Shown here: piece by piece, positions 1-64,000 of the stretch | How the letters are laid out: each line of letters begins with the position of its first letter | Numbering within the stretch: position 1 is the stretch's first letter | Source: a virus | DNA length: 64,000 nt | IMG/VR virus record: IMGVR_UViG_3300036766_000317 | Coordinates: 27,825 to 91,824 of that record | Reading direction: 5' to 3' (one strand) | Notes under the pieces: model-generated | Database searches by the model: none | The model's input: only the letters and a program-made list of their open reading frames with translations | What the model was told of the DNA's origin: nothing | Position numbers and translations under genes: made by a program

Positions 1-30
1 GTTCTTAATTCAAAAGAAAGGAGAAAGAAA

Positions 31-180
31 ATGAAAACCACCCGTACAGTGTATTTTTGTACAATTTGTAATACCCAACTTGATGTTTGTGGTTGGGGAA
101 ATCGTGCAGAATGTCCGGAATGTAACAAGATGGTTAATGTGAAATCAGTGGAAGTTCCGATTCTGAAAAAGGAGAACTGA
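31..180 (+). CDS. small zinc-ribbon protein (49 aa)
   Basis: Unrecognised protein with two CxxC pairs (CTIC near residues 10-13 and CPEC near 32-35), the usual pattern of a four-cysteine zinc ribbon. The ATG follows a good AAAGGAG ribosome site. It is the first of a run of tiny early-type genes, and a role in host takeover is only inferred from that setting. The next gene starts two bases after its stop. Confidence 0.7.
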   Translation: MKTTRTVYFCTICNTQLDVCGWGNRAECPECNKMVNVKSVEVPILKKEN

Positions 181-181
181 G

Positions 182-331
182 ATGCCAGTAGAAATCAAAA
201 TGATAGCCGGTGCTTTTCTTACTATCGGCATAACCGGAGCCGTGATCTGCATAGCTTCTCATGAATTTGTAGGAAGTTTGTGGTATATAGCTATTACCAT
301 CATTGCTGTTTGGGTTATCTTTAAAAAGTAA
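182..331 (+). CDS. small membrane protein (49 aa)
   Basis: Hydrophobic peptide with two probable membrane segments (about residues 7-24 and 30-47) and a short KK tail. The start lies just after the preceding stop, and the AAGGAG near the end of the upstream gene can serve as its ribosome site. Function unknown; a two-segment hairpin in the inner membrane is the simplest reading. Confidence 0.65.
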   Translation: MPVEIKMIAGAFLTIGITGAVICIASHEFVGSLWYIAITIIAVWVIFKK

Positions 332-344
332 AGGAGGAAAAATT

Positions 345-476
345 ATGGGTAAAGAAAAAGAAGTATGCTCTTGGTGCGGAAAAGAATTGCATGACAACGG
401 GGAAACCACATGGTGTGATTGTGGTTGGTGGGATGCTTTGCCCACAAGAGCCGAAGCCGAAGCCGAAACGAAGTAG
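345..476 (+). CDS. small zinc-ribbon protein (43 aa)
   Basis: Contains CSWC and CDCGWW, a likely four-cysteine zinc site, followed by an Ala/Glu-rich tail. AAAGGAGG lies upstream of the ATG. Function unknown. A two-hairpin intergenic element follows the stop. Confidence 0.7.
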   Translation: MGKEKEVCSWCGKELHDNGETTWCDCGWWDALPTRAEAEAETK

Positions 477-479
477 ACA

Positions 480-535
480 ATCATGAGGACACTGGAAATA
501 ATTCCAGTGTCCGAAGGGGCTGTCTACATCCCCAA
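480..535 (+). repeat. two-hairpin intergenic element, subfamily B copy 1
   Basis: Perfect 11-bp stem (487-497 with 502-512, ATAA loop), then a GGGG/CCCC hairpin (516-519 with 530-533) followed by AATT. It lies between the preceding stop and the ribosome site of the next gene. The layout matches the other subfamily B copies, though the sequence differs. Confidence 0.6.
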
Positions 536-557
536 TTCAGAAGGGAAGGAAAGAGTT

Positions 558-716
558 ATGCAAATGTCCAATTTAGAATCAATCAAGATTCGTTGCCAAG
601 AACAAGGATTCTTTGCCCGAATACATCGGTTCAAGAAAGGCAAGAAGCGGATGTTTCGTAAGAAAGAACGGATAAATCGGCACATAACCAGGAAAGTTCT
701 TCATATTGAACAGTAG
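558..716 (+). CDS. small basic protein (52 aa)
   Basis: Very Lys/Arg-rich hypothetical protein. I chose the ATG at 558 because AAGGAAAGAG lies directly upstream, and because the same frame further upstream (from 483) runs through a perfect hairpin that belongs to the intergenic element family. The basic composition suggests nucleic-acid binding, but no domain is recognised. Confidence 0.6.
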   Translation: MQMSNLESIKIRCQEQGFFARIHRFKKGKKRMFRKKERINRHITRKVLHIEQ

Positions 717-721
717 TTTGA

Positions 722-780
722 TGGTAGCGGATTAGCCATGAGAAATCATGGCTTTTCCGCTGCAATTAAGCAGCGATTAA
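722..780 (+). repeat. two-hairpin intergenic element, subfamily B copy 2
   Basis: AGCGGATT leader, 8-bp stem with a GAAA loop (734-741 with 746-753), then a CGCTGC/GCAGCG hairpin (758-763 with 770-775) and an A/T-rich tail before AAAGGAGG. The second stem differs completely from the GGTGT/ACACC of other copies, yet pairing is kept. Confidence 0.65.
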
Positions 781-804
781 TTCCTTAAAGGAGGAAAGAA
801 GAGT

Positions 805-1434
805 ATGAGTAAAAAATCGAAGAAGGTTGCGGAGAAGAAGGCATTGACTCCGATTAAGAAGTTGACGCCGATTGCAAAGGCGGACGAGTCAATGAAAGCC
901 AAACAGACTGCGGCGATTGCGGAACTCAAGGCAAAATCGAAGGATGCTGCACCCATAGAGGCACCCGTCGTTGCAGCTCCTGTCCGTCCCGAAATGCCTG
1001 CTGACTTCTGTATGGAGAAAGCAGACTGGGACGGCGCTGGTGTGTGCTACGATGCAGGAAGTAATAACTGCGGAACGTGTACGAAGGATTTTCCTGAGAC
1101 CGTTGCCGTGTGCATCGAGCGCATGAAATTCCTCGGTGGTACTGTGAAAACGGCAAAGACGAAGAAAGCTGGAACAGCGAAGGCTCGGGTTGCCAAGAAT
1201 GGTGCGAAACCGCAATGCCTCGTCATTGATGATCTGTTGCGAGCATCAACGGCAATGGCAGACATGATCGCCTCGTTTGCTGCAATCGCATACGCTGGAG
1301 ATGCAAAAGCGGCAGAAGGTCGTATCAATCGGCACCTGAAATCCATTCGTGTCGGCGAGTACGTCAGATCGGCTGTAATGAAGGAATTCATTGCTTATCT
1401 GGCCGTTGCTGCGCCGGCAGCTCCCGCTGCTTAG
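805..1434 (+). CDS. Lys/Ala-rich protein with central cysteine cluster (209 aa)
   Basis: Residues 1-65 are a low-complexity Lys/Ala/Pro stretch. A central segment (about 66-110) holds several cysteines, including a CGTC motif, and could bind a metal. The C-terminal third is helical and Ala-rich. The gene is richer in G+C than its neighbours. The strong AAAGGAGG site and the composition suggest an abundant, possibly DNA-associated protein, but I do not recognise a family. A Lys/Ala-rich gene of similar style lies at 19321. Confidence 0.75.
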   Translation: MSKKSKKVAEKKALTPIKKLTPIAKADESMKAKQTAAIAELKAKSKDAAPIEAPVVAAPVRPEMPADFCMEKADWDGAGVCYDAGSNNCGTCTKDFPETVAVCIERMKFLGGTVKTAKTKKAGTAKARVAKNGAKPQCLVIDDLLRASTAMADMIASFAAIAYAGDAKAAEGRINRHLKSIRVGEYVRSAVMKEFIAYLAVAAPAAPAA

Positions 1435-1443
1435 TGAGAAATT

Positions 1444-1507
1444 GCAGAGGGCACGGGGTGAGAAAGTTTCATCCTGTGTAATGCACACTACCGTCCCAAG
1501 TCGGTGA
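1444..1507 (+). repeat. two-hairpin intergenic element, subfamily A copy 1
   Basis: Starts GCAGAGGGC. The first stem is 10 bp with two G-T pairs (1452-1461 with the arm ending at 1478). It is followed by GTAATGCACA and a short second hairpin ACCG/CGGT around the shared loop TCCCAAGT. It precedes a strong ribosome site. Confidence 0.75.
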
Positions 1508-1530
1508 GAAAATCTAAGAAAGGAGAGAGT

Positions 1531-1761
1531 ATGAAAAAGTATTTGGTAGAAGTCCGAAAGAAAGGTGAGAAATTCAGAGAACCTGGTGAACTGATTGAGA
1601 CAGTAAATACCATTCTCAAAGCGGAAGAAGTAGGAAATTTCAACCCGATCTTTTGCATCTACAAAGACAAACGTGTCATGGTAAGTTCTAAAGAAGGAGA
1701 TTTGAGTGATCCTTTTCGTCGGGAAACTTCATATCTGGAAAGTCTTTATATTGAAATCTAA
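1531..1761 (+). CDS. hypothetical protein (76 aa)
   Basis: Unrecognised small soluble protein, basic at the N-terminus. The ATG at 1531 follows AAAGGAGAGAGT, the ribosome-site style used throughout this region, so it is preferred over the upstream in-frame codon at 1504. It lies directly downstream of a subfamily A element. Confidence 0.7.
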   Translation: MKKYLVEVRKKGEKFREPGELIETVNTILKAEEVGNFNPIFCIYKDKRVMVSSKEGDLSDPFRRETSYLESLYIEI

Positions 1762-1787
1762 CCACCAACCAAGAAAGGAGTATTGCA

Positions 1788-1955
1788 ATGAACAAACTTC
1801 AGAAATTGGTAGCACAATCGGTAATCGTCGTCCTGTACGGAAACCAGCTTCAAGATGAGAAGTTTGACCAAAGACAGTTACTTCTCGCCAAAGCAATGTA
1901 CGAGAAAGAAGTGGACAGACAGTTGAGAAAAGGGTTGGATCTTCGCAATATGTAG
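1788..1955 (+). CDS. hypothetical protein (55 aa)
   Basis: Small, probably helical protein with mixed charge in its C-terminal half. Good AAAGGAG site before the ATG. No family recognised. Confidence 0.65.
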   Translation: MNKLQKLVAQSVIVVLYGNQLQDEKFDQRQLLLAKAMYEKEVDRQLRKGLDLRNM

Positions 1956-1958
1956 TTT

Positions 1959-2008
1959 CAGCGTGGGAAGCAGAAATCTTCTGCTTCTCGCGGTGTACCT
2001 ACACCAAT
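1959..2008 (+). repeat. two-hairpin intergenic element, subfamily B copy 3
   Basis: First hairpin GAAGCAG/CTGCTTC (from 1967 to 1987), then GGTGT/ACACC (1992-1996 with 2001-2005) followed by AATAA. It directly precedes the ribosome site of the next gene. Confidence 0.7.
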
Positions 2009-2029
2009 AACTATGAGAAAGGAGAGAGT

Positions 2030-2398
2030 ATGGGAAATTCAATAAGATTGCACAAAGAGTTCGGTGTAAATCCGACAATCCTAAAATGCTTCCTCTGCGG
2101 AGAGGATAAAAATGAAATTGCTCTGTTGGGCGCTTCCTATAAAGGACAAGCCCCTATGCACATGTGCATAGACCAAACACCTTGTGACAAGTGTAAGGAA
2201 TACATGAAACAAGGTGTAATCCTAATCTCCGTGAGAGATGGGGAATCAGGAAGTGATCCTTATCGCACAGGGGGTTGGTGCGTTGTCAAAAGAGAAGCAA
2301 TGACCAACATCATTGATGATCCAAAATTGCTTGAGAAAGGAGCGATGTTTGTTCCTGATCCAGTATGGAAACAATTGGGTCTTCCAAAATTTGTATGA
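2030..2398 (+). CDS. cysteine-rich hypothetical protein (122 aa)
   Basis: Two CxxC pairs, CFLC near residues 20-23 and CDKC near 52-55, suggest a zinc-binding N-terminal half. The second half has no recognisable motif. The ATG follows AAAGGAGAGAGT. No function can be assigned. Confidence 0.75.
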   Translation: MGNSIRLHKEFGVNPTILKCFLCGEDKNEIALLGASYKGQAPMHMCIDQTPCDKCKEYMKQGVILISVRDGESGSDPYRTGGWCVVKREAMTNIIDDPKLLEKGAMFVPDPVWKQLGLPKFV

Positions 2399-2403
2399 TT
2401 AAC

Positions 2404-2460
2404 CTCAGCTCAGACATGCCAAGAAATTGGTATGTCTGCTGGTGAGATCAATCACCAACT
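2404..2460 (+). repeat. two-hairpin intergenic element, subfamily B copy 4
   Basis: Ten-bp first stem with one G-T pair (2411-2420 with 2429-2438), then GGTGA/TCACC (2441-2445 with 2452-2456) and an AACTA tail before AAAGGAGG. Confidence 0.7.
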
Positions 2461-2485
2461 AACTAAAGGAGGAAAGGAGAGTATT

Positions 2486-3253
2486 ATGACATCCAGCGTT
2501 CCAAAAGAAGAAATCATCTCGAAAATTATGAAGTTGCTGGCTCTGGGCAGTTCTGAAAAGAACGACAATCCTCATGAGCGGGAAACTGCTTCAAGGATGG
2601 CCGCAAAGCTCATGGCTGAGTGGAGCATCGACTTTGCAGAACTCAGAAGTTCCAAGCCATCAGAGGATGCTTTCGTCACTTATGAGGTGTCAGGTTCGGA
2701 AGACCGAAAAGTGGATTTTGAATCCTCCCTTGCTGGCAGTATTGCAAGGGCTTTCGATTGTAAGATCATCAACACCTGGACAAAATCATTGGATCATCGG
2801 TGGGTTATTGCTTTTGTCGGATCAAAGCATGATCTGGAAATCTCCGTCTATTTCTTCAAACATATTCGGAGAACGATGTATGCAATGTCCATTAAAAATG
2901 TGACCGTCGAAACAGTGAGGCCCAGAAACGGCAGACGAGCTGCCGGTACAGATGTAAATATGGCTCGGAGAAACTACTGCTTCGGTATGGTTGAGACGAT
3001 CAGCACCCGCATGGAAGACCTCTACAAAAAGCGGGAAGAGTTCATCCCGTCAGATTGCCGAGCCCTCGTCATTGTCAAGAAACAGGGATTGGAAAAATAT
3101 TTCAATCAGCAATATCCGAACAGAGTTTCTGGTAGAAGAACTTCTTTACGAGGAGATTTAACAGCATTCGGCAAGGGGCAGGAAGATGGAAAGCGTGTGA
3201 ACCTCAGTCGGCCCATTAGCAGTAATAATCAACAATCGGCCCAAATTGGATAA
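2486..3253 (+). CDS. DUF2786-like protein (255 aa)
   Basis: Residues 5-50 resemble the DUF2786 domain common in phages and plasmids: a KIxKLLALxxS opening, then an N-x-HE-x-E-x-A pattern and a MAAKLMAEW helix. The rest resembles the DUF7168-type extension seen with it. Biochemical role unknown. The ATG at 2486 has an ideal AAAGGAGGAAAGGAG site; an upstream in-frame codon at 2432 would run through the intergenic element. Confidence 0.75.
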   Translation: MTSSVPKEEIISKIMKLLALGSSEKNDNPHERETASRMAAKLMAEWSIDFAELRSSKPSEDAFVTYEVSGSEDRKVDFESSLAGSIARAFDCKIINTWTKSLDHRWVIAFVGSKHDLEISVYFFKHIRRTMYAMSIKNVTVETVRPRNGRRAAGTDVNMARRNYCFGMVETISTRMEDLYKKREEFIPSDCRALVIVKKQGLEKYFNQQYPNRVSGRRTSLRGDLTAFGKGQEDGKRVNLSRPISSNNQQSAQIG

Positions 3254-3268
3254 AAGGAGGAAAGGAGC

Positions 3269-3412
3269 ATGAAGTCTTTCAACATTTATTTCAGGGACCT
3301 CAATGAAGATGCTCAAAAGAGGTTATTGGAACGGTTTGAAACAACTCCCGAAGAGGAAAATTGGGATACAGATGTGTTTCCAATAGCAATACTCGATCGG
3401 GAAGAGGAGTAA
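3269..3412 (+). CDS. small acidic protein (47 aa)
   Basis: Very acidic hypothetical protein (Glu/Asp-rich C-terminus) with an N-terminal IYFRDLNEDAQ stretch. Similar small acidic proteins occur in many phages without a known role. AAAGGAGGAAAGGAG precedes the ATG. Confidence 0.65.
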   Translation: MKSFNIYFRDLNEDAQKRLLERFETTPEEENWDTDVFPIAILDREEE

Positions 3413-3433
3413 TTCCAGTTCGGAAATGGGAGC

Positions 3434-3510
3434 AATTCTGAGAGGTTGAGTGTTAAGCATTCGGTAGGAGTTGTTCCTGTTTCTTCTGGTGGAATTATCC
3501 ACCTTTACTA
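3434..3510 (+). repeat. two-hairpin intergenic element, subfamily B copy 5 (divergent)
   Basis: The second hairpin is clear: GGTGGA/TCCACC (3488-3493 with 3498-3503), followed by a TTTACTA tail. The first stem-loop is longer and less regular than in other copies, with a G-T-containing GGAGCAA/TTGTTCC pairing. Confidence 0.45.
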
Positions 3511-3529
3511 TAAGAAAAGGAGAAGAGAG

Positions 3530-3709
3530 ATGAAGAATGTTACTATGGAAACGAAAGGTCAGAATTTGGTTCTGACGGTCGATCTGTCAAAATCCTTTGG
3601 AGCCAGTGCTTCCGGGAAGACGATCATCATCGGAACGACTGAAGGCAATCAGCCCGTTGCCGGACATCCCGGTGTTAGTGTGGGGGTGAACGTCTACAAA
3701 AAGAAGTAG
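3530..3709 (+). CDS. conserved-type small protein (59 aa)
   Basis: Beta-rich peptide with a VLTVDLSKSFG stretch, an SGKTIIIGTTEG stretch and a VNVYKKK end. I recognise the pattern as one seen in many phage and bacterial hypothetical proteins, but no function is known. SGKT here is not a convincing P-loop. The ATG at 3530 is chosen over 3446 because of the adjacent AAAGGAG. Confidence 0.7.
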   Translation: MKNVTMETKGQNLVLTVDLSKSFGASASGKTIIIGTTEGNQPVAGHPGVSVGVNVYKKK

Positions 3710-3766
3710 GCAGAGGGCTCCCGCTTCGGCGGGAGTAATGCACAATCTCGGTCCCAAGTCCGAGAA
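3710..3766 (+). repeat. two-hairpin intergenic element, subfamily A copy 2
   Basis: GCAGAGGGC, 7-bp stem with a TTCG loop (3718-3724 with 3729-3735), GTAATGCACA, then TCTCGG/CCGAGA (3746-3751 with 3760-3765) closing the TCCCAAGT loop. Confidence 0.8.
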
Positions 3767-3783
3767 ATTAGAAAGGAGAAAGT

Positions 3784-3987
3784 ATGGGATATGCAATGAT
3801 GGTAAGCGAATGTGGAGCATGTCACCAGATATTTTGCTACAATCCCCATCTGGTGCCCAGTCTAAACAATGTTCCTTTTTGTAAACGGTGTGTCGATGCT
3901 TCAGCACCTGAAAGAATCAAAAGGGGATTGGTTCCAATCAAATATTCAGAAGAAGCATACAAACCGATGGACGAATGTGAACTTTAA
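3784..3987 (+). CDS. zinc-ribbon protein (67 aa)
   Basis: Two CxxC pairs (CGACH near residue 10 and CKRC near residue 37) form a classical zinc ribbon. The tail is short and mixed-charge. AAAGGAG is placed well before the ATG. Unknown role; it may be a nucleic-acid or RNA-polymerase binding peptide. Confidence 0.7.
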   Translation: MGYAMMVSECGACHQIFCYNPHLVPSLNNVPFCKRCVDASAPERIKRGLVPIKYSEEAYKPMDECEL

Positions 3988-4007
3988 ATTTGAAAGGAGA
4001 AATCTCT

Positions 4008-4133
4008 ATGAAACCGTTATACTGTACGCAAAACAAAGGCAAGTGCGAAACTTGCTCCCTTACCAACTATGGTCGGGATTGTCGGAATGTTCCGATAGCT
4101 ATAAATCGGAAAAAGGCAAAGCCTGAGAAGTAA
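4008..4133 (+). CDS. small cysteine-rich protein (41 aa)
   Basis: Four cysteines in the first 25 residues (C6, then CETC, then C24) and a basic tail suggest a minimal zinc-binding peptide. AAAGGAG site upstream. Unknown function. Confidence 0.6.
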   Translation: MKPLYCTQNKGKCETCSLTNYGRDCRNVPIAINRKKAKPEK

Positions 4134-4138
4134 CTTTG

Positions 4139-4195
4139 GCAGAGGGCTCCGTCAGAACTGACGGAGTAATGCACAATTCCGGTCCCAAGTCCGGT
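4139..4195 (+). repeat. two-hairpin intergenic element, subfamily A copy 3
   Basis: GCAGAGGGC, perfect 8-bp stem (4147-4154 with 4159-4166), GTAATGCACA, and a CCGG/CCGG hairpin (4179-4182 with 4191-4194) around TCCCAAGT. Confidence 0.8.
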
Positions 4196-4227
4196 TTGTA
4201 GCTAAAACAAAAGGAGGAAAGAGAGAT

Positions 4228-5139
4228 ATGAGTGAAACAATGGAAGGGTTGGCCTATGAGCTAACATCCGCAGAGCGGAAAGATGTTCGTGATCGTTATC
4301 CGAAGACCTACTTCCCAAGTCCGGTCTTAGAACCGGTGTGGGCAGGTCGTCGGGAACTCCGCAGAATTCCAGACAAGTTTGCCATTGTCGATCAATGTCG
4401 TCCAGGACCCTTAGACGCATCGAATCAGGTATTCGGGATCTGTTCGGATCAGTACAAAATCGTTCCCTTTGAAGACGTGGTGCATATGGTAGAAAATTCA
4501 GTCGGAAAATTGACTGAATACGGGAAGGTTCAAATCTGCCCGCACACCTATCTTGACGGAGCCAGATTAAACATTGGCATCAAATTTCCTGAGATGAAAC
4601 ATGAAATCAGGAAACTCGATTCCATTATTCCGAAAGTAGAGGTGTTTTCCTCTTATGACCTATCAACAAAGTTGATGGGTCGTTTCGGAGCATTCCAGCT
4701 TAAATGCCTGAATGGGGCGGGTATCTGGAAGTCCTTCAAGAGCTTTGCAAAAAGGCATCTCCAGAATCTGTTTCTGAATGAACTCGGAAACAACATCAGT
4801 GAAGGTATGGCTCTTTTCGGGGAACAGGTTGATTCGTGGAAAAAGTGGACTGAACTGAAGTTAGACCAGAAACTCTACGATACTGTTTGGGATGAACTCC
4901 CTTTCTCTGCTGCGGAACGTATCAAGATCGAAGCATTACCCGAAATCGGTACGAATCTTCAGTTGGGTCAAGCGATCAAAGGAAATTCCCTTGATCTTTG
5001 GAGCCTTTCATCGGTATTGACACAATTCGCTACCCATGGTGTCAAAAGCGAATTGCGCCGTATCGAACTGGAACCGGCAATCGCAAGAGTGATGGACCTC
5101 ACTTTCGACCGAGCCGCTGTTGCGGGACTCGTGCACTAA
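4228..5139 (+). CDS. DUF932-family protein (303 aa)
   Basis: Resembles the DUF932 phage/plasmid protein family: a QVFGICSDQYKIVP segment near residues 67-80, an HTYLDGARLNIGIKFPE segment and a central FGAFQLKCLNGAG segment. Members are widespread in phages and plasmids with no established activity. The length is typical. The strong AAAGGAGGAAAGAGAG site supports the ATG at 4228. It is the largest gene of the first 10 kb. Confidence 0.8.
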   Translation: MSETMEGLAYELTSAERKDVRDRYPKTYFPSPVLEPVWAGRRELRRIPDKFAIVDQCRPGPLDASNQVFGICSDQYKIVPFEDVVHMVENSVGKLTEYGKVQICPHTYLDGARLNIGIKFPEMKHEIRKLDSIIPKVEVFSSYDLSTKLMGRFGAFQLKCLNGAGIWKSFKSFAKRHLQNLFLNELGNNISEGMALFGEQVDSWKKWTELKLDQKLYDTVWDELPFSAAERIKIEALPEIGTNLQLGQAIKGNSLDLWSLSSVLTQFATHGVKSELRRIELEPAIARVMDLTFDRAAVAGLVH

Positions 5140-5172
5140 GAAACAACGAACTGAGCCAGAAAGGAGGTACTT

Positions 5173-5409
5173 GTGGAGAATGCTTCTATAAAAATGTTAA
5201 CCGTTGATGATTGTAATCTCCGAATGACTGAGCTAACAAAAGAGTTGGAAGAAGCAATTGAGAAATTGGGCCATTGTGAAGCTGTGGATTTGCTTGCGGC
5301 TAAGATTGCTGTTTGGGAAAGAGTCCGGCATCATTTGGTAAGAGGACAAATCATCACAATTGATGGGGAAGAAAAACTGAAGATGTGGGAAAACGTTTTA
5401 TCGGCATAA
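5173..5409 (+). CDS. hypothetical protein, GTG start (78 aa)
   Basis: Mostly helical small protein (LTKELEEAIEKLG and similar heptad-like stretches), possibly a short coiled coil. The GTG at 5173 is chosen because AAAGGAGG ends five bases upstream. No family recognised. Confidence 0.7.
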   Translation: MENASIKMLTVDDCNLRMTELTKELEEAIEKLGHCEAVDLLAAKIAVWERVRHHLVRGQIITIDGEEKLKMWENVLSA

Positions 5410-5411
5410 CC

Positions 5412-5475
5412 GCAGAGGGCGGACAGTCAGAAATTGGCTGTCCGTAATGCACTATCTGAGTCCCAAGTCTCAGAA
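5412..5475 (+). repeat. two-hairpin intergenic element, subfamily A copy 4
   Basis: GCAGAGGGC, 9-bp stem with one G-T pair (5421-5429 with 5435-5443), GTAATGCAC, then TCTGAG/CTCAGA (5455-5460 with 5469-5474) around TCCCAAGT. Confidence 0.8.
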
Positions 5476-5497
5476 ATTCTATTAAAGGAGGAAAGGG

Positions 5498-5758
5498 ATG
5501 GAACCGATTCAAGACAATTTCTTCAAGAGGTTTCGGAAGAAGGTGGAAGGTATCTTCTACCGAACTCGCGGAAATAAAGGGACTGCCGATCTTGATCCGA
5601 TCATTCGGATCGGTCGTCACCATGGTGGGGGTGCTCGTCTTTCTGCTATTTCTTTTGGCGAAAAGAAAGCGTCTCCCACACTCCGAAAGTACCGACAGCA
5701 CAGAGATCGAGTAAACAAATTGGGAGCGATCTCCCGCAGGAAGAACCGCATTAATTAG
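5498..5758 (+). CDS. small basic protein (86 aa)
   Basis: Arg/Lys-rich throughout, with a glycine/histidine patch in the middle (HHGGG). Probably nucleic-acid binding by composition only. AAAGGAGGAAAGG precedes the ATG. The last base of its stop is also the first base of the next intergenic element. Confidence 0.65.
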   Translation: MEPIQDNFFKRFRKKVEGIFYRTRGNKGTADLDPIIRIGRHHGGGARLSAISFGEKKASPTLRKYRQHRDRVNKLGAISRRKNRIN

Positions 5759-5816
5759 CAGAGGGCAGGGCCTATTGAGGCCCTGTAATGCTACATAGCC
5801 AGTCCCAAGTCTGGTT
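5758..5816 (+). repeat. two-hairpin intergenic element, subfamily A copy 5
   Basis: GCAGAGGGC, perfect 8-bp stem (5766-5773 with 5778-5785), GTAATGC, then AGCCAG/CTGGTT (5797-5802 with 5811-5816) around TCCCAAGT. The leading G belongs to the upstream TAG stop. Confidence 0.8.
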
Positions 5817-5842
5817 AAACTAAAGAGAAAGGAGAGAGTATT

Positions 5843-6106
5843 ATGATTACCAAAGAGGATGCTTTGAAGCTGAAATATCGGGATGAACTGCATTTCGGAG
5901 AATGTAGAAAGAAGGTCTCTCCCAGAGGCGGTGTAAAAATTACCAATACCATCGTCCGAGTAAACGGGAAAGTCAAAACGTGGAAACAGAATCTGAGTAG
6001 GTTTGAAGTTCCGATCAAACATGGACTATACGATCATAGTTATGTTGATGAGCGGAATGCTCATGATTTCCATCTCCCGAAAGACTGCCCGTTACTGAAG
6101 GAGTAA
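5843..6106 (+). CDS. hypothetical protein (87 aa)
   Basis: Begins with an ITKEDALKL helix followed by a basic, probably beta-rich stretch. No family recognised. AAAGGAGAGAGT precedes the ATG. Confidence 0.7.
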   Translation: MITKEDALKLKYRDELHFGECRKKVSPRGGVKITNTIVRVNGKVKTWKQNLSRFEVPIKHGLYDHSYVDERNAHDFHLPKDCPLLKE

Positions 6107-6110
6107 ATTT

Positions 6111-6344
6111 ATGCACCTACTTCATGAGACTACAGTCAAGAATACAGATGGAACTTATGAAATCACCGTCTACATCGTCGAAGATGGAAAACGAAGAGGT
6201 CCTTACACTTATCTGATTCCATCGGATAAAGAAGTCAGGGACTTCCTTGCTCTGTATCAAAAAGGAAAAAGAGATGGGTCAAGATTTCATGGGAAAGCCC
6301 TATCCCTTCTTAACAAACACCGAACCAGGTTAATCAGAAAATAG
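6111..6344 (+). CDS. hypothetical protein (77 aa)
   Basis: Unrecognised; an N-terminal beta-like half (YEITVYIVEDGKRRG) and a basic helical C-terminus. It starts four bases after the previous stop, with GGAG near the end of the upstream gene as the likely ribosome site, so the pair is probably co-translated. Confidence 0.65.
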   Translation: MHLLHETTVKNTDGTYEITVYIVEDGKRRGPYTYLIPSDKEVRDFLALYQKGKRDGSRFHGKALSLLNKHRTRLIRK

Positions 6345-6357
6345 GAGGAAAGAGAGC

Positions 6358-6639
6358 ATGAAAAAATCGCAGGTGGCATTGGCTAACATGATTCGTATAG
6401 CCAAAGCATACGGTAATACACATACGGTAGAGATGGAACAAGCTGAGAAAGCCCTTGCTGAACTTTTGACTGAAAAAGGTCATTCAGTAAGTGATTGGAA
6501 ATGTGTTCAATGTGATCAGGATCAGTGGGGGAAAGATGTAACCCTCTCGTCTGTCGCAGACGGAGGTGTTCCCATCTGTCCCTATTGCGAGAACGATATG
6601 ATCTTGGTTGAAGAAAGATGGGTGGAGGTGGAGCCATGA
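6358..6639 (+). CDS. zinc-ribbon protein (93 aa)
   Basis: An N-terminal helical half (MEQAEKALAELL region) is followed by a four-cysteine ribbon with CVQC near residue 46 and CPYC near residue 72. AGGAGGAAAGAGAG precedes the ATG. Its stop overlaps the next start as ATGA, indicating coupled translation. Confidence 0.7.
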   Translation: MKKSQVALANMIRIAKAYGNTHTVEMEQAEKALAELLTEKGHSVSDWKCVQCDQDQWGKDVTLSSVADGGVPICPYCENDMILVEERWVEVEP

Positions 6640-6962
6640 AGAAGGAATACACCGATGTCAAACTCAAGATGACCCGTCGCAAGCTGATTGCCCTCGACAA
6701 AAAGGATATAGGGAAATGGACACATCAGGAATGTGTTGAGGCAGATCGGCTTATCCAAAACACAGCCATTCGGAATCTGAGGAAGAAATTATCCTTCTTC
6801 CAGGGAGGAACAGGAAGACTTGTTTCCAACTATGCCATACTGATGGCTCAGTTCCACTACGGATCGGCAGAAACAGACGACTTCCTTACAGCAATGGGCT
6901 GTTATGAGGATTGGATGTTCTCCGAGGAGCAGAACAAGAAACGGCATTCCAAAAAGTCTTAA
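6636..6962 (+). CDS. hypothetical protein (108 aa)
   Basis: Basic, helical, no recognised domain. The ATG at 6636 is chosen because it overlaps the upstream stop (ATGA) and is preceded by GGAGGTGGAG. An intergenic element follows its stop. Confidence 0.7.
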   Translation: MKKEYTDVKLKMTRRKLIALDKKDIGKWTHQECVEADRLIQNTAIRNLRKKLSFFQGGTGRLVSNYAILMAQFHYGSAETDDFLTAMGCYEDWMFSEEQNKKRHSKKS

Positions 6963-6965
6963 AGT

Positions 6966-7023
6966 CAGCAGATTGAGCGGGAACCATTTCCCGCTCTTTC
7001 TGGTGTTTTTAAGACACCAATAA
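6966..7023 (+). repeat. two-hairpin intergenic element, subfamily B copy 6
   Basis: GCAGATT leader, perfect 9-bp stem (6975-6983 with 6988-6996), TTTCT linker, GGTGT/ACACC hairpin (7002-7006 with 7014-7018), then AATAAA. A clean representative of the subfamily. Confidence 0.8.
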
Positions 7024-7043
7024 ACCAAAGGAGGAAAGAAAGT

Positions 7044-7526
7044 ATGAAGAAAACTTGTGATATTTGCAAGACCTATTGGAGAGTTCGGAATGAAAAGAAG
7101 ACCGAACATCCGTGCCATCCCTATCAGAACCCGATGGAAAAAGTCTGTCAGGATTTTGAGATGGAATGGACTCAAGAAGCCTGTCTAAGAAAATATCCGA
7201 GAGTGGTGGCCCATCTGATCTGTGCCAGTCTCGGCTATTTTACACCTCAATCAGCAGCAAATGCCATTTCGTTTTACAAACACGGAAAGGCGTTTTTCTG
7301 CGAGTGGTATTCCCATATGACCAAATATTCTCGGGATAACTACAAGGGTGACTATTTTGATGAAGTCATCTGTAAACGGGTTGGGGAAGAAACTCTGAGA
7401 TTGGCATTTGTAGGTCGTCATTCCCATCATGGCTATATGACCGAGATTAAGCAAGCCCGACATCTTGTGGCCGCAGAATTGAAAACTTCGGGAGCTACAT
7501 CGGGAATGCTTGCATCTTGGTTTTAG
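7044..7526 (+). CDS. hypothetical protein with N-terminal CxxC (160 aa)
   Basis: CDIC near residue 5 plus further Cys/His in the first 40 residues suggest a small metal site. The remainder is mixed helical with no recognised fold. AAAGGAGGAAAGAAAG precedes the ATG. It is flanked on both sides by subfamily B elements. Confidence 0.7.
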   Translation: MKKTCDICKTYWRVRNEKKTEHPCHPYQNPMEKVCQDFEMEWTQEACLRKYPRVVAHLICASLGYFTPQSAANAISFYKHGKAFFCEWYSHMTKYSRDNYKGDYFDEVICKRVGEETLRLAFVGRHSHHGYMTEIKQARHLVAAELKTSGATSGMLASWF

Positions 7527-7535
7527 GCTGAATAT

Positions 7536-7586
7536 AGCGGGTTGGGCAGGAAGCGTCCTGCTCTTCCTGGTGCATTCAGTACCAAA
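7536..7586 (+). repeat. two-hairpin intergenic element, subfamily B copy 7
   Basis: Eight-bp first stem with one G-T pair (7544-7551 with 7556-7563), CTTCC linker, then a shorter TGGT/ACCA hairpin (7568-7571 with 7581-7584) and an AATAAA tail. Confidence 0.65.
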
Positions 7587-7607
7587 TAAAGAGAGAAAGG
7601 AGAGGGT

Positions 7608-7937
7608 ATGAAAACAGTAGATATTATGGAACGTCTGAAAATTCCAGAATGGAAGGCGAAGGTTGTCAATGTGCTTACCAAAGAACACGCCTCATCCCAT
7701 TCCGATGTTGACGACATCCTCGGAATTATTGAAACCCTTCTTGAAGGGTACGGGGTAGAACCACTCAGGGGAGATCATGTTGATAATTACTATATGGATA
7801 TCAACATCCTCTACATTAATTTGGGGGACACATACACACCCACCGTTCTGTATGATACACTCCTAAACAGATTCTTTATCTGTTCGTGGGGTGATTATAT
7901 TGAATCCAAACCGAAACGATTTCCGATGAATGCTTGA
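7608..7937 (+). CDS. hypothetical protein (109 aa)
   Basis: Mixed helix/strand protein with an acidic middle. A DNYYMDINILYINLGDTYTP segment is distinctive but not one I can assign. AAAGGAGAGGGT precedes the ATG. Confidence 0.7.
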   Translation: MKTVDIMERLKIPEWKAKVVNVLTKEHASSHSDVDDILGIIETLLEGYGVEPLRGDHVDNYYMDINILYINLGDTYTPTVLYDTLLNRFFICSWGDYIESKPKRFPMNA

Positions 7938-7940
7938 GAA

Positions 7941-7993
7941 TAGCAGATTGGACGGGAATTTCCCGTCCTTTCTGGTGTGCTTAAACACCAATA
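7941..7993 (+). repeat. two-hairpin intergenic element, subfamily B copy 8
   Basis: GCAGATTGG leader, perfect 8-bp stem (7950-7957 with 7961-7968), CTTTCT linker, GGTGT/ACACC (7974-7978 with 7985-7989), then AATAAA. The layout is nearly identical to copy 6 with a different first stem. Confidence 0.8.
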
Positions 7994-8010
7994 AAAAGAA
8001 AGGAGAGGGT

Positions 8011-8355
8011 ATGGACAGAAAAATGTCGAGTGATCTGGATAACTACATTACCGGACATTACGGGGAAGATCAGTTCAAAAGACCTCGGAAAAAAGATAAA
8101 AAGGGGAAGGAATCATTGGTCCATGAATTAGAACACCAGATGAAGAACCTTAACGTCAGTCAGATGTTGGAATTAGTCAAGAGATCGGGAAATACGGAAA
8201 AACGCAGATTCCGATTAAAAGGCCCTACGGGCAGTTTAGATGGAACTATCCATGATGCCGATTTCGGTATCTTGACTATTGACGAAGTACCAGAGTTCTT
8301 TCTGGCAAAAGATTTCTTGTTGGCCAATGACGTAGTTTGGGAACTCATTAACTAA
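8011..8355 (+). CDS. hypothetical protein (114 aa)
   Basis: A charged N-terminal half (RPRKKDKKGKE) is followed by a helix and a C-terminal beta-rich half. No family recognised. The ATG at 8011 is chosen over the in-frame codon at 7930 because AAAGGAGAGGGT lies upstream of it and the longer frame would cover the RNA element. Confidence 0.7.
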   Translation: MDRKMSSDLDNYITGHYGEDQFKRPRKKDKKGKESLVHELEHQMKNLNVSQMLELVKRSGNTEKRRFRLKGPTGSLDGTIHDADFGILTIDEVPEFFLAKDFLLANDVVWELIN

Positions 8356-8374
8356 ACAGAGAAAGGAGATTAGC

Positions 8375-8596
8375 ATGGAAGAGCCAATCAAAATTCCAGA
8401 GAAGGACAAATTTGTCCGAAATTGTCCGGGTCCCAGATATAAAGTAATTTCAGGTCCTGGAGGGCATTACGTCTATGATTACAAGTCTCTGGACGTGGTG
8501 AGGAAAGACGGGAAATTCTTTATGGGCAAAGAACCGTCGGAAGCCAGAGAGTTCCTTCAATCTCTAAATGAAGAAGCTCCCCTTATAGAAAGGTAA
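8375..8596 (+). CDS. hypothetical protein (73 aa)
   Basis: Small basic protein with a proline/glycine-rich N-terminal half (NCPGPRYKVISGPGG). AAAGGAG precedes the ATG. No function assigned. Confidence 0.65.
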   Translation: MEEPIKIPEKDKFVRNCPGPRYKVISGPGGHYVYDYKSLDVVRKDGKFFMGKEPSEAREFLQSLNEEAPLIER

Positions 8597-8608
8597 GGAT
8601 GGTAATCT

Positions 8609-8746
8609 ATGAAATGTGACCACTGCAATATCGAATTGAAAAAACGCAAGACCCCTCCAAGAACCGCGACAATTGACGGGGGAAAGTATTATGACTATTT
8701 TCAATGCCCAAAATGCAAAACGAATTATGCCAAAGCCAAAAAGTAG
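8609..8746 (+). CDS. small zinc-ribbon protein (45 aa)
   Basis: CDHC at residues 3-6 and CPKC near 33-36 make a compact zinc ribbon. The ribosome site (AAGGTAAGGAT) is weaker than that of most neighbours. Function unknown. The last base of its TAG stop starts the next intergenic element. Confidence 0.65.
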   Translation: MKCDHCNIELKKRKTPPRTATIDGGKYYDYFQCPKCKTNYAKAKK

Positions 8747-8799
8747 CAGAGGACGCTGCTTCGGCAGCGTAATGCACAAATCCAGTCCCAAGTCTGGAT
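8746..8799 (+). repeat. two-hairpin intergenic element, subfamily A copy 6
   Basis: GCAGAGGAC, CGCTGC-TTCG-GCAGCG hairpin (8754-8769), GTAATGCACA, then ATCCAG/CTGGAT (8780-8785 with 8794-8799) around TCCCAAGT. Confidence 0.8.
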
Positions 8800-8824
8800 A
8801 AAATAAGAAAAGGAGGAAAGAGCT

Positions 8825-9052
8825 ATGCCAAAAAACGTAAGAAATTTCTGGATCGAAGCAGATGTCGATGGGGGAACTCCCATCGGAGCAGGCCCTAAAT
8901 CCAAAGATGGAGGATTTTCTCTGTCCATCTTCATGCGAGACAAAGGATTCGTCAAGAGGGTCGCCAACATCTCAGGAGTCGGGGGAAGTGAATTGAAATT
9001 ATCAATTCATACGGAAGATGGTAAATATTTACAGTATACTACACAAAGGTAA
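8825..9052 (+). CDS. hypothetical protein (75 aa)
   Basis: Beta-rich small protein with an IEADVDGGTPIGAGPKSKDG stretch. No family recognised with confidence. AAAGGAGGAAAGAG precedes the ATG. Confidence 0.7.
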   Translation: MPKNVRNFWIEADVDGGTPIGAGPKSKDGGFSLSIFMRDKGFVKRVANISGVGGSELKLSIHTEDGKYLQYTTQR

Positions 9053-9076
9053 CAGATGAAAAAGGAGGAAAGAGCT

Positions 9077-9280
9077 ATGCCAATCGAAACAGATTTCACC
9101 AATTTGCTCAAGCATATCGATGATGCTTCTGATGGATTGGAACAAAAGGTCGAATCGACGGAAGAGGAGTTGGACACTTTGAATACTCTCCTTACGAGAA
9201 AAAAAGAGCTTGTCGATAAAATCAACTCCCTCGCCGAAGAGATTGAGGACTTCCTCAACGACGCCAATTCCCTCATCTGA
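9077..9280 (+). CDS. small coiled-coil protein (67 aa)
   Basis: Almost entirely acidic heptad-like helix, consistent with a short coiled coil. The ATG at 9077 has AAAGGAGGAAAGAG upstream. Unknown function; such peptides often act by binding a partner protein. Confidence 0.7.
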   Translation: MPIETDFTNLLKHIDDASDGLEQKVESTEEELDTLNTLLTRKKELVDKINSLAEEIEDFLNDANSLI

Positions 9281-9282
9281 AT

Positions 9283-9338
9283 GCAGAGGACAGCCTCAAC
9301 AGAGGCTGTAATGGACATCTCGGTTCCAAGTCCGAGAA
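9283..9338 (+). repeat. two-hairpin intergenic element, subfamily A copy 7
   Basis: GCAGAGGAC, perfect 8-bp stem (9290-9297 with 9302-9309), GTAATGGACA (one change from consensus), TCTCGG/CCGAGA (9318-9323 with 9332-9337) around TTCCAAGT. This is the last copy seen in the window. Confidence 0.75.
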
Positions 9339-9362
9339 ATAAATTAAAGGAGGGAAGAGAGT

Positions 9363-9596
9363 ATGCACAAAAGACCCACACCAAATCAAGAGAGGTCTTT
9401 CCGTCACTTCTTCGGAAAATCTACCAGTGTTTACTGGAATCCTTTATTTGGATTTGATATCGTTCAATTTGATGCCGACATGCAGTCCGAACAAGGATAC
9501 GTTGAGGATGGAAAAACAAGCCTTCGGGAATTTCTCGTCCAGAAATTCGGTCAAGAGGCTTCGGATCTAGTAAACTCTTTAATAGGAGGTGTTTAA
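9363..9596 (+). CDS. hypothetical protein (77 aa)
   Basis: No recognised family. The middle is rich in aromatic residues (VYWNPLFGFDIVQFDAD). AAAGGAGGGAAGAGAG precedes the ATG. Its stop overlaps the next start. Confidence 0.65.
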   Translation: MHKRPTPNQERSFRHFFGKSTSVYWNPLFGFDIVQFDADMQSEQGYVEDGKTSLREFLVQKFGQEASDLVNSLIGGV

Positions 9597-9871
9597 TGGA
9601 AAAGAAAACAGTTGTGATTTTCCGAAAGTTCCCGGAGGGGGATATTATAGCCATGTTCCCCGAAATTCAGGCGGATCAAAATCGTTGTGATTGTCTGAGC
9701 TATCAGCATATCGGCCAGCATGGTCCTGCTTCATATTTTCTGGTAGACCGAACGAAATTAGCTATTGCTGCTGAATATGCAGAGCTGAAAGCGGAGCTTG
9801 AATCAATCGGCTATGATCTGATAATCCGAAAACGGATCAACAAGCATTGGTATGAGGTAAAGGAGGGGTAA
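9596..9871 (+). CDS. conserved-type hypothetical protein (91 aa)
   Basis: Opens with VVIFRKFPEGDIIAMFPE and continues with YQHIGQHGPAS. This pattern recurs in uncharacterised phage and bacterial small proteins, but I know of no function. TAGGAGGTGTTTA precedes the ATG. Confidence 0.7.
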   Translation: MEKKTVVIFRKFPEGDIIAMFPEIQADQNRCDCLSYQHIGQHGPASYFLVDRTKLAIAAEYAELKAELESIGYDLIIRKRINKHWYEVKEG

Positions 9872-9873
9872 AT

Positions 9874-10068
9874 ATGCGTTCATGGAGGTGGTATATACAC
9901 TTTCCACAAGATGCGTATGCTTTAGGACCAATTCATTTTGAAAAGAGGGATTACACAAAGCCTCCTAATGAAAGGGATGTCCGACAGTATGCGAGAGAGT
10001 GGGAGGGTGTGAAACGATTGCCGACGGGGTTTTCTTGTTGGTCTGCTGAGTATTGGTCTGCTGAGTAA
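9874..10068 (+). CDS. hypothetical protein (64 aa)
   Basis: Short protein ending in a direct repeat (WSAEYWSAE), which reflects a small DNA duplication at the 3' end. The ribosome site AAAGGAGGGG lies inside the upstream gene, so translation is probably coupled. Confidence 0.6.
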   Translation: MRSWRWYIHFPQDAYALGPIHFEKRDYTKPPNERDVRQYAREWEGVKRLPTGFSCWSAEYWSAE

Positions 10069-10078
10069 AGGAGGAAGT

Positions 10079-10246
10079 ATGAAACTGACTGAGTTTGAAT
10101 GGCATCTGAAAAAGATTGCCGAATCAACCTTGAAAATGCCTGATACTATGGTAAAGATCATAGGCGGGATGACAAAAGATGAGGCTAAAGAAATTCTGGG
10201 TAAATTAGGCAAAAAAGAATTGGAAGAGGATGTAGAAAAGATATAA
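10079..10246 (+). CDS. hypothetical protein (55 aa)
   Basis: Small Lys/Glu-rich helical protein. AAAGGAGG lies close to the ATG. It is the last gene before a strong promoter at 10264, so it probably ends the small-gene transcription unit. I see no clear terminator after it. Confidence 0.6.
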   Translation: MKLTEFEWHLKKIAESTLKMPDTMVKIIGGMTKDEAKEILGKLGKKELEEDVEKI

Positions 10247-10263
10247 TCCACCTAAAATAGTGC

Positions 10264-10292
10264 TTGACATATCAATATGTTTTTGATATACT
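10264..10292 (+). promoter_or_regulatory. sigma70-type promoter with spacer dyad
   Basis: TTGACA (10264-10269), 17-bp spacer, TATACT (10287-10292). The spacer is flanked by a 7-bp inverted repeat ATATCAA/TTGATAT (10269-10275 with 10283-10289), which could bind a repressor. It drives the gene at 10324. Confidence 0.8.
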
Positions 10293-10323
10293 AAAATCCA
10301 AGTAGAAAAAGGAGAAGGAGTGT

Positions 10324-10749
10324 ATGGAAATTCAAAGTTCCCTTTTTGAATCAACACAGCAGGAGGGGGGATTTGTGCCCTCTCGCAAAAGAATTGGGCC
10401 GAGACCTATGGTCTTAAAATCGATGGAGATTTTAACCAAAAATGTTCCCGATATCCCACATAAAGAGGAAGTTGATCGTCTTATGCAAGCAACAATCAAT
10501 CGTATGTACATCCCCAGATCCGAATATCTTGAGTATATAGAAGTTTCCAAACTTCTCATTACGGCTTCCGAAAAATTTCGGATGACTATTTCAAATGTGG
10601 TAGACGGGGCTTTAGAACTCATGAGAAAATTGCCGAATCTATATAGCAACCAAGCTATCTTCATGTCGTTGGAAGAGCCGATTTATGGATTTGCAATCAA
10701 GAAATCCATAGCAAATACAGTTGTAAGGAGAATGATATGCCGAAAATAA
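10324..10749 (+). CDS. hypothetical protein, first gene after a strong promoter (141 aa)
   Basis: Helical basic protein with no recognised domain. It is the first gene of a transcript from the promoter at 10264, next to a ribbon-helix-helix protein, so a regulatory role is plausible but not shown. AAAGGAGAAGGAG precedes the ATG. It overlaps the next gene by 13 bp. Confidence 0.7.
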   Translation: MEIQSSLFESTQQEGGFVPSRKRIGPRPMVLKSMEILTKNVPDIPHKEEVDRLMQATINRMYIPRSEYLEYIEVSKLLITASEKFRMTISNVVDGALELMRKLPNLYSNQAIFMSLEEPIYGFAIKKSIANTVVRRMICRK

Positions 10750-10949
10750 CCAGATCAATGAAAGAAGATCCACCCAGAAAGAATCATCACTTGTTAATCA
10801 GACTGCCAATGCCTCTTTCTGAAAGAGTCGTACATCAGGCACAAAGGTTGTCCTGTTCCTTAAATATGTTTGCGCGCCTTGCTTTTGTCCGGCTTGTCGA
10901 GGAAGAAGAAGCCAAAGAAAGGGGAAATGCCGTAAGTTATCCGCAGTAA
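10737..10949 (+). CDS. ribbon-helix-helix-type DNA-binding protein (70 aa)
   Basis: HHLLIRLPMPLSERVVHQAQ followed by a second helix (LNMFARLAFVRLVEEE) matches the Arc/MetJ ribbon-helix-helix layout: a short beta strand then two helices. Such proteins dimerise and bind operators through the beta ribbon. A nearby candidate operator is the dyad inside the promoter at 10264. The basic N-terminal extension is typical. Confidence 0.65.
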   Translation: MPKITRSMKEDPPRKNHHLLIRLPMPLSERVVHQAQRLSCSLNMFARLAFVRLVEEEEAKERGNAVSYPQ

Positions 10950-10973
10950 TTCAATCCTAAAAGGAGGAAAATC

Positions 10974-11345
10974 ATGAGATGCGTTTATTGTAGTACCTTT
11001 TGTGAATCTCCATCCCGTGTTAGTGGTAATCATTTCTGTTTATATGCAAGAAAAATGGTGTCCGCAGATGATCCCATCTGTAATGAATTCAGTATCACAG
11101 GTACCTTCCAATGCAAACGGAGAGGCTGTCAATTAAGTGTTCCCATGTGTTCCGCAGCACAAACAAAGCCTTCACTTTGGTCAGAATGTACCCACTGTTC
11201 TCAGAAAAGAGAAATCTTAGAGATCAAACGCTTTGCCGGCATGAAGAAAAGAAACAACATTGGTCATATAGCGGATGCTCCTTTCCTTCCTCCTCCAGAA
11301 CAAATTCCCATTGTTCGTTCTAAGATTATTAGGAGGGCTTTATGA
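10974..11345 (+). CDS. cysteine-rich protein (123 aa)
   Basis: About ten cysteines in the first 85 residues (CVYC and CTHC pairs among them) suggest two zinc-binding modules. The C-terminal 35 residues are basic and proline-containing. AAAGGAGG precedes the ATG. Unknown role; it sits in the regulatory block and overlaps the next start. Confidence 0.7.
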   Translation: MRCVYCSTFCESPSRVSGNHFCLYARKMVSADDPICNEFSITGTFQCKRRGCQLSVPMCSAAQTKPSLWSECTHCSQKREILEIKRFAGMKKRNNIGHIADAPFLPPPEQIPIVRSKIIRRAL

Positions 11346-11662
11346 AAGAAGAAACTGATGCTTTGGAAGCGGCGGCCATCGTGTATTTTGCAAATTGGTC
11401 AGACATCACAGAGATGGAGATTGAGTATCCAGAAACACCTGAATCTATCCTAATCAAAAAAGAAGTGATAAGCTCAATGCCATCTGAATGCCAAATAATG
11501 CTTAACATCATCTTTAATCTTCCCGAAGAGATGTTCCAGATCAGTGGTGGAAAAGTTAATCTCTACGGGGCCATGAAGATCGTGAAAAATATCACAGGGT
11601 GGCCTATGAAAAAAGTTCTCAAGACGGAAAACCTTCTTCGGGAACGATTGAGAAATTCGTAG
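11342..11662 (+). CDS. possible sigma-region-like helical protein (106 aa)
   Basis: The central stretch (PSECQIMLNIIFNLPEEMF) and the following NLYGAMKIVKNITGWPMKKV helix pair resemble phage proteins with a region-4-like helix-turn-helix, but the match is weak and made by eye. It overlaps the previous gene (ATGA) and has AGGAGG upstream. Confidence 0.6.
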   Translation: MKEETDALEAAAIVYFANWSDITEMEIEYPETPESILIKKEVISSMPSECQIMLNIIFNLPEEMFQISGGKVNLYGAMKIVKNITGWPMKKVLKTENLLRERLRNS

Positions 11663-11725
11663 GAAAACGTCAGAAATTTTGATATGCTGAAAGAAAAGAT
11701 GAGAAATTCTAAGGAGGGTGGGAAG

Positions 11726-13207
11726 TTGAGAGGCTTAATCAGAAAAACTGGACCGCATGCTGGAATTTCTGAGAAAGAAATCCAACAATCCCCACCCTCC
11801 GACTATGTTATCCAATATCTCGATCCAGTCGAAAGTTGGATGAATCAGAAACTTTATGATCTCGTCATAAAAGACCTTTCTTTTCCTGCTCAATACTATC
11901 GACAAGGCCCTTTCCATAAAATCAGAAAAGATTATGAGCGTAAGGATACAATCATTGCAAAAGCAAAAACTGGTGAATATATTTTCTACACAGGACTTAT
12001 TCCAAGAATACAAGAACTCTGCAAAGCTAAAGGTGTGGAATTAACCCTCTGTTCGGAGGAAGAAGAGCCTATTAAATTGAGTACGAAACCTATGCCTGAT
12101 AGTCTGAAACTTCGTCCGTTTCAAACAGACTTCATCAAACAAGCTATTCTCAAGAAAAGAGGGGTACTGATTGCTCCTACAGGAACTGGGAAAACCATAT
12201 TAGGAATAGGATTAATTGCATCATTATATGAACACTACAAAATTCTTTGGTTGTGCCATACTAAATCTTTAATGAGCCAATCGGCTAAAGAATTTGAGAA
12301 AGTATTTGGTAAAGGAAGTGTCGGCCTTGTTGGGGATTCCAACTTCGATGTGGGAAAATATGTTACTGTAGCCACTAGACAGACCTTCGTAAAGCACACA
12401 AAAGAATTGGCAAATGTATTTGACGCTGTGGTTGTCGATGAAGCACACCACATTTCTTCATTGGTTTATGCGAAAGAGAATGGGCTAATTAAATTAGGAC
12501 AATACTTCGATATATTAAAAGAATTGTATTGTCCTGTCAGAATAGGCTTGACAGCTACAAGGGCTGATAGTAAAGGAGCCCAATTAGCTATGGAAGCCTT
12601 GCTCGGTCCTGTTATCGGGGAATTTACGATCAATGAAGCACGAGAGCAGGGTTATATGGCACATCCGGTTATCAAATTAACGAAGTTATCCAAGAATATG
12701 GTTACCCACGACATGAGAAATTATGCAGATGTTTACGAGTCTGGGGTAGTCCGTAATCTAGAGATGAATCGGATCATTTCTGAATTAGTTAAAGGATATG
12801 CGGATGAAGGATTGACTTCTCTGGTAATCGTAACCCAGATCGTTCATGGAGAATTAATTCTTGGTATGGTGAAACGTCTCGGCGTAGGAGCCGTCTTTAT
12901 AAATGGTTCCACTGAAACAGAATCCAGAGAATTAACTAAACACGCCCTTAATGGCAAAATCCTGAAATGTGTTATTTGTACGGCTGTTTGGAAGGAAGGG
13001 GTCAACATCCCAGAGTTAAATGTGCTGATTAATGCAGCAGGGGGCAAATCTGAATTGGCGACGATTCAAGCGATCGGTAGGGGCATGAGGAAAACAGAGA
13101 CTAAATCTCATTTAGTTATCCATGACTTCTTCAACCCCAGTCACCGATTCTTGATAGATCATTTTGGATCTCGCCTGTGTTTGTATTTTGATTTAGGATG
13201 GATGTAA
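11726..13207 (+). CDS. superfamily 2 DNA helicase, UvsW-like (493 aa)
   Basis: ATP-dependent helicase or branch-migration enzyme. Visible motifs: Walker A APTGTGKT, motif II VVDEAHH, motif III LTATR and motif VI QAIGRGMRK. T4 UvsW, of the same type, unwinds R-loops and branched intermediates when replication changes mode. The TTG at 11726 is chosen because AAGGAGG lies eight bases upstream; in-frame ATGs at 11684 and 11699 lack a good site. A weak extended -10 (TGATATGCT) lies just upstream. It is followed by a strong terminator. Confidence 0.85.
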   Translation: MRGLIRKTGPHAGISEKEIQQSPPSDYVIQYLDPVESWMNQKLYDLVIKDLSFPAQYYRQGPFHKIRKDYERKDTIIAKAKTGEYIFYTGLIPRIQELCKAKGVELTLCSEEEEPIKLSTKPMPDSLKLRPFQTDFIKQAILKKRGVLIAPTGTGKTILGIGLIASLYEHYKILWLCHTKSLMSQSAKEFEKVFGKGSVGLVGDSNFDVGKYVTVATRQTFVKHTKELANVFDAVVVDEAHHISSLVYAKENGLIKLGQYFDILKELYCPVRIGLTATRADSKGAQLAMEALLGPVIGEFTINEAREQGYMAHPVIKLTKLSKNMVTHDMRNYADVYESGVVRNLEMNRIISELVKGYADEGLTSLVIVTQIVHGELILGMVKRLGVGAVFINGSTETESRELTKHALNGKILKCVICTAVWKEGVNIPELNVLINAAGGKSELATIQAIGRGMRKTETKSHLVIHDFFNPSHRFLIDHFGSRLCLYFDLGWM

Positions 13208-13212
13208 AATAA

Positions 13213-13299
13213 GGGCTGGTAGGATCAGCCAGCCCGTCTGAGTGGTGACAACCATTTTACTCCTTATTGGGAACTCACCACTCAGACTTTATTTTTTTA
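13213..13299 (+). terminator. intrinsic terminator with double hairpin
   Basis: A GGGCTGG/CCAGCCC hairpin (13213-13219 with 13229-13235) is followed by a perfect 13-bp stem (13236-13248 with 13275-13287) and a T-rich tract at 13288-13297. It separates the helicase from the primase. Confidence 0.8.
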
Positions 13300-13309
13300 A
13301 GGAATATCA

Positions 13310-14191
13310 ATGAATGTTGAATCCTTCGACATCTTAGCCTATCTACAATCGAGAAACATACCATATAAAACATCGGGCAAGAATGTATCCCAAGGTTGGG
13401 TAGGCGTAAATTGTATATACTGCATAGATGGAAGTAACCACTTAGGAATTAATCTCCAATCAAAAACCTTCTCCTGCTTCAAATGCTCTGAAACAGGTAA
13501 TGCTGTGAAATTAGTATGCAGTATTGATGGGGTGTCCGTCCATTCCGCTTTAGATATAATTTCTGAGTATTCAGGCGGAACATACATTCCCAAAGAGAAG
13601 AAGTTTCAGACAAAAACAACCCTCCCAATTGGAGCATCAAAGAAGTTCCCAAAATCCCATTTGGATTTCCTCATTAAAAGACGTTATACTGAAGAAGTGA
13701 TCAAAACCTATGATTTATATGCAACCGGTCCTGTTGGTATCTACAACCACAGAATCATCATCCCTGTGTTTGTGAATCACAGAATGGTTGCATTTGTGGG
13801 AAGAGATGTTACAGGAAATTCTGATAAACCATATTGGAACTCTTCTGATAAATATGGTACAAAGGATGTCAAGCAGACCCTTTATAATATGGATAATGTT
13901 ATTGGCAATACCGTAATTATTGTAGAGGGCATTCTTGATGCTTGGCGAATAGGAGATGGGGCTGTCTGTACGTTTGGAACGAAACACACCCGTGAACAAC
14001 TTCGTTTGTTGAAAGGAATGCACCGAGTGTTTGTCATGTATGACGCCGATGCTGTACCAATTGCTCATAAATTAGCTTACGACTTGTCATCTTTCTGCAA
14101 AGATGTTGTGGTGCTTGAATTGTCAGAAGGCGATCCTGATGAAATGAAGGATGATGATGTCAGAGCTTTACGAAAGGAGATAGGAATATAA
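13310..14191 (+). CDS. DnaG-type primase (293 aa)
   Basis: Makes RNA primers for DNA replication. It has an N-terminal CHC2-like zinc site (C35, C38, C56, C59, with H44 nearby), then a TOPRIM core with IVEGILDAW (catalytic Glu, near residue 206) and VMYDAD (near 242-247). It is shorter than cellular DnaG and lacks a long helicase-interaction domain. It lies in the replication block upstream of the DnaB-type helicase. AAGGAATATCA precedes the ATG, just after a terminator. Confidence 0.85.
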   Translation: MNVESFDILAYLQSRNIPYKTSGKNVSQGWVGVNCIYCIDGSNHLGINLQSKTFSCFKCSETGNAVKLVCSIDGVSVHSALDIISEYSGGTYIPKEKKFQTKTTLPIGASKKFPKSHLDFLIKRRYTEEVIKTYDLYATGPVGIYNHRIIIPVFVNHRMVAFVGRDVTGNSDKPYWNSSDKYGTKDVKQTLYNMDNVIGNTVIIVEGILDAWRIGDGAVCTFGTKHTREQLRLLKGMHRVFVMYDADAVPIAHKLAYDLSSFCKDVVVLELSEGDPDEMKDDDVRALRKEIGI

Positions 14192-14254
14192 TTTTGTTGT
14201 AAGAAATTTGCTAATTAAGATATTTCCGATACTTATTTAGGTTTTTAATTTTAC

Positions 14255-14285
14255 TTGACAAATCAAATCTGCTGTTATATATAAT
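14255..14285 (+). promoter_or_regulatory. sigma70-type promoter
   Basis: TTGACA (14255-14260) followed by TATATA at 14278 (17-bp spacer) or TATAAT at 14280-14285 (19-bp spacer), upstream of the gene at 14320. The flanking sequence is very A/T-rich. Confidence 0.7.
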
Positions 14286-14319
14286 ACCAAAATGAACTAA
14301 ATTCAAAGGAGAAATAATT

Positions 14320-14694
14320 ATGGATTATAAAACAGAAGTTCTAAACCTAATGATGGAACAACCTGCTTTTATTATACACAAAAAATTGCTCTGTGCATTA
14401 GGATCAAACCCGTCTTATTTTATAGCCTATCTGATGGATAAATTTTTTAGAGAAGCACCTACTTCTGATGGTTATGTAACAGCCTCTATAGAAGAAGTGG
14501 AAAAGGAAATTTGCATCAAAAGAGGAAGACAAGACTCATCCATAAGAATTCTCAAAAAGAACAAATACATAATAATGAAACCTAAAGAGGGCTCCAGAAA
14601 ACGACAATTCAAATTACTCTTTCCGAATTTTGACCCTGATAATTCTTATCGTACAGTCGTCAAAAACAAAATGGGTGGGGAGAATAGACCATGA
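14320..14694 (+). CDS. winged-helix-like replication-region protein (124 aa)
   Basis: The N-terminal two thirds look like the winged-helix domain of phage replication initiators: KLLCALGSNPSYF, then SDGYVTASIEEVEKE, then RQDSSIRILKKNKYI. The next gene begins with the same three segments, so the two are probably paralogues. It may regulate or assist initiation; no enzymatic motif is seen. It overlaps the next gene by ATGA. Confidence 0.7.
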   Translation: MDYKTEVLNLMMEQPAFIIHKKLLCALGSNPSYFIAYLMDKFFREAPTSDGYVTASIEEVEKEICIKRGRQDSSIRILKKNKYIIMKPKEGSRKRQFKLLFPNFDPDNSYRTVVKNKMGGENRP

Positions 14695-16106
14695 ATCAAA
14701 AAGAATGGGACGAATTGCGAGAACAGAATTATGCCTTACTACCAACTTCTTTTACCATGCTTCACAACAAACTACTTGAGGATGTGGGCTGTGAACCTGC
14801 TGTTTTCTTTTCCAAATTATTGGGCAAGGAACGATTTTACCTGTCAAAAAATCAATTAACTACTGACGGATTCTTTTATGAAACAATTGAACACATGGAA
14901 AAGAAAACCAAATTATCAAGACACCGACAAGATCGGTGTATAGACATCTTAGTGGAACGAGGATTACTGATTACCGATGTCAGAAAAGTAGGCATTGCTC
15001 CCCGAAGGTATTTTCAAATACGTCATGACGGTTTTGCAGGTATTGTCAAATCGATTTGTAAGGAATTTACAAATCCAGAAATTCCTGATACTTACAAAGA
15101 AGATGAACAAGGTTTGATTTGTAAGGAAGAGACAAATCGATTTGTAAAAACGGGACAACAAGAAAGAACTTATATAATAAAGAACAAATCTATTTTAAAT
15201 GCTAAAGCATATAGTGGCGGAAAACCGCCACAACAAAAAACAATACTTCCTAGGAAAGCAAACAATCCCTTAATCCTTGTTGATACTACAGAACCACCTC
15301 TGGCAAGACCCGAAGGGGTTAAGCCAAGGTTCAGTAAACTCCATAAGATTAAACGTCCTACTGTTACATTTGATATTCAACAGATTATCGATTACTGGAT
15401 TAAGAAGGGTCTTCCCGGACATAAAGAAGATTCAAAAGCCTTTGATCAAGCTGTTATCTTCATAACAAAAGCACTTAATAGTACATTGCTTGAGGATTAT
15501 CTTGATCCTAGATGGCATAATTTCTTTTTCTCTGTTGATACAATAAAACGAGCTATTGATAATTTTTACCTTGCTGCATTCGATAACAGATATGAACCAC
15601 TAAGTCTTAATACAAAACAACGATTGCAGACCATTCGACTGAAGGATTTTTTATACAATAGGCACTCCCCAGAGGATAGATATAAAAGCCATTTATTCTT
15701 ATATTTATCCAAACCTAAATTAGCAAGCGAATCAAAATACCTCGCTATGAAGGATGACCATACCTATTGTACAAAACTTGTTAATGAATGGTACCATCAA
15801 GAATTTGGCGGAGTAGTGACAGAGGTTTCCAGAAGTCAACAGAATTCGATGATACTTGTCGGCAGGAAATTGGAAGAGTTCCTTATGACTCATAAAGATA
15901 AATTACAAATGGATGAGGGAATGCAGATATACGGCAATCGTAATCCTCTAAACTTTCTTGCTGGACAGTTGCTAAGGTGTGCATCTAAGATGCTTAGAGA
16001 GAATGATGGATTACGGGCTATATTCAAGCCTAGTTGGCTTATATCGGAAAACATGCTCTCAGACCGTTTTGTTTATTTTCTCAAGTCAGAACGCATGATG
16101 AAGTAG
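14691..16106 (+). CDS. probable replication initiator (471 aa)
   Basis: A winged-helix-like N-terminus (about residues 15-110, related to the preceding gene) is followed by a linker whose coding DNA contains a cluster of GATTTGTAA-type repeats (15047-15150). The C-terminal region (from about 220) is helical, with no motif I recognise. This layout recalls lambda gene O, where the origin iterons lie within the initiator gene. The position just before the DnaB-type helicase supports a role in helicase recruitment. Function is inferred from architecture and context. Confidence 0.7.
   Translation: MNQKEWDELREQNYALLPTSFTMLHNKLLEDVGCEPAVFFSKLLGKERFYLSKNQLTTDGFFYETIEHMEKKTKLSRHRQDRCIDILVERGLLITDVRKVGIAPRRYFQIRHDGFAGIVKSICKEFTNPEIPDTYKEDEQGLICKEETNRFVKTGQQERTYIIKNKSILNAKAYSGGKPPQQKTILPRKANNPLILVDTTEPPLARPEGVKPRFSKLHKIKRPTVTFDIQQIIDYWIKKGLPGHKEDSKAFDQAVIFITKALNSTLLEDYLDPRWHNFFFSVDTIKRAIDNFYLAAFDNRYEPLSLNTKQRLQTIRLKDFLYNRHSPEDRYKSHLFLYLSKPKLASESKYLAMKDDHTYCTKLVNEWYHQEFGGVVTEVSRSQQNSMILVGRKLEEFLMTHKDKLQMDEGMQIYGNRNPLNFLAGQLLRCASKMLRENDGLRAIFKPSWLISENMLSDRFVYFLKSERMMK
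15047..15150 (+). repeat. iteron-like cluster, candidate replication origin
   Basis: GATTTGTAA occurs at 15053, 15116 and 15139 on the + strand and inverted at 15067-15075. The first two + copies extend to the 13-mer GATTTGTAAGGAA. Two copies of the palindrome CAAATCGATTTG lie at 15047-15058 and 15133-15144. The cluster is inside the probable initiator gene. Confidence 0.5.
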
Positions 16107-16161
16107 ATCGTTGACGGCAGATACTATTCCCGTAGTTATTCCGACACAGAAAAGAGGGTGT

Positions 16162-17685
16162 ATGATCACAATCGAGCACAAAGCTATCGACAATACTATT
16201 GAGCATCAAATTACCACTGCAATGATCATTTCCAACAGATTTGCGTCCGAAGTAAATGCAGTTTTTAATCCAGAGTACATGAGGAATACTTTTTGCAGAA
16301 TAATCTGTGTTTGGTGTACCGACTATTTTAACAAGTACAAAGAAGCTCCCGGTCTGCATATTAAGGACATCTACCTTGTAGAAAAAGATTCAGGAATGGC
16401 GAAAGCAGATGCCGAACTTATCGGGGATTTCTTAAAGAAACTAAGCGATCAATACTCTGAAGGTCAAGGTGTCAATGCTGACTATATTCGGGATGGGGCT
16501 TTTGACTACTTCAGAAAACGGGAATTGGAAATTAGAATCGAACAGGCCCAGAAGTTCCTGCTTGTCGGAAAAGTAGAAGAAGCCGGAGAAGCATTTGCCA
16601 AATACAAAAAGATCGCCTATCAAACATCAGGGTGGTTTAATCCATTTGATCATAAAGAAATGTTGGAGGTTTTCATTGATAATGATGAAGGCGTATTTAG
16701 ATACCCTGGAGCACTGGGTCGGGTTGTTGGTCCTATTGAGCGGGATTGGTTCATTGCCATTCTTGCTCCGTTCAAAAAGGGAAAAACCTTCTTCCTACAA
16801 GAAACGGCTGTTTGTGCAATATTTCAGAGTCTTAGAGTGGTGTTCATTTCATTGGAAATGAAGAAGAAAAACCTTAAAGAACGATTCTATAAACGATTGA
16901 CTGCTTTTGGGTCGAGAACAGGGGAGGATGTTTTCCTCATACCTGTTTTTGATTGCTCTCATAATCAAGAGGGAACTTGCACAAATCCGAAAAGAACAAA
17001 TAAATTATCCTTAGCCAATGAAGATGGAATTATTCCCCCTTATGATGTCGATAATTCTTACCGTATCTGTACTTTTTGTAGAGAGCACATGCTTCCTGAT
17101 TATAAAATGACCATTTGGTACGAGACTGTGGAAGCTCCTCAATTTGCATTAAAAGATGTCCGTCATCATTTGGACGGAACAAAAATTCAATATGGAGACA
17201 TGATTCGGTTTATCAGTTACCCCCGCTTTCTTGCAGGAATTGATGATATTCGTAGAGACTTACAAATATTGGAACAGCATGAAGGCTTCATACCCGATCT
17301 GGTGGTTGTAGATTATGCCGACATTCTCAAGATGGGAAAAGGGGACAAACGAAATGAGATTGATGATATTTGGAAAAGACTAGCTTCAATGGCAGCGGAG
17401 CGTCATTGTATCGTATTCACAGCAAGTCAAGGCACTCGTGGTTCTATCTATAAAAGTGATATGAGTCAGGACGATCTTGCAGAGTGGATTGGGAAACTGG
17501 GTCACGTTGATATTTTTATGGGTTTGAATCAAAGTCCGAAAGAAAAGGAAAATAAAATAATTCGTGTTAATGTATTAGTGCATCGACATAAGGAAGCTGA
17601 TGAAAAGGTATCGGCTACACTTCTCCAACAACTTGAGTTGGGACAATTCAGTTTAGACAGCGAGTTGACGCGGAGAGTTTCCTAA
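16162..17685 (+). CDS. DnaB-type replicative helicase (507 aa)
   Basis: Unwinds DNA at the fork. RecA-fold core with a Walker A-like APFKKGKTF near residues 203-211 (a GKT loop with KK before it rather than the usual GxxxxGKT) and Walker B VVVDYADIL near 382-390. The N-terminal domain is helical. An insertion between the two Walker motifs carries paired cysteines (CSHNQEGTC, then CTFC), a probable zinc site not usual in cellular DnaB. The ATG at 16162 is preceded by GAGGGTG; a TTG at 16111 lacks a site. Confidence 0.8.
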   Translation: MITIEHKAIDNTIEHQITTAMIISNRFASEVNAVFNPEYMRNTFCRIICVWCTDYFNKYKEAPGLHIKDIYLVEKDSGMAKADAELIGDFLKKLSDQYSEGQGVNADYIRDGAFDYFRKRELEIRIEQAQKFLLVGKVEEAGEAFAKYKKIAYQTSGWFNPFDHKEMLEVFIDNDEGVFRYPGALGRVVGPIERDWFIAILAPFKKGKTFFLQETAVCAIFQSLRVVFISLEMKKKNLKERFYKRLTAFGSRTGEDVFLIPVFDCSHNQEGTCTNPKRTNKLSLANEDGIIPPYDVDNSYRICTFCREHMLPDYKMTIWYETVEAPQFALKDVRHHLDGTKIQYGDMIRFISYPRFLAGIDDIRRDLQILEQHEGFIPDLVVVDYADILKMGKGDKRNEIDDIWKRLASMAAERHCIVFTASQGTRGSIYKSDMSQDDLAEWIGKLGHVDIFMGLNQSPKEKENKIIRVNVLVHRHKEADEKVSATLLQQLELGQFSLDSELTRRVS

Positions 17686-17686
17686 G

Positions 17687-17872
17687 ATGCCTTTCATAAA
17701 ATATACAAAATGTCCTGAAAAAGGACCATCTAGGAAAGCATGGGATGTATTTGTAAAGAAATACGGAACCCCTACATCAATAGTCTTCCACGCCCTTTGT
17801 CAGAAAGCCCCATATTGGGCTGCTAATATAAATGGAAAGATAGAAATAGTAAAACCCGAGGAAATTAAGTAA
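17687..17872 (+). CDS. hypothetical protein (61 aa)
   Basis: Small basic protein starting one base after the helicase stop, with GGAGAG just upstream. No family recognised. Two cysteines are present but no clear zinc site. Confidence 0.6.
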   Translation: MPFIKYTKCPEKGPSRKAWDVFVKKYGTPTSIVFHALCQKAPYWAANINGKIEIVKPEEIK

Positions 17873-17946
17873 CTTGGTAAAAATTGGGAAAAAATTTAAT
17901 TTTCGTCCACAAATCAGAAAGTCAAAATTCAATAGAAAGGAAGTTT

Positions 17947-18135
17947 ATGAAAATCAGTGTTTCTATCAGAAAAACAATACAGGAAGATCCTTACGAGCCT
18001 TTCTCGGTAGAACTTTCCCTTGAAAAAACCCTGCCTGAGAATTATAAAGATAATCAAATTATGACAGCCCAGGAAGATATCTCTCTCCTACTTCAAGAAA
18101 CTATTGACAATATTATTAAAGAAAGGAAACGATAA
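17947..18135 (+). CDS. hypothetical protein (62 aa)
   Basis: Short protein with an N-terminal strand (MKISVSIRKTI) and an acidic helical end. The ATG at 17947 follows AAAGGAAG. It ends two bases before queD, so it may be co-expressed with the deazaguanine genes. Role unknown. Confidence 0.6.
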   Translation: MKISVSIRKTIQEDPYEPFSVELSLEKTLPENYKDNQIMTAQEDISLLLQETIDNIIKERKR

Positions 18136-18137
18136 TT

Positions 18138-18521
18138 ATGATTTCCATATGTAAGGTATTTACTTTTGAAGCAGCTCATTTTCTCCCATATCATTTGGGA
18201 AAGTGTAAAAACCTTCATGGGCATGGTTTTCGATTAGAAGTAGAAATAAGCGGAGTGCCGAAGAAAGGAGATAAAGATCCTGCTAAAGGTATGATTATGG
18301 ACTTTAGTAGACTTAAAGAAATAGTCAATGGTCTTATCATTGATAGATTAGATCATACCGAACTTAACAAATGCTTTATAAACCCTACAGCAGAAACTAT
18401 GGTACTCAAATTTGCTGCCATGTTGAAATCTTCTTTCACAGCCAATAACTGTAGAGTAAATTTGGAAAGAGTCCGTTTATACGAGACGGCTACTTCCTAT
18501 GCTGAATGGAGGAAATTATGA
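18138..18521 (+). CDS. queD: QueD, 6-carboxytetrahydropterin synthase
   Basis: Converts dihydroneopterin triphosphate to 6-carboxy-tetrahydropterin, the second step to preQ0. Zinc-ligand histidines H14, H27 and H29 (FEAAHF and HGHG), catalytic Cys23 (GKCKNLHG), the D72/H73 pair in RLDHTELN and the PTAE motif are all visible. The 127-residue length is normal for the family. It overlaps queE by ATGA. In phages this enzyme supplies 7-deazaguanine bases for DNA. Confidence 0.95.
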   Translation: MISICKVFTFEAAHFLPYHLGKCKNLHGHGFRLEVEISGVPKKGDKDPAKGMIMDFSRLKEIVNGLIIDRLDHTELNKCFINPTAETMVLKFAAMLKSSFTANNCRVNLERVRLYETATSYAEWRKL

Positions 18522-19180
18522 GAGTGAATCAATTATTTCAATCGATAAATGGGGAAGTTTGTAGTTCTGGACAAGGATCAATCTGCACATTCATTCGGCT
18601 CCAAGGGTGCAATTTCCATTGCAAATGGTGTGACACGTCTCCTTCTCTAAATTCAGAAGGAGGCTATGAAATCTTTGTGGATGAAATTTTGCGAGAGATT
18701 AAAAGACTTCCTGTGTATACCCCAAACGTCACAATCACAGGAGGGGAACCTCTTCTACAAAAAGGGGAGCTAGCCACACTAGTACGAGGACTCATTACCC
18801 AGAACTACAAAGTTTCTTTAGAAACAAACGGCTCGTTATCTTGGATGACGATCCCCATACCATGCTCGATTGTGATGGACATTAAGCCACCTAGTTCAGG
18901 CATCAAAGATTTTGACAACTATAGAGAAAAGGCACTAATCAATGCCTCATATTTAGGAAGTAATGATTGGCTGAAATTACCAATACAAGACGAAACCGAC
19001 TTCCTTTTTGCTGTATCAGAAAGAAGAATCTTATTGGGATTAGGAAAGATGCAAGCCAAAATAGCTTTTTCCGCAGTAGCCCCGTTGACTCCCAAAGAAT
19101 TACTTAGTTGGCTTTTCAAAGAAAACATCGGAGATGCTGTCCTGAATATACAAATTCACAAGTTAATTAATGTGTCGTAA
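18518..19180 (+). CDS. queE: QueE, 7-carboxy-7-deazaguanine synthase (radical SAM)
   Basis: Radical-SAM enzyme that contracts the pterin ring to make 7-carboxy-7-deazaguanine. The cluster motif C31-x3-C35-x2-C38 (CNFHCKWC) and the SAM-binding TGGEPLLQ near residues 75-83 are intact. Length is 220 residues. The ATG at 18518 overlaps the queD stop and has GGAGG upstream. It needs SAM and Mg2+; its product is the QueC substrate. Confidence 0.93.
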   Translation: MRVNQLFQSINGEVCSSGQGSICTFIRLQGCNFHCKWCDTSPSLNSEGGYEIFVDEILREIKRLPVYTPNVTITGGEPLLQKGELATLVRGLITQNYKVSLETNGSLSWMTIPIPCSIVMDIKPPSSGIKDFDNYREKALINASYLGSNDWLKLPIQDETDFLFAVSERRILLGLGKMQAKIAFSAVAPLTPKELLSWLFKENIGDAVLNIQIHKLINVS

Positions 19181-19240
19181 CGGGAACTTACAGGCATATC
19201 TATCTTTTATTGAAAATTGTGTGGAAATGTAAAAATATCA

Positions 19241-19249
19241 TGATATAAT
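19241..19249 (+). promoter_or_regulatory. extended -10 promoter
   Basis: TGATATAAT, an extended -10 (TGn plus TATAAT at 19244-19249) with no good -35. It lies in the intergenic region before the gene at 19321. Confidence 0.55.
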
Positions 19250-19320
19250 CAAGGCAAAGGACAAAGGGAAGGCATTGTGCATTCCGAAATTAATTCAATC
19301 AACAGTAAGGAGGAAGAAAG

Positions 19321-19923
19321 ATGGACTTAGCAAAATTGGATTTTGAAGTGTTGAAGGAGATGGCCAAAGAACTCAATAAGGCCACCTACGACAAGGACGG
19401 GGCCGCTACTCTGTTCTTGGCAAAGAAGCTGAAGACAATCGCCGTAACAAAGGAACTCCTCGCCACCGCATTTGATGCTGCAATCCAAGGTATTGTCGAA
19501 GCCGAACTTGCGGACAAACTGCCCGAAGAAATCATCGATTACTACAACGAGAACTTTGTCGATGAAGAGGGGGCTGAGGCAGAGAAAGCGGCAGAACCAG
19601 CTCCGGCGAAAGAGAAAACGACTGCGAAAGCTCCGGTCAAGGAGAAAGCCGCAGCGGCGCCGAAAGCTGAGAAGCCTGCTAAAGAGAAGAAAGTAAAGGC
19701 AGCAGTCGAACTCTCCTGTTTCGGCCACAAGATCGGCTCTCAGGCGGCAGCCCTTGATGATCTACTGGCTCCGGGCAAGCCGATTTCTCTTGAAGAGCTG
19801 TCTAAGAAGTCGGGACGTTCCCTTCTTGGTGTGAAAAGTCATATCAAGCATCTCCAGGACGCCCGCAAGCTCGTCATTGAATCCAAAGACGGCACATACA
19901 CGTTTAAGCCGGCAAAGAAATAA
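19321..19923 (+). CDS. Lys/Ala-rich protein with C-terminal HTH-like domain (200 aa)
   Basis: A helical N-terminal 85 residues are followed by a low-complexity Lys/Ala/Glu/Pro linker (about 85-130). The C-terminal domain (SCFGHKIGSQ, then LEELSKKSGRSLLGVKSHIK) looks like a winged helix-turn-helix. This resembles basic chromatin-type DNA-binding proteins. It has its own promoter, a strong AAGGAGG site and a terminator, so it is likely abundant. It is richer in G+C than its neighbours, like the Lys/Ala-rich gene at 805. Confidence 0.75.
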   Translation: MDLAKLDFEVLKEMAKELNKATYDKDGAATLFLAKKLKTIAVTKELLATAFDAAIQGIVEAELADKLPEEIIDYYNENFVDEEGAEAEKAAEPAPAKEKTTAKAPVKEKAAAAPKAEKPAKEKKVKAAVELSCFGHKIGSQAAALDDLLAPGKPISLEELSKKSGRSLLGVKSHIKHLQDARKLVIESKDGTYTFKPAKK

Positions 19924-19941
19924 CACGATCCGGCACCGGTA

Positions 19942-19975
19942 GAGGGGGCTGCAATGTCGGGCCCCCTCGTTTTCT
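19942..19975 (+). terminator. intrinsic terminator
   Basis: Perfect 8-bp stem GAGGGGGC/GCCCCCTC (19942-19949 with 19961-19968) followed by GTTTTCTTC. It separates the Lys/Ala-rich gene from folE, though folE may be partly read through from upstream. Confidence 0.75.
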
Positions 19976-19989
19976 TCGAGGAGTATTCA

Positions 19990-20574
19990 ATGAATGAGCA
20001 CCTTATTCAGGAACTGATGGTTGGGATTTTAAGAGACGGTTTAGGATTGGATCTGCAAGATCCTAATCTTTCCGGAACCCCAGGAAGAATTGCTAAGATG
20101 TATTGCCACGAGTTGTTTTCTGGACTGAATGAAGAGCCACCTATTATAACTACTTTTCCTAACACAGAAAAATATGACGAGATGGTGTTTATAGATAATA
20201 TCCCTTTTGTTTCTGTGTGTTCACACCATTTGCTTCCTTTTTCCGGTCTTGCTTTTTTCCTTTATATCTCCCAATTCAAACTTGCCGGAGCATCTAAGAT
20301 GCCTCGTATCATACAGTATTGGGCCAGTCGTCCCCAACTACAAGAAAGACTAACCCAACAGATTGTTAATCATTTTGTAGAAGCGGTGCAGCCTCTCGGA
20401 GCCATGCTTGTTATGCGGGCAACTCACGGATGTATGGCTTGTCGGGGAGTAAAAACAGGAAACAGAACAGGGATGATGACCAGTAAAGTAGTTGGTAATT
20501 TCAAAGACAATCCCGAAACAAGAAGGGAAGCTCTTGACTTAATCTCAATTTCCATTAAACTATCAGGAGCATAA
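19990..20574 (+). CDS. folE: FolE, GTP cyclohydrolase I
   Basis: Opens the imidazole ring of GTP to give dihydroneopterin triphosphate, the entry step for deazaguanine synthesis. Zinc and catalytic residues are present: C77, H79 and H80 in VCSHHLLPFSG, and H146/C148 in ATHGCMACRG. The 194-residue length fits type I FolE. The ATG at 19990 follows GAGGAG. It is separated from queD/queE by one regulated gene, so the pathway is not a single simple operon. Confidence 0.93.
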   Translation: MNEHLIQELMVGILRDGLGLDLQDPNLSGTPGRIAKMYCHELFSGLNEEPPIITTFPNTEKYDEMVFIDNIPFVSVCSHHLLPFSGLAFFLYISQFKLAGASKMPRIIQYWASRPQLQERLTQQIVNHFVEAVQPLGAMLVMRATHGCMACRGVKTGNRTGMMTSKVVGNFKDNPETRREALDLISISIKLSGA

Positions 20575-20596
20575 TTATTATAGGAGGATAGGACAC

Positions 20597-20827
20597 ATGG
20601 AATACATTTCAGTGGAATCTTCCAACATAGAAAAGATCGGATACGACGATCAAAAGAGACAATTTCACATCCTCTTCCTCAAGAAAATCCATTACATCTA
20701 TTATGATGTACCTGTAAAAACGTATGAAGAATTTCTAGCCAGCGATAGCAAGGGCCGATTCTTTGCTCAGTTTATCAAGGGTATGTATGCCTATCAAAAT
20801 GTAACCGGGCAAGTGGAGACGGACTGA
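20597..20827 (+). CDS. KTSC-domain protein (76 aa)
   Basis: Matches the KTSC pattern: VESSNIEKIGYD at the start, a central HYIYYDVP and a final GRFFAQFIKGMYAY. KTSC domains are small beta-alpha folds found alone or fused to nucleic-acid enzymes; their role is not established. AGGAGGATAGG precedes the ATG. The stop overlaps the start of the radical-SAM gene. Confidence 0.8.
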   Translation: MEYISVESSNIEKIGYDDQKRQFHILFLKKIHYIYYDVPVKTYEEFLASDSKGRFFAQFIKGMYAYQNVTGQVETD

Positions 20828-21852
20828 TGAAGGAAATCAACCACATAACCAAGGCGGAAATTTTATGGTCCCGAACCTGCCCCCTATCCTGTTCTTACTG
20901 TGCTATAGCAGACGGTAGAAGGAATACAGTACTGCTTACAGAATGGTTTAGGGGCATTGATCAACTGAAGCAATTAGGATGTTCTTTCCTTGCCTTATAT
21001 GGGGCGGAACCACTGGCGGACTTCGATAAACTTCCCGAAGTTATTGAGTTTTCAGAAACAATAGGCATACACACCACAGTCATTACAAGTGGCTGTGTGC
21101 CCGATTTAAATAGTAAATTATACTCCTTATATAGTAAAGGACTTCGTTCCATAACAACGTCTTTTGATATCAATCCTTCTGACAATTACAGCAAGCGAAA
21201 GACCAATCAAGCCTTAAACGTGATTGATTACTTCCGATCCCTCGGACCTGTTCGGGATTCCGCTATAGTTGTCACCCTCACAAAAGAAAACTATCATCTT
21301 CTTCCTGATGTCATTCAATTTATGTCCGATAAAGACATCTGGACATTCTTTGATCTTATTCATCCCGATAGAGGACAACCCGGATCGAAAGTAAAGAATA
21401 CCGATCTTGATCTTCTATTCAAGAAGGAAGACTTTGCTCCTCTATTAAATGTTCTACAGAAGGTGGGGGAGATGAAAAAGAAAGGATATCTGTGCCATTC
21501 TAGTTATCATTTCTTTGAAACAATGAAGCTTGTCGGGGCCTATATGCAGACGATTCCCGATTCTCCTATAGCCCCTTACATTTGGAACTGTTCTGATTAC
21601 GATTGTTTTCCGTCTTGGGTGACGGTGGATTGCCAGGGGGATGTCCTCCCTTGCGATGATTTTTATACAACAGATGCTCCCATCATCAAAGTCTGGGAGA
21701 TAGCAGATCTATGGGATAAGTTTTGTAAGATTTGGAAACCTATTGTAAAAGAAAGATGTCCCGGATGTTTGTGGAATACTCATATCGACTCTCATTTAAT
21801 CAAACGTGGTCTATTACCAATGGATCAATATATTCATGGGATAACCAACTAA
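20827..21852 (+). CDS. radical-SAM protein with SPASM-like C-terminus (341 aa)
   Basis: A second radical-SAM enzyme, distinct from QueE. The cluster motif C-x3-C-x2-C (CPLSCSYC, near residues 18-25) and a GAEP motif for SAM binding near residue 58 are visible. The C-terminal 80 residues contain several cysteines (CQGDVLPCDDF, then CPGCLW), as in SPASM/twitch domains that hold an auxiliary Fe-S cluster. The substrate is unknown. Its place between folE and queC makes a role in modifying the deazaguanine base attractive, but a peptide or nucleotide substrate is also possible. Confidence 0.8.
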   Translation: MKEINHITKAEILWSRTCPLSCSYCAIADGRRNTVLLTEWFRGIDQLKQLGCSFLALYGAEPLADFDKLPEVIEFSETIGIHTTVITSGCVPDLNSKLYSLYSKGLRSITTSFDINPSDNYSKRKTNQALNVIDYFRSLGPVRDSAIVVTLTKENYHLLPDVIQFMSDKDIWTFFDLIHPDRGQPGSKVKNTDLDLLFKKEDFAPLLNVLQKVGEMKKKGYLCHSSYHFFETMKLVGAYMQTIPDSPIAPYIWNCSDYDCFPSWVTVDCQGDVLPCDDFYTTDAPIIKVWEIADLWDKFCKIWKPIVKERCPGCLWNTHIDSHLIKRGLLPMDQYIHGITN

Positions 21853-21867
21853 GAAGGGAGAAAACTA

Positions 21868-22041
21868 ATGCCAACAATGTACATAACTCTATGGAATCAA
21901 CATGATCAAGAGGTTATTGCCCCCTACACTTATGGAAAGAATGGAAAGAAATCTCGAAAACCTAAACCAGTAAAACTATCCACATGGCAGAAGATACAGG
22001 ACGGGTACATAGACCTCTGGAATATGTTAAGAGGCAAATAA
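21868..22041 (+). CDS. hypothetical protein (57 aa)
   Basis: Small basic protein with several Trp/Tyr residues. GAAGGGAG lies before the ATG. No family recognised. It sits between the second radical-SAM gene and a short helical protein. Confidence 0.6.
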   Translation: MPTMYITLWNQHDQEVIAPYTYGKNGKKSRKPKPVKLSTWQKIQDGYIDLWNMLRGK

Positions 22042-22059
22042 GATTGTCAAGAGGTCTTC

Positions 22060-22302
22060 ATGTCCAACGAAAACTTAGACAGAAGTAACCCAACCAAATT
22101 CATACAGTATATGAGAGAGAACCCTTTCTACTTTGAAGATATCTTCAAAGTACCATTCTCAATGGATAATGCTAAAAAGGCTATAACAGAACTACGGGTG
22201 TTTGTGGGCAAGTCTGAAGGTAAAAAAGAAACAGCCCGAAAACTGGAACGTGCCCACAGAAAAAGAATAGAAAAACGATATGAAAAGAACAACCACCCAT
22301 AG
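22060..22302 (+). CDS. hypothetical helical protein (80 aa)
   Basis: Charged, helical; the C-terminal third is Lys/Arg/Glu-rich. CAAGAGGTC lies just before the ATG. Its 3' end overlaps a possible tiny cysteine-containing gene. Role unknown. Confidence 0.6.
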   Translation: MSNENLDRSNPTKFIQYMRENPFYFEDIFKVPFSMDNAKKAITELRVFVGKSEGKKETARKLERAHRKRIEKRYEKNNHP

Positions 22303-22417
22303 AGGATTACGAGAATGGAGATGTTGTGGATTTCTTTGGCAATTACTTCTATCAAGACGATATCCCGACAGAGCATTGTGGAATCCGATTTGCCCCAAAT
22401 GTGGTTCTACATGGTAA
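22280..22417 (+). CDS. possible small zinc-binding protein (45 aa)
   Basis: Short reading frame with an early CC pair and a C-terminal CPKCGSTW, which looks like half or a whole zinc ribbon. The ribosome site is weak and the start overlaps the previous gene by 23 bp, so it may be coupled or may be spurious. Confidence 0.4.
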   Translation: MKRTTTHRGLREWRCCGFLWQLLLSRRYPDRALWNPICPKCGSTW

Positions 22418-22430
22418 TAAGTAAAAGATT

Positions 22431-22439
22431 TGTTATACT
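22431..22439 (+). promoter_or_regulatory. extended -10 promoter
   Basis: TGTTATACT: TGn followed by TATACT at 22434-22439, without a clear -35. It sits 27 bp before the ATG of the histone H1-like gene. Confidence 0.5.
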
Positions 22440-22465
22440 TAAATAAAAGAAAGGAGGAATCGAAT

Positions 22466-22636
22466 ATGACATTGGAGAAACAGGTTCAGGACATGATCGA
22501 TATTTTGGTTGCAAGTAAAACTGAAGCTGTCAGTGCAGACAAAGGCAACAAGACTGCGGCAAAGCGTCTTCGGGCCAGTAATGCCCTTTTACTGCCGATT
22601 ATCAAAGCAGTAAAGGCTCAATCCCTTGGGAAGTAA
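22466..22636 (+). CDS. histone H1-like small protein (56 aa)
   Basis: Resembles the small bacterial/phage histone H1-like (Hc1-type) proteins: two helices with a KGNKTAAKRLRAS core. Such proteins may coat or compact DNA. It has its own promoter, an AAAGGAGG site and a terminator, all suggesting strong expression. The assignment rests on the core motif only. Confidence 0.6.
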   Translation: MTLEKQVQDMIDILVASKTEAVSADKGNKTAAKRLRASNALLLPIIKAVKAQSLGK

Positions 22637-22644
22637 CGAATTGT

Positions 22645-22720
22645 AGGGGCGGTGCCCAATAGTGGGAGATCAAAGCGTACAATGGGATGGATCGATCCCC
22701 TCACCGCCCCTGCTTTTATT
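22645..22720 (+). terminator. intrinsic terminator with long loop
   Basis: Perfect 10-bp stem AGGGGCGGTG/CACCGCCCCT (22645-22654 with 22702-22711) followed by GCTTTTATT. The 47-base loop could fold further. Confidence 0.7.
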
Positions 22721-22734
22721 AAAGGAAGAGGAAG

Positions 22735-22836
22735 ATGGTTCCTTTGCTAAATGACTTCTATCTTCTGGAACCAAAATTCTTTAGTGAAGATGCTTTGATG
22801 GCTTACTACAAAAAGGCTTATGAGGTATGGGTATGA
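22735..22836 (+). CDS. possible leader peptide upstream of queC (33 aa)
   Basis: Short frame from an ATG preceded by AAAGGAAGAGGAAG, ending four bases into queC (stop inside the queC start region). It could be a small protein or a coupling leader that brings ribosomes to queC, whose own site is modest. Confidence 0.5.
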   Translation: MVPLLNDFYLLEPKFFSEDALMAYYKKAYEVWV

Positions 22837-23510
22837 TCCTTTTGTTCTCAGGTGGTCTAGATAGTTTTGTCGCCTATCATTATTTGAACAAGCCACAAAC
22901 GATCTACTTCTATCTCAACACCAAATACTCTGCAAAAGAACTGATGGTGGTTAAGAAACTGATACCTTCTACAATTGTGGAAACTTGCATAGATTTTAAA
23001 ACGAGAGAAGAGGATGGTTCTGCTTTTGTGCCATATAGAAATCTTCACCTTGCTTTGCTGGCAAACAAATACTCCGACACCATTATAATTGCTGGATTGG
23101 CTGATGACGTTGTGAACGATAAAAACGAGAAGGTATTCCAGCAGTTCTCCTATCTTATGTCAGAGATGATGGGCAGAAGGATTATGGTTCTGTCCCCTTT
23201 TTGGGGGATGACTAAAGCGGAAGTTGTGAAATGGTTTCTAGAAAATGGAGGAACTAAAGAAGAACTTCTATCCACCATCTCTTGTTATTCTCCAGAGGAT
23301 GTCCTCTATTGCGGAAAATGCCCCGCTTGTTACAGAAAATTCTGTGCTTTAGGGGCTAACGGCATATACGATCTCACTTTCACAAATGAGGTTCTGATGT
23401 GGGAATATTATGCTAAAGCTATGAAGGGGGATCATTACGATCCGAAAAGAAATAAAAACATCATTGAACAAACCCTAAGAGTCCATCCGAATTGGGAGAG
23501 TATATGGTAA
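22833..23510 (+). CDS. queC: QueC, 7-cyano-7-deazaguanine (preQ0) synthase
   Basis: ATP-dependent conversion of 7-carboxy-7-deazaguanine to preQ0. It has the PP-loop SGGLDS at residues 6-11 and the zinc motif C151-x8-C160-x2-C163-x2-C166, exactly the QueC spacing. Length is 225 residues. The ATG at 22833 is preferred to 22827 because GAGGT is six bases upstream. It completes the preQ0 pathway with folE, queD and queE. No amidotransferase-type extension is seen. Confidence 0.93.
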   Translation: MILLFSGGLDSFVAYHYLNKPQTIYFYLNTKYSAKELMVVKKLIPSTIVETCIDFKTREEDGSAFVPYRNLHLALLANKYSDTIIIAGLADDVVNDKNEKVFQQFSYLMSEMMGRRIMVLSPFWGMTKAEVVKWFLENGGTKEELLSTISCYSPEDVLYCGKCPACYRKFCALGANGIYDLTFTNEVLMWEYYAKAMKGDHYDPKRNKNIIEQTLRVHPNWESIW

Positions 23511-23785
23511 TCTGTGTTGACCTAGACGGAACATTGACTTTAGAGACTGAAGGTTGGGATTATGCGAATAGGACGCCTAGAATCTCTATGATCCATAAGA
23601 TTAGACAGTGGTACCGTGACGGTAGCCACATTATTTTATATTCTGCTCGTCTGAAGATAGACAGAAAAATTACGATTGCTTGGCTGAAGAAATATCATGT
23701 GCCTTATCATGAACTTATTTTAGGAAAACCAAGGGCCGATTTGTACATCGATGATAAGGCTATGAGACCTGAGGAGGTGCTATGA
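23504..23785 (+). CDS. HAD-family phosphatase-like protein (93 aa)
   Basis: CVDLDGTL near residues 4-11 is HAD motif I (nucleophile Asp plus the second Asp). YSAR near residue 47 supplies the motif II-type Ser, a Lys follows, and YIDDKA near residue 84 is motif III/IV. It is a minimal HAD without a cap domain, as in small 5'-nucleotidase or polynucleotide-phosphatase domains. It overlaps both queC and the methyltransferase gene, so it is expressed with them. It could act on a nucleotide intermediate. Confidence 0.8.
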   Translation: MVICVDLDGTLTLETEGWDYANRTPRISMIHKIRQWYRDGSHIILYSARLKIDRKITIAWLKKYHVPYHELILGKPRADLYIDDKAMRPEEVL

Positions 23786-24696
23786 AATACTATTCCGAAC
23801 ACGGGGAAGATAAATGGATAATGAAAAATTTACCACTCCCAAAAAAAGGAGTTTATGTTGATATCGGAGCAGCTCACCCAACTCATATGAGTAATACTGC
23901 TTTTCTTAGAGATATGGGTTGGACAGGGATTCAGGTGGATGCTGATCCTTACTGGAAGCCTTTTTGGAGAAGGAAAGGACTGTCGATTCTTTGTGTTCCT
24001 ATATGGTCAAAAGACACAGGTGTAAAATTTGCTGTAAATAAAAAAGCTCATCGGCTATCAACTATTAGTCCTTCCGGAAAATTGGATAATTGCATGACAA
24101 TCAAATCCGTTTGTGAATATGCAGAATTCACTCATATTGATTTCATGTCCTTAGATGTTGAAGGAGCGGAATTCGATGTATTTAAAGTCCTCGATAAAAA
24201 ACTATGGCCCGATGTACTTGTGGTTGAATATGATACCTTAGGAACACAAGACTTTCGGCTGCGTGCCTACCTGAACAATTCCGCATACTATAAAGAGGTT
24301 TTGCAGACCAGCAACAATTTTGTATTCTTTCACACAAACCGATTGTATGATTACCATAGAACCTGCTGGAGATACAAACACGGTCATGTGGCCTCTTCCG
24401 AGAAACACCCTTGCTACTTCTGCGGATATGATCTTCCTATGAAAATTGTAGATAAGATCGAATGTAAAATATGCGGAACCATGGTCTGCCCTTCTTGTCA
24501 TGGATGCCTCTGCACTATTTCCGATCTGCAATACAGCACCCTAATCCGATTACATAAAAAATACTGTTGTAATCTTCCCAACTATAAAGGAGTGGTGGAA
24601 TTAGCAGAGCCGTATGATTCTGCCCTTGCTAATGGTTTTGTTAAAGCCATTAATGTTTGCTGCGCTGCCGAAAAGAAGAATGGAAATATACAATGA
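23782..24696 (+). CDS. FkbM-like SAM methyltransferase with C-terminal zinc ribbon (304 aa)
   Basis: Residues 1-170 match the FkbM methyltransferase layout: an opening SEHGEDKWI, the SAM motif YVDIGAAHP near residues 30-38, and MSLDVEGAEFDV near 125. FkbM enzymes usually methylate hydroxyl groups of sugars or natural products. The C-terminal part holds a cysteine-rich CYFCGYD plus CKICGTMVCPSCHGCLC-type ribbon, an unusual addition. ATGA overlaps on both sides, with the HAD gene and dpdA, tie it to the modification cluster. The substrate is unknown. Confidence 0.8.
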   Translation: MKYYSEHGEDKWIMKNLPLPKKGVYVDIGAAHPTHMSNTAFLRDMGWTGIQVDADPYWKPFWRRKGLSILCVPIWSKDTGVKFAVNKKAHRLSTISPSGKLDNCMTIKSVCEYAEFTHIDFMSLDVEGAEFDVFKVLDKKLWPDVLVVEYDTLGTQDFRLRAYLNNSAYYKEVLQTSNNFVFFHTNRLYDYHRTCWRYKHGHVASSEKHPCYFCGYDLPMKIVDKIECKICGTMVCPSCHGCLCTISDLQYSTLIRLHKKYCCNLPNYKGVVELAEPYDSALANGFVKAINVCCAAEKKNGNIQ

Positions 24697-25562
24697 AATC
24701 AAAGCTGTTTCTTGATTCCGGTGCCTATTCGGCCTGGACCACTAATACGAAGATTGATATCCAAGAATATATTGCTTTTATTAAGGAACATAAAGATTCT
24801 CTGGAAGTATATGCCTGTCTTGATGACATAACAGACCCCGATAAGACATGGGAGAATCAAGAGACTATGGAAAAAGCAGGGTTATCTCCTCTACCTGTGT
24901 ACCACACAGAAGAAGGGGAAAAGTATTTAAAAAGAGCCATGACCTATCCTTATTTTGCTGTGGGAGGTATGGCATTGAAGGGGGCTGTTTCCAGACGAGA
25001 ACAATTCAATTTCGTTTTCTCCAAAGTTTGTACTAGGAAAAACGACTACTACCCTACTCATAAAGTGCATGGGTTCGGATTAGCCTCTCCTGATCTCTTG
25101 ATTAGTTATCCATGGTACTCCGCCGACACTACATCCTGGGCAGCTTACTCTCGTTTTGGTATTATTCTCATACCAAGAATAATAAATGGATGCTTTCGTT
25201 ATGATGTTCCTCCATACACAATAGCCATTTCTTCTCGCTCAAAAGCAATAGGGGATATGAAACACTTTCGGAATTTTTCCTCGATAGAACAGGAATGGAT
25301 ATCCAATTACTGCCAAGAACGAGGACTGCCTTTAGGCAGGACTTTATTCAAACGTGTTATGCCAGGATATTTTCTTAAAACTAATGAGCATTGGTTTGAT
25401 AGAAAAAATAAACAACGTGTGGAAGTAACCATCAACAAAGGTCTTTGTTGTGATGGAGAAATGAGGGATCGTTTAAACTTATTATACTTTCTTGGTTTGG
25501 AAAAGAATCAGCCTGGATGGCCGTGGGCCTGGAAGTTATATGAAAACCAATTATTTATATGA
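24693..25562 (+). CDS. dpdA: DpdA-like 7-deazaguanine DNA transglycosylase (289 aa)
   Basis: Resembles phage DpdA, a TGT relative that exchanges guanine in DNA for a 7-deazaguanine base. Visible signatures: LFLDSGAYSAW at residues 5-15 (general-acid/base Asp of the TGT fold), YACLDDITDPDKTW with the following PVYHTEE, and HGFGLASPDLL then SADTTSWAAYSRFG. The family lacks the tRNA-specific zinc domain, as here. It ends the cluster and overlaps an HNH gene by ATGA. Co-occurrence with the full preQ0 pathway strongly supports the call. Confidence 0.88.
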   Translation: MKSKLFLDSGAYSAWTTNTKIDIQEYIAFIKEHKDSLEVYACLDDITDPDKTWENQETMEKAGLSPLPVYHTEEGEKYLKRAMTYPYFAVGGMALKGAVSRREQFNFVFSKVCTRKNDYYPTHKVHGFGLASPDLLISYPWYSADTTSWAAYSRFGIILIPRIINGCFRYDVPPYTIAISSRSKAIGDMKHFRNFSSIEQEWISNYCQERGLPLGRTLFKRVMPGYFLKTNEHWFDRKNKQRVEVTINKGLCCDGEMRDRLNLLYFLGLEKNQPGWPWAWKLYENQLFI

Positions 25563-26209
25563 ATATTGAAATTAAAAAGTGTTTAATACAAGGATGCCCA
25601 AATTCTCAAATGTCTTTAGGATTATGCGAAGAACACCGTTGTTGGAGACGACGGCACAAAAAGGGACGCACTGTTACCGATCCTAATGAATTTATAATAG
25701 AAGGAGGCATTTGCAGAATCATTTTATTTGATAGAAAAGGAAACAAGAATGGGGAGACTGTTATTGATGCGGAAGATATGAGAAAATGTAGACCATACAA
25801 ATGGGGAAATCATAACAACCGAGTTATATGTTCTAGTCTGGGAAATGTAGGAAGACTGCCTAATTTCCTAATGAATTTTACCTCTTCTCATAGGGTGCTT
25901 ATTGATCATAAAGATCGAGACCCTTTCAATAATCGGAAAAATAATTTCCGAATATGTAGTAAATCTGAAAATACTATGAATAGAGAAATACAAAGAAATA
26001 ATGTTTCCGGATATCGAGGGGTTAATTGGGATAATCGAAATAAAAAATGGGCAGTGGGAATCTACTGTGCAAATCAGTATTATTGGGTGGGTTCTTTTCC
26101 CACAAAAGAAGAAGCTGCTTTGGCTTATAATGCTAAGGCTAAAGAATTATTCGGAGAATTTGCTGTACTAAATAAAGTTCCTGAAATAGAAACACCACTC
26201 TTTTCCTAG
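25559..26209 (+). CDS. HNH homing endonuclease with AP2 domain (216 aa)
   Basis: Free-standing homing endonuclease: an N-terminal zinc-finger-like segment (CLIQGCPN then CEEH), an HNH core (VLIDHKDRDPFNNRKNNFRIC) and a C-terminal AP2-type DNA-binding domain (SGYRGVNW then WVGSFPTKEEAALAYN). It is coupled by ATGA to dpdA. Two further relatives lie at 38307 and 60777. It is mobile in nature and probably not part of base modification. Confidence 0.9.
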   Translation: MNIEIKKCLIQGCPNSQMSLGLCEEHRCWRRRHKKGRTVTDPNEFIIEGGICRIILFDRKGNKNGETVIDAEDMRKCRPYKWGNHNNRVICSSLGNVGRLPNFLMNFTSSHRVLIDHKDRDPFNNRKNNFRICSKSENTMNREIQRNNVSGYRGVNWDNRNKKWAVGIYCANQYYWVGSFPTKEEAALAYNAKAKELFGEFAVLNKVPEIETPLFS

Positions 26210-26221
26210 AAAGGAACCATT

Positions 26222-26749
26222 GTGCCGATAATATATTCGGACGATGAAAATCGATGTCTATTGGATGAACTGAAAAGTGCAAGCTCTGTTGTAAGAAGAG
26301 AATGCTTTACGGCTCTACATGAACTATGGCCAGGACTATTTTGTGGAAGAGAAAGATCACAACAAGGCCTGTTTATTCAAATGGTTCGATTAGCCAAAAA
26401 AAATAATATTCCTTTCATTGTAGCATCTGCACCCAAAAGAATAAGGAAACGATACAAAAAGACGGTGGCTTCCGCACTAACACCAGCCCCTGTTGTGCCT
26501 TCTAAAAAGCCCCCGAAAAAACCCAAGTTGCAAGAACAGATGCTGGCTATTCTTAGAAATGAATTGGGTTATGCAGAAAAAAGAGTAGTCAAACGGATTG
26601 CTATTCTTGTTTCGGAAGTAGCTACAGAAAATGTTAGACTTACATTAGAAATCAAAGAGCTTCGTTCCTTTAAAAAAGACTCTGAGATGACGAGAAATGA
26701 TGGTAAATCTCCGTTAATGGAGAGATATTATTTGAAAGTAGGTGATTAA
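26222..26749 (+). CDS. hypothetical protein, GTG start (175 aa)
   Basis: A helical N-terminal domain (about 1-75), a Lys/Pro linker (near 90-105) and a C-terminal helical/coiled-coil part. AAAGGAA supports the GTG at 26222. No family recognised; it lies between the modification genes and the sliding clamp. Confidence 0.65.
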   Translation: MPIIYSDDENRCLLDELKSASSVVRRECFTALHELWPGLFCGRERSQQGLFIQMVRLAKKNNIPFIVASAPKRIRKRYKKTVASALTPAPVVPSKKPPKKPKLQEQMLAILRNELGYAEKRVVKRIAILVSEVATENVRLTLEIKELRSFKKDSEMTRNDGKSPLMERYYLKVGD

Positions 26750-26927
26750 AATTCTGTTGTATTTATCGGGAAATTTTCCTCAACTGAGTAACATCAATAA
26801 AGAACAAACTATGGCTGAATCAGTTATTGCTATGGGATATGATTACCACAGACTCATGACATTTTATTATATTAAGGATTGCATCACCATTTTAACTGTG
26901 GCTAAAAATTTGGAGGAAAAGAAATGA
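26742..26927 (+). CDS. hypothetical protein (61 aa)
   Basis: Compact protein with a LLYLSGNFPQLSNINKEQ opening and a YDYHRLMTFYYIKD centre. I have the impression of a conserved phage family but cannot name it. The GTG start overlaps the upstream stop, and ATGA links it to the next gene. Confidence 0.6.
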   Translation: MIKILLYLSGNFPQLSNINKEQTMAESVIAMGYDYHRLMTFYYIKDCITILTVAKNLEEKK

Positions 26928-27058
26928 AATTCTTTATAAGACTCTTAGCTGAAGTCTTTGAGTTCTTTGATTACTTCGTACATCTGGAAGGACAACGGAA
27001 TTCTGAGAAATATGAACCTTATAACTTTGGTTGGTTAAGGAGGAAATGGAAGGTATGA
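26924..27058 (+). CDS. small basic protein (44 aa)
   Basis: Phe-rich amphipathic N-terminus and a WLRRKWKV tail. The start overlaps the previous stop (ATGA) behind GGAGG, and its own stop overlaps the clamp ATG. Probably a coupled small gene of unknown role. Confidence 0.55.
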   Translation: MKFFIRLLAEVFEFFDYFVHLEGQRNSEKYEPYNFGWLRRKWKV

Positions 27059-28107
27059 AAATAAAAAGAATAGAACTCCGTGACATCTTAGCAAAGCTGA
27101 TTCCGGGATTAGCTAAGAGGGAATTTATTCCTGCATTGACCCACTTTATGTTCTTGTCGGAAGAGATCGTAACCTACAATGACAAAGTGGCCATCATACA
27201 TCCATTTGAAAATACGGAACATCCATTCAGCATTAAAGGAATGGAATTCTTCCGTATCATAGATGGTATGACTGATGACGAAATAACCATTCTTGTAGAA
27301 GAGGCCAAGATCAAGATACGTTCAAAAAGTACATCTGCAACGATGAAAATTCTAGGGGAGAATTTGAATAAACTCCCCGAATCAATTGCAGAGTTGAAGA
27401 AAGGACAGAAGGGATGGAAAGAGTTACCAGAAGATTTCTTAGAAGGTATTTCTCTATGCTCTTTTTCTACTTCCCCCGATCTGTCTAAGGGAATCATGGC
27501 TTGTGTATGGATCATCGGGGATACCTGCTATTCATTAGACCATGCTCGGTCAAGCCGTTTCAAGATGTCTTCCGAGATGCCAGATATTTTATACCTTATA
27601 GGCAAAGAATGCTCCGAGCTGGTAAAATTTCCAGTAACTGAATACTGTACAGATAAAAAGTGGGCTCATTTTCGTACAGAGGACGGAGTTGTTTTCAGTT
27701 GTATGCCCATGAAAGGATCATATCCTTTAGAGAAAGTGAATGCCGCTTATGACACAGCCTTACACAGTTCTATGGTACAATTGCCAAAAGAACTGAAATC
27801 TATTGTGGACAGTGTTGTTGTCTTAGCTGGATTGCTTGAGAACAATGTTGGCAGATGGATTGAATTGACTTTGCAGGACGGAGAAATCTTTGTGAAAGCA
27901 ACGAGTGAGTTGGGAGAAGTGGAAAAGACCATCCCTTGTAAATATGATGCTGATCCTATTTCATTACGACTGAATGTGAAGTTCCTCAGTCAGATTCTGG
28001 ATAAAGCTACTTCTCTGTCTAAGAATGAGGGAATGGTTCATTTTAAGAGCGGGCCGTTCCAACATATTATGGCACAGACAAGTAAACCTTCTACGGAGAC
28101 AAAATAG
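27055..28107 (+). CDS. dnaN: DNA polymerase sliding clamp, beta-type (350 aa)
   Basis: Ring-forming processivity factor for the polymerase. There is no strict motif, but the length and three-domain rhythm fit bacterial beta clamps: an N-terminal KIKRIELRDILAKLIPGL strand-helix, a central YSLDHARSSRF stretch, and a C-terminal LRLNVKFLSQILD plus IMAQT end. The DNA polymerase and clamp loader lie just downstream. I chose the ATG at 27055, which overlaps the upstream stop; an ATG at 27046 sits too close to the AAGGAGG. Confidence 0.75.
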   Translation: MKIKRIELRDILAKLIPGLAKREFIPALTHFMFLSEEIVTYNDKVAIIHPFENTEHPFSIKGMEFFRIIDGMTDDEITILVEEAKIKIRSKSTSATMKILGENLNKLPESIAELKKGQKGWKELPEDFLEGISLCSFSTSPDLSKGIMACVWIIGDTCYSLDHARSSRFKMSSEMPDILYLIGKECSELVKFPVTEYCTDKKWAHFRTEDGVVFSCMPMKGSYPLEKVNAAYDTALHSSMVQLPKELKSIVDSVVVLAGLLENNVGRWIELTLQDGEIFVKATSELGEVEKTIPCKYDADPISLRLNVKFLSQILDKATSLSKNEGMVHFKSGPFQHIMAQTSKPSTETK

Positions 28108-28191
28108 ATGCTAACCAAAAGAGAGAAGATTCTGGTAATTATTCTAACGGCACTAACAGTACTGGTAGCTATTATTCAATCATATAGGTGA
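28108..28191 (+). CDS. tiny single-pass membrane peptide (27 aa)
   Basis: LTKREKILVIILTALTVLVA is a basic start followed by one membrane-length hydrophobic stretch. The ATG follows the clamp stop directly, with GGAG upstream. It is too short to confirm by eye. Confidence 0.45.
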   Translation: MLTKREKILVIILTALTVLVAIIQSYR

Positions 28192-28194
28192 ACT

Positions 28195-30780
28195 GTGGAA
28201 GGCTTCTTCGATCTATCTGATATGGTTACAGAATCTACTGACCACATGTGTTCTCAATGTGGTCTAGATAGAGGGTGTAAGCATCCTCGTATAGAACCAT
28301 CAGGGGAGAACCGGCTTGATACTCTGATCATAGCAGAAGCCCCCGGAGAAGATGAAGATTTAGAAGGAACCCAGTTGATAGGGGAAGTTGGTCAGTTCTT
28401 CCGAAAGTTATTATCCCAAAGGGATCTTAATTTAGATAAGGACTTCAAAAAGACCAATAGTTTACGTTGTCGGCCCCCTGGAAATAGGGAGCCTACTAGA
28501 CAGGAGCTTGTCTGCTGCCATCCACATATTGATAAACTGATTCGGGAAATTAAACCTAAGTTTATATGGTTGATGGGAGCTGCTGCAATCGAATCCTATT
28601 TCATGTCACGATTCTCCACACTGACACCTACTCGATGGAGAGGATTGTGCATTCCTGATTTTGAATCAGGAGCTTGGATTATCCCTATCTTTCATCCATC
28701 TTATGCAAAAAGGAATGAGGATAATCCCATACTACTTTCCCAATACATCAGGGACCTTGATTTTGCTATTAAATGTATCAAAACAAAGCCCGACATCCGT
28801 TCAATTCCCCGTCCCGATCTTGATTCCGTTCGTATCATCAAAGATTATGACGAAGTTTGTGATTGTTTGGAAGACTTGATTGACCACCCTCCTGAATTTT
28901 TATTCTATGACTATGAAACTACAGGACTGAAACCATATAGAGCAGGGCATAAGATTGCTTCCGTATCCTATAGTGTGAATAAGAAAGCAGTGGCTTTTCC
29001 TCTTCAACGACACTGGACTCTTTTGATGCAGAAGGAGATTGAAAAGAGATGGAAGAAAGTTCTTGAAGGCCCCTCTAAAAAGATAGCTCATAACATTCCG
29101 TTTGAAGATGTGTGGTCTAGGATCATCCTCAACACCGTTCCTAGAAACTGGCACTGGTGTACGATGACCGCTGCCCACATCATCGACAACAGACCGAAAT
29201 ATACGGGATTGAAGTTTCAATCGTTTCTTCATTGGGGACTTCCTGATTATAGTAAAAGCATTTCTCCTTATCTGAATCAATCCGATGAAAGAGGATTCAA
29301 TCGAGTAATGGAAGCCCCTCTGAATCAGCTCCTGCAATATGGGGCAATCGATTCTTTAATGTGTGAATGGTTGTATTGGCAACAGCAACCTTTGATCGAT
29401 TCCCACTTAGCAAAGGGTCTTGATCTATTCATTGAGGGAGATTTGACTTTCGCAGACATGCAGATTAACGGGATTAACGTGGATGCCGACTATTACAAGC
29501 GTTCCCATATTGAGTTAGAGCATAGAATCGAAGAGCGAAAGAAAGAGCTGTTGGAGTTCGATGAATGCAAGCTATTTCTCAAAGAGACGGGAAGGGAAAT
29601 CAATCTCGGATCATCTGACGATTTGCGACTTTTGTTTTACAACCTATTGAAACTTTCCCCATTGAAGAAAACTGATAAAGGCACTCCACAAGTGGATGCT
29701 GATTCCTTAGCGAAGATTGAAAGTCCACTTGCAAAAGAAATAACTGCCTTGGCTAAGATTAAGAAAGTAGATGGGACATACATATCCCAATTTATGAGGG
29801 AGATTGATGATGACGGAAGGATTCATCCGTTCTTTAACCTTAATACAGTAAGAACGTATCGCTCCAGTGGAGATCGGCCCAACATACAAAATACCCCCGT
29901 CCGTAATGAAGAGGCTAAACGATATGCCAGGTCTGGCATAAAACCCTCTTCGGGATGGATAATACTTGACTGGGACTATAACGCAAATGAGGTGAAAACC
30001 GGTGCATGTTATACACAAGACCCCGAATTGATCCGTTATTGTAAAGATCCTACCACAGATATGCACAGAGATTCTGCCAGGGAAATCTTTGTTTTGCCAA
30101 AAGCTGTTGATTCTTTTTGGAAAGATAAACAGACGGGCAGTAAACTTCGATTCTTTGTTAAGAATGGTTTTATATTTCCTGAGTGGTATGGATCTTATTA
30201 CAGAAATTGTGCTACAAATATTTGGAGGGAATGTTCTAAATTGAAAACTGACTCAGGCATTACTGTCTTAGAACATCTACAGAATGTTGGTATCATAACA
30301 AAGGTAAGTAAAGCAGAGGAGCAATTCATTGAGCATGTCAGAGATGTAGAAAAAGATTATTGGAAAAAATTCAATGTATTCAAGAAGTGGCAGGAGGAAC
30401 ATTATCGAAGATACGAAAAGAATGGGTATATAGAACTGTTCACAGGATTCCGTTGTTCCGGTTATTTAGGCAGGAATGAGTTGGTTAACTATTTATTCCA
30501 GGGCACCGCATTTCATTGGCTTCTGTGGAGTGTCATTCAGATCAATGCCGAATTCCGAGAGCGTAAGATGGAATCAAAGGTTATTGCTCAGATACATGAT
30601 AATGCCATTCTCGACTGCCCCCCTGATGAAAAAGAAGATGTCATTGGTCTTTGTACAGAAGTTGCTACACAACGATTGAGGGAACAGTATCCTTGGATCA
30701 TTGTTCCTTTGGCTATCGAGTGGGAGGAAACGGGCATCGACCAATCGTGGTATTCTAAATCCGATATTAAGGAGGATTAG
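28195..30780 (+). CDS. polA: uracil-DNA glycosylase / DNA polymerase I fusion (861 aa)
   Basis: Three domains in order. Residues about 15-205 are a family 4 Fe-S uracil-DNA glycosylase: CSQC, AEAPGEDED, RCRPPGNREPTRQE with CC, and IFHPSYAKR. Residues about 230-400 are a 3'-5' exonuclease with DYETTG, HNIPFED and YGAIDS. The C-terminal half is a PolA polymerase: RPNIQNTP, motif A DWDYNANE near 591, an R-x3-K helix with WYG near 647-661, and motif C IHDN near 799-802, where cellular enzymes have HDE. It should excise uracil, proofread and copy DNA. The GTG at 28195 follows AGGTGA. Confidence 0.9.
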   Translation: MEGFFDLSDMVTESTDHMCSQCGLDRGCKHPRIEPSGENRLDTLIIAEAPGEDEDLEGTQLIGEVGQFFRKLLSQRDLNLDKDFKKTNSLRCRPPGNREPTRQELVCCHPHIDKLIREIKPKFIWLMGAAAIESYFMSRFSTLTPTRWRGLCIPDFESGAWIIPIFHPSYAKRNEDNPILLSQYIRDLDFAIKCIKTKPDIRSIPRPDLDSVRIIKDYDEVCDCLEDLIDHPPEFLFYDYETTGLKPYRAGHKIASVSYSVNKKAVAFPLQRHWTLLMQKEIEKRWKKVLEGPSKKIAHNIPFEDVWSRIILNTVPRNWHWCTMTAAHIIDNRPKYTGLKFQSFLHWGLPDYSKSISPYLNQSDERGFNRVMEAPLNQLLQYGAIDSLMCEWLYWQQQPLIDSHLAKGLDLFIEGDLTFADMQINGINVDADYYKRSHIELEHRIEERKKELLEFDECKLFLKETGREINLGSSDDLRLLFYNLLKLSPLKKTDKGTPQVDADSLAKIESPLAKEITALAKIKKVDGTYISQFMREIDDDGRIHPFFNLNTVRTYRSSGDRPNIQNTPVRNEEAKRYARSGIKPSSGWIILDWDYNANEVKTGACYTQDPELIRYCKDPTTDMHRDSAREIFVLPKAVDSFWKDKQTGSKLRFFVKNGFIFPEWYGSYYRNCATNIWRECSKLKTDSGITVLEHLQNVGIITKVSKAEEQFIEHVRDVEKDYWKKFNVFKKWQEEHYRRYEKNGYIELFTGFRCSGYLGRNELVNYLFQGTAFHWLLWSVIQINAEFRERKMESKVIAQIHDNAILDCPPDEKEDVIGLCTEVATQRLREQYPWIIVPLAIEWEETGIDQSWYSKSDIKED

Positions 30781-30781
30781 T

Positions 30782-31000
30782 ATGACACAAAAATTATGGA
30801 AGACAGCGGTATGTTTCTTCGGCTTAATGGTTGAAAAATTGATCCATCAACACAACACCCATGGGTTTTCAGGATGGGATTCAGAATCAAATGTTTCCAA
30901 TGCAACGCTTCTTCGTAAACTGCGTGAGAATATAGAAAAAGAGGATTGGGTTGATGTAGCCAATCTGGCTATGATTCTTGATTACCGAAGAGGTACTTAA
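30782..31000 (+). CDS. hypothetical protein (72 aa)
   Basis: Helical small protein (KLRENIEKEDWVDVANLAMIL) of a type common in phages, possibly a pocket-like binding helix pair. AAGGAGGATTAGT precedes the ATG. Role unknown. Confidence 0.7.
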   Translation: MTQKLWKTAVCFFGLMVEKLIHQHNTHGFSGWDSESNVSNATLLRKLRENIEKEDWVDVANLAMILDYRRGT

Positions 31001-31027
31001 AATTTGATATTAAGGAGGATTAGAAAA

Positions 31028-31192
31028 ATGTATGTAAAAATCAAATACATAGATGGGACGGAACAAAAAGAATACTGTGAAAGTTTCTCAGTTACAAAAT
31101 ACGGCAACCTACTTTCTATTTGCAAAGGACGAAACGAACACATCATATACATAAATATGCAAACCGTCAAATCTTTTCAAGAGGAGGATTAG
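31028..31192 (+). CDS. hypothetical protein (54 aa)
   Basis: Beta-rich small protein. The ATG at 31028 has AAGGAGGATTAGAAAA upstream, the same ribosome-site block as its neighbours. No family recognised. Confidence 0.65.
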   Translation: MYVKIKYIDGTEQKEYCESFSVTKYGNLLSICKGRNEHIIYINMQTVKSFQEED

Positions 31193-31193
31193 T

Positions 31194-31511
31194 ATGTCCT
31201 TGCACATAAAAGATATAGATTTAACAGAGACCACAACTAGATATTTACTAAGAAATCTACGAATAGTGCTATCTGCACCTGATTTAACTGAACAAATGGC
31301 TCAGATTATATTAGACGAAGGAGGTTATTTTGTTTACCATGAAAATGAATTACTTGGTATATCTCCATTTAACTCAGATTTTGAATGGAAACCTACTTCC
31401 TTCTTTCTAGCTAAAGGAACTGATCTTAAAATAGCCCCTTTAATATATGGAGAAGGAAACTGTATTGGTTTTATAAGACTAGAGGAAAATAACTATGCCA
31501 CTCCATATTGA
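31194..31511 (+). CDS. hypothetical protein (105 aa)
   Basis: Unrecognised mixed helix/strand protein. AGGAGGATTAGT precedes the ATG, and it overlaps the clamp-loader gene by 17 bp. Confidence 0.65.
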   Translation: MSLHIKDIDLTETTTRYLLRNLRIVLSAPDLTEQMAQIILDEGGYFVYHENELLGISPFNSDFEWKPTSFFLAKGTDLKIAPLIYGEGNCIGFIRLEENNYATPY

Positions 31512-32412
31512 GCACCGCCCAAAACAGTTATCCGAGATATTCGGAAACAAAGCCCTTGTAGATAGTCTAGAAACAATCATGTCCAGGAAGTCGGACTATC
31601 CTCATGCTATTCTTATTCATGGTCCTTCAGGGTGTGGGAAGACAACCATAGCTCGTATCATTGGAACCTTACTAGAATGTGAAACCATTGAAGAATACAA
31701 TATGTCCAACACAAGAGGAATTGATACTATACGGGAACTCAATGATGCTTGTATGTATCTCCCTCTAATGGGAAATACCCGTGTGTATATCTTCGATGAG
31801 GTTCACCGCCAAACTAAAGATGCCCAGAATGCCATGCTAAAGCTGTTAGAAGATCCGCCCGCTCATGTGTACATTATTCTTTGTACCACGGATCCCGAAC
31901 AACTTCTTCCTACAGTCAGGGGAAGATGTCATACTTACCAAGTGAGACCTCTAAAATCAGATGAAATGATGGCTCTACTTAAATCCGTTTTGAAGAAGGA
32001 AAAAGTAGAAGACTACCCGGAAAAGATACTGAGAGAAATAGCCCTATTATCAGAAGGACATCCGCGTAATGCCCTCGTTATGTTGGATTCTATAATAGAC
32101 TTAACCGACACAGATACAGCTCTTGCAGTGCTGTCTACCATCTCAACAGTTGAAGCATCGACTAAAGAGATTTGTCAAGCTATCTTAAAAGGACAATCAT
32201 GGGACAGCATACGAGAGACGGTAAAGAACGTCCTTCTTGAGACTGAACCAGAAAAGATACGACAATCGGTTCTTGGTTACATGACTTCCGTTGTCCTTAA
32301 CTGCAAAACACACGACAAAGCTGTTGCCATCATCGATATCTTTTCCGAAACCATATTCTATAACGGACGATCTGGAATTGTGAAGATGATTTATGCAGCT
32401 TTGAAACAGTAG
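31495..32412 (+). CDS. clamp-loader ATPase (DnaX/gp44-like, 305 aa)
   Basis: AAA+ protein that opens and loads the sliding clamp. Walker A GPSGCGKT at residues 43-50, Walker B VYIFDEVH near 96-103, sensor-type ILCTTD, and GRC where DnaX has SRC. The C-terminal helical part is short, so no tau-type extension is present. It is the only clamp-loader subunit I see in the window; it may form a homomeric loader or use a host subunit. Confidence 0.88.
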   Translation: MPLHIEHRPKQLSEIFGNKALVDSLETIMSRKSDYPHAILIHGPSGCGKTTIARIIGTLLECETIEEYNMSNTRGIDTIRELNDACMYLPLMGNTRVYIFDEVHRQTKDAQNAMLKLLEDPPAHVYIILCTTDPEQLLPTVRGRCHTYQVRPLKSDEMMALLKSVLKKEKVEDYPEKILREIALLSEGHPRNALVMLDSIIDLTDTDTALAVLSTISTVEASTKEICQAILKGQSWDSIRETVKNVLLETEPEKIRQSVLGYMTSVVLNCKTHDKAVAIIDIFSETIFYNGRSGIVKMIYAALKQ

Positions 32413-32415
32413 AAA

Positions 32416-32444
32416 TTGGACATCCTTGAAAACTTTGCTATACT
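32416..32444 (+). promoter_or_regulatory. extended -10 promoter with -35
   Basis: TTGGAC (32416-32421), 17-bp spacer ending in TGC, then TATACT (32439-32444). It combines a -35 with a TGn extended -10 and precedes the gene at 32469, the start of the SSB/RecA block. Confidence 0.75.
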
Positions 32445-32468
32445 TTTTATGAACGTGAGGTGATGAAT

Positions 32469-32993
32469 ATGGATAGAAAAACTCTAAAGGATTCTCTGAA
32501 GTTGGATATTATGTCTCTGGACACCGCTTGTCTTGAACAAGCTTCTCTCTACGAAGAAATGGGGGAAGATTGGGCTGAAGCTATTGCTGAACGGGATAGG
32601 GTCAAGGAACGATTGACAGCAAAACGTGCCGAGATAGATGAAGATGTTAGGAAACATCCAGAAAACTATGGTAGTGGGGACAAGATCACGGAAACCTGGA
32701 TAGCTAACAAAGTATCCCAGAATGCTGAAATCGTTACTTTAAATGATGAATTGATCACTTGTCAGTATGATGTCAACATGCTGTCTACTGGTAAAGAGTC
32801 CATCGAACATCGCGGCAATGCCCTTAAATTCCTTATTGAATTGTATAAAGGAAATTACTTTGCGGCTTCTTCAAGACGTTTTCCGGAAGCAGCCGAAGCT
32901 GCGGCAACTTCTCAAGATAATCAAGGCAAGTCGATGGATAATCATCCGAGATTACTGAAAAGAAGGATTCAGAGCAATGGGCAATCTTCCTGA
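32469..32993 (+). CDS. hypothetical helical protein (174 aa)
   Basis: Long charged helices (about residues 10-120), probably coiled-coil, then a disordered Gln/Ser tail. It sits upstream of SSB and RecA, as small recombination-accessory or helicase-loading proteins often do. The ATG at 32469 has GAGGTG six bases upstream. It overlaps the next gene. Confidence 0.65.
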   Translation: MDRKTLKDSLKLDIMSLDTACLEQASLYEEMGEDWAEAIAERDRVKERLTAKRAEIDEDVRKHPENYGSGDKITETWIANKVSQNAEIVTLNDELITCQYDVNMLSTGKESIEHRGNALKFLIELYKGNYFAASSRRFPEAAEAAATSQDNQGKSMDNHPRLLKRRIQSNGQSS

Positions 32994-33135
32994 TTGGCTG
33001 AAGACAGCCGGTCTGTTAATAGGTGTCCCGGTATATCTATACATTTTGCTACGTTGGATGACTTCGGCTGTTGTAAGGTCATACTTTGAAATAAAACAGG
33101 AATTTCAATCAATAAATAAGAAGGAGGTTGTATGA
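32977..33135 (+). CDS. small membrane protein (52 aa)
   Basis: One hydrophobic segment (LLIGVPVYLYILLRWM, about residues 13-28) followed by a basic amphipathic tail. It overlaps its neighbours on both sides (ATGA with the SSB gene). Unknown role. Confidence 0.6.
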   Translation: MGNLPDWLKTAGLLIGVPVYLYILLRWMTSAVVRSYFEIKQEFQSINKKEVV

Positions 33136-34166
33136 ACACACAACAAAGAAGGGAATTGTATAGGAAGGAATCAAACCAACGGCATGAAGAAAGTTATGCC
33201 AACAGAGAGGACACTGGACGTTTCCGAGATATCTTCGATTCCGTAGCCAAGTCGGGGGTTACTTTCTGGAAAGACAAAGAGGATGATCATGACATCTACA
33301 TCGTGCCTTACGTTACTGGAAAGAATCATCCCCGCATCGCTGAAGGAAAGATGGCCATCACCTGTGATGTGTTCGTTCACAGAGGCATCGGCGTCAATCA
33401 GGATAGCTTTGTCTGCCTGAACAAATCTTACGGAAAGAAATGCCCCGTCTGTGAATACCAAGCGGAGCTTCGGGACGCAGAAGATGCGGATGAAGATGCT
33501 GTAAGGGCTTTGAATGCTTCTCGGCGAAGTCTTTACAACATCGTTTGTCTTGATACACCAGCGACACGGGATAAAGGGGTACAGGTGTGGAACGTATCTC
33601 ATTATCTATTCACCATCCCCCTCGAAGAACTTGCCCATAAGAAGAAGGGCGGAGGGAATGTTCTTTATGGGGATATTGACAAAGGGAAGGTCATTTCTTT
33701 CCGGCGTAAAGGCACCAAATTAAATACAGAATACACTGCTTTTGAGTTCAAGGATCGGGACGAAATTCCTGACACCATTCTCGATAGCGCCGTATGTCTC
33801 GACAATCTGATCCATATCCCGACAGACGAGGAAGTCTCTACAGCTTTCTGGGAGTCAAAAGAAGGGGAAGAGAAACCTTCTGAGACAGAGAAAGAAGAGC
33901 GGAAGCCGAAAGAGGAAGTAAGAAAGACAGAAACCACAGTAGAAGAGAAGGATGTCCCTGAATCCATAACTGAATCGGGGGAATTGGAATGTCCTTCTGG
34001 GGCTGTTATCGGCAAGGACTACAATCAGTATGAGGAATGCCGTCCTTGCGAAGAGCGAAAGGCTTGTCGCGCTCTGCTCGACAAAATGGAGGAAGAGACC
34101 GAAGCTAAGAAGAAAGCGGAGGCAAAAGCCCCTGAGAAGAAGAAACTCACCAGAAGGGAGAAGTAA
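33132..34166 (+). CDS. gp32-like single-stranded DNA-binding protein (344 aa)
   Basis: Coats single-stranded DNA during replication and recombination. A basic N-terminus, a core with an aromatic/basic FWKDKEDDHDIYIVPY stretch and a KKCPVCEYQAELRD metal-type segment near residue 105 resemble T4 gp32. A long charged Glu/Lys tail (from about 240) replaces the usual acidic tip and contains a second cysteine group (CPSG then CRPCEERKAC). It lies directly upstream of RecA/UvsX, with a shared A at the stop/start. Confidence 0.75.
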   Translation: MNTQQRRELYRKESNQRHEESYANREDTGRFRDIFDSVAKSGVTFWKDKEDDHDIYIVPYVTGKNHPRIAEGKMAITCDVFVHRGIGVNQDSFVCLNKSYGKKCPVCEYQAELRDAEDADEDAVRALNASRRSLYNIVCLDTPATRDKGVQVWNVSHYLFTIPLEELAHKKKGGGNVLYGDIDKGKVISFRRKGTKLNTEYTAFEFKDRDEIPDTILDSAVCLDNLIHIPTDEEVSTAFWESKEGEEKPSETEKEERKPKEEVRKTETTVEEKDVPESITESGELECPSGAVIGKDYNQYEECRPCEERKACRALLDKMEEETEAKKKAEAKAPEKKKLTRREK

Positions 34167-35251
34167 TGTCAACGATCATTAAGAAAAAAGTACAGGAGAT
34201 TAAAGAAGCCATCGAATCTCCTGTAGACAATGATCTCTCCTTCATCTCTCGCACCATCAATGTGGACCTTGTTGTTTCAACAGGGTCCACATTGCTCGAT
34301 CTATCTATTTCGGGAAAGAGGGTAAGAGGGGGAGGACTTCCTGGTGGGGTACTTGTAGAAATCTTCGGTCGATCTCAGTCAGGGAAGACGGCTATACTAT
34401 CTGAGATTTTGGCATCTGTGCAATCCCATGGTGGGGAGACTGAAATAGAGGATCCAGAGGGCCGAGTTGATGCAGAATACACCCGGGTTTTCGGAGTAAA
34501 CATTAAAGAAAAATATAGTTATAGTCGTCCAGATACAGTAGATCAGATTTTCGCAAATGCTCAAGCATGGAAACCTGAAAATCCTAATGTCATTAATGCC
34601 CGAGGCACAGACTCTTTAGCCGCTCTAACTACTGATTTAGAAATGGGTCCTAAAGGGGACAAAATGGGCATGAGGAGAGGAAAAGAATTCTCTGCCGGAT
34701 TTAGAAAGACAGCCCGTCTTATAGCTAATAATAATTGGCTATGGGTTTGTACGAACCAAGTTCGACAAGGCGATTACGGAGAAACTACTCCAGGTGGAAT
34801 GGCCACCGGCTTCTACGCTTCTGTCCGTATACAGTTACGACAACAGGAGAAGATCGAAAAATCCATCACTCTTGAAAAAGAAAAAACAGGATCGGAAGAG
34901 AAGAAGGAAAAAAAGGACAAGAAGTCTGGGGTGGAAGTTACGAAAGTAATTGGCATATTGACAGAAGCCACGGTAATCAAAAGCATCGATGATCCGTATC
35001 GAGTAGCTCCAATCTATATCATATTCGGATATGGTGTCGATGACATTCGAGGTAACCTACAATATTGTAAAGACATGACTAATAATACCACCTACTCTTG
35101 TCCAGATGGTAGAACCTTTGTCTCAATTAATATGGCTATTCAGCATATTGAAAACGAAAATTTGGAAAAGGTTCTGAAAGAAAGAACTATTGATCTTTGG
35201 GAAGAAATCGAAAAGAAGTTTGAAGCCAAACGCAATCCGAAAGTGAGGTAG
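34166..35251 (+). CDS. RecA/UvsX-like recombinase (361 aa)
   Basis: Strand-exchange ATPase. Walker A GRSQSGKT at residues 68-75 and a following VEIFGRS strand are clear, and VCTNQVRQGDYGETTPGG corresponds to the L1/L2 region. A Lys/Glu-rich insertion (about 235-255) interrupts the C-terminal part. It works with the gp32-like SSB just upstream. The ATG shares a base with the upstream stop. Confidence 0.85.
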   Translation: MSTIIKKKVQEIKEAIESPVDNDLSFISRTINVDLVVSTGSTLLDLSISGKRVRGGGLPGGVLVEIFGRSQSGKTAILSEILASVQSHGGETEIEDPEGRVDAEYTRVFGVNIKEKYSYSRPDTVDQIFANAQAWKPENPNVINARGTDSLAALTTDLEMGPKGDKMGMRRGKEFSAGFRKTARLIANNNWLWVCTNQVRQGDYGETTPGGMATGFYASVRIQLRQQEKIEKSITLEKEKTGSEEKKEKKDKKSGVEVTKVIGILTEATVIKSIDDPYRVAPIYIIFGYGVDDIRGNLQYCKDMTNNTTYSCPDGRTFVSINMAIQHIENENLEKVLKERTIDLWEEIEKKFEAKRNPKVR

Positions 35252-35253
35252 AA

Positions 35254-35556
35254 ATGGACGATCATTGGAAAACAGAGGTGTCTGCACATATTGGCACAAA
35301 CGTCTTTTTCCTTGAAACACTAGGGCCCATTATGGGTTCCATTGCCAGAACAAATGAAGGCGGTCTTTTCATTCTGAGTCCAAGAGCTGTAGGTCCTCAG
35401 GGATTAGGACGACTTCCTGGACTACCTGACAAGGTATTTCTGCTTACAAAACCTCTCTACATCTGGCCCGTCAAAGCCCCAGATGTTTTAGCTGCATATA
35501 CAAAATCAACCACAGGTCTTATTTTGGTAAACAAAATATCCCCGGTGCCAAAATGA
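35254..35556 (+). CDS. hypothetical protein (100 aa)
   Basis: Compact mixed-fold protein, no recognised domain. The ATG follows GTGAGGTAG. It sits between recA and the exonuclease gene and overlaps the latter (ATGA), so it is probably part of the recombination operon. Confidence 0.65.
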   Translation: MDDHWKTEVSAHIGTNVFFLETLGPIMGSIARTNEGGLFILSPRAVGPQGLGRLPGLPDKVFLLTKPLYIWPVKAPDVLAAYTKSTTGLILVNKISPVPK

Positions 35557-36404
35557 TCCTACTACTGGATAGTAATTCAATCTGCCACCAAATGAAACAT
35601 GGTATGACTGATCTTTCTTTCCACGAAAAAAAAGTGGGCGTTATATTTGGTTTCCTGAGGCAGCTTCTTTCCCTCGCAAAGAAATTTGAATCCAACAGAT
35701 TCGTCTTTGCTTGGGATTCTCGATCATCGGTACGGAGTCAATTCTTTCCCGAATATAAAGGAAGACGTAAGAAGGAGAAAACTCTAGAAGAGAAAGAGTT
35801 GGACGATATTGCCTATTCACAATTTAATGCCCTTCAATACGAAATCCTAGCAGAAATTGGATTCTTGAATTCCTTCTCTCAAGAGGGCTATGAGGCGGAT
35901 GATATTATAGCCTCAATAGTTCGCTGCAATAATAAAGAAAAGATCGTTATTATTTCTACGGACGAAGACTTGTACCAACTTCTTTCTGAGAACGTGACCA
36001 TATACTCGATACGAAAGAAGCAGGAATATACACACCACAATCTTTGGAAGGATTGTCGAGTCCCTCCCCAGGATTGGCCTGATGTCAAAAGTATAGCCGG
36101 TTGTAGTTCGGACGACATTCCGGGAGTTGTTGGTGTGGGAGAGAAAACGGCTTGTAAGTATCTCAATCGTCAATTAGGTATAACCCATAAAACCTATAGA
36201 GCCATCAAGGATAACGGGGAATTGATCAAAAGGAATCTTCAACTGGTTACTCTGCCCTATCCTGGAACGGAACGCATTATCATCACAGTCAAAGATCCTT
36301 TGTCTCTTAAAGGGTTCTTAAATGTCTGTACCAGATACGGGTTTGAATCGTTTATGTATAAGGACAATCTTACTCAGTGGAAAGAACATATCTTTAAGGA
36401 GTAG
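35553..36404 (+). CDS. 5'-3' exonuclease, FEN/PolA-N type (283 aa)
   Basis: Removes RNA primers and flaps, the activity missing from the PolA fusion upstream. LLLDSN at the N-terminus, FAWDSR, the YEADD cluster near residue 112, STDEDLYQLL and the helix-hairpin-helix GCSSDDIPGVVGVGEKTA are all visible. The length matches T5/T4-type stand-alone enzymes. Confidence 0.88.
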   Translation: MILLLDSNSICHQMKHGMTDLSFHEKKVGVIFGFLRQLLSLAKKFESNRFVFAWDSRSSVRSQFFPEYKGRRKKEKTLEEKELDDIAYSQFNALQYEILAEIGFLNSFSQEGYEADDIIASIVRCNNKEKIVIISTDEDLYQLLSENVTIYSIRKKQEYTHHNLWKDCRVPPQDWPDVKSIAGCSSDDIPGVVGVGEKTACKYLNRQLGITHKTYRAIKDNGELIKRNLQLVTLPYPGTERIIITVKDPLSLKGFLNVCTRYGFESFMYKDNLTQWKEHIFKE

Positions 36405-36407
36405 ACC

Positions 36408-36542
36408 ATGAAATATCTTATTATTGTTTTTTGGATGGCTGCCGCAATTAATTTTGCTATTTGGATGAAAAGTTCGGCAGCTGGTTTCAGCCTTTTCTTT
36501 GTTCTTGTATCCTTAGATTTGTCTCTAAAGGAAAGCAGATGA
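36408..36542 (+). CDS. small membrane protein (44 aa)
   Basis: Two hydrophobic stretches (about 3-20 and 25-38). AAGGAG lies upstream of the ATG, and ATGA overlaps the nuclease start. Unknown role; similar tiny membrane genes lie at 28108 and 32977 in this arm. Confidence 0.6.
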   Translation: MKYLIIVFWMAAAINFAIWMKSSAAGFSLFFVLVSLDLSLKESR

Positions 36543-37159
36543 AAGGATCCGCATACGAAAGAGAGTTAGCTTCTTTGTTCTCCCTTTGGTGGAGTGACGG
36601 TAAACGGGATGATATCTTCGGACGTTCTGCTGGATCCGGGGGACGATTCACTGCTCGACGTAAATCAGGCAAAGATACATTTCTTCAGGGTGGGGATATT
36701 GTAGCCACCGACGCTGATGGCGAACCACTCATGAAAGCCCTTCTCATAGAAGCTAAGACGGGATATGGCACAAAAGTCGGCGGGGAGATAGTCCGTTGGG
36801 ACATACTTGATTTCATGGATTCCCGTCAAGAAAAGCCAGTTCTTGCTAAGATGTGGGAACAGTGTTGCCGAGACGCGACTATTTCAAACAGAACTCCTGT
36901 ATTAATTTTCAGGAGAAATCGACGTTCTCCTTGTATGCTTATAACAAATAAGTTCTATCAAGACCTCGTTTCTTTTTACGGAGCATTTGTAGGTAACAGG
37001 ATTGATTTATCGGTAGCGGACATATCTGGGGTGATACTTTCTCTCCAAGACTTTTTTGAGTGGATCGTAGATATAAGAGGATTTTTATGTTCCGAAACAT
37101 CTCAATCAGTGGTGTCCAAAGCCACATTGAAACGTCGCTTGATCTGTCGTCCGGCGTAA
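36539..37159 (+). CDS. PD-(D/E)XK-type nuclease (206 aa)
   Basis: Probable resolvase-type or other structure-specific nuclease. An N-terminal acidic residue in YERELA, then GGDIVATD and LLIEAKTG give the spaced E...D...E-x-K catalytic layout. A Gly/Arg-rich GRSAGSGGRFTARRK loop precedes it. The ATG at 36539 overlaps the upstream stop. Its 3' end overlaps the SbcC N-half by 73 bp. Confidence 0.75.
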   Translation: MKGSAYERELASLFSLWWSDGKRDDIFGRSAGSGGRFTARRKSGKDTFLQGGDIVATDADGEPLMKALLIEAKTGYGTKVGGEIVRWDILDFMDSRQEKPVLAKMWEQCCRDATISNRTPVLIFRRNRRSPCMLITNKFYQDLVSFYGAFVGNRIDLSVADISGVILSLQDFFEWIVDIRGFLCSETSQSVVSKATLKRRLICRPA

Positions 37160-38193
37160 ATGTTATCACCGGCGCGTCCGATTCCGGCAAGACTGGAATC
37201 ATCCGATCTCTGTTCTGGTTAATCAATAACCGTCCTTCTGGGGAAACCCTTCGTAATTGGAATTCAGATATAGCCGATCCTATGGCAGTTGAAGTATCCT
37301 TCTCTGAAGGGGGACATGTAGCCATCAATCGAGAAAAAGGTAAGACCTCATATATCCTGTCCTACAAAGGACAGGAGGAAACTTATCAAGCCATAAGAAC
37401 AGATGTTCCTTCCGAAATAACAGAAGCATTGAACCTGTCCTCTTATAATCTACAATCTCAACATCAGACCTATTTTCTATTGCAGGATACTCCTGGTGAA
37501 GTGGCCCGTACATTAAACGAGCTAACCGGATTGAGTATTATTGATTCCGCATTCAAGAAAGTATCCGCAAAAATACGGGAAACTGTATCCAAGATCGAAA
37601 GTCTGAAATCAGAAAGAGATAGGAGCAAGGAACAGCTCAAACAGTATGACAATCTGGACTCTATACGAATACTGATAGAAGATATTGAAAGAGACACGGA
37701 AGAGCTGTCTAAAATTGAGGCTGCCCACGTTAAAATAACAAATTCGATTACAGAGCTGAATAAAATAAAAGAGAGAATGGCAGAGCTGCAATCCTCAATA
37801 GAAGTAGAAAAGGAAATCGGCCCCATTCTTGTTCTTATAAATGAACATAATCAGATTGAATCTTGGATAAGTAAAATACAATTACTACTCCGTTCTCTTT
37901 CTTCAATAAAGGAGGATCAGGAACAAGATGCTTCTTGGTTGGAGATGGAGCCTTCTTATGTTGAGATTTACAATCTGTTGAAGGAGTATGAGGCTGTCTC
38001 CAAGAAGAAAGATGCTTTATCCTCTTTGCTTTCCCTGCTTAACAGGAGCGATATAGAAAAAACTAGGATAGACACTACTCTGCAATGTGCCATTGGCAAA
38101 TATGTCACTCTGTTGGATGAATCCAAGATATGCCCCACTTGCGGAACTCCCACAAATAAGAAGATGCTAGAGGAAATCAAAACGAGGTTATGA
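37087..38193 (+). CDS. SbcC/Rad50-like ATPase, N-terminal half (368 aa)
   Basis: Carries the first ATPase lobe: Walker A GASDSGKT at residues 29-36 and a Q-loop region near SSYNLQSQHQTYFLLQ. A long coiled coil then runs to residue 345, and the protein ends just after CPTC (near 351-354), the zinc-hook motif. Normal SbcC continues back along the coil to Walker B; here translation stops. The second lobe is encoded 2.2 kb downstream. The ATG at 37087 follows AGAGGA. Confidence 0.85.
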   Translation: MFRNISISGVQSHIETSLDLSSGVNVITGASDSGKTGIIRSLFWLINNRPSGETLRNWNSDIADPMAVEVSFSEGGHVAINREKGKTSYILSYKGQEETYQAIRTDVPSEITEALNLSSYNLQSQHQTYFLLQDTPGEVARTLNELTGLSIIDSAFKKVSAKIRETVSKIESLKSERDRSKEQLKQYDNLDSIRILIEDIERDTEELSKIEAAHVKITNSITELNKIKERMAELQSSIEVEKEIGPILVLINEHNQIESWISKIQLLLRSLSSIKEDQEQDASWLEMEPSYVEIYNLLKEYEAVSKKKDALSSLLSLLNRSDIEKTRIDTTLQCAIGKYVTLLDESKICPTCGTPTNKKMLEEIKTRL

Positions 38194-38240
38194 TATATTT
38201 CAAAATAGTTCTTGACAAATGATTTGAAATATATTACTCG
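38193..38240 (+). promoter_or_regulatory. TTGACA box inside a perfect 12-bp inverted repeat
   Basis: Arms at 38193-38204 and 38223-38234 are perfect complements, with TTGACA (38212-38217) in the centre. A -10 at normal spacing is poor (TATTAC at 14 bp), so this may be an operator or a bypassed promoter rather than a strong one. Confidence 0.45.
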
Positions 38241-38260
38241 TAATCACACATGGAGATTAT

Positions 38261-38395
38261 ATGAAAGTAAAAATACATAAACAACTTAAATGTAAAAGGT
38301 GTGATTATGAATGGAACCCAAGAAAAACAGAAGTCCGAGTATGTCCAAAATGCCACAGTCCCTATTGGGACAAGGAAAAGAATACTCAAAAATAG
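38261..38395 (+). CDS. small zinc-ribbon protein (44 aa)
   Basis: CKRCDYEW near residues 11-18 and RVCPKCHSPYWDK near 26-38 match a widespread two-CxxC ribbon found in small regulators of archaea and bacteria. TGGAG lies before the ATG. Most of its 3' half is overlapped by the HNH gene in another frame. Confidence 0.65.
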   Translation: MKVKIHKQLKCKRCDYEWNPRKTEVRVCPKCHSPYWDKEKNTQK

Positions 38396-39128
38396 ATTAT
38401 GTAAATGTGGTTGTGGAAATTTCGCGGCCCAAAATAAACAGACTAAACAGTATAACCATTATATCCAAGGGCATAACAGAAAAATAATTAATTATGATCC
38501 TTTAAGAAAATGTGCAGTTAATGGCTGTGAAAGAATAGCTTGGAGAAAAACCCTAATTTATTGTAGTAGGCATCACTCACAAATAAGAAAGTTTGGAAAG
38601 ATACGAGAACGTACTATGTATGACAAAAATAGCTATGAGTTTAAAGATGGATTATGCTTTATTGATTTATATAACAGAAAAGGGGTATTAGTTGCTGTAA
38701 CTTTTATCGATGAATTAGATTTTGATCTAATAAAAAATATCAAATGGGGACTAAAAAAGGACAGACCTGGTTGTCGTGGGCCAATACAAAGCATGCCTGG
38801 TATTTTATTAAATAGACCGGACGGATTTGTCATTGATCATATCAATAGAAATCCTTTAGACAATCGCCGTTGTAATCTACGAATCTGCAAACAGAGCGAA
38901 AACATCCTAAATTCCAAAGTGAGGAACTACAGCAAATCACAAATAAAAGGGGTTTATATGAGACCAAATAGTAAAACATGGGGTGCTTATATTTCTAGAT
39001 TTGGCCATACCCATCATCTAGGCTCCTTTATTTCTCCACAAGCAGCTTTATCAGCACGAAACATCGCAGCTATCCAATTACATGGGCAGTATGCGTATAT
39101 AGATTCTTTAATAAAAGGAGATATATGA
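38307..39128 (+). CDS. HNH homing endonuclease with AP2 domain (273 aa)
   Basis: A relative of the gene at 25559 with an extra N-terminal cysteine module (CKCGCGNF). It has a finger (CAVNGC then CSRHH), an HNH core (FVIDHINRNPLDNRRCNLRIC) and an AP2-like C-terminus. The ATG at 38307 has AAGGTG five bases upstream and lies inside the zinc-ribbon gene. It sits between the two halves of the SbcC system and is coupled to the next gene by ATGA. Confidence 0.88.
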   Translation: MNGTQEKQKSEYVQNATVPIGTRKRILKNRLCKCGCGNFAAQNKQTKQYNHYIQGHNRKIINYDPLRKCAVNGCERIAWRKTLIYCSRHHSQIRKFGKIRERTMYDKNSYEFKDGLCFIDLYNRKGVLVAVTFIDELDFDLIKNIKWGLKKDRPGCRGPIQSMPGILLNRPDGFVIDHINRNPLDNRRCNLRICKQSENILNSKVRNYSKSQIKGVYMRPNSKTWGAYISRFGHTHHLGSFISPQAALSARNIAAIQLHGQYAYIDSLIKGDI

Positions 39129-39319
39129 GATCAATGAAGGGTTATAAAGATATAACATTGCCATTCGGAAAATATAAAGGACAATTACTAGCCGATGTCC
39201 CTAATTTCTACATTGCATGGCTCTTAGATCAAGAATTTGTGGAAGAAAAGTTTCCTAAACTGTATGAAATGGCTAAGATGGAATCTCAATACCGAGAAGA
39301 GTTTGGTATAACTATATGA
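39125..39319 (+). CDS. DUF3820-family protein (64 aa)
   Basis: LPFGKYKGQLLADVPNFYIAW is the DUF3820 signature, a small domain often next to or fused with exonuclease-type genes. Its activity is not established. ATGA overlaps on both sides place it in the SbcD translation chain. Confidence 0.8.
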   Translation: MRSMKGYKDITLPFGKYKGQLLADVPNFYIAWLLDQEFVEEKFPKLYEMAKMESQYREEFGITI

Positions 39320-40257
39320 AGCTGTTAATCACAGGGGACTGGCACTATACGGATAAGCAACCAGATTGTCGTATTGATGATTATCAAATATCGATTACGG
39401 AAAAGATTGAGCATATCTTCAAAAGGACTGAGGAAGAAGAAATATCCTTAATTCTTCAAGCAGGAGATTTAACAGATACTCCTTTTCTTAGTTATTCTAC
39501 ATATATAGAACTATCCAATTTACTAAGTAAATTTAGTTCTGCCTCCGTAAATACCGAATTATATAGATACAATCTCATGACAGTCTACGGGCAGCATGAT
39601 CTACGGTATAGAAATAAGGGAAATACCCCCTTAGATGCCCTTGCTTCTAGCGGTCTCATTACCATTCTATCCTCTGATCCATCTTCCTTATATCCCAGAA
39701 TATGCATATACGGTTGTTCTTTCGGAGAAACACATCCACAAATACAAAATCCTAATTCTTTCAACATCTTAATTCTACATCAACTGATTGTTTCTTCTCA
39801 AGAAAGAGATTGGGAGAAGGATCAAATTCTTCATTCCGCCCTGCTACAAAATTCCAAGTGGGACCTTGTTGTATCCGGAGATAATCACCTGCCTTTTATA
39901 ATATCTACTGGTGGCAAAAAACAAAGACATTTGATAAACTGCGGCAGTCTCATGCGTTCTACCATTGAACAGGTTGACCACGAGCCCTTCTTTGTTATCT
40001 TCGATACAAATACCAGAACCTATGAAAAACATTTTCTGAAGATCAAACCTTGGCAAGAAGTCTTCGATCTAGAAAGAAAAGTTAAACAGGAGGAACGGAA
40101 TGAAAATCTGGAGATATATGCGGAGAGTTTAAAGGAACAGAAAGATATGGGATTAGATTACACAGCTAATCTAATTGCATATATGCAGGGAAATAAAGTG
40201 GAGAAGCCTGTAGAAGAAATTGTTACCGAATGTATTACTCTGAATGAAAAACTTTAA
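39316..40257 (+). CDS. sbcD: SbcD/Mre11-like nuclease (313 aa)
   Basis: Metallophosphoesterase subunit that cuts DNA ends with SbcC. Metal motifs: GDWH at residues 7-10, QAGDLTDT near 53-60, YGQHD (GNHD-type) near 94-98, VSGDNH near 190-195 and NCGSLMRS near 210. The C-terminal capping part is short. It lies between the two SbcC halves, as gp47 lies next to gp46 in T4. Confidence 0.88.
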   Translation: MKLLITGDWHYTDKQPDCRIDDYQISITEKIEHIFKRTEEEEISLILQAGDLTDTPFLSYSTYIELSNLLSKFSSASVNTELYRYNLMTVYGQHDLRYRNKGNTPLDALASSGLITILSSDPSSLYPRICIYGCSFGETHPQIQNPNSFNILILHQLIVSSQERDWEKDQILHSALLQNSKWDLVVSGDNHLPFIISTGGKKQRHLINCGSLMRSTIEQVDHEPFFVIFDTNTRTYEKHFLKIKPWQEVFDLERKVKQEERNENLEIYAESLKEQKDMGLDYTANLIAYMQGNKVEKPVEEIVTECITLNEKL

Positions 40258-40609
40258 GATTGTATCATCCAGAATAAGTGGAGAAATAACTGTTGATGAA
40301 AAAGATATCATTCAGATTGTTCCTTCTTACTGGAATAAATACAAAACCAAACGTCTGCAGGATCTATTACAGGATCTGGACAGACCGGAAATACACTATC
40401 GATTAGTAGGAGGAATATATGAAGGCAGAAGTAACAGTAAGTCAAATCCAAAAGGATTTGTTAGACCTCAAGAAAGGGATAGACGAGGCCAAGATCAACC
40501 AAGCAAAGCTGAGGGGGAGGGAGGAAGAACTCCTGAACCAATTGAAGAAAGATCACGGATTATCATCCGTAGAGGAAGCATCCAAAAAGGTCTTGACTTT
40601 GGAAGCTAA
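40244..40609 (+). CDS. possible small protein overlapping the SbcC middle piece
   Basis: The first 55 or so residues look protein-like (VDEKDIIQIVPSYWNKYKTK), and the gene would fill the 160-bp gap after sbcD. Beyond 40419 the frame lies over the coiled-coil gene and reads as low-complexity Arg/Pro/Glu, probably non-functional. No clear ribosome site, so it would depend on coupling to sbcD. The end coordinate is uncertain. Confidence 0.4.
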   Translation: MKNFKIVSSRISGEITVDEKDIIQIVPSYWNKYKTKRLQDLLQDLDRPEIHYRLVGGIYEGRSNSKSNPKGFVRPQERDRRGQDQPSKAEGEGGRTPEPIEERSRIIIRRGSIQKGLDFGS

Positions 40610-40676
40610 TAGAGCTTCCGTTGAAAAGAATATCATCGATAAATACACGACGTTAAAGGAAAAATATGAATGGTAA
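40419..40676 (+). CDS. coiled-coil piece of the SbcC system (85 aa)
   Basis: Almost wholly heptad-like helix (IQKDLLDLKKGIDEAKINQ and on), ending KEKYEW. AGGAGGAATAT gives a strong start. It overlaps the next gene by 11 bp. By position and composition it could be the part of the returning coil between hook and ATPase lobe. It lacks a CxxC. Confidence 0.7.
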   Translation: MKAEVTVSQIQKDLLDLKKGIDEAKINQAKLRGREEELLNQLKKDHGLSSVEEASKKVLTLEANRASVEKNIIDKYTTLKEKYEW

Positions 40677-41268
40677 CATTGTTTCTTTACGAGCTAAGTA
40701 TGAACAGGCTGTCGGACAGAGAAACATGCTGAAGAAGCAGCTTACAGATGTGGAAATCCGAATAGAAACACAGGAAGCCCATCTTGAAAACTGTCAGAAA
40801 GCAAGAACTATCATTCAGACAGTGGCAGAGTCTACGCAGAAGAAGATAGAACACCACATCAGTTCTTTGGTGACAATGGCCTTGGCTGCGGTATTCCCCG
40901 ATCCATATACATTTGTATTACGATTTGTAAAGAGGAGGGAAAAGACGGAAGCCGATTTGATATTCGTAAAAGATGGTAATGAAGGCAGTCCAATGGATGT
41001 TTCTGGAGGAGGCCCTTTAGACGTAGCCTCTTTCGCTCTGCGAACAGCTACTTGGGCCATTAAACCTACTAGGAATGTTCTGATACTAGATGAGCCTTTC
41101 CGATTTGTAAGTAGAAATTTACAAATGGCCTGCTCCGAAATGTTGAAGTATATAAGTGAAAAACTGGAAATCCAATTGATAGTTGTTTCCCACATACCTG
41201 AAATTATGGACAAAGCTGATAAAGTATTTAATGTAACAAATGAACATGGTTTATCGATTGTTCACTAA
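40666..41268 (+). CDS. SbcC/Rad50-like ATPase, C-terminal half (200 aa)
   Basis: Begins with about 70 residues of coiled coil, then the second ATPase lobe: signature VSGGGPLDVASFALR near residues 107-121, Walker B NVLILDEPF near 135-143, and the switch VVSH near 170-173. It completes the ATPase begun at 37087. AAAGGAAAAAT precedes the ATG. A structured RNA candidate follows the stop. Confidence 0.85.
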   Translation: MNGNIVSLRAKYEQAVGQRNMLKKQLTDVEIRIETQEAHLENCQKARTIIQTVAESTQKKIEHHISSLVTMALAAVFPDPYTFVLRFVKRREKTEADLIFVKDGNEGSPMDVSGGGPLDVASFALRTATWAIKPTRNVLILDEPFRFVSRNLQMACSEMLKYISEKLEIQLIVVSHIPEIMDKADKVFNVTNEHGLSIVH

Positions 41269-41280
41269 AGATATTTGAAA

Positions 41281-41403
41281 GGTTGTCATGGAGTGAACGC
41301 GTAGGTTGCCCGCGCAGTAGGAGGATGCCTGTTTACCTTATGAAGATGAATAAGGTAGGATGGCAAACACACGAACCCGGATATTGAGGCGGCCATGACA
41401 ACC
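41281..41403 (+). ncRNA. structured RNA candidate closed by an 11-bp stem
   Basis: GGTTGTCATGG (41281-41291) pairs perfectly with CCATGACAACC (41393-41403). Inside are CGCG/CGCG (41298-41301 with 41311-41314), TGCC/GGCA (41326-41329 with 41362-41365) and ACCTTAT/ATAAGGT (41335-41341 with 41350-41356). No convincing coding frame is seen. I cannot name a family. Confidence 0.55.
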
Positions 41404-41442
41404 GATTTGAAACTGATCACTTAACTAAACAAGGAGGAGGAA

Positions 41443-41751
41443 ATGAGTATGTATCCGATAGAAGAAGAGAAGATTTTGGAGGCGATTTTAACAGAAGCTA
41501 AGGCAAGTGGTCTATCGTTAACATTTGTGGCTCTGATTGAAAGAATTTACCACAATCAGCAAAAACTTTCGCAGGGCCTCAGCAGCGTACAAAGTACATT
41601 GACTTGGGAAAGACAAAGAACAGAAAAATGGATGAGAGAACTTGAGGAAAAGGTTGACCCTGAAAAGGCAGCAAAACGAAAGATCGCCGATGAAATGCCT
41701 TCTGAAAAAGTAACGCAAGCCTCGAATAGTTTCACACTTGGGACTCTTTAA
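41443..41751 (+). CDS. hypothetical coiled-coil protein (102 aa)
   Basis: Helical, charged, with a WMRELEEKVDPEKAAKRKI stretch. AAGGAGGAGG is close to the ATG. It is the first gene after the structured RNA. No family recognised. Confidence 0.7.
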   Translation: MSMYPIEEEKILEAILTEAKASGLSLTFVALIERIYHNQQKLSQGLSSVQSTLTWERQRTEKWMRELEEKVDPEKAAKRKIADEMPSEKVTQASNSFTLGTL

Positions 41752-41801
41752 GGTATGATCTTTGAAATTGGTCACGGCTCATTGAGGGCAAGGATGTTTG
41801 T

Positions 41802-42110
41802 ATGAAAAAAAGAGGCGAACTTATATTTTCAATCACAAAGAAGGATTTTGAGGTTCAGACTTTTCGGGCCGAGCTAAAGGCTAAACACGATGCTTTTGAA
41901 ATTGAATGGGAACAAGACTTTGACGATTATCTTCGTAATAATGATTTTCATATGATTCCATGTAAGCATAATAAGAATGGAAAAAGAAACTGGGACCTTG
42001 TGAGACAGGGATATTTATACGGAACCATCTTAATTAGAAAATGTAAGACCTGTGGGTGGATGTGGAGACATGACGATTCCGATGAAACCAGAAGTTGTCT
42101 TGGCGATTAA
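41802..42110 (+). CDS. hypothetical protein with C-terminal Cys/His (102 aa)
   Basis: A helical first half, then a segment with C-x-H near residue 54 and a KCKTCGWMW motif near 81-89 that could bind zinc. AAGGATGTTTGT precedes the ATG. Role unknown. Confidence 0.65.
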   Translation: MKKRGELIFSITKKDFEVQTFRAELKAKHDAFEIEWEQDFDDYLRNNDFHMIPCKHNKNGKRNWDLVRQGYLYGTILIRKCKTCGWMWRHDDSDETRSCLGD

Positions 42111-42202
42111 GAGAACTCAAGCCACCCGCACGCAAACCGAAGGAGGCGAAAGCGGCAGTGTTACGACCTGAAAGCCGTGACCACCTTGAAAGGAGGGTTA
42201 AG

Positions 42203-42742
42203 ATGAAGAAGGTATGTGATGACTGCAAAATAGAATTAGAATTAGTATGGCTATGCGTGAATTGTCATAATGTTATTATACATGCAGAAGCCGACCACCT
42301 TGCCGCCCTTGCGGAGAAGGATAAATGGATTGCTGAAGTCAAGATGTGGGCTAAAAACTATTTTGATGCAGAAAAGCAACGCTGTCAATGCGGTAAATAT
42401 GTTGGCTTTATGCTCCCCCATGGAACAGTTTTAAAAATCCAAGAGGATGAGAAGCAGATCGCCGCCCTGGAAGCGCAGGTGAAGGAGAAGGAACGCACGA
42501 TTGGTTTCCTGCATAGAAAAATGACCAGCCCGCGCATAACGGAAATGGAACAGAAGATCGCCGCCCTGACCGTCGAGAGGGACAGGCTGAGGAAGGCGTT
42601 GAAAGATTTAGTAGATGAGCTATTATATGATATGTCTAATAGTGCGGTGGCTCTAAAGATCGCCCAAGCAGCCCTTAAGCAAACCGAACCTGACACCGAC
42701 ATGTACGCTGCCACGGGCTCAACTGGAGGATATAAGCCATGA
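42203..42742 (+). CDS. zinc-ribbon plus coiled-coil protein (179 aa)
   Basis: N-terminal CDDC and CVNC pairs and a later CQCGKY suggest one or two zinc sites. From about residue 85 the chain is a coiled coil (KQIAALEAQVKEKERTI and on). The ATG at 42203 has AAAGGAGGG five bases upstream; the same frame is open back to 42095, with an alternative GTG near 42158. It is more GC-rich than the genes to its left. Confidence 0.7.
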   Translation: MKKVCDDCKIELELVWLCVNCHNVIIHAEADHLAALAEKDKWIAEVKMWAKNYFDAEKQRCQCGKYVGFMLPHGTVLKIQEDEKQIAALEAQVKEKERTIGFLHRKMTSPRITEMEQKIAALTVERDRLRKALKDLVDELLYDMSNSAVALKIAQAALKQTEPDTDMYAATGSTGGYKP

Positions 42743-42843
42743 ACCTAAATCCAAATAACTATGGTAACCGTGAAGCCTGCCAGCGCCTTGTCGCTGCAGG
42801 GATTGTGGAGCAGAGGAAGGAGGCCAAGCATGGATCAGAATAG
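42739..42843 (+). CDS. small phage-type protein (34 aa)
   Basis: NYGNREACQRLVAAGIV resembles the N-terminal segment of many small phage proteins of unknown function. GGAGG precedes the ATG, which overlaps the upstream stop. It may be a truncated relative, since such proteins are usually longer. Confidence 0.55.
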   Translation: MNLNPNNYGNREACQRLVAAGIVEQRKEAKHGSE

Positions 42844-43162
42844 ACGCTTTGCAGAACTTGCGGGGATATGCTGGCATGAATTGGTGAGACAACAAATAAA
42901 ACCCGGAGTTAAGGAGTGCTCTTGCGGAAAAATTATTTATAACAATGGTTTCTCTGGTCATATCAAGGATAGCAATCCCGACTTCTGCGCCGACCCCCGC
43001 GAAGTGCTGAAGGTCGTGATGGAGAGAGATGATTGGATAGAATTTTTAGATTGGCTCAGAGATTATGATGTTACTGATTCGCACTATATTTCTGTTGACT
43101 ACATCACTACTCCCAGCAAACTTCGGGATGCCTGGATTGAATGGAAGGAGAAGCAGAAATAG
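42830..43162 (+). CDS. hypothetical protein, last gene of the + arm (110 aa)
   Basis: An N-terminal CSCGK and a later cysteine suggest a metal site. The C-terminal half (WIEFLDWLRDYDV) is aromatic-rich and helical. AAGGAGG supports the ATG at 42830. It ends six bases before the stop of the convergent - strand gene. Confidence 0.65.
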   Translation: MDQNRRFAELAGICWHELVRQQIKPGVKECSCGKIIYNNGFSGHIKDSNPDFCADPREVLKVVMERDDWIEFLDWLRDYDVTDSHYISVDYITTPSKLRDAWIEWKEKQK

Positions 43163-43168
43163 TTGAAA

Positions 43169-43444
43169 TTATTCTTTCGGCGAATCCGTCGCCCTTCCAT
43201 CTTGTTTCCTCTCGTTCTCTGGATTCCCACGCCTGAAGTAGAAAGCAATAACGGTGGTCAATCCGGTGCCAACGAGAAAACCCACGATGTATTTGGCATT
43301 ATCTTGACCACTCTCCGGTATGGGAATGAAGGTCACACAGAAGAGGTATATCATCGAAAATAAATATACTCCCCATGCCAAATCCAACACTTTGGATGGA
43401 TCAGGGGTAGGTGTTATTCTGTTTCTCAGTTCTGCGGGTGTCAT
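43169..43444 (-). CDS. two-TM membrane protein, holin-like candidate (91 aa)
   Basis: Two membrane segments (about residues 22-43 and 53-70) and a strongly charged C-terminal tail, the layout of class II holins. It lies two genes downstream of the endolysin. The ATG at 43444 has AAGGAGG seven bases upstream. A second holin-like gene lies upstream of the endolysin, so which acts as holin is open. It is the last gene of the - arm. Confidence 0.65.
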   Translation of the reverse strand: MTPAELRNRITPTPDPSKVLDLAWGVYLFSMIYLFCVTFIPIPESGQDNAKYIVGFLVGTGLTTVIAFYFRRGNPENERKQDGRATDSPKE

Positions 43445-43446
43445 AA

Positions 43447-43944
43447 TCAATCCTCCTTCTCAAGATCAAACGAATTTGCTACATTCTTTTTATGAAACGA
43501 AGAATCCCCTCCAACACGAACAGCCAAATACATGGGATAATATATTCCCCATCCATACTTTGGGTGCTCGTGGTCTTTGATCGTCTGCCGAAAGATCAGC
43601 CAGTCCGCTTCTTCCTTCGGGATAGGGATTCTGGCGACAATGTACTCCTCGGGCAGAAGCCAATTGCATAAAAGGTTGATCTTTTTGTCCCGCGCGATAA
43701 TCATCACGGCGTCCGTCCGGTACCCATAATCATGACCGAAAGCTTCACGGTGAACCTTGTCTCCCCAAGCATCATAGATAATAGGCAATCTGGGAACAGA
43801 AGCTCCATCAGATTGAAACCCAATTGGAATCTCCAATCTCTTAAATTCATGAACCCAAATCAAGGGTTGTTCAAGAGCACGAATAAGCCTTCCTTCACAA
43901 TAACCAAGGTCTTCTGAATGTATATTATTAAGAAATTTAGCCAT
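43447..43944 (-). CDS. DUF1353-family protein (165 aa)
   Basis: IGFQSDGASVPRLP near residues 41-54 and AFGHDYGYR near 67-75 are the DUF1353 signatures, a phage family usually found near lysis or tail genes. Catalytic activity is suspected from the conserved His/Asp but not established. TAATG overlaps the endolysin stop. Confidence 0.82.
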   Translation of the reverse strand: MAKFLNNIHSEDLGYCEGRLIRALEQPLIWVHEFKRLEIPIGFQSDGASVPRLPIIYDAWGDKVHREAFGHDYGYRTDAVMIIARDKKINLLCNWLLPEEYIVARIPIPKEEADWLIFRQTIKDHEHPKYGWGIYYPMYLAVRVGGDSSFHKKNVANSFDLEKED

Positions 43945-44375
43945 TATGCAATCTTTTTTACCTGTTGATAGAGGTTTAACACTCTGGAAATATGACCAAA
44001 CACGTATTCTCTTTTACTATTTCTCTGATACCTAAGCATACGAAGAATTAGATACTCTTGCCAATTCTCAGGATTCAAATTCATGATTTCCTGGTTGCCG
44101 CCGCCGTTCCACTTCGGATCGTTCTGTGGGTTCACCTGGCTGTCAAAGAGGCATACATCCATTGGATAAGGAACATTATCACATCCTGCTGGTATCCAAT
44201 ACCGTTCAAGATATTTCACCTTTGCCTGTTCAAGAGTTGTTGCTGGGTTGACATCAGGATTATACTTAGACGCCAAACCCCAAATAGTAAACCCGCCAGG
44301 ATCATTTGGATCCCAAGTTGCTTTTCCTTCAAGACCGATAGTCAATTCAAATGCCTTGTCAAAGGATTCTCTCAT
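43944..44375 (-). CDS. GH108-like endolysin (143 aa)
   Basis: Probable muramidase that cuts peptidoglycan at lysis. ELTIGLEG with the catalytic-type Glu, then WDPNDPGGFTIWGLA, matches the N-acetylmuramidase (GH108) pattern. The length is a little under typical, and no signal peptide or binding domain is seen, so release needs a holin. The ATG at 44375 follows AGGTGAGGG; the longer GTG-start version (44414) would run into the upstream gene. Confidence 0.82.
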   Translation of the reverse strand: MRESFDKAFELTIGLEGKATWDPNDPGGFTIWGLASKYNPDVNPATTLEQAKVKYLERYWIPAGCDNVPYPMDVCLFDSQVNPQNDPKWNGGGNQEIMNLNPENWQEYLILRMLRYQRNSKREYVFGHISRVLNLYQQVKKIA

Positions 44376-44379
44376 TCCC

Positions 44380-44703
44380 TCACCTATCTTCCTCCCGACG
44401 CCTTCTTGCCGCACTCTCTGGTTGATCGCATCCTTTTAATTGATGAATCATTTCAATTCCACTGAGACGGTCTGCATGTTTGTTCTTAGCCTCAATCAGT
44501 TCCTTGTTGGTCCTGTCCTGCCTGTCAAGGTATCGTTTTCCCGCGTAGGCAAGAATGGCTCCTGGAGCAACGCCGTTGAAAATCAAAGCCCATGTTATAT
44601 CTGGGGAAACATGAGTAACCTCAGTAATGGCTGCGGCATACACAACAGCGGCAAACAAAGTGACAACCAAAAACACCAGAAATTCTAACCAAGGTCTTTT
44701 CAT
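44380..44703 (-). CDS. two-TM membrane protein, holin candidate (107 aa)
   Basis: Hydrophobic segments at about 7-27 and 36-53, then a charged helical tail ending in RRRREEDR. It precedes the endolysin directly, the usual place for a holin. AGGAGGAAAGGG precedes the ATG. Confidence 0.7.
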   Translation of the reverse strand: MKRPWLEFLVFLVVTLFAAVVYAAAITEVTHVSPDITWALIFNGVAPGAILAYAGKRYLDRQDRTNKELIEAKNKHADRLSGIEMIHQLKGCDQPESAARRRREEDR

Positions 44704-44718
44704 TTTGCCCTTTCCTCC

Positions 44719-46248
44719 TCAGTGTATTTGGATGGCACTGATTCCAAATGCTATATTACTCCAATTTGCGTCAACAGTTACTGCTGAAATGTCTCCTGAC
44801 GAATCGCAACTGCACATGGTAGGAGCAGCATTGACGGTAACATTAGCTACTTGACTCCAGACTTGACTCTCGATACTACCCGATCCCCCTAACCCAATCA
44901 TTCGTAAGTAAGCAGCAACCGCCGTATTTTTTGCTTCGATTCCTAATTTTATTGCTTTAACCCCCTTACCAAGTCTTCCGTTGCTCAGTGCTTCGAGATT
45001 CAAAACTGTAGTGCCGCTTGCTAATGTCCCGCTTCCGTTGTATCCAGTCAAATTCATATAAGTCTGAAACCAAATCACCTCATTCGGAATAGGCTGATAG
45101 TTCCCCTCGCCGATTGAGGAGCCGAAGACGAGCATGGGCTGGGAGAAGTAGACGGCGCACGCCTGAGCAATATTAAACTGGAAAGGAGTGACGTCCGTTG
45201 AACTTGCACTTACGGTATGTGATACCTCAAGCCATTCCCATCCGCCGCCACCAGAATGGTACGAACTGTAATTAGCACCATCATCCCAAATAGCGATTCT
45301 TACAGCATTTGCTGTTGATGTTTTTGCCCATACCCCTATTGTTAGTGGACGGGCGCAATATCTCTGGAGTGATATTGCTGATGTTCTATTTGCAAATCCG
45401 AACGGATACCAAGCGAGATCCATTGCCGCAGGGGCAACCATCTTTAGTGCATAGAAACTCCCATCTTTTGTGTTTGTACCGTCATGTTCTCGATACACAC
45501 CCCCATTAGCGGATTCTCGATACCACCCATCCGGCCCCAACGAATCCGCTGCCACGTAGCCAGGGGTGACTTCGTAGAGGGTGATGGAGTCGAAGAGTAT
45601 ATTGGTTCCACTTGCGGCACCTGCAATCTGCAATAGGGAAACAGTTGTTGAAGTCGTAGTAGCTTCAAAAATTATACTGGTTACCGTAGACGTCCAATCC
45701 GCCGCTGCTTCGGGTCCGATAATATAGTATTCACTCGAAGCTGCCCCAGATGATCCAATTCGGACATGGCAGGTTGCTTCTGTTCCGGACTTCACATATC
45801 CAGTAAATTGGTATAGTTTACCGATAACTGTTGTTACTGTTTGGTACGCACCGGGATTTGCTTCCCCGTTTTCTGTTATCTTAAGACAATTTCCCGTTTT
45901 GCCTGTTCCTGCGTCCGAAGATAGGGCCGCTGAACTTATTGCCGTCCACCCCGTAGTCACACTATCAAACCCGCCATTTGTCACCAGGTTATTCACCAGT
46001 GCAGCATTAGCCCCATCCAACACAGGAGCCGCACCACTTATTCTTTCACATACCGTACTCCCACTCATCGCCATCCACTGAGAGTTGGTGAGGAGGTTTT
46101 GGAGGACGGAATGATTAGATATCAATAAATCTCCCACGGTCACTTTTTTTGACGTTGGTGTTCCTCCAGGATCAACAACGATTTCCATTACATCAGTAAG
46201 CGCAGGAGTAATTGTTGCCGATAAATCTGTTATTTTTAAGTTACTCAT
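44719..46248 (-). CDS. fibre/receptor-binding-type protein (509 aa)
   Basis: The N-terminal 45 residues (LKITDLSATITPALTDVMEIVVDPGG) resemble the attachment segment of phage tail-fibre proteins. A middle region (about 65-220) has the NGGFDSVTTGWT...FTGYVKSGT pattern of carbohydrate-binding modules, and a second jelly-roll-like part follows. It probably binds a surface glycan. AAGGAGG supports the ATG at 46248. It sits after the J-like tip, as fibres often do. Confidence 0.7.
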   Translation of the reverse strand: MSNLKITDLSATITPALTDVMEIVVDPGGTPTSKKVTVGDLLISNHSVLQNLLTNSQWMAMSGSTVCERISGAAPVLDGANAALVNNLVTNGGFDSVTTGWTAISSAALSSDAGTGKTGNCLKITENGEANPGAYQTVTTVIGKLYQFTGYVKSGTEATCHVRIGSSGAASSEYYIIGPEAAADWTSTVTSIIFEATTTSTTVSLLQIAGAASGTNILFDSITLYEVTPGYVAADSLGPDGWYRESANGGVYREHDGTNTKDGSFYALKMVAPAAMDLAWYPFGFANRTSAISLQRYCARPLTIGVWAKTSTANAVRIAIWDDGANYSSYHSGGGGWEWLEVSHTVSASSTDVTPFQFNIAQACAVYFSQPMLVFGSSIGEGNYQPIPNEVIWFQTYMNLTGYNGSGTLASGTTVLNLEALSNGRLGKGVKAIKLGIEAKNTAVAAYLRMIGLGGSGSIESQVWSQVANVTVNAAPTMCSCDSSGDISAVTVDANWSNIAFGISAIQIH

Positions 46249-46249
46249 T

Positions 46250-46714
46250 TTAATCCTCCTTAATTTCCTCAATAAATGGCAAGATAACCATCATTTCATT
46301 GACAGATAAATTGCACAATTCTTTAACAAAATCAATTTTAATCTTTTTCATCTCAATCGGCACTTCCGCCGATAGGAGAATATTCATCTCTTTAGAAAAA
46401 GTAACAGGATCAGTAATTATAATCGTTGTCTCCCCAACATTATTGGTATTAATAATGATGTCTCCAACTTTCCACTTTCTGATGACCTTGCCTTCTTTTA
46501 TCTCTTCTCCATCCTGCTCATATTTGGCAGAAAAACGATTGTAAATCTTTTGCTTCTCCTGAAAATAGATTGGGGCTAATTCACTCAGTTTCTTGAATAA
46601 TATGGCCAATTTGTATGATACAGCAGTAGAAAATTGCTTTTCCAATAATGGTTTAACATCAATTTTTCCTGCTCCCTCAAAATATGCGTTTGTAATTTTT
46701 ACCTCTTCTGACAT
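46250..46714 (-). CDS. hypothetical protein, possibly DUF1617-like (154 aa)
   Basis: Helical N-terminal half, then a beta-rich middle (VGDIIINTNNVGETTIIIT). It vaguely recalls DUF1617-type proteins of phage tail regions; not secure. AAAGGAGG precedes the ATG. It lies between the tip and the fibre-like gene. Confidence 0.65.
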   Translation of the reverse strand: MSEEVKITNAYFEGAGKIDVKPLLEKQFSTAVSYKLAILFKKLSELAPIYFQEKQKIYNRFSAKYEQDGEEIKEGKVIRKWKVGDIIINTNNVGETTIIITDPVTFSKEMNILLSAEVPIEMKKIKIDFVKELCNLSVNEMMVILPFIEEIKED

Positions 46715-46739
46715 GATTTAATCCTCCTTTAAAATCATT

Positions 46740-49700
46740 TTACTTTCTCATCTCTATCGCAAACAACGACCTTGCCTTAAAGATGCTTGATGCATATGTT
46801 GCCACTGCCTTTAGTGCATAAGTATAGGTTCCGGCAGCAGGGGTTTCGGAGAAATTTCCTGCTTTTATCGTGCAATACCCACCTCCAAAACCAATCAGCC
46901 CTGTGATTTCTTGAATTAGCGTGGTTCCGCGATACAACCTTAAATCGTAGGTAGTAAAGTCAAGAAAAGCTGCGCCATTAGATCTGAGCGTATATGAATA
47001 GCTGATATAAACAGGGCTGCCGTGCGTTGTGATACTAAGAGATTGCACAGTCGCTTCCGAAGTAATTGTAACGTCCCCATCAGTATATGCAGATACGGGG
47101 ATGGTCACAGCATTGTCTTTAATATTACCCGTGGCAATTATATCTCCACCAACATTAACGTTTGTTCCATCAAAATTTAGATATTGTGTCGAATTTCCAA
47201 CACTAAATTTATATGCTGCACCAGAATATCCTAAAAAGAATCCTGTCCCAGTATTATAATCAGTCTGTCCACCTTTAATTGATCCTCCTCCACTAAGAAT
47301 AATCCCTCCTCCTGTAACAGCAAGACCACCATTAATTACAGCAAGGGTGACATCAGCATTATTCGCCGGTTTCGCAGCCCCCGAAACTTGCGTAGCAAAA
47401 TCAGCCGAACTTACAGTAGCCAATGCTCCTTGTCCTGCAATGCCAGCCGCAATATTAGCGGAGGTTACATCTGCGTTATTTGATGGTTTCGCAGCCCCCG
47501 AAACTTGCGTAGCAAAATCAGCCGAACCAAGTAACGCTAAAGCACCCAAACCTATGACCACAGCATTTGGCACTGCTCCAGATAAAATTGTTATAGCTCC
47601 CTTGATTGTAAGTTGGCCTGTTGTTTGATTCCAAGAGATACCATGACTGGCACCGACATCTCCAAGAACCATATTCCCATTGTTGTCAATATAGGTCTTC
47701 CATGCGCCTCCAGCATAATAGCCCATGTAATTTGCAGAAAGAAAAAGACCACTACCGGATGGTGTTCCTAATCCGGCAGGAATCCCCGTGAGATTAGTTC
47801 CCCATATCGCGCCTATTGTTGCATCATCAGCAGGCTTATGACCATCATTTGTGATTGATGACCAAGGAAGTGTACCAACAAGTGATGCTGATCCATTCAA
47901 TACAAGATTGGTCCCATCCCAATACAAATAATCACCAGCAGGATTTCCGATGCTCAAGACCCACTTACCGCCGACATATCCTACATAGAATCCCGAACCG
48001 GTATTGTAGGCAGTTTGCCCGGCCATGATTCTGAAACCATTAGTAGGATCATAACGTAAACTTCCGGAAGTATCTCCAATTCCAATACCATAAGTGTCGG
48101 TAGAATATCCTAAATATCCATTTAGATTTCCTAATCTCAATCGTGTAGTAATCGAACTCCAAGGTGCACCGGCATGAGTAAATATCGACAAATAAGGAGC
48201 ATTGGTTTCAGAGGCAGTCATATAGATCCCACCTGAACCAGATTGCCTATAATTGATAATTGATGCCCCCTTCTTCCATGCAGGGTTGGCGCCTATAGAA
48301 TATGCAGCAGCTAAATCTCTTGTCACACCATAAGCAGGAGCAGCGGCTATAGAAATCACCTTCAACCATTCATCGTCAATGCCATCTTTAATCCTCAAAA
48401 TATCATCGATGAAAAATGTCTCATTTCCTTCAATTTCCAGAAGAGCAAAATCTTCTGCAAGAATCCTTACATTGCTGTCCTCAGTGATTCTCTGATTACC
48501 ATCCTCGGTAATTCTTACAACAATATCTCCTTCGTTTGCTGTCATATCAATAGTCAAGACATCAGCAGGGAGAACAGCAAGATTTCCACCGATCGCAGAT
48601 ACGACATCCTTTTGAAACACTGAAGAACGAAGGATGCCCCGAGCAGCAATATTCCCTACTTCAAGTAAATTAGGACTTAAAAGGAAACCTGTACCAAAAA
48701 TTCCCGAAACATAATTGGAACTCACAACTCTCGCATTAGCTCCATCAATATGAATATGAGGATCTCCCGATCCTACTTCAAGCGTTCCATCAATCCCTCC
48801 GGAGATGACATGCAATACTCCTGTATTAGATACAGCAAAAGGATTAGTTGCAATATTAAAATCTGCTGCTCCAGCCCATAGATTTCCGTTCACATCAACA
48901 TGGAAAGAAGTAGCATCTGCTCCACCTATATCAATTGTGGATGCTGAAATTGCGCCTGCAAAATAAGCAGACCCCGTTGCCAAAATTCTTACGTTTGCAT
49001 TTGCTAATGTTTGTCCTTCTTGGCAAGCATAGATTCCATCTTTACATATGTACACTCCCGCAGCATTGGTTATCCCATCACCAATTCCATCAGCAGTCTG
49101 AACTGCCCCCGCAGTTTGAAGCTTAATTTTTGGAGAATTCAAAATTTGTTGAGATCCATTTGATGGGAAATTAATCAAAGTTGGGCCAAGTACAGGGTCT
49201 GAACTATAGATACGGATCCCATCCCCATCAATAATCATTCCTGATCCATCAGTATCATCAACAGCTACTTTCCCTGTCGGGGTAATAGTCACCGTCTTTC
49301 CATCAAGTACTTTTTGGGTAGGACTTACACTAATAGTATATTCAATCCCATAGCTTGGGTTCTTAAGAAGCATATTAGGTATTGAAGTAGAACCAAGAAG
49401 TACCCAAGTAGAAGAAGAAGCGACTTTATATTTTACGTACCAATTTGTAGCAAAACCGGTCCATGATATTATTATATTAGTTCCCACAAAGCCGGTCCAT
49501 ACCTCAGTAGCCCGAAGATTATCGACAAATACAATTGCAGCAGGGGCTTCTGGAGGTTCAAGTGTACCAGAATCATCGTAAACATCTGGATTATACTCAA
49601 GAGCCTCTATCTTACAAGTCAGATCATCTTCACGATTAATTCTCAGAATCCGTAGAAATTTTGTCTCTTGCCCAACAGCCGAAATAGTCCATAGATCATG

Positions 49701-52382
49701 AAGAGCTGGCTCGGGAGAAAAAATCGTCTCAACTGTAATACTTACAGCTTCCTCTATTTTGAGAGTGATTGTCCCAGATCCATCTGTGGTTAAATCAATT
49801 ACATCCCCTTCAGAAGTAGCCGCAAGTTTGAAATAATCGGCTGTTGCATCACGCACATAATAAAGCACCCCACGTATAAGTGGTTCAGCAAGAACCTCCC
49901 CCTCATTTGGGAATGATACCAGAGTTCCATTTGAAACACCATGGGCTACACGATTAACCTTATCATCTACAGCAGTAAATGTAACTATCCCAGGTCCGAC
50001 AATAGTTCGTTGCTGTCTTAAATCATATTCATCGGAGTCAATAAATGATAAAGTATAAGTGACACCAGAAGTAAGAGAAATGGTCTTATCAAGTGTGATT
50101 ACCTTATCTATAGCGGAAACAATCCGACCCCCTTCCCCCCATAATGTTACATCATGTTGTACCTCAATAACATCCCAAGGTAGACAACCGATTGCATCAA
50201 TATCGGCATTCCAATTGGCCGTTATCGTAAGCAGTCTATTATTATTTAGGAAGAAGAAAGCATGTTTTAAAGCCGTTGGCCGATCAGTACATCCGATTAA
50301 AGATAGAGATGCTTTTTTCACCTCCTGGGTTGTACTATCAAAATCAATGGCATGCACCTCGATAGTCTTTTGGGTATAATAATCGTCCTTATCCCAATAA
50401 ATAACATCAATTGCATTTGCTCTTTCACTTGAATCCATATAATCAATTCGGAAAGAACGTGCAATAATATTTCCAACATTAAACATAAAACATTGTGCAG
50501 GAATTGTTACTTCTTTATCAACAAAACAGGTAAATATGCTACCCAGTTGAACCACTGAACCTCTTCCTAATAAACCAATCATATTTAATGCTTTACGAAG
50601 ACTTGTACCGGTGTCAAAATAGATATTGCAGGTAAAACCTTTACTAACACAAAATGCCGCCCATATTGCAAAGTCCGCATATACTATCCTTGAATATGGA
50701 ACTCCTCCACCATAAGTTGAATTATGAAGAATATCATAAGCTGCCCACGCTGGATTATTTGCATCTAAATATTCATAGGCACTCCCGGTCCAAACAGGGA
50801 CAGTGGATCGGGCGGCTATAAAATCACAAGATGGTAAACCACCTGAATATTTATCAGTAGCAAGGGCGCGAAGACCGAATAATGCTGTATCCGGATATTC
50901 AAAATCATCATAAAGAATAGTTTCCGTATATTCCAAATAGACTGCATTAGAATACCTTGAAGTTGAAGGAGGAGCAATACCATCATGAAAGCGAACTCTT
51001 ATCTGATAAGATCCAGTAATAACATGGTCACGATAAAAAACTTTTCTTATTGAGGTTGATTGGGCCCCTGTAATTTGAGTATGATCTAATTGAAGTGTTC
51101 CAATTGAATAAATTGATTCAACCCCTAACCATCTCCATTCTCCTACTGTTCTACCTAAGACAGGATCAGATGGTACTGGATTATACCAATACTCCATTGG
51201 TAAAGGATATAAATCTCCTTCTCTATGGTCGTTTGGTTCTGTACTTCCTACTTCAATTTCTACCCATTTTTGGAAATTGGAATCCCAACATCCTGCTGAC
51301 CATCTATCCATAATATAACCTATATCCGTAGAATTATAATCTTCTCTTCTAATCCATCCTTCTTCATCCCCTAATCCCACTACATATTTCCGATATTCAA
51401 TATCAATATCAACAGTCTGTTCAGCAAGGGTGCCATCATTGGCCGCATAAAACAAACCGTTTGGCAGAACTAAAGCAACACCGAGCCCTTCAATAGCATC
51501 CCCATCTAAATCTACCTTCGTCCATGTACCAGAAATTTTCTTTCCTTCCATTTTAGCAGTTCTTGTATCACCAAAATACTGAATGGGAGATTGACTCAAT
51601 TCTCCAAGACGTGTTTCCCAATCAATTCCTTCTTCTCCTTTTGTAACTAAATTTTCATTTATCCTTACCGAAGTATTGGAGATAGAGGTAATTCCGTGAT
51701 CTGCTATTCCATACAGTATATTCATATACTGTTTATCCTCAAGGACTTCCACATATTTTGAAATTATTGGTGGGGTGATACGACATGTTCCATAAAGGAC
51801 AGGAAAAACAACTCCTTCCCTATTGGAATTCCCCGCTGCTTGCCATCCATACGTTGCTGATTGAGAAAAATCACCTGCCGCCCCATTCATATCTGGCGTT
51901 GACATAGGCAAAAGGGCATTAACAAGAAGACTGCCAGCTATCATCACTGCCGCAACATACATCGTACTCATAACCTGTATCGTTTCCGCAGCAAATCCCA
52001 TCCCTTTAAGAGCCGGTATCAATTCATAATTCTCCGTTACTACAGCTATCACTAGAATGGCAATCATAGCAACAATACGAAGCACATCTTTCCCTCCACC
52101 TTGCCCTTGCGGAACAGCGCAAATCGCAAGACTGCCTATCGGTTTTGTAATTAAAAAGTCAATGGAGGGGTCAAGGAGGGAACCATTCAAAGAAACAACA
52201 TACTCATAACCATCCCGAACAGGCACCATCGCATCAATACATTCTTGGATGGTCAAACCAATAGGAAACTCTTTGATCTCTCTAGAATTGAAAGGATCAA
52301 AGGGATTCCTTATATTTGTAACAATCAATCTGTTACCAATAACCATTAGGTCTTTTATCAAACTATCGTTTACCCCTTCCAT
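46740..52382 (-). CDS. lambda J-like tail tip/host-specificity protein (1880 aa)
   Basis: The N-terminal part (to about 170) includes an I-like stretch with two hydrophobic segments (VLRIVAMIAILVIAVV and a later one). The body follows the J layout: NREGVVFPVLYGTCRI, the DHVITGSYQIRVRF region, fibronectin-like parts, and a C-terminal ITEDGNQRITEDSN stretch leading to fibre-like repeats. It forms the tail tip and contacts the receptor. A tandem 117-bp repeat lies in the C-terminal coding region. The ATG at 52382 follows GAGGGTG; a GTG at 52391 is too close. Confidence 0.88.
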   Translation of the reverse strand: MEGVNDSLIKDLMVIGNRLIVTNIRNPFDPFNSREIKEFPIGLTIQECIDAMVPVRDGYEYVVSLNGSLLDPSIDFLITKPIGSLAICAVPQGQGGGKDVLRIVAMIAILVIAVVTENYELIPALKGMGFAAETIQVMSTMYVAAVMIAGSLLVNALLPMSTPDMNGAAGDFSQSATYGWQAAGNSNREGVVFPVLYGTCRITPPIISKYVEVLEDKQYMNILYGIADHGITSISNTSVRINENLVTKGEEGIDWETRLGELSQSPIQYFGDTRTAKMEGKKISGTWTKVDLDGDAIEGLGVALVLPNGLFYAANDGTLAEQTVDIDIEYRKYVVGLGDEEGWIRREDYNSTDIGYIMDRWSAGCWDSNFQKWVEIEVGSTEPNDHREGDLYPLPMEYWYNPVPSDPVLGRTVGEWRWLGVESIYSIGTLQLDHTQITGAQSTSIRKVFYRDHVITGSYQIRVRFHDGIAPPSTSRYSNAVYLEYTETILYDDFEYPDTALFGLRALATDKYSGGLPSCDFIAARSTVPVWTGSAYEYLDANNPAWAAYDILHNSTYGGGVPYSRIVYADFAIWAAFCVSKGFTCNIYFDTGTSLRKALNMIGLLGRGSVVQLGSIFTCFVDKEVTIPAQCFMFNVGNIIARSFRIDYMDSSERANAIDVIYWDKDDYYTQKTIEVHAIDFDSTTQEVKKASLSLIGCTDRPTALKHAFFFLNNNRLLTITANWNADIDAIGCLPWDVIEVQHDVTLWGEGGRIVSAIDKVITLDKTISLTSGVTYTLSFIDSDEYDLRQQRTIVGPGIVTFTAVDDKVNRVAHGVSNGTLVSFPNEGEVLAEPLIRGVLYYVRDATADYFKLAATSEGDVIDLTTDGSGTITLKIEEAVSITVETIFSPEPALHDLWTISAVGQETKFLRILRINREDDLTCKIEALEYNPDVYDDSGTLEPPEAPAAIVFVDNLRATEVWTGFVGTNIIISWTGFATNWYVKYKVASSSTWVLLGSTSIPNMLLKNPSYGIEYTISVSPTQKVLDGKTVTITPTGKVAVDDTDGSGMIIDGDGIRIYSSDPVLGPTLINFPSNGSQQILNSPKIKLQTAGAVQTADGIGDGITNAAGVYICKDGIYACQEGQTLANANVRILATGSAYFAGAISASTIDIGGADATSFHVDVNGNLWAGAADFNIATNPFAVSNTGVLHVISGGIDGTLEVGSGDPHIHIDGANARVVSSNYVSGIFGTGFLLSPNLLEVGNIAARGILRSSVFQKDVVSAIGGNLAVLPADVLTIDMTANEGDIVVRITEDGNQRITEDSNVRILAEDFALLEIEGNETFFIDDILRIKDGIDDEWLKVISIAAAPAYGVTRDLAAAYSIGANPAWKKGASIINYRQSGSGGIYMTASETNAPYLSIFTHAGAPWSSITTRLRLGNLNGYLGYSTDTYGIGIGDTSGSLRYDPTNGFRIMAGQTAYNTGSGFYVGYVGGKWVLSIGNPAGDYLYWDGTNLVLNGSASLVGTLPWSSITNDGHKPADDATIGAIWGTNLTGIPAGLGTPSGSGLFLSANYMGYYAGGAWKTYIDNNGNMVLGDVGASHGISWNQTTGQLTIKGAITILSGAVPNAVVIGLGALALLGSADFATQVSGAAKPSNNADVTSANIAAGIAGQGALATVSSADFATQVSGAAKPANNADVTLAVINGGLAVTGGGIILSGGGSIKGGQTDYNTGTGFFLGYSGAAYKFSVGNSTQYLNFDGTNVNVGGDIIATGNIKDNAVTIPVSAYTDGDVTITSEATVQSLSITTHGSPVYISYSYTLRSNGAAFLDFTTYDLRLYRGTTLIQEITGLIGFGGGYCTIKAGNFSETPAAGTYTYALKAVATYASSIFKARSLFAIEMRK
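47368..47527 (-). repeat. direct repeat within the tail tip gene
   Basis: A 43-bp identical segment at 47368-47410 and 47485-47527, period 117 bp (39 codons), encoding a repeated SADFATQVSGAAKP-type unit. It reflects duplication within the fibre-like end of the tip protein. Confidence 0.8.
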
Positions 52383-52774
52383 TTGTAACACCCTCTTAAT
52401 TTTTTGCTAAAAAATCTATCATCTATCCTTGTTATACATACTCCCCTCTTTTCTAGGATATGAATAAACTTACCTTCCCCAACACAAACCCCCAAATGTT
52501 GTGCTAAATTAGGATACATGGGATCAAGAGCAAACACAACCACACATCCTTCTTCCGGAATTTCAATTTTCTCCCATTTGTCGCTCTTTACCGCCTTATC
52601 TATCAAATTTGACACAACCTTCGTTGCATAACAAGCCGTATCTGTATCCAGAACATCATAACCATACAATTTCATTGCCATAAGAAAGATACCTTGACAA
52701 TCAACCCCTTTTTCAAGGTCTCTTCCTCCCCGAACAAACTTTGCACGAAATAACTCAATAAATCTCAAATCCAC
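52370..52774 (-). CDS. lambda K-like NlpC/P60 tail peptidase (134 aa)
   Basis: Cysteine peptidase of the tail tip: VDCQGIF holds the catalytic Cys (near residue 27) and QHLGVCVGEGKFIH the His. The lambda K N-terminal (JAMM) domain is missing; only the NlpC half is present. The GTG at 52774 is a best guess with AGGGG upstream inside the L-like gene; longer in-frame starts (to 52963) would overlap that gene by 200 bp. Confidence 0.72.
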   Translation of the reverse strand: MDLRFIELFRAKFVRGGRDLEKGVDCQGIFLMAMKLYGYDVLDTDTACYATKVVSNLIDKAVKSDKWEKIEIPEEGCVVVFALDPMYPNLAQHLGVCVGEGKFIHILEKRGVCITRIDDRFFSKKLRGCYKWKG

Positions 52775-53423
52775 CTTTACCCACCCCTGGAGCGCCTCCA
52801 AATCTACTTGAATTATTAAGGGCCCTACAGGTAACCAATGTATGATCACAAGAGGGTCCTCCGACATGTCCACATCTCCCATCGGATCCCTCAAACTTGA
52901 ATCGACAATGGTTTTTAAGAATACGATTTTGCGGGAAGCGTCTACTATAAGGATTGCTCGCACTCAGCACAAATGTTGCCCATTGATCATCTACAGAAGG
53001 CCGTTTCAATTCAAAAATATGTTCTACTTCAGGATCGGCGTCTGAATCGACCGCAATAACAGCCGTGTTAATTACATAAATATTTACTACAATCGGTTCA
53101 TACCCAAATGCCTTCACATAATCATCATAATATTTTAGATATACATCCATTACTCTGGTTATATTACTAATACGAATTGTAACTACTGGAACTTCTCCTC
53201 CAGACTGATCAGTAAGTTCCTCAATAGAAAAAGGAAAAGCCACCCATGGATCATCCGCTCCATTCTCATACAACCAAGAGATGTTTGCATTATTATTTAC
53301 TAAACGAACAATAAAAGCACTTGGAGTACTTGGAATCGTGATCTTCAATGCCACAAGAAAAACGCTGTCAGTTGCGAGTTTATTTTTCTCTTCTATAGCG
53401 ACGGTACTCAAAGATAGTGGCAT
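52755..53423 (-). CDS. lambda L-like minor tail protein (222 aa)
   Basis: The C-terminal segment holds the cysteine set C...CGHVGG...C...C (CRFKFEGSDGRCG then CDH, then TCRALNN), which in lambda L binds an Fe-S cluster, followed by a Gly-rich RFGGAPG end. It connects the tail tube to the tip. The ATG at 53423 follows TAGGAT; the frame is open to 53462 but overlaps the previous gene. Confidence 0.8.
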   Translation of the reverse strand: MPLSLSTVAIEEKNKLATDSVFLVALKITIPSTPSAFIVRLVNNNANISWLYENGADDPWVAFPFSIEELTDQSGGEVPVVTIRISNITRVMDVYLKYYDDYVKAFGYEPIVVNIYVINTAVIAVDSDADPEVEHIFELKRPSVDDQWATFVLSASNPYSRRFPQNRILKNHCRFKFEGSDGRCGHVGGPSCDHTLVTCRALNNSSRFGGAPGVGKGGFEIY

Positions 53424-53440
53424 AGCATATAATCCTATTC

Positions 53441-53779
53441 TTAAACTTCTTCGATAGAACAAGCTATTCCGGATCTGTATCCGGGCACCTGCTCGTCCCC
53501 AACCAAAGTGTCCGAACTAAATCTACATGTGTAACTCACACTAGTAATTGGATGCACCCAAGTAAAAGCCGCGCCCATATTTGCACTAAAAAAATCCTCT
53601 AAAAGCTGATAATCTGCTTCACTCAAGTAAGTCCAACTAAGGGACCATTTATGAATACCTCTAGTAGACCTAGGTCTGCTATGAATGTATGTTGCATCCG
53701 ATTCCGTCCTTACTTGAGGTTTATAAAATATCGGACTCGTTTTTAAATTGGGCTGCCGAATTGTCGGAAATGTATTCAT
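53441..53779 (-). CDS. lambda M-like minor tail protein (112 aa)
   Basis: WSLSWTYLSEADYQLLEDFF followed by a beta-rich AFTWVHPITSVSYTCRF segment fits the gpM/minor-tail pattern. Its position between tape measure and L matches lambda. ATAGGAGGATAAT precedes the ATG. Confidence 0.75.
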   Translation of the reverse strand: MNTFPTIRQPNLKTSPIFYKPQVRTESDATYIHSRPRSTRGIHKWSLSWTYLSEADYQLLEDFFSANMGAAFTWVHPITSVSYTCRFSSDTLVGDEQVPGYRSGIACSIEEV

Positions 53780-53780
53780 A

Positions 53781-56700
53781 TTATCCTCCTATAGCCGAAC
53801 GCAGTCCATACGCATTCCGATTTAAAGCATCAAGCCAAAGAGTCACTATCGTCTTTTGTGCATCAAAAGACACTTTTGATTCTCTTGTTTTCACAGGAGT
53901 GCCTGATTCATTTATTACACGAACTTCTATAGTCGAAGGCCCTTGCATACCGGGCTTGTCTCCTTTCTTCATGACAACTTCCCCTCTCTGTAATATAGCG
54001 GGGAATTCATCGGCTTTCAGTCCTGTATGAAATCTAGGAGCCATAGAAAGCAACCAAGAAGGCATTGTTGTGTTAGTACCATCTTTTCCAACAATACCAC
54101 CTGTGTGCATGGTTGTAACAGGAATCTCTCCAGGACCCGGAGCATACAGACTGGTGGTAGTTGTTGGTGTATTTATAGAAGGAAAATAAGCATTTATCCC
54201 TGCTTGAATTAACTTTATAAAACTTTGGGTCATTTGGTCTGCTAAAAACTTTGCTATAGAATTCCTTATAATATCTATGAAAGCATTAAAATAATCACTG
54301 GCATTCTTTAAATCCCCTTTCATTACATCTACAAAATATGTCTTAAAAGAATCAGACATTCCTTGAGTTATACTATCAATAAGCTCCTTAGTCCTTCGTC
54401 CATATTCATTTAAAGCATACTCTGTTTCAGACAAAGCCCGTTTAACCACACCCACAACACCCTTAGTAGAATAAAGATATTCCCAAGATTCATATTCCTT
54501 CTGTCGATTAGCAATTACATTTGTCAGATGGTCTTGATCTGCTTTATTCAGATCCGCATTTAATTTTAGTCGGGCTTGAAAAAGAGATTCATCTAAAGCT
54601 ATCATCACCTCTGTATCACCAACTGCTTCTGCCTTCTTCTTTTCTGTCTTAGCAACAAAATCATCATATTCCTCTTGAAGATGCTTTTTGGTCAATTCCA
54701 AACTATTCTCAGTATACATTTCTTGTAAAGCAAAATAGTCCTTGGTTTCTGTAAGTTTCTGAGAATACATCCAATCATTTAAAGAAGCCAAAGTGCTCAG
54801 ATGGAAACTTTCCTTATCTGCATTAGCTTTTCTCAATATCTCCTGAGCACTATAATCATTCTCAATCCTTTGTAAACCCCGTTTTAGTGCCATATCTAAA
54901 ACTAAAAAATCAGTGTCCAAGTTGCTTTTCTTCAAAGTCCTCTTACTTGCAGCAAGATCCCCTTCCTGTTTCACTAAAGCATCATTGAGCTGTCTTCCCA
55001 ACTCGATTTCTTTTTCCTCACTTATTCCTTTCAATGCCATTTGATTTCTGAGACTGTCTACTCTTAATGCAGTGGCATCAACAATTTGCTTTACTTCCCT
55101 ATCATAATTGTCCTTATCCAAAGTATTTTTGCTGGTTATAAATTCCGCAAATCCTTTTTGATTCTGCCCATAGTAAAAATTATTTTTAGCTATCCTTTCG
55201 TCTATCTGAGAAATGTCCTCATCAAAAACCTGCTTCTGCAATCCCCTTTGTAAAGTAAAAAAATACTCCATTTGTTTTTGGATTGTTTGCAAATTAGCCA
55301 ACATCTTTTTTGTGGCTTCGTCATCTAAACCCTCTTTTTCCTTAATCCTCAAAACTTCTAATTTTCCAATCTTCTCAAGTCTTGCGAGTTCTCTGTTTGT
55401 TTCTGCTTTATTAACAGCTTCATTAGATTTGCCTCCAGAGGATTTCTCTCTGAGAACCTCTATAGCTTTTGCTTTCTTAGCATCCTCCAATGCAAAATTA
55501 GCATTGATTAAATCCTCTTCTATTTTGTAAGACTTTCGGATTAGTCCGTCTCGTTGTGCATAGTAATTCTGCTCCCCAATCAACCCAATTTGAAAGCTAT
55601 TCTGTAATTCTGACAATTTAGCATTATTTATGGCCTTTTCTAATTCAATCCGATTTTGCAATAACTTAGCATCAATTTGTTTCTGAGATGCCAATTCGTC
55701 ATTGGTATCATCCTTAGTATCTCCGACTTTTAATTCCTTAATTTTCTGTAGATATTCCAAATATGCCCTTACCGTTTTTTGTTGCCCAGAAGACAACGAC
55801 AATATTTTTGTTTCCCTAAGGACTTCATTCATTTTTAAAAGATCAACGGCTGCCCGATTTAATTTATCAAGTTGCTCCTTAGATAATGTAGAAATAGCTT
55901 TCCCAATATTTATATTAGATAATTCCTTAGTTGTAGCCAAAGCTGCATTAAGTTGGACAAATGACCCAGCAGTTACATTGACAGCATCATTATTACCAAA
56001 CAAAGTATCAAGATTTCCACGTACCCATACAAAAACATTGACAACCCCAGAAGCCCAACGTTGCCACATCTTTAAATCGGCTTCTTTTGCCCTCATTAAG
56101 GCGTCAAGTTTTGCTTGTGTTTCTGTCAATTCCGTTCGTATACCTTCAAAAGCCTCAACAGCTTTCGTTTCAGCCAATTGCTTACGTTCAATACTAACTT
56201 TCTTTAAAAGTTCTATTTGTTTTTCCAAATCGTTATTGGCACCAATCAAATCTGGAATGAGTTCGGGAAAAGCCTTTCCCATAGCTTCCATAACAGACAC
56301 ATACTCTATGGAAATATCCTTCTCTTCCTTCTTCTTTTTTTTCAACTCTTCTAATTTCTTTATGTAAGCATCGATTGACGCCCCTTGTTGCTCATATACA
56401 ATGGAATCTTTTTCTGCCTGTTCCGTAGCTTCTTTCTGAGAATTAGCAGTTGTTACTAAAACTGTACCTAATACCCCCAATGCAATAGCAACCCATCCAA
56501 TAGGACCTATAGTAGTAAGAAATCCCATAACAGAAGCCCGTAATACCTTAAGGACTCCAGCGGCAAATACCGATTTGATTCCCATTCCTACAATGGCCAC
56601 AGACAAAGCATTAATTCCTGTAACAAAAAGCCAAGTTGCCGTTGTTAGTAAAGCAAAATTCCCCAATAATCCTCCAAAAGAAGATTTTGCGAATTGACCT

Positions 56701-59060
56701 ATTAAAGACAATACACCTGAAAAACCATCAATGAGTAATTTAAATACCCCCGTTATTTTTGCATCGGAAAGAACAGTAAACATATTATTGAATCTGTTCA
56801 ATAGGATATGCAAAGATACTTCCATTCCTTCTGCTTGTTTCTCAGCCATAGCTGCGGCTGATCCGTATTGCATTGTAGCTTCAGCCATAGCCTTTAAGTT
56901 TTTAGGCATTGAAGAAAGAACAAGTGCGGCATTCCCTGCTCTTACGCTAAAATAATGTACGGCATTTGCCAGATTTTCATGTATCACTTTTCCTAAGTTT
57001 TCTGACACTTTGACCAAACCAAGCTCTTTTACATTAAGATCAGCTATAGTCATTCCATGCAATTTCAAAGCCTCTCTAAGATTCCTATTAGGAGCTTCAA
57101 GATTGATGAACACTTGGCGGAGGCTGGTGCCTATTGTGGACATTCGCATACCAGCATTTGATAAAAGCATCAATGCTGCCAAAGTCTCTGACAATTCAAC
57201 ACCAGCTGCCTTAGCCGTAGGACCAATATAATTAAAAACAGTCCTCATGCCTTCAAGATTCGTTTTGGATTTATTAGCAGCCATAGCTAACATATCCATA
57301 ATAGAAGATGCCTCTTGAGCATCCTTATCAAAAGCTCGGATTACTGTAGTCAACAAGTCCGCAGCCGTATTTAGTGGTTCTAGTGTTCCTTGGGCGCCTT
57401 TAGCTGCGGCACTTAAAACAACTAAAGCCTCCCCAGCAGAAAATCCTGCCTGAGCAATAAAAATTGCTCCTTTTCCTATTTCAGCCAAAGAATACTTTGT
57501 GTTGTTGGAAACTTTAAGCATCTCGTCCCCAAGTACAGATATTTCTGCATCTGTGCCTTGAGAGATTGCTTGTAAACTTTTCAAAGATTGATTGAATCCT
57601 ATTATGGTTCCGATAGCTCCAGTAATGACTTCTGTAAGACCACCAATAATAAGAGCAGCAGGTATCCAGGCAGCAAGACTGCCGACAGCTTGCCCAAGTC
57701 TGGAAAAGTAATCAGTAGCAGCACGCGCGGCAGCCCCTCCTCCTACTAATTTACCAGATAAGTTTGCCCAAAAACCTGTTACACTGGTGGCAGTGGTCCC
57801 CAATTTCTGTAGTTCTACTCCATGGGCTTTTACTAGTCGGGTTCCTTCTGTATGAGAAATATTGCCTTTATTTACCTTATCCGATAGATCAGCAATAAAA
57901 GCGGATGTCCTGGGAGTTTGAACACCTAAATCAGCAACCGCTTTATTAAAAGTAGCTGTTTCTTTCTGAGCGGTGACAAAAGAGCCGTTTAGTCGTTTTA
58001 CATTATTTTCAACCTCGACCATTTTGTTCTTAGATCCGTCCAAAGAGCCGACCAATCTATCATATTCCGTCCTATATTTACCTGTAGAACTAGCAAGTCC
58101 GTCGGGTCCTCCATAGACGGAGTTTAATTTGACTTGCTGTTCCGTAAGAGCAGTATTGATTTTAACAGCTTCCGTATGCTTGGCATTAAAAGCGTTAAGT
58201 TCCCCTGTTATCGATTTGACAGTGGTTCCGTAGGCACCTAAACGAGCAGCAGCATCCGTATATTTCATAGCCGCCTCACCGTGAGTAGCGGTGAGACTGG
58301 TTATAGTTTTTTGTAAATCAACAAACTTGCTTCTGCCATCGAGGACAACACCCCCCGTTTTGTACATCTCCCCAGCTAAAGTAGCCTGAGCAAATTTCAA
58401 ACGGTCTACTCCCTCTACCACATTCTTCATATCTGCTGGAAGAGCACCAGCCCCCAATTCTGCCCGAACCTTCTTTGTGCCATCTGCTACTGTAGACAAA
58501 TACTTTTCATTGGTCATCAATGCCGAAGATAACGTTTTAAATGCTATTTCAGAACTACCAACCTCTTTGGCAGCTCCAACTAATCCTTTCTGATAAGCAG
58601 AAGATTCATCACCAGCACTTTTTAACTTCTTAACAAGACTGCCAAGAACTGAATCTGAAGCTAAGTTCTTGACACTATTCATCATATTCATCTGTTCAAA
58701 ATTAAGACCTTTGAAATCTGTAGCAGCTTTACTAGCAGCTCCTCCTGCCCCAGATACAGATCCTTTTGCTTTATCTAATTTTGCACCTAAATCAGCAGCA
58801 GCTATAGCTGCTTTTTCCGTAGCAACTTTGGCATCCTTAGTGGTTGTTGCTAATTTAGAAATGGCTTTCTCGGCGTCTACATTAGCGGAAGTTAATTCTT
58901 TGGCGGCATCCTTACCAGTTTTACCCATATTATCCAGGTCGGTCTTCATCTTCTCTAGCTCAGTACGGATTGTTTCCAATTGTTTAGCAAAATCCGTAAT
59001 GATAGCTACAAAAGTTACACCTAACCCTAGATTTTTGGTGTCCCCTGTTTCGTCAGCCAT
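53781..59060 (-). CDS. tail tape measure protein (1759 aa)
   Basis: Sets tail length and is ejected into the host membrane. It has long coiled coil at the N-terminus, a central TP901-type tape-measure domain (about residues 480-700: SLAEIGKGAIFIAQAGFSAGEALV then NKSKTNLEGMRTVFNYI then LMLLSNAGMRMSTIG), several hydrophobic segments (about 800-880), a second coiled-coil block, and a C-terminal HTGGIV...FHTGLKADEFPAILQRGE end typical of tape measures. The ATG at 59060 follows AGGAG and overlaps the GT stop. Confidence 0.9.
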   Translation of the reverse strand: MADETGDTKNLGLGVTFVAIITDFAKQLETIRTELEKMKTDLDNMGKTGKDAAKELTSANVDAEKAISKLATTTKDAKVATEKAAIAAADLGAKLDKAKGSVSGAGGAASKAATDFKGLNFEQMNMMNSVKNLASDSVLGSLVKKLKSAGDESSAYQKGLVGAAKEVGSSEIAFKTLSSALMTNEKYLSTVADGTKKVRAELGAGALPADMKNVVEGVDRLKFAQATLAGEMYKTGGVVLDGRSKFVDLQKTITSLTATHGEAAMKYTDAAARLGAYGTTVKSITGELNAFNAKHTEAVKINTALTEQQVKLNSVYGGPDGLASSTGKYRTEYDRLVGSLDGSKNKMVEVENNVKRLNGSFVTAQKETATFNKAVADLGVQTPRTSAFIADLSDKVNKGNISHTEGTRLVKAHGVELQKLGTTATSVTGFWANLSGKLVGGGAAARAATDYFSRLGQAVGSLAAWIPAALIIGGLTEVITGAIGTIIGFNQSLKSLQAISQGTDAEISVLGDEMLKVSNNTKYSLAEIGKGAIFIAQAGFSAGEALVVLSAAAKGAQGTLEPLNTAADLLTTVIRAFDKDAQEASSIMDMLAMAANKSKTNLEGMRTVFNYIGPTAKAAGVELSETLAALMLLSNAGMRMSTIGTSLRQVFINLEAPNRNLREALKLHGMTIADLNVKELGLVKVSENLGKVIHENLANAVHYFSVRAGNAALVLSSMPKNLKAMAEATMQYGSAAAMAEKQAEGMEVSLHILLNRFNNMFTVLSDAKITGVFKLLIDGFSGVLSLIGQFAKSSFGGLLGNFALLTTATWLFVTGINALSVAIVGMGIKSVFAAGVLKVLRASVMGFLTTIGPIGWVAIALGVLGTVLVTTANSQKEATEQAEKDSIVYEQQGASIDAYIKKLEELKKKKKEEKDISIEYVSVMEAMGKAFPELIPDLIGANNDLEKQIELLKKVSIERKQLAETKAVEAFEGIRTELTETQAKLDALMRAKEADLKMWQRWASGVVNVFVWVRGNLDTLFGNNDAVNVTAGSFVQLNAALATTKELSNINIGKAISTLSKEQLDKLNRAAVDLLKMNEVLRETKILSLSSGQQKTVRAYLEYLQKIKELKVGDTKDDTNDELASQKQIDAKLLQNRIELEKAINNAKLSELQNSFQIGLIGEQNYYAQRDGLIRKSYKIEEDLINANFALEDAKKAKAIEVLREKSSGGKSNEAVNKAETNRELARLEKIGKLEVLRIKEKEGLDDEATKKMLANLQTIQKQMEYFFTLQRGLQKQVFDEDISQIDERIAKNNFYYGQNQKGFAEFITSKNTLDKDNYDREVKQIVDATALRVDSLRNQMALKGISEEKEIELGRQLNDALVKQEGDLAASKRTLKKSNLDTDFLVLDMALKRGLQRIENDYSAQEILRKANADKESFHLSTLASLNDWMYSQKLTETKDYFALQEMYTENSLELTKKHLQEEYDDFVAKTEKKKAEAVGDTEVMIALDESLFQARLKLNADLNKADQDHLTNVIANRQKEYESWEYLYSTKGVVGVVKRALSETEYALNEYGRRTKELIDSITQGMSDSFKTYFVDVMKGDLKNASDYFNAFIDIIRNSIAKFLADQMTQSFIKLIQAGINAYFPSINTPTTTTSLYAPGPGEIPVTTMHTGGIVGKDGTNTTMPSWLLSMAPRFHTGLKADEFPAILQRGEVVMKKGDKPGMQGPSTIEVRVINESGTPVKTRESKVSFDAQKTIVTLWLDALNRNAYGLRSAIGG

Positions 59061-59439
59061 TTTTCTTTGCTCCTGACCACGCAAAAAACTTTTTCTTCAT
59101 CTTTTCTGAAAGAACCTTTTTCTCCTCCTCATTCATTTTCGCATATTCAGCAGGTTCGCCAAACAGCAGATTGTTCTTTCTGTCCACAACTTCAAATTCT
59201 TTATCCTCCAAATCTTTTGGATCAGCTCCATGTAGGACGGCAGAAAACTTCATATCGCGGATCTTCCGATCCACAGCGTGTTCGTACAAGATCAACATTT
59301 GTGAAAGAGCTACTCCGCCCCTTCTGTAGCTTTTTCTGTAGATATCTTCAAGTCTGTATTGGGGATAACACTGGAGGAACTCTGTAACAACCCCTTCGAA
59401 CCGAACACGCTCTTGCCCCTCTCGAAGAGGTTCTTCCCT
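59053..59439 (-). CDS. T portion of tail chaperone GT (made by -1 frameshift)
   Basis: The frame is open from a TGA at about 59459 down to 59053 and carries FLQCYPQYRLEDIYRKSYRRG upstream of the ATG at 59298, so it is unlikely to start there. It aligns in phase with a -1 slip at the A AAA AAA site at 59445-59439 in the G gene. The product would be G(1-119) plus 128 residues, 247 in all. In lambda, GT binds the tape measure while G coats it. Confidence 0.82.
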   Translation of the reverse strand, partial: REEPLREGQERVRFEGVVTEFLQCYPQYRLEDIYRKSYRRGGVALSQMLILYEHAVDRKIRDMKFSAVLHGADPKDLEDKEFEVVDRKNNLLFGEPAEYAKMNEEEKKVLSEKMKKKFFAWSGAKKNG

Positions 59440-59795
59440 TTTTTTAATGCTGGCTCATAATCCACATCCCATACAGACTCTACAACATCAACTAATTGGG
59501 AATTGGTCATTGTATTAATGACTTCAGCAGCTTCTTCCTCTGTGATATCAGATATCAGAGTAAGAACTTTTCCCAAATTGGTTTCTAAAGCGGTCATTAC
59601 CGCCGACATGAATATGAAATCACTCAGATTTCCTTCTTTAGCTCCGACTACAAGCTGCTGAACAACCTGCGTGATTATATCCGTAACTTTGAATTGATCC
59701 CCAATTGATAGAGGATAAAGAGTGAGATCCTTCAGTTCTTTTTTCCCGTAAGTGATCGTTCTTATATCGGGATTGAGGCGTTTCTCGTCATTCAT
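59310..59795 (-). CDS. tail assembly chaperone G (161 aa)
   Basis: Helical protein with an N-terminal TITYGKKELKDLTLYPLSIGD beta segment, as in many G-type chaperones. It lies between the tail tube gene and the tape measure. AAAGGAG precedes the ATG. Most ribosomes should end at 59310; some shift at 59445-59439 to make GT. Confidence 0.82.
   Translation of the reverse strand: MNDEKRLNPDIRTITYGKKELKDLTLYPLSIGDQFKVTDIITQVVQQLVVGAKEGNLSDFIFMSAVMTALETNLGKVLTLISDITEEEAAEVINTMTNSQLVDVVESVWDVDYEPALKKGKNLFERGKSVFGSKGLLQSSSSVIPNTDLKISTEKATEGAE
59439..59445 (-). other. programmed -1 frameshift slippery site A AAA AAA
   Basis: Seven adenines read as TTA AAA AAA GGG in the G frame (codons 117-120), a perfect X XXY YYZ heptamer. 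After a -1 slip the next codon is AGG at 59439, in phase with the T frame. Confidence 0.82.
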
Positions 59796-59817
59796 AATTT
59801 ATCTCCTTTAAGAGATT

Positions 59818-59849
59818 CCTCCTCCCGACTTTTCTCTGCCGGGAGGAGG
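59818..59849 (-). terminator. intergenic hairpin between tail tube and chaperone genes
   Basis: Perfect 10-bp GC-rich stem (59818-59827 with 59840-59849) between the tail tube stop and the ribosome site of G. There is no strong T run after it on the - strand, so it may be a partial terminator or an RNA-stabilising hairpin that keeps tail tube output above chaperone output. Confidence 0.5.
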
Positions 59850-59867
59850 TTGAATTTCATTAAAAAA

Positions 59868-60470
59868 TTAAACCATGTCTCCTCCAGTCAAAAAGACAAT
59901 GGTTCCTAAGGGCATAGCATCCCATACAGCATTACCTCCAGACGTAAGCCCCGAATCGGCCCGCTTTGCTTCAAACGTGATAGGCACGACAGCCGCATCT
60001 TCTGCCTTTAGATCAATCTCCATCGAGCTTACGACATTGGCTCTTGGAAAGATGATGACCATCTGGCTGAGACCATCCGGGAATGTGTAGATGGCTTCCA
60101 TACGAATGAACTCAGGAGCAACCAGACCGCCTAAAGCAATGTTTGTGTCCGAATACTCATCGGACGGATCAATACCACGGGCAAGCTGTAAATTGGCCAT
60201 TGAGATTTCTTTGAACCCGCATTCAAGCATACAAGCCTCTCTGATAGGTAGTGAGAGGTCTTCAAGAAGCGGGAATCCAGATTCCAATTTCCAAAAGTCA
60301 GTCTTACCTGTGAACTTCGTATTTGCCAGGGCTCCGATAGAGTTCGCTACCAACAATACTGCCTCCGTCTCTGCAATATTGCTGGCCGACACTCCTACTC
60401 GGATCTGGGCCAGCCCAAGAGCCACTGCTTGGGGGTTTTTGGTCAACGGTCCCGACCTCGTGAGAGACAT
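59868..60470 (-). CDS. major tail (tube) protein (200 aa)
   Basis: Forms the tail tube. The beta-rich sequence with AQIRVGVSASNI near the start, a GLVAPEFIRMEAIYTFPDG middle and a PITFEAKRADSG...LGTIVFLTGG end fits siphophage tube proteins, as does its place before G/GT. AAGGAGG gives strong translation. Confidence 0.8.
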   Translation of the reverse strand: MSLTRSGPLTKNPQAVALGLAQIRVGVSASNIAETEAVLLVANSIGALANTKFTGKTDFWKLESGFPLLEDLSLPIREACMLECGFKEISMANLQLARGIDPSDEYSDTNIALGGLVAPEFIRMEAIYTFPDGLSQMVIIFPRANVVSSMEIDLKAEDAAVVPITFEAKRADSGLTSGGNAVWDAMPLGTIVFLTGGDMV

Positions 60471-60471
60471 T

Positions 60472-60780
60472 TTATACCTCCTTAGATTCTATTTGTTGTT
60501 TCGTTTCCTTTTTACCTGCACAGTTGGCTGATTCGGAAACATCTTCCGATTGAAATGCTAATGGTAAATAAGTTAGTATGTTCCAATACCCACACGTCCT
60601 TCGTAAACATTTTATCTTCACATTCCCTTGAATGAACATTTCAACGGGAATGAAATCAGATCCATCCTTACTTGGTTTGCCAAATAGAAAATGGAAAAGA
60701 CCATTCTTTTTCCTCTCGATGAGCCGCTTACCACATTTTGAACATGCAATAAAGTTTGGCTTTAAATCTTGGCTGCTCAC
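60472..60780 (-). CDS. Com-like zinc-finger protein (102 aa)
   Basis: CSKCGKRL near residues 13-20 and an IKCLRRTCGYWN near 56-67 resemble the Mu Com pattern (CxxC, then KC-x-R-C), a zinc protein that activates translation of the Mu mom modification gene. Here the role is unknown. The GTG overlaps the HNH stop (GTGA), with AAGGA upstream. Confidence 0.6.
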   Translation of the reverse strand: MSSQDLKPNFIACSKCGKRLIERKKNGLFHFLFGKPSKDGSDFIPVEMFIQGNVKIKCLRRTCGYWNILTYLPLAFQSEDVSESANCAGKKETKQQIESKEV

Positions 60781-61373
60781 CTAGTCCATCCTTTTTCTTC
60801 TAAAAAGGAATCTCTAATTCTAACAGCTTCCTTCACATCAGGAGTAAATCCCAAATAATAACGTTTCTTTTCACGTATAACACTAATAATGTACCCACCA
60901 CAATTCTTCTGCCAATAAATATTACGATACTCTGCTGGATTCTTCTTTCGTTTCTGCATCCATATATTATAGGAATGAGAAACCACTTCTAAATTATCTT
61001 TTCGATTATTAAGAATATTCCCATCTTTATGATGTGGAACAATAGCATAGCAGGCCCCGATGCCTAAAATGAAATTTGACAAATGACCAACAACCATACT
61101 CTTAACATATCCGTTAGATCCTCCTATTCCCCATTTGTAATATTTACATCTCAACCAATCCTCAGAATCAATGACTGTTTCTGCTACTTTTTCTGATTGC
61201 TTATTGTAAAGAAAAATCCTACAATCATCCCCTTCAAATATAACTTCATTAGGATCCGTCTGTAATCTCTCATGCACAATACAACCATGCTTCAATATTT
61301 GGGAATAATGAGTTCCACAATACCCTTTTCCTCTGACATTCCTTGAACAATTATCTACATGACATTTCAACAT
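60777..61373 (-). CDS. HNH homing endonuclease (198 aa)
   Basis: Third member of the family: a finger (CHVDNC then CGTHY), TDPNEVIFEGDDCRIFLYN shared with the 25559 gene, an HNH core (AIVPHHKDGNILNNRKDNLEVV) and a reduced AP2-like end. It sits in the tail operon between the terminator-type gene and the Com-like gene. The ATG at 61373 lies just after the upstream stop; a TTG at 61394 would overlap it. Confidence 0.88.
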   Translation of the reverse strand: MLKCHVDNCSRNVRGKGYCGTHYSQILKHGCIVHERLQTDPNEVIFEGDDCRIFLYNKQSEKVAETVIDSEDWLRCKYYKWGIGGSNGYVKSMVVGHLSNFILGIGACYAIVPHHKDGNILNNRKDNLEVVSHSYNIWMQKRKKNPAEYRNIYWQKNCGGYIISVIREKKRYYLGFTPDVKEAVRIRDSFLEEKGWTR

Positions 61374-61375
61374 GT

Positions 61376-61837
61376 TCAGATTTTTGCTCCCCAACGTAAT
61401 CGAACAGATAAAATCCGTAATTTCGTCTCGTCTTCTGTTATGTCAACATTTGGAGAATCCCATATATCCTGAACAACCATATTCGTTATCAATTCCCAAG
61501 GAGTCTGAGTAACATCATACAAAGGAATTCTCCGCATCCCATCAGACACATCTGGATCAAGAAGCAGAGCCATCATTGTATCGGTCATCTCTGCTAACTT
61601 AACTCCCTCCATATCCTGTCTTGACAAACAGTAAATATCAAACATATACTCGGCTAAGGCTTCTCTTCCAAAAGTGCCGAAATCCACATTGTACCACTGT
61701 TTAATAACATCAGGGCCCTGAGATCGAATATCGGGACTGGCGAGCGATGTATCGAAGGTTACCGCGGCTGCGAAGACATCTACAAAGTATTTCTTCAAAG
61801 AGCTTTTAACATTTGTTTCCATCGATAACGGATTCAT
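61376..61837 (-). CDS. tail terminator/completion-type protein (153 aa)
   Basis: Alpha/beta protein of the right size and place (between connector genes and the tail tube) for a tail terminator such as lambda U. No diagnostic motif. The ATG at 61837 shares a base with the upstream stop (TAATG) and has GGAG upstream; a GTG at 61846 is too close to that site. Confidence 0.6.
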   Translation of the reverse strand: MNPLSMETNVKSSLKKYFVDVFAAAVTFDTSLASPDIRSQGPDVIKQWYNVDFGTFGREALAEYMFDIYCLSRQDMEGVKLAEMTDTMMALLLDPDVSDGMRRIPLYDVTQTPWELITNMVVQDIWDSPNVDITEDETKLRILSVRLRWGAKI

Positions 61838-62016
61838 TACTTCCACTCCGCTAATATTGTCATTCTAGCTTTTGCTATTTTGTCTATAAACTTTTTTTGG
61901 AAATCAATCAAGGATAATCCAAACAAAGGTCTTTTAGGTATCTTCTTCGGAGCATATCCTCTTTCGACAGCCCACCCGTATATTTTAGGATCCTTTTGTA
62001 TTGGTACTTTTCTCAT
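61837..62016 (-). CDS. small basic protein (59 aa)
   Basis: Lys-rich with a RPLFGLSLIDFQKKFIDKIA helix. TGATG overlap with the previous gene fixes the start at 62016. It probably belongs to the neck module. Unknown function. Confidence 0.6.
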   Translation of the reverse strand: MRKVPIQKDPKIYGWAVERGYAPKKIPKRPLFGLSLIDFQKKFIDKIAKARMTILAEWK

Positions 62017-62579
62017 CAATCATGACTCGTATCTGAGATAATTTTCTTATGCTTTATCTCTTGACCAAAAGTTATTGCCCGACCAACGGGACCTTGCTTC
62101 TGAGGCACATACCCTACTGGATTAACATGGATAACCGGTCCATGCGTTCGGGAAGCTCTGTCCTTTTCAGCCCAAGTAGTTGTCGTAGGTTTTACCGTCT
62201 TTCCTCCAGGTTTCTTTATTATTGTTCTTTTAACTGCTGGAGCAGAAACAGAAGAACCTCCTGCATAATCTCCAAAGCCAACAAACCATTTACTAAAATC
62301 AGCCGTACTGGATAATTTATTCGGTTTAATTGCTTTAAAAGCTGTTTCCAACCATATCCAAAAATCCTCTTCATGAGGTTGTCCTTTTTTCCAATCTTTA
62401 TGAGGAGTACCAAAGTTCTTAAACTTCTGAGTATCTATATTCTGTTTAAGAGCATCGGAGAACTCCCTGGCACTCTCTTCTGTGATAGAATCTTTAAGAT
62501 TGAGGACTACCCGCTCAATACCATTTATAGCATTGATAACTCGATCAAAATCAGATTGATTGACCTTAACTTCAATCAT
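62016..62579 (-). CDS. HK97 gp10-like neck/tail completion protein (187 aa)
   Basis: A helical N-terminus (FDRVINAINGIERVVLNLKD), a central TPHKDWKKGQPHEEDFW segment and a PVIHVNPVGYVPQKQGPVGRAI end are loosely like gp10-type neck proteins. The place between the connector and terminator-type genes fits. TAATG overlap fixes the start. Confidence 0.6.
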   Translation of the reverse strand: MIEVKVNQSDFDRVINAINGIERVVLNLKDSITEESAREFSDALKQNIDTQKFKNFGTPHKDWKKGQPHEEDFWIWLETAFKAIKPNKLSSTADFSKWFVGFGDYAGGSSVSAPAVKRTIIKKPGGKTVKPTTTTWAEKDRASRTHGPVIHVNPVGYVPQKQGPVGRAITFGQEIKHKKIISDTSHD

Positions 62580-63247
62580 TAATACTCTTCCTCGTAATCC
62601 TCCTCTATAGGAACAGAAACAAAAGGTCTAGTATCTTCTACCAATAAAGCCACACATACTCCGGGATAATTATACTCTTGAACTGATTCCACTTTGTAGT
62701 ATTCAATATCCGTCAGATATACTCTATCCAACGGTTTTATTCCATAAAACTTAGGCAGATATAAATCTATCCGCCAAACAGCCTCCTGTCCTACTGAAGG
62801 AGTATGTTGATCAATCTCTGAACCAAATAATCTGTCGGACAACAAACCGTATATCGGGGATTCTGCCACAACAGACCAGGAGGCGGTCATATTATAACCG
62901 ACTCTTACTTCAACCGGTCGGAGAATACACGTGGTAGCAACAAGATTGCAAGAATAAAGAACAGTATTCCACTCAACTATGGAATCCTCAAACATCTCTG
63001 GGGTTTTATTCATCACCAGATAATACTTGCCCGTACTGACAATAAATATGATATCGTCCGTAGTTATTAAAGTATCATGAGGAAGAGTTCCATCAAGATG
63101 GTGCTCACGGATAAAAGGTTTTGTTGCTTGGGAGTTTAAATCGTAAAGAATACGTTCGGTGGTTACTATAGGTATCCGATTGACAATATGGGTAATTGCC
63201 CCAAGTTCATCGTAAACTTCTCGGATATCGGCCCCTAGCCCAGACAT
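62579..63247 (-). CDS. virion neck-module protein (222 aa)
   Basis: Beta-rich protein with no firm family. Position suggests a head-closure or connector role. TAATG overlap with the previous gene indicates coupled translation. Confidence 0.6.
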   Translation of the reverse strand: MSGLGADIREVYDELGAITHIVNRIPIVTTERILYDLNSQATKPFIREHHLDGTLPHDTLITTDDIIFIVSTGKYYLVMNKTPEMFEDSIVEWNTVLYSCNLVATTCILRPVEVRVGYNMTASWSVVAESPIYGLLSDRLFGSEIDQHTPSVGQEAVWRIDLYLPKFYGIKPLDRVYLTDIEYYKVESVQEYNYPGVCVALLVEDTRPFVSVPIEEDYEEEY

Positions 63248-63711
63248 TAGGCATTCTCCAACGGAGCAAAATTAACCAATTTGTCCCAATCATAAGTCAG
63301 ATCCGTTCCATCTGTGTCATAAGCAAATCCCGCATCGATCTTTGTGCCAAACATTTTGTAAGAAGCCAATCCTGTAAATGTCGCTATATCAGAAGCCATA
63401 GCTGCCTCAAATTCTGCATCCATAGTTTCGATTATTTTTTGGTAATGCTCAAATTTCTGCTGTAGATTGATCAACTTATATTTGAAAGATTTGGTAGAAG
63501 CAATACGGAGAATATTTAAAGCATGTCTTGTAGCTCTTTGAAGAACCCAAAAACCTTTGGTTGGGGTGGATATCGGGAAACTCCACCCCAACTCATTGAT
63601 TGTCTGATCACAGACCAACTCATAACCATCTTCAGTAATGAGAGTAGCCAAGGACGATAACTGAATTTTCAGAAGATCCGTCAAATCATCCGCTGTATCT
63701 ATCGGCACCAT
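63247..63711 (-). CDS. head-tail connector-type protein (154 aa)
   Basis: Helical protein (KLINLQQKFEHYQKIIETMD and on) in the position of head-completion/adaptor proteins. The ATG at 63711 is preferred over a GTG at 63717 because AGGTGA lies six bases upstream of the former and directly abuts the latter. Assignment is by context. Confidence 0.55.
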   Translation of the reverse strand: MVPIDTADDLTDLLKIQLSSLATLITEDGYELVCDQTINELGWSFPISTPTKGFWVLQRATRHALNILRIASTKSFKYKLINLQQKFEHYQKIIETMDAEFEAAMASDIATFTGLASYKMFGTKIDAGFAYDTDGTDLTYDWDKLVNFAPLENA

Positions 63712-63727
63712 GACCACTCACCTCGAT

Positions 63728-63823
63728 TTACTTCTTTTTCTTCGGAGGGAAAACCCCTTTCTTTTTAGGGGGAACTACAGCTCCCTTCTTCTTGGGAGGA
63801 AACACAGGTTTCTTGGTTGGCAT
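63728..63823 (-). CDS. tiny Lys/Pro repeat peptide (31 aa)
   Basis: Contains three PPKKKG/K units spaced nine residues apart, with a KKP opening. AAAGGAAAA lies before the ATG. It could be a virion DNA-binding tail peptide or a cleaved fragment-like gene. The preceding protein also ends in a Lys/Pro-rich tail. Confidence 0.55.
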   Translation of the reverse strand: MPTKKPVFPPKKKGAVVPPKKKGVFPPKKKK

Positions 63824-63824
63824 A

Positions 63825-63998
63825 TCATTTTCCTTTCTTTCCAATTATTTTTGGGATCTTCCCTTCTGTCTTCTTCTCCAACAATGGTTTATTTGCAGCA
63901 GGGACCACAACTGTTTCTTTCCCCTTCTTTACTTTGGGAAGAAGTGTCAGAGGAAGTTCTTTCTCTGGAACAACGGGTTTGGGACTGCCCGGAATCAC
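63825..63998 (-). CDS. C-terminal end of a Lys/Pro/Val-rich protein (partial)
   Basis: The frame is open to the window edge, giving 57 residues rich in Lys, Pro, Val and Glu (KPVVPEKELPLTLLPKVKKG and on), ending GKKGK. Low-complexity tails like this occur on phage head or DNA-binding proteins, but the rest of the gene lies outside. Confidence 0.55.
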   Translation of the reverse strand: MIPGSPKPVVPEKELPLTLLPKVKKGKETVVVPAANKPLLEKKTEGKIPKIIGKKGK

Positions 63999-64000
63999 AC

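Follow-up and report, generated by a model that had tools for sequence, protein, structure and literature searches.

In phage T7, the polycistronic early mRNA is cut between its cistrons by RNase III, a host protein, and the resulting mRNAs carry hairpins at their 3' ends. Theta ribozymes of gut phages, which are HDV-like, are self-cleaving RNAs that have been proposed to process phage transcripts (PMC10879173), and in bacteria twister and hammerhead ribozymes have been found near each other and near Mu-like phage genes (PMC10085705, PMC5408937). The reason for this proximity is unknown or speculative in these papers, as is the role of twister in bacteria and phages, which has been an open question since the ribozyme's discovery (PMC10085705, PMC5408937). 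Twister-P5 is a described permutation of twister with stems P1, P2, and P4, pseudoknots T1 and T2, and a U-A cleavage site (PMC5408937, PMC6154101). Here we describe a 64,000-nt stretch of viral DNA (the window; positions 27825-91824 of a virus record 91,824 bases long) in which seven elements matching this ribozyme lie between the genes of a single gene string. Our literature search found no paper describing a series of twisters at gene junctions, and an earlier mention is possible.

The seven elements and their ribozyme class

To assign the elements to a class, the entire window was scanned against the 4227 families of Rfam release 15. All seven matched RF02684 (Twister-P5, type-P5 twister self-cleaving ribozyme) at 41.7-64.4 bits, above the family's gathering score of 37.6 bits, with E-values of 2.7e-5 to 4.2e-11 for the full window and all families. 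No other Rfam family reached threshold in the window, and a scan of the full 91,824-base record gave RF02684 matches only at the seven window copies. Twister sister, hammerhead, pistol, and hatchet ribozymes were likewise absent at gathering threshold from the window, this contig, and 20 array loci. A preliminary description had read the region 1444-9338 as holding seven diverged copies of a structured intergenic RNA with covarying stems, and that much stands, its positions agreeing with the covariance-model hits to within one base. Its further statement that no named RNA family has this form was wrong, and the match to RF02684 rules out a novel family. The layout it gave, namely GCAGAGGRC, a variable stem, GUAAUGCACA, and a second stem around UCCCAAGU, is present in all seven copies and translates directly into twister-P5 terms. 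The variable stem is P1, the second stem is P4 (the pairings quoted for it are correct), the pairing of the leading GCA with TGC in six copies is helix P2, and what was called the GAGG/GUAA internal loop is L1, which holds the active site. Missing from that description were pseudoknots T1 and T2, both of which occur in the window copies. T2 is AC/GU, and T1 is GGG/CCC in most copies and GGA/UCC, a compensated change, at 9283. Two copies carry a mismatch, that at 8746 in T1 (GGA/CCC, one A.C mismatch) and that at 9283 in P2 (UGG, a G.G mismatch). Pairing in a P5 stem was no better in the window copies than in shuffles (z 0.3). Since P5 is optional in type-P5 twister (PMC5408937) and is not part of the RF02684 model structure, membership of the family is unaffected. 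Judged by sequence, then, the seven elements add new members to an established ribozyme class, the type-P5 twister.

All seven copies lie on the + strand. Copy 1 (1443-1505; 45.3 bits against RF02684) follows an upstream gene whose stop is at 1434, has its predicted cleavage site between U1479 and A1480, and precedes an ATG at 1531. Copy 2 (3709-3763; 55.9 bits; predicted cleavage between 3736 and 3737) is abutted by the upstream stop TAG at 3707-3709, and the next ATG is at 3784. Copy 3 (4138-4194; 59.1 bits) is predicted to be cut between 4167 and 4168, ahead of an ATG at 4228, and copy 4 (5411-5472; 42.9 bits; predicted cleavage between 5445 and 5446) lies between a stop ending at 5409 and an ATG at 5498. 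In the next two copies a stop codon overlaps the first two ribozyme bases, the TAG lying within ...TAGCAGAGG at 5757 and 8745. Copy 5 (5757-5814; 64.4 bits; predicted cleavage between 5786 and 5787) has its TAG at 5756-5758 and the next ATG at 5843, and copy 6 (8745-8797; 48.7 bits; predicted cleavage between 8770 and 8771) has these at 8744-8746 and 8825. Copy 7 (9282-9335; 41.7 bits; predicted cleavage between 9309 and 9310) is flanked by a stop ending at 9280 and an ATG at 9363. An eighth, divergent copy was found just upstream of the window with the covariance model described below (record positions 27334-27382, L083:13334-13382; 23.6 bits, E 6e-5). It has a 3-bp P1 and a compensated T1 of AGG/CCU, and it falls under the Rfam threshold.

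Judged from its genes, the phage is siphovirus-like, since the record encodes a tape-measure protein, a J-like tail fibre, a DNA polymerase, a primase, a helicase, and a UvsX-like recombinase. Neither near-identical DNA nor a near relative of the first 12 kb of the window was found in the phage collection, and the DNA polymerase is ~23% identical to those of the nearest listed named phages. The ribozymes are housed in a gene string at 1-10246 (+ strand, from gene calls) made up of small, mostly unknown, co-directional genes, most of them with a strong Shine-Dalgarno sequence. This string gave few Pfam or PHROG matches, none of known function, and the genes flanking the ribozymes offered no functional clue. 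Promoter scans within the string returned counts near the shuffled expectation. A promoter-like TTGACA-17-TATCAT lies ~2 kb before the first base of the window, near L083:11785, and a sigma-70-like TTGACA-17-TATACT with TG, a consensus match only, lies at 10264-10292 (+ strand), within 10247-10323 and right after the string. The next transcription unit probably starts at this second promoter-like site.

Other large gaps in the string hold a second kind of intergenic RNA, at 477-557, 716-804, 1956-2029, 2399-2485, 3413-3529, 6963-7043, 7527-7607, and 7938-8010 of the window. Its first hairpin has 10-17 bp and in many cases contains a tandem U.U mismatch (AUUG/CUUU). A second hairpin of 5-6 bp, frequently GGUGN..NCACC, begins directly after it and is followed by AAUAA. 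Folding z-scores ranged from -3.2 to -6.9, and no Rfam family matched. Like the ribozymes, this two-hairpin element is placed between a stop codon and a ribosome-binding site, and it possibly represents another processing element. Two two-hairpin elements with other stem sequences also occur among the twister ribozymes of another phage, L119 (reverse-complement 3619-3708 and 3975-4061), and again in L120. A pattern search for the element gave 19 hits, about the estimated chance number, and was set aside.

Covariation and conserved bases

Because MAFFT misaligned the seven copies, an equal-length seed alignment was used instead. The covariance model (R1) was seeded with 18 equal-length relatives, one window copy among them, and encoded P1, P2, and P4 only, without T1 or T2. 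Searching with R1 gave 149 matches in 20 loci, and the window copies were recovered with E-values of 7.8e-11 to 7.9e-20. The covariation claimed in the preliminary description was borne out in the wider alignment. In an alignment of 147 distinct relatives, each of the 18 pairs, those of T1 and T2 among them, showed two-sided compensatory change, and 97.0% of cells were paired, as compared with 69.2% in shuffles. The covariation score was 0.637, against 0.150 for shuffles and at most 0.069 when partners were slid by 1-3 columns, and none of 500 shuffles reached any of the five covariation measures. By stem, 98.8% of cells were paired in P2, 95.9% in P1, and 99.1% in P4, and no pair in these stems lacked two-sided changes. 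Since T1 and T2 were absent from the aligning model, their pairing was not fitted: T1 (L1 with L4) was paired in 99.5% of cells, with two-sided changes in all three pairs, and T2 (L2 with L4) in 89.7%, in the states AC/GU, GC/GC, GG/CC, and AG/CU. T1 was fully paired in 124 of 130 unique copies, while within-contig permutations of its partners gave at most 108. Ten T1 states were seen (GGG/CCC, GAG/CUC, GGA/UCC, GCA/UGC, GCG/CGC, AGG/CCU, CGG/CCG, GUG/CAC, UGG/CCA, and CCA/UGG).

Across 142 sequences, the active-site G directly after P2, the two As past the scissile bond, and one A of L4 were 100% invariant, and the base preceding the cut was U in 96%. The U-A cleavage site and the pseudoknots found here match published descriptions of twister (PMC6154101, PMC5408937). 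These results bear on whether the elements might be inactive structural RNAs descended from twister and kept as mRNA-stabilising hairpins or protein-binding sites. Protection of RNA ends could be achieved by the P1 and P4 hairpins on their own, and the T1 or P2 mismatches of two window copies would suit such a role; however, stabilising hairpins would have no need of the T1 and T2 pseudoknots or of invariance at the active-site G and the scissile A, and we regard this explanation as highly improbable.

Arrays at gene junctions in viral records

To learn how widely the arrangement occurs, loose and strict DNA patterns were used, solely as a means of reaching viral records, and copies were then counted by running the Rfam model over whole records. 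The strict pattern occurred in 77 stretches in viral contigs, as opposed to two contigs among ~85,000 bacterial and archaeal genomes, and all 37 records that it gave were confirmed by an Rfam match. The loose pattern yields many chance hits (tens, by estimate, in a collection of this size), with 17 of 50 records lacking an Rfam match, and the counts therefore rest solely on Rfam matches. In this way we found 235 twister-P5 copies in 69 viral records, this record included. At least two copies were present in 35 of the 69 records and at least five in 19, the largest arrays having 20, 15, and 14 copies, while about half of the records had one copy only; pattern-based discovery favours multi-copy records. 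A small number of the 69 records are near-duplicates, the ribozymes of L119 and L120 being identical. Copy numbers are lower bounds, as some copies with an inserted P3 or a long P1 (L116, L117) escape the Rfam model. Twister copies with an inserted P3 hairpin were seen at L116:6985-7087, 8601-8702, and 5672-5737, and one with a very long P1 at L117:5702-5832. The two bacterial bins with the strict pattern were an Omnitrophota MAG (L153, one copy) and an Oscillospiraceae MAG (L154, two copies), possibly representing phage sequence.

Placement between genes was precise. An upstream stop codon was found for 117 of 130 unique copies, the median distance from its end to the first ribozyme base being 0 nt (quartiles -2 and +2), and a start codon with a Shine-Dalgarno sequence lay downstream in 128 of 130, a median of 25.5 nt past P4. 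Between co-directional genes in the array regions, a ribozyme was present in 119 of 154 gaps of at least 60 nt as compared with 2 of 104 shorter gaps, counts that rely on a simple gene caller; some intergenic gaps have no ribozyme. Each array examined lies on one strand, that of the genes. Considering that a genome can hold many copies, with a single one per gap along strings of small, unknown genes, the repeats might be recombination linkers or selfish elements spreading between genes, with the RNA fold incidental. Yet the DNA of the window copies is only 61-79% identical in pairwise comparison while pairing and catalytic bases are kept, the flanks are unrelated (at background, median 44%), and all copies are oriented with the genes, which makes this explanation very unlikely. 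The same low identity with pairing kept rules out recent DNA duplication, a concern raised in the preliminary description.

A candidate role in transcript processing

Considering the position of the elements and the class to which they belong, we suggest that the seven ribozymes probably punctuate a polycistronic phage transcript, dividing it into separate mRNAs by intercistronic self-cleavage. Each ribozyme, set between the stop codon of one gene and the Shine-Dalgarno sequence of the next, would fold co-transcriptionally as P1, P2, and P4 form together with T1 (L1 with L4) and T2 (L2 with L4), and would then cut itself at the U-A step 3' of P1. On the upstream mRNA, the cut would leave a tail of ~30-50 nt that closes with the P1 hairpin and a 2',3'-cyclic phosphate. 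The new 5' end of the downstream mRNA would read 5'-OH-AAUGC, with the P4 hairpin next and the ribosome-binding site after it. The outcome would be mRNAs of one or a few genes with hairpin-protected ends and uncoupled lifetimes. In this scheme, cleavage in vivo and its effect on expression are inferred, and the expected chemistry of the cut ends follows the known twister mechanism. Transcript punctuation is supported by the recurrence of arrays across many phage records and by the promoter-like sites on either side of the string. Against it, some gaps have no ribozyme and not every gene would be separated, two window copies carry a mismatch (8746 in T1, 9283 in P2), and in about half of the records a single copy is present, to which punctuation of an entire string is inapplicable.

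An alternative for the function of cleavage, namely that it relieves sequestration of the Shine-Dalgarno sequence, was rejected, as predicted accessibility was alike before and after the cut (0.60 and 0.63, respectively; P = 0.20). In these predictions, unchanged accessibility favours mRNA cutting over a translational switch. A related explanation holds that the ribozymes are regulated switches. Whether cutting occurs, and neighbouring genes are joined or separated, would then depend on a ribosome at termination, a protein, or an alternative fold. The stop codon lies at or in the 5' edge of the ribozyme, and among the 117 mapped copies 33 have it overlapping their first two bases. A ribosome terminating there could mask P2 and prevent folding, and cleavage may be partial or regulated. 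Such switching would also be in keeping with three other phages, L117, L118, and L122, in which a segment directly before the Shine-Dalgarno sequence shows complementarity to nt 2-8 of the 3' cleavage product. Compared with shuffled segments, this complementarity had z-scores of -8.2, -7.2, and -3.8, and segments swapped between copies of the same phage did as well in 1-4 of 200 trials, a test weakened by the relatedness of the copies. Compensatory changes were observed in the segment among copies. Because the active fold uses nt 2-8 in P2 and T2, it is incompatible with pairing to the segment. However, the segment is transcribed after the ribozyme and, with a fast ribozyme, would act only on the cut product. 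Moreover, it was not found in this window's copies (z +1.2), and no conserved ligand-like extra domain is present. Regulated switching is an unlikely account of the elements as a whole.

Returning to punctuation by self-cleavage, the segment in L117, L118, and L122 could, after the cut, cap the new 5' end, the covarying segment beside the Shine-Dalgarno sequence re-pairing with it so that the former ribozyme core would become a protective 5' stem. We tentatively raise the broader possibility, to which we give somewhat less than even weight, of a widespread phage strategy in which up to 20 ribozymes split transcripts without protein and some lineages cleave and then cap.

With respect to the RNA itself, the elements are no different from RF02684 (clan CL00120), sharing its P1, P2, and P4 stems, T1 and T2 pseudoknots, conserved nucleotides, and permutation. 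What goes beyond the description of that family is the genomic setting, with arrays of up to 20 at stop codon/ribosome-binding-site junctions of phage gene strings. What merits further attention is the way the elements recur at gene junctions in many phages, not the RNA family, and the regular series point to one concrete job, mRNA processing. The bacterial twister and hammerhead ribozymes near Mu-like genes are similar in being self-cleaving ribozymes clustered in phage-related DNA, whereas here a single class forms a regular series in one gene string. Theta ribozymes differ in fold and are associated with the 3' ends of tRNAs, not with mRNA junctions. The RNase III sites of T7 work in a like manner; however, the cutter in T7 is a host protein, whereas here the RNA itself would make the cut.
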